Notes under the pieces: model-generated | What the model saw: the letters and a program-made list of their open reading frames with translations, nothing else | Told to the model about the DNA's origin: nothing | The model's database searches: none | Made by a program: the position numbers and the translations under genes | Origin: an uncultured Subdoligranulum sp. | GTDB taxonomy: Bacteria; Bacillota_A; Clostridia; Oscillospirales; Ruminococcaceae | DNA length: 6,094 nt | NCBI RefSeq assembly: GCF_937890665.1 | Contig: NZ_CALADU010000047.1 | Coordinates: forward strand, 1-6,094 | Direction: 5' to 3' | Shown: positions 1-6,094 of the stretch, in pieces | Position numbering within the stretch: the first letter of the stretch is position 1 | How the letters are laid out: each line of letters begins with the position of its first letter

Positions 1-88
1 ACCACCACCATTCATTTTCGGGGTTGACTTTTAATAGTTAATCTTTCTGTATAAAGCGGGCCTATGCCGCGGTCTCTTTTCTGGCTCC
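1..88. other. Left-edge non-coding stretch, probable leader of a leftward gene
   Basis: No open frame with a ribosome binding site is visible on either strand. On the minus strand this is the probable 5' leader of a transcript from the promoter at 89-117. It contains a weak GCGG/CCGC hairpin (56-70, 4-bp stem, 7-base loop) and then AT-rich sequence. Two minus-strand ATG triplets (15-13 and 11-9) run into the edge followed by GGT or GTG repeats, but neither has a Shine-Dalgarno sequence, so no gene is called. Confidence 0.3.
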
Positions 89-117
89 AGTATACCATAT
101 TCCGACAAATTTGTGGA
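89..117 (-). promoter_or_regulatory. Leftward sigma-A promoter with extended -10
   Basis: On the minus strand there is a -35-like TCCACA (117-112), a 17-base spacer, and the -10 box TATACT (94-89) preceded by TGG, which makes an extended -10. It lies just downstream of the hisS terminator and points away from hisS, so it most likely starts a separate transcription unit whose coding region is beyond the left edge. Transcription would begin near 82. The first 80 bases of that transcript show no clear ribosome binding site before the ATG triplets near 9-15, so they read as untranslated leader. The -35 match is only 4 of 6; the extended -10 carries the call. Confidence 0.5.
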
Positions 118-143
118 TTACATCTTCCCAACAAAACGGCAAC

Positions 144-179
144 AAAAAAGGAACAGATGGCCGCAAGGCCATCTGTTCC
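144..179 (-). terminator. Rho-independent terminator of hisS
   Basis: A perfect 13-bp inverted repeat (150-162 with 167-179) has a four-base loop. Read on the minus strand it is followed at once by six T residues (149-144) and, after one G, two more. It begins 12 bases beyond the hisS stop codon, the expected place and orientation for the end of the hisS transcript. On the plus strand there is no T tract after the stem, so it should not work as a plus-strand terminator. Confidence 0.93.
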
Positions 180-191
180 GTAAAACTTGGG

Positions 192-1439
192 TTATTCTGC
201 TTTTTGCCCCAACAGCTTCAGGTCGTCGTTGTCGGCAAACGCTACCGCCGCGTATCCGGCCGCTTCCAATGTGCCGAACTGTTTGCCCAATTTTTTGGCC
301 TGCGGCAGTACGGTTACATCGTAGTCGGCGCGCAGCGTTTGGGCTTTGGCCAGCACGGCGGCAAAGTCGGCGTCCTTGCAGTAGAGCAGCGCCAGCCGCT
401 TTTTGGCACCGGGAATCTGGTAGCCCTGCTCCAGCAGGATGCCGCAGACCCGCTCGAACCCGATGGAGAAGCCCACCGCCGGAACCTGCTGGCCGATGAA
501 CTTGCCTACCATGTTGTCGTACCGGCCGCCTCCAGCTACGGCGCCGCTGAACTGCGGGCAGGTGACCTCAAACACCATGCCGGTATAATACCCCTGCCCA
601 CGGACCAGACTGGGGGCGTAGGCAATCCCATACCGACCCGCGGCGATCTTCTCGCTGGTGGCAATGACATAGCGCAGATCAGCGGTCAGGGCATCGTCGT
701 CCACCTTGGCGGCTACCGTGTCCAGACTGAAATCACCGGCCCGCAGGAAGGCGTCCAGTGCTTCCACGGCTTCGGCGGCGAAACCTTTCTCGGTCAATTC
801 GTTCTTGACACCATCGGCACCGATCTTGTCCAGCTTGTCAAAGCTGATGCAAACCGAATCCAACTCATCGGCAGCAAAGCCCGTCTTTTCCAGCATGGCC
901 CGCAGGATGCGGCGGTCATTGATGTTCACGGTGAACCCGGTAAAGCCGATGGCCAGCAACGCACGGGCGGTTACGTCGATGAGTTCCACCTCGGCGTTGG
1001 GGCTGGAATCGCCCAAAATATCGATGTCACATTGCACAAATTCCCGCAGGCGGCCTTTCTGGGGGCGCTCGGCGCGGTAGACGCGATCGGTCTGAATGAC
1101 CTTGAACGGCGTGGGCAGTTCGTTGCGATTGGCGGCATAATAGCGGGAAAGGGGCAGCGTCAAGTCGTAGCGCAGACCCATATCGGACAGTTGCTTTTCG
1201 TCCCCGCTAGCCAGCGCCTTTTCCAGCTTGTCGCCGCGCTTCAATACTTTAAAAATCAGGTTGAGGTTGTCACCGCCATCGCTCTTGTCCAGATTCTCCA
1301 TATCTTCCAAAATAGGGGTGGAGATCCGCTGGAATCCGGCGGCGCGGTAGGTGGCCAGAATCTGGCCCTGAATATAGTCGCGCAGTGCCTGCTCGTGGGG
1401 CAGCAGGTCGCGCATGCCTTTTAACGGCTGGGTTTTCAT
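192..1439 (-). CDS. hisS: Histidyl-tRNA synthetase
   Basis: This cytoplasmic class II synthetase charges tRNA-His with histidine using ATP. The 415-residue protein shows the family motifs in order: motif 1 around GFQRISTPILED (35-46), motif 2 around TDRVYRAERPQKGR (117-130) with REFVQCDIDILG after it, the HisA signature LVRGQGYYTG (278-287), the HisB loop AGGGRYDNM (302-310) and motif 3 AVGFSIGFER (321-330). The HisA arginine and the C-terminal domain argue against the paralogue HisZ. The core (LRYDLTLPLSRY, NINDRRIL, QCDIDILG) resembles the eukaryotic/Bacteroidetes-like branch more than the E. coli type. The anticodon-binding domain from about residue 346 is only about 70 residues, shorter than the usual 90-100. 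The ATG at 1439 is chosen because AAGGAG lies 9 bases upstream; a TTG at 1445 would leave only 3. The gene has its own promoter and terminator and appears monocistronic, with no room for a T-box leader. Confidence 0.96.
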   Translation of the reverse strand: MKTQPLKGMRDLLPHEQALRDYIQGQILATYRAAGFQRISTPILEDMENLDKSDGGDNLNLIFKVLKRGDKLEKALASGDEKQLSDMGLRYDLTLPLSRYYAANRNELPTPFKVIQTDRVYRAERPQKGRLREFVQCDIDILGDSSPNAEVELIDVTARALLAIGFTGFTVNINDRRILRAMLEKTGFAADELDSVCISFDKLDKIGADGVKNELTEKGFAAEAVEALDAFLRAGDFSLDTVAAKVDDDALTADLRYVIATSEKIAAGRYGIAYAPSLVRGQGYYTGMVFEVTCPQFSGAVAGGGRYDNMVGKFIGQQVPAVGFSIGFERVCGILLEQGYQIPGAKKRLALLYCKDADFAAVLAKAQTLRADYDVTVLPQAKKLGKQFGTLEAAGYAAVAFADNDDLKLLGQKAE

Positions 1440-1448
1440 CGGCAATGG

Positions 1449-1454
1449 CTCCTT
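1449..1454 (-). promoter_or_regulatory. hisS ribosome binding site (decides the start)
   Basis: AAGGAG on the minus strand sits 9 bases before the ATG at 1439-1437 and only 3 bases before an in-frame TTG at 1445-1443. The spacing favours the ATG and a protein beginning MKTQPLKG. Confidence 0.85.
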
Positions 1455-1459
1455 ATTCT

Positions 1460-1465
1460 TATAAT
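1460..1465 (+). promoter_or_regulatory. Possible -10 box for the MFS gene
   Basis: A perfect TATAAT is present on the plus strand 76 bases before the transporter start codon. No convincing -35 hexamer lies 16-18 bases upstream (that position falls at the first codons of hisS), and there is no TG extension. It is the best rightward candidate in the divergent region but remains weak. Confidence 0.25.
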
Positions 1466-1466
1466 G

Positions 1467-1478
1467 TTATCATGATAA
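1467..1478. repeat. 12-bp perfect palindrome over the hisS -10 box
   Basis: TTATCATGATAA is its own reverse complement and contains the whole hisS -10 box (1472-1477). It lies between two divergent genes, so a dimeric DNA-binding protein here could block hisS transcription and perhaps affect the transporter gene. No regulator gene is adjacent and no known operator consensus is recognised. The function is inferred from position only. Confidence 0.4.
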
Positions 1479-1500
1479 ACTTCCCGCCGCATTTTGTCAA
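1472..1500 (-). promoter_or_regulatory. hisS promoter (sigma-A type)
   Basis: On the minus strand there is a perfect -35 TTGACA (1500-1495), a 17-base spacer and the -10 box TATCAT (1477-1472, 5 of 6). Transcription would begin near 1465, leaving a leader of about 25 bases. That is long enough for the ribosome binding site but far too short for a T-box. A perfect 12-bp palindrome (1467-1478) covers the -10 box. Confidence 0.8.
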
Positions 1501-1526
1501 TGCAAACCGGGCATACTCAAAACAGA

Positions 1527-1532
1527 GGGGAG
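1527..1532 (+). promoter_or_regulatory. MFS ribosome binding site (decides the start)
   Basis: GGGGAG ends 9 bases before the ATG at 1542. The open frame extends upstream to an ATG at 1494, but that start has no ribosome binding site and overlaps the hisS -35 region. The 1542 start is preferred. Confidence 0.75.
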
Positions 1533-1541
1533 TGGAAAGCC

Positions 1542-2699
1542 ATGGCAAAACAGAACCGCGGTCCGTACATTTTGGCGGCGGGGGTCGGTGTTCAGATGCT
1601 TACCGGCATTCCGGCGGCATGGGGTGTTTTTCAACGGCCGGTAATGCAGGGATACAGTTTGTCCCGCGGTCAGGCGATGTTGGGCTTTGCCGTGTTGGTA
1701 GCCGCCTACGGGGTAGGGTGTGCTGTGGGCGGGCTGCTGCAGGACCGCCGCGGCCCCCGCACGGCGGGGTTATGGGGGACCGCCTTGCTGGCCGGGGGCT
1801 TCTTTGCGGCGGCGCTGGTGCCGGCAGGCAATGCGCCGCTCTTTTTGCTGGTTTACAGTGTGCCGGTGGGGGTAGGCAGCGCGTTTTTGGCACCCGCCGT
1901 CATGGCATGCGCCCAAAAATGGTATCAGAATCGAAAAGGATGGGCTACTGGGGTGACCGGAGTGGCGATGGGGCTTTCCGGTGCGTTTTTTACCCTCTTT
2001 GTCAAAGGCGTCGGTGGACGGTGGGGCATCCGCATCTGTTTTGCGGCGCTGGGGGCCATCATGCTGCTGGTTTGCGGTGCCGGGGCAGCCATTTTGCAGG
2101 ACCCGCCCTGTACAGGGAACGCGAAGGCTGCCCAGCAGGGAATGAATCACCGGCAGATGATCCGCACCCGGGCCTACAAGCTGTGTGTGGCGGCGGTGGC
2201 GCTCAGCTCGCCGCCGGTGCTGCTCTTCAGCCCGGAGATCTTTTCCATTGCCGCCGACCGGGGACTGCCGGAAAACGCGGCTCCTTTCAGCATTGTGCTG
2301 GGGTCGGCGGCCAGTGCTGCCGGGCGGTTGCTTTGCCCGGCGGGCAGTGACCGTTTTGGCCGCAAGCGGGTGCTGTATCTCGTTTATCTGGGGCTGGCGG
2401 CGGGTTCGGTCTGGTTTGCCTTTGCACAAAATTGGTGGGTGTTGGCTTCCTATGCGCTCCTGACTTTTTTCTATTCCGGCGGGGCTGCGGTACAGCCTGC
2501 TTTGAACACCGACCTGTTCGGTCTGCGGCATGCCGGGGTCAACTACGGCTTTATTGCGTTGGGGATGAGCGCCGGCAGTCTGCTGAGTTATATCGGCAGT
2601 CAGGCACTGCCGTTAGCGGCCCGGCATTGGCTGGCTGGCGGCTGTGCATTGGTGGGATTATTTTGTGTTAGACTTGTAAAACCCGTGGGCGAATCTTGA
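1542..2699 (+). CDS. MFS transporter, oxalate/formate antiporter (OFA)-like
   Basis: This is a 385-residue inner-membrane secondary transporter of the major facilitator superfamily with about 12 hydrophobic segments. Motif A occurs in the first half as GGLLQDRRGPR (63-73) and again in the second half as PAGSDRFGRKR (266-276). The KWYQNRKGWATGV segment (126-138) and DLFGLRHAGVNYGFIALG (324-341) match the pattern of the OFA family, whose members carry oxalate, formate and other small monocarboxylates. The hydrophilic loop at about 187-208 separates the two six-helix halves. The substrate cannot be read from the sequence and no metabolic gene adjoins it, so OFA-like describes the fold and subfamily only. 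It is divergent from hisS and ends 77 bases before the next gene, with no convincing plus-strand terminator between them, so some read-through is possible. Confidence 0.88.
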   Translation: MAKQNRGPYILAAGVGVQMLTGIPAAWGVFQRPVMQGYSLSRGQAMLGFAVLVAAYGVGCAVGGLLQDRRGPRTAGLWGTALLAGGFFAAALVPAGNAPLFLLVYSVPVGVGSAFLAPAVMACAQKWYQNRKGWATGVTGVAMGLSGAFFTLFVKGVGGRWGIRICFAALGAIMLLVCGAGAAILQDPPCTGNAKAAQQGMNHRQMIRTRAYKLCVAAVALSSPPVLLFSPEIFSIAADRGLPENAAPFSIVLGSAASAAGRLLCPAGSDRFGRKRVLYLVYLGLAAGSVWFAFAQNWWVLASYALLTFFYSGGAAVQPALNTDLFGLRHAGVNYGFIALGMSAGSLLSYIGSQALPLAARHWLAGGCALVGLFCVRLVKPVGES

Positions 2700-2717
2700 A
2701 AAAACGCCTTGGGGCGT
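2699..2717 (-). terminator. Weak minus-strand terminator-like hairpin after the MFS gene
   Basis: A 5-bp GC-rich stem (2704-2708 with 2713-2717, loop TTGG) begins five bases after the MFS stop. On the plus strand it is preceded by six A residues and not followed by T residues. Read on the minus strand it becomes a short stem followed by T6, the form of an intrinsic terminator. No minus-strand gene lies to the right, so if functional it would stop antisense transcripts. The stem is short. Confidence 0.3.
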
Positions 2718-2721
2718 GTAG

Positions 2722-2735
2722 ACTATAAACTATAA
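2722..2735 (+). repeat. Tandem 7-bp repeat with a possible -10 box
   Basis: Two perfect tandem copies of ACTATAA stand in the gap before the ligase-like gene. The second copy forms TATAAG (2731-2736), which could be a -10 box with TTGGGG (2709-2714) 16 bases upstream as a poor -35. This is a tentative promoter for the following gene; the tandem repeat itself is certain. Confidence 0.3.
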
Positions 2736-2765
2736 GGGTTATATCTCGTTTGGTTATCAATTTTG

Positions 2766-2772
2766 AAGGAGG
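2766..2772 (+). promoter_or_regulatory. Ribosome binding site of the ligase-like gene
   Basis: AAGGAGG is a near-perfect Shine-Dalgarno sequence 4 bases before the ATG at 2777. The spacing is tight. The next in-frame ATG at 2786 would be 13 bases away, which is too far. The upstream in-frame start at 2750 would place this site inside the coding region and is rejected. Confidence 0.75.
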
Positions 2773-2776
2773 ACCC

Positions 2777-4441
2777 ATGCAGCAAATGATCCGGCTGCGA
2801 CAGTTCGCAGCGCGCTCAGCTACCGCTTTTTTGTTGGCGGTGCTTTGCGTTTACCCCTTATACATTGACAAATTTTCCAATCTCGGTGTGGTCAAATTCA
2901 CCGGTGTTTGCACCCTGTCTTGGGCATTCTGCCTATGGATCGGCGCGTTGGCGCTGGTGGGAGCGGCTCCCCACAGTGGCCGATTCTCCGGCAAAGATAC
3001 GACGCTTTGGGCGCTGGGGGCTGTGGTGCTCACCGGCCTTATTTCCACCGTGGCGTCCCTGTCGCCGATCTCTTCCTTCTGGGGATTGGGCGGCTATTAC
3101 GGCGGGTTTATGATGGTGCTGTTTACCGCAGCCAGCTACCTGACAGTGCGGGCTTTTGCACCGCAGGACCTGCTCAATGGACTGACTTTCTGTGTGGGCA
3201 TTACGACGGCCATCGTTACGGTGTTGTATGTGCTCAACATTTTTAATATAGATCTCATCGGCACCTATGCCGATACCGCCGTGGTGGAGCGCGCCCAGTT
3301 CTTCTCTACGCTGGGGCAGAAAAACTTCAACTCCGGGTTTATGGCGTTTGCGCTGCCATTGGTATTCTATGCCTTTTTGGTGGCACGGGGCGTACGGCAC
3401 ACGCTGTTTTATGGCGTGCCGGCCTTTTTCGGCGGTTTGGCCCTTGCGGTGGTGGATGCCGAAGGACTGGCATTGGGAATTGGGGTGGCTGTGCTGGTGC
3501 TGATGTGCCAGAAGATGTTCACCACCCGCACGCTGCGCCGCATTGCGGTCATCGGTGCGTTTTTCTTTTTCCACGCCGGGTGGATGCAGTACATGCGCAC
3601 CCATGTGTATACGCAAGGTGGTAAGCCTATGCTGGCGGCGCTGGGCCATATGGGCGTGGAAGGTTTTGTGATCTGCACCTTGTTGTGGGCCGTGCTGCGG
3701 TTTGGTCTGCGGGGGAGGGAAATTCCTCTCTGGCGTGCCGGACGGGTGGTGGCAGCGGTGGCGGTGATCGCCACGGTGCTGCTCTATGCGTTGGCCAACT
3801 TCTGGCCGGGCTTCCCCAGTTTGGGCCGGTTGGACGATGTCCTGATCATCAACGACGATTGGGGCACCTACCGGGGCACCGCGTGGCGCATCACCTGGAG
3901 CACCTGGCTGGACCAGCCGCTGTGGCGCAAAATCGTGGGCGTGGGCACCGGCATGATGCACACCGCTATGATGGCGTGGGCGGGCAGCGATGTCACCGAC
4001 CGTATGAAAACCTTCTATGCGGCCCATAATGAGTATCTGGAACAGTTGCTGACCACCGGCCTGCTGGGACTGGCCGCATGGCTGTGGTTTATCGCATCCC
4101 ATCTGCGCAAGGCTGCCAAAAACTGGCTGCGGCCCGGGGTGGCGCCGGTGACGCTGGCGTTGGTCAGTTATCTGACCCACGCGGTGGTATCCATCCGGGT
4201 ATCGATGATCTTCCCGGAGATTATGATGCTCTTTGCGCTGCTGCAGGTCTTCTGCCTGCCGCCGGAGGAAGAAACGCTTCCTCTGGAAAAAGCCCACCGC
4301 GGTAAGGGGAAAAAGGTCAAACTCGAAGCACAGCCCAAACCGGGGCTGGTTCGCCTTTGGGCACCCCCGGCGGTGGCAGCCATCGTCATGATGGCGGTGT
4401 GCGGGGCGGCTTCCCGGGTGCTGTTCGGTTTCTTGTTTTAA
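2777..4441 (+). CDS. O-antigen ligase/polymerase (Wzy_C)-family membrane protein
   Basis: This is a 554-residue polytopic membrane protein with about 12 hydrophobic segments. The recognisable signatures are LGQKNFNSGF (179-188, the position of the family's GNPNF-like motif), the periplasmic-type block GTYRGTAWRITWSTW followed by PLW and GVGTG (363-391), and AAHNEYLEQLLTTGLLGL (415-432). The AHNEYL motif after an R-G-x-x-W block is typical of the Wzy_C/O-antigen ligase superfamily, whose members polymerise lipid-linked glycans or transfer them to an acceptor on the outer face of the membrane. In a Gram-positive-type genome the substrate would be a capsular, wall or teichoic-type polymer, or protein glycosylation; which one is not shown. 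After the core comes a charged, lysine-rich segment (about 496-522) and one more C-terminal membrane helix (about 527-553). No glycosyltransferase or flippase gene lies within the window, so the neighbourhood gives no help. Confidence 0.83.
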   Translation: MQQMIRLRQFAARSATAFLLAVLCVYPLYIDKFSNLGVVKFTGVCTLSWAFCLWIGALALVGAAPHSGRFSGKDTTLWALGAVVLTGLISTVASLSPISSFWGLGGYYGGFMMVLFTAASYLTVRAFAPQDLLNGLTFCVGITTAIVTVLYVLNIFNIDLIGTYADTAVVERAQFFSTLGQKNFNSGFMAFALPLVFYAFLVARGVRHTLFYGVPAFFGGLALAVVDAEGLALGIGVAVLVLMCQKMFTTRTLRRIAVIGAFFFFHAGWMQYMRTHVYTQGGKPMLAALGHMGVEGFVICTLLWAVLRFGLRGREIPLWRAGRVVAAVAVIATVLLYALANFWPGFPSLGRLDDVLIINDDWGTYRGTAWRITWSTWLDQPLWRKIVGVGTGMMHTAMMAWAGSDVTDRMKTFYAAHNEYLEQLLTTGLLGLAAWLWFIASHLRKAAKNWLRPGVAPVTLALVSYLTHAVVSIRVSMIFPEIMMLFALLQVFCLPPEEETLPLEKAHRGKGKKVKLEAQPKPGLVRLWAPPAVAAIVMMAVCGAASRVLFGFLF

Positions 4442-4468
4442 GAAAAAAGGGAAGAAACGGGGAAAAAA

Positions 4469-4496
4469 CGAGGCGTTAGCATAGCCTAACGTCTTG
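4469..4496 (+). repeat. 11-bp hairpin downstream of the ligase-like gene
   Basis: On the plus-strand RNA, 4469-4479 pairs with 4486-4496 in an 11-bp stem (9 Watson-Crick, 2 G-U) around the loop CAUAGC. The core is CGTTAG/CTAACG. It starts 28 bases after the ligase-like stop codon. No U tract follows; instead A6 tracts flank both sides (4463-4468 and 4498-4503). It could form the 3' end of the upstream transcript, or act as a DNA operator, since its right arm reaches into the -35 box of the next promoter. On the minus strand the two G-U pairs become A-C mismatches, followed by T6. Confidence 0.6.
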
Positions 4497-4500
4497 CAAA
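4483..4500 (+). repeat. Gapped direct repeat, copy 1 (over the -35 box)
   Basis: This is AGCCTAAC, four unshared bases, then TGCAAA. The same arrangement recurs 56 bases downstream at 4539-4556 with identical spacing, giving 14 of 18 identical positions. This copy overlaps both the right arm of the 4469-4496 hairpin and the -35 hexamer TTGCAA (4494-4499). Confidence 0.6.
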
Positions 4501-4522
4501 AAACGCTTCGACCCTTTATAAT
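4494..4522 (+). promoter_or_regulatory. Promoter of the NifU-like/GGGtGRT operon
   Basis: The -35 is TTGCAA (4494-4499, 4 of 6), followed by a 17-base spacer and a perfect -10 TATAAT (4517-4522). Transcription would begin near 4529, giving a leader of about 40 bases to the ATG at 4569. The leader includes a small hairpin (4527-4545; UUAG with CUAA and CU with AG, one bulged C) just before the ribosome binding site. The strong codon bias of the two genes fits an actively used promoter. Confidence 0.78.
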
Positions 4523-4538
4523 AAACTTAGCTGTGAAA

Positions 4539-4556
4539 AGCCTAACAATATGCAAA
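4539..4556 (+). repeat. Gapped direct repeat, copy 2 (leader, reaching the ribosome binding site)
   Basis: This second copy of AGCCTAAC-N4-TGCAAA lies about 10-27 bases into the predicted transcript. Its last bases run into the AAGGAG ribosome binding site (4555-4560). In RNA, its CCUAAC could compete with copy 1 for pairing with the upstream GUUAG arm if a transcript reads through from the ligase-like gene. Confidence 0.6.
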
Positions 4557-4568
4557 GGAGAGAAAATT

Positions 4569-5273
4569 ATGATCGAATACTCCGCACAGGTCAACAACAT
4601 GTGCCCGATCACAAAAGGGCCCAAGCACGGTCCCGCGCCCATTCCCGAAGAGGGCGAATGGGTAAAGGCCTATAAAATTGAGGATATCAGCGGCTATACC
4701 CACGGTGTGGGCTGGTGTGCTCCCCAGCAGGGTACCTGCAAGCTCAGCCTGAACATCAAGAACGGCATCATCGAGGAAGCTTTGGTCGAGACCATCGGCT
4801 GCTCCGGTATGACCCACTCTGCCGCTATGGCTGGCGAGATCCTGCCCGGCAAGACCATTCTGGAAGCGCTGAACACCGACCTCGTCTGCGACGCTATCAA
4901 CGTTGCTATGCGTGAGCTGTTCCTGCAGATCGTCTATGGCCGCAGCCAGACCGCTTTCTCTGAGAACGGCCTGCCTGTCGGCGCTGGTCTGGATGACTTG
5001 GGCAAAGGTCTGCGCAGCATGACCGGCACCATTTTCTCCACCAAGGCTAAGGGCGTTCGTTACCTCGAACTGACCGAGGGCTACATCCTCAAGACCGCTC
5101 TGGACAAGGACAATCAGGTCATCGGTTACCAGTTTGTCCGCCTCGGCAAGATGATGGAAGACATCCGCCACGGCAAGGATCCCAAGGAAGCCTACGAGAA
5201 GAACATCGGCACCTACGGCCGCTTCTCTGCCGAGCAGGGCGCTGTCAAGTACATCGACCCGCGTGAAGAATAA
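4569..5273 (+). CDS. NifU/IscU-like iron-sulfur cluster scaffold protein
   Basis: This 234-residue cytoplasmic protein has an N-terminal half that aligns by eye with the NifU_N/IscU scaffold fold. TCKLSLNIKNGIIEEALVET (56-75) and IGCSGMTHSAAMAGEI (76-91) correspond to the first and second scaffold cysteine regions, and GKTILEALNTDLVCDAI (94-110) to the third. Candidate ligands are C50 or C57, C78 and C107; C12 is extra. The canonical CGD of IscU, with its aspartate, is absent: C57 is followed by KL. Residues from about 120 to 234 form a C-terminal extension that IscU (about 130 residues) lacks. The start at 4569 has AAGGAG 8 bases upstream; the frame continues upstream to 4494, but that lies in the -35 box. 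It is followed after 20 bases by the GGGtGRT gene, a pairing I recall from other Clostridia. Codons are strongly biased (AAG, GGC, ATC, TTC, CGC/CGT), suggesting high expression. A true role in cluster assembly is inferred from the fold only. Confidence 0.85.
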   Translation: MIEYSAQVNNMCPITKGPKHGPAPIPEEGEWVKAYKIEDISGYTHGVGWCAPQQGTCKLSLNIKNGIIEEALVETIGCSGMTHSAAMAGEILPGKTILEALNTDLVCDAINVAMRELFLQIVYGRSQTAFSENGLPVGAGLDDLGKGLRSMTGTIFSTKAKGVRYLELTEGYILKTALDKDNQVIGYQFVRLGKMMEDIRHGKDPKEAYEKNIGTYGRFSAEQGAVKYIDPREE

Positions 5274-5293
5274 GAGAGGGAGGAACATACACT

Positions 5294-6094
5294 ATGGCAA
5301 CTTTTGAATCCCAGGAACGCCGTATGCCCAAGATCGAGGCCTGCCTGAAAGCCAATGGCTTGGAGAGCCTCGACGCCTGCAACGAAATGCTGCTGGCCAA
5401 GGGCATCGATTGCGATAAGATCATCCGCGGCATCCAGCCCATCTGCTTCGACAACGCCGTTTGGGCTTACACCCTCGGCACTGCCATCGCCGTCAAGCGC
5501 GGCCTGAAGAGCGCTGCTGAGTGCGCTGCTGCCATCGGCGAAGGTCTGGAAGCCTTCACGGTTCCCGGCTCTGTTGCCGAGCAGCGTAAGGTCGGTCTGG
5601 GCCATGGCAATCTGGGCGCCATGCTGCTGCATGAGGATACCCATTGCTTCGCCTTCTTGGCTGGCCACGAGTCTTTCGCTGCTGCGGAAGGCGCCATCGG
5701 TATTGCCCGTACCGCCAACAAGGTCCGCAAGGAGCCTCTGCGCGTTATCCTGAACGGCCTCGGCAAGGATGCTGCTATGATCATCAGCCGCATCAATGGC
5801 TTTACCTATGTCCAGACCGAGTATGACTTCAAGACTGGCGAGCTGAAGGTCGTCAACACCACCGCTTACTCCGATGGTGAGCGCGCTGCCGTTAAGTGCT
5901 ACGGCGCCAACGACGTTCTGGAAGGCGTTGCCATCATGAAGGCTGAGGGCGTGGAAGTTTCCATCACCGGTAACTCCACCAACCCCACTCGCTTCCAGCA
6001 TCTGGTTGCCGGCACCTACAAGAAGTGGGCCATCGAGAATGGCAAGAAGTACTTCTCCGTCGCTTCCGGCGGCGGCACGGGCCGTACCCTGCAT
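5294..6094 (+). CDS. GGGtGRT-family protein (partial, 3' end off window)
   Basis: The first 267 residues are present, and the frame is open to the right edge. The protein begins MATFESQERRMPKIEACL and includes IQPICFDNAVWAYTLG (48-63), VGLGHGNLGAMLL (100-112), FLAGHESFAAAEGAIG (121-136), VILNGLGKDAA (151-161), GNSTNPTRFQH (226-236) and SVASGGGTGRT (255-265). The GGGTGRT block is the hallmark of the family of that name, which I know as conserved in anaerobic bacteria and of unknown function; full-length members are roughly 330 residues, so about 60 more are expected. There is no signal peptide or membrane helix, so it should be cytoplasmic. Seven cysteines are visible (17, 29, 40, 51, 77, 118, 202), along with histidines at 104, 117 and 125. 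AGGGAGG at 5277-5283 is 10 bases before the ATG. Co-transcription with the NifU-like gene suggests a shared role with iron-sulfur clusters, which is inference. Confidence 0.92.
   Translation, partial: MATFESQERRMPKIEACLKANGLESLDACNEMLLAKGIDCDKIIRGIQPICFDNAVWAYTLGTAIAVKRGLKSAAECAAAIGEGLEAFTVPGSVAEQRKVGLGHGNLGAMLLHEDTHCFAFLAGHESFAAAEGAIGIARTANKVRKEPLRVILNGLGKDAAMIISRINGFTYVQTEYDFKTGELKVVNTTAYSDGERAAVKCYGANDVLEGVAIMKAEGVEVSITGNSTNPTRFQHLVAGTYKKWAIENGKKYFSVASGGGTGRTLH

Follow-up and report, generated by a model that had tools for sequence, protein, structure and literature searches.

A NifU/IscU-like protein and a GGGtGRT protein, an essentially obligate gene pair of gut and other anaerobic bacteria, may be subunits of an iron-sulfur enzyme

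A NifU/IscU-like protein and a GGGtGRT protein (PF14057) are encoded by neighbouring genes whose pairing across genomes is essentially obligate, and we see close to an even chance that they together form a two-subunit iron-sulfur enzyme of anaerobic metabolism. The fuller proposal, that the IscU fold, known as a transient scaffold, here serves as the permanent cofactor subunit of an as yet undescribed two-subunit iron-sulfur enzyme in gut and rumen anaerobes, is put forward more tentatively. The starting point is a stretch of Subdoligranulum DNA of 6,094 nucleotides (the window), which carries both genes. The pair is highly expressed and is carried by many gut and other anaerobic bacteria, and the GGGtGRT family has turned up in published protein surveys of gut and rumen with no function assigned. 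An obligate partner, a link to iron and a specific change at the IscU site turn this orphan family into a testable metalloprotein complex.

A Pfam scan of the five proteins encoded in the window identified a histidyl-tRNA-synthetase-like protein, an MFS transporter, a membrane protein with an O-antigen-ligase domain and the NifU-like and GGGtGRT proteins (Table 1); as an earlier note on this DNA had stated, there is no sulfurase or SUF gene among them. The same note had placed the pair 20 bp apart under a common promoter, and both points hold, with a 20 bp gap given by the open reading frame coordinates, and with TTGCAA-17-TATAAT as the sole plus-strand promoter-like site near the pair and none on that strand between the genes. 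Both genes have good ribosome-binding sites. The window copy of the GGGtGRT gene is incomplete, the full length of most listed relatives being 330–334 residues. The codon use of the pair had been called strongly biased and matching. The bias is clear, with effective codon numbers of 33.5 (NifU-like) and 32.0 (GGGtGRT) against 40.6, 43.6 and 46.4 in the three other window genes, and with none of 500 resamplings from the other genes' codon frequencies as low as the pair. The match is softer: in codon-usage distance the two genes (1.59) lie further apart than some other pairs in the window, namely NifU-like and hisS (1.39) and Wzy and hisS (1.19).

Table 1 Features of the pair and its surroundings in the window.
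Feature	Position	Strand	Basis or remark
Histidyl-tRNA-synthetase-like gene (hisS)	192-1445	minus	Pfam match
Imperfect 18-nt direct repeat, copy 1 (AGCCTAAC...TGCAAA)	4483..4500	+	
Promoter-like site, sigma-70-type, TTGCAA-17-TATAAT	4494-4522	+	
Imperfect 18-nt direct repeat, copy 2	4539..4556	+	runs into ribosome-binding site
Ribosome-binding site AAAGGAGAG, NifU-like gene	4554..4562	+	read from sequence
NifU/IscU-like gene, 234 aa counted from ATG	4569-5273	+	ORF and Pfam scan
Cys50 codon (CAPQQG)	4716..4718	+	invariant, 94/94 rows
Thr56 codon	4734..4736	+	aligned with cluster-release Asp of IscU; never Asp, 94 rows
Cys57 codon	4737..4739	+	Cys in 92/94 rows; candidate fourth ligand
Cys78 codon (IGCSGM)	4800..4802	+	invariant, 94/94 rows
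Cys107 codon (LVCDAIN)	4887..4889	+	invariant, 94/94 rows
Ribosome-binding site GAGGGAGG, GGGtGRT gene	5276..5283	+	read from sequence
GGGtGRT protein gene (PF14057), first 267 of about 332 residues	5294-6094	+	ORF open at window end
GGGTGRT block codons, residues 259-265	6068..6088	+	highly conserved loop, predicted with low confidence

An Rfam scan of the window gave no match, and the idea of a shared operator or riboswitch was rejected on comparison of 90 regions upstream of the pair, the window's own included: promoter elements make up the commonest enriched words, and other words occur in at most 8 of the 90 regions. TATAATA was found in 37 regions (6.0 expected) and CTATTGA in 14 (1.1 expected). 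The 18-nt direct repeat, whose two copies are 78% identical and lie around the promoter, is absent among these enriched words, and is possibly an operator of the lineage of the Subdoligranulum window.

Tight pairing had been read from this single locus, with a survey of co-occurrence and adjacency proposed, and across genomes the linkage proves close to absolute. When the profile of each protein was run on the same 197 genomes, all from the order to which a Faecalibacterium genome (G001) belongs and which we take to be Oscillospirales, the NifU-like protein was found in 127 and the GGGtGRT protein in 129, with both in 125, neither in 66, and one alone in 2 and 4, respectively (genome completeness is not given for the genome sets, so absence of a gene from a genome is not proof). 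Among the one-sided genomes, the fetched loci of G458 and G525 break off at contig ends, and in G481, G520, G469 and G401 the coordinates place the start of the match within 4 bases of the contig start. The GGGtGRT gene lies directly downstream of the NifU-like gene on the same strand at 122 of 127 NifU-like loci, and in 116 of 117 full-length cases the GGGtGRT gene has its partner immediately before it, the single exception lying where the contig ends 9 bp further on. In three genomes the matches to both genes are incomplete and not adjacent: in G546 a contig end truncates the NifU-like match and the GGGtGRT gene is in three separate fragments on one contig, and in G366 and G549 the matches lie on different contigs. 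Ten short matches to the last 20–45 residues of PF14057 alone, on other contigs of nine genomes of this set, may be pieces at contig edges, remnants, or a different protein that shares this tail.

Linkage is also close in wider samples. In 199 genomes from the phylum of G001, seed included, PF14057 occurs in 9 genomes and the NifU-like protein in the same 9 (364–468 bits), all 10 loci being adjacent; the next-best NifU-like score, 33.6 bits, is at the level of IscU/SufU-type matches. In 148 genomes from the phylum of a Salinivirgaceae MAG both genes occur in the seed only. The seeds (G001 and G009) had been chosen for holding the gene; leaving them out lowers the two phylum counts to 8 of 198 and 0 of 147. 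Conserved GGGtGRT words were also used to fetch loci, of which the best 80 of at least 587 were analysed. A strong NifU-like match is present in 77 of these, always upstream of the GGGtGRT gene; 72 fall within a strict window, and the remaining 5 miss it only because the open frame of the downstream gene reaches back into the end of the upstream one. In the rest, the NifU-like gene is split (L054) or cut by the contig start (L086), or the GGGtGRT gene itself lies at a contig start (L057). The split in L054 (L054:5255-6198, a Ruminococcaceae MAG) runs over two frames and reflects a frameshift or an assembly error. Within this set, the best 80 of at least 587, the named loci that come closest are those of Candidatus Gemmiger (95%) and Faecalibacterium (89%). 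The same gene order is found in records of Collinsella, Bacteroides, Parabacteroides, Persicobacter, Vibrio and Subdoligranulum, and record titles place the pair in at least six phyla.

Neighbour clusters present in at least 4 of the 80 loci (flanks of 8 kb or less, clusters named by our reading of the sequences) include no third gene at a fixed place beside the pair. The candidates considered and rejected were an ABC-transporter-type ATPase cluster, found at 12 of 80 loci in scattered positions and not in one orthologous place, and a secA-like gene (7 of 80), after the ATPase cluster the commonest neighbour. In one Parabacteroides record (L003) a 63-residue membrane-type open reading frame lies between the two genes (L003:5800-5991), and the pair is followed by what we read as a nitroreductase with a two-cluster ferredoxin-like N-terminus. 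A viral context was also rejected: none of nine matched IMG/VR stretches encodes a NifU-like relative (single-sequence query, which finds close relatives only). Four 'Bacteriophage sp.' records from human fecal samples (L007, H11-H14) hold all or part of the GGGtGRT gene, and are perhaps bacterial DNA in viral preparations, because the IMG/VR scan revealed no close relative of the partner.

The first protein of the pair is a distant relation of NifU, since its score against NifU_N (PF01592), 19.1 bits, falls under the curated cut-off of 22; of eight partner proteins listed, six narrowly reach that cut-off (up to 24.7 bits) and two do not. A profile search of the PDB gave 4eb5 as best match (E 0.00015), and a Foldseek search with the model returned IscU (7c8o, probability 0.98, TMt 0.50, at an E of only 0.04), 2qq4 (0.89) and, weakly, B. 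subtilis SufU (5xt5, 0.66). The protein is predicted to have an IscU-type fold. In the model, whose strand and helix ranges are numbered by locus L012 (one less than window numbering), Cys50 ends strand 41–49, Cys78 joins strand 66–76 to helix 78–90 and Cys107 starts helix 107–122, so that the three invariant cysteines would sit at the kind of secondary-structure places that match IscU cluster ligands, whose anatomy is set out in part in a review (PMC13423590).

Around these cysteines the site departs from that of IscU. The alignment comprises 94 rows, or 93 distinct loci (L094 equals L009), after L054 (split gene), L057 (no NifU-like gene on the contig) and L086 (cut) were dropped from 97 loci. 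The residue aligned with the IscU Asp is A in 64 rows, T in 21, C in 6, G in 2 and S in 1, and Asp in none, and the residue preceding Cys107 is Val in all 94 where IscU has His. In the alignment the first invariant Cys lies four residues upstream of the IscU position, and the register nearby rests on the profile alignment; whatever the register, no Asp stands in the consensus CAPQQGxC segment. Ordinary IscU/SufU relatives from pair-bearing genomes keep CGD in 12 of 12 readable cases from 15 fetched (L116, L120 and L121 being left out of the count). In the same review, the substitutions D39A, D37A and D43A are reported to stabilise the cluster, the Asp to be required for efficient cluster release, and H106A also to stabilise the cluster (PMC13423590). 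The NifU-like family would thus carry naturally both changes used experimentally to freeze the IscU cluster, and it is mainly for this reason that we doubt a scaffold role. The label of scaffold given to this protein in the earlier note therefore does not stand well: the release Asp is absent from every row, none of the neighbour clusters found in at least 4 of 80 loci looks to us like a sulfurase, and expression falls when iron is short.

Set beside IscU, the N-terminal domain of NifU and SufU (PF01592), the protein is alike in its Foldseek fold, in the places of its three cysteines and in a GKT/S...EAL segment. It differs in having CAPQQG-A/T for Cys-Gly-Asp, a last Cys without a preceding His and with a shorter stretch leading up to it, an extra C-terminal part, and a GGGtGRT gene directly downstream wherever the contig allowed a look. 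The C-terminal half had looked like a decayed repeat of the IscU sheet, from which came the idea of an internal duplication; this was rejected, as 32 of 100 column shuffles matched or exceeded the score of the profile comparison. Caution is warranted over the database labels 'nitrogen-fixing protein NifU' and 'scaffold' for this partner.

The second protein is a full member of PF14057, a family with no assigned function, matching it at 474.4 bits over residues 4–267 (cut-off 27); what is newly added to the family is its obligate partner. The GGGTGRT block and the GLGHGN, GHESF and GNSTNPTRFQH blocks singled out in the earlier note are all present and highly conserved. Over 97 rows identity to one reference is at least 58%; no Cys is invariant over all rows, and the invariant residues include polar ones. 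The most conserved part, an almost invariant Gly-rich loop (GGGTGRTLHPDN-AGPASYG), is the least confident in the model, as would be expected of a loop that closes on a ligand. No sequence relative was found among solved structures at E ≤ 0.001, the best rows being at chance level (E 0.024 and 0.4). Fold matches are to Rossmann-like alpha/beta proteins (UDP-GlcNAc 2-epimerases, short-chain dehydrogenases, FtsZ/tubulin) at a TM of about 0.3; the GGGtGRT protein has an N-terminal helical domain and a Gly-rich loop of its own, no sequence support for these matches was found, and they give no common activity. The GGGTGRT block is reminiscent of the tubulin signature GGGTG[S/T]G. Homology to FtsZ/tubulin was rejected, with a profile-profile probability of 0.6% against 12 FtsZ-type sequences, although FtsZ is among the fold matches. 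The motif 'GNNPMVG' prompted the idea of a serine dehydratase or cysteine desulfidase, which was set aside; no such protein is among the fold-search rows shown, which does not in itself exclude the idea. A second subfamily (L097, P0241-P0360) has GGGIGRT with changed neighbours (TSAGPASYG, MSRMY, DATFAG), and both kinds of pair occur in one genome (G200; L093 and L097), a sign that the two versions may be specialised.

A structure prediction for the complex, as the earlier note had proposed, placed the two proteins together. Both genes are in the same frame in 30 of the best 80 loci, and L012 was read across its intergenic stops and supplemented with 25 read-through, 29 GGGtGRT-only and 31 NifU-like-only rows. 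AlphaFold2 folded the resulting single chain of 594 residues with a pLDDT of 81 and a pTM of 0.83, where by our arithmetic a pTM of about 0.55 is expected for parts that are folded but not placed. As it comes from one construct judged by pLDDT and pTM, this single-chain placement is support and not proof.

The pair responds to iron in two species of two phyla. In a B. thetaiotaomicron study, BT0173 (GGGtGRT) and BT0174 (NifU) fall 11- to 12.8-fold on iron depletion (PMC10434189). In a C. pasteurianum study, iron is accompanied by 7.1-fold (early) and 2.2-fold (late) more GGGtGRT protein, and a NifU-related protein at the next listed locus tag is up 1.6- to 3.7-fold in two spots, columns being assigned by our reading of a flattened table (PMC5395762). 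In the same source PFOR, hydrogenase and rubrerythrin shift as the pair does and one flavodoxin shifts in the opposite direction; growth may contribute to the rise, because ribosomal proteins and EF-Tu are also up with iron (PMC5395762).

How would such an enzyme be built? In the arrangement we favour, the small subunit would be an IscU/NifU fold turned into a cluster-keeping subunit, in which Cys50, Cys78 and Cys107, perhaps with Cys57, would hold a cluster, the labilising Asp and His being gone. The large GGGtGRT subunit would dock on the small one and offer a Rossmann-like alpha/beta domain, whose mobile Gly-rich loop would close over a substrate or nucleotide beside the cluster. Cluster supply would fall to the housekeeping assembly machinery, and the pair, in common with other dispensable iron-sulfur enzymes, would be abundant under plentiful iron and off under scarcity. 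The pairing, the conserved residues, the published iron response in two species and the confidently predicted single-chain assembly are what the data show; the presence of a cluster, its permanence and catalysis by the complex are what we infer from them.

This enzyme is favoured over a dedicated assembly or delivery pair, in which the NifU-like protein would carry a cluster to a client and the GGGtGRT protein would act as a docking or nucleotide-dependent release factor. Such a pair would explain the IscU-like fold with its three invariant cysteines and the obligate partner, and in one Collinsella record sufBDSU lies just upstream of the pair. We nevertheless consider it unlikely. In addition to the missing release Asp, none of the clusters recurring in at least 4 of 80 loci has, by our reading, a sulfurase- or desulfurase-like member, and an ordinary NifU_N protein of IscU/SufU type is also found in 15 of 18 pair genomes, so the pair does not replace IscU. 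Expression of the pair is also higher with iron and not with its lack in the two species studied. Nor does the pair follow SUF: genes of the SUFBD family occur in 53 of 131 order-set genomes with either pair gene and in 22 of 66 others (Fisher p 0.35), and in 9 of 18 pair genomes of a mixed set, so that the pair is independent of them. The order-set matches are mostly single weak genes (64.6–96.5 bits), not SufB plus SufD, and may belong to a minimal SUF-like system. Of the dedicated iron-sulfur system apart from SUF suggested in the earlier note, the link to iron (in two species) and the independence from SUFBD are thus upheld, and the role of scaffold is not.

The rise with iron, together with high in vivo expression in one survey (PMC11204068), would also suit a store or buffer that sequesters clusters or iron when iron is plentiful. 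We hold this to be improbable, as the small protein has only three invariant cysteines and the large one has none over all rows, and as the exceptional conservation and polar invariant residues of the GGGtGRT protein fit a defined site better. Much the same credit, if anything slightly less, can be given to a zinc-bound sulfur-transfer pair like SufU, or a metal-free pair in which the IscU fold is a structural partner only. The weak fold match to B. subtilis SufU is in keeping with this, and zinc-bound IscU/SufU structures are tabulated in the review (PMC13423590). The Asp common to SufU is missing here, however, and expression depends on iron in two species of two phyla. We retain the two-subunit iron-sulfur enzyme as the preferred reading.

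Both partners appear by name in several protein surveys, although 'NifU' there may be another NifU unless locus tags are consecutive. They are reported as expressed in chicken gut anaerobes (PMC11204068), belong to a single time group in a rumen survey (PMC7035244), are reduced in patients with colorectal cancer in one study (PMC13041051), and are marked Down at consecutive locus tags in a study of chemoradiotherapy for rectal cancer (PMC12014591); the passages on the pair state no function. A search for published functional studies of the pair, its scope not extending to subscription papers and preprints, found none. In a further report, a pipeline ranked GGGtGRT with the top-scoring putative virulence factors of Clostridium innocuum (PMC9942572), which is probably a labelling artefact, given the spread of the protein in commensals.
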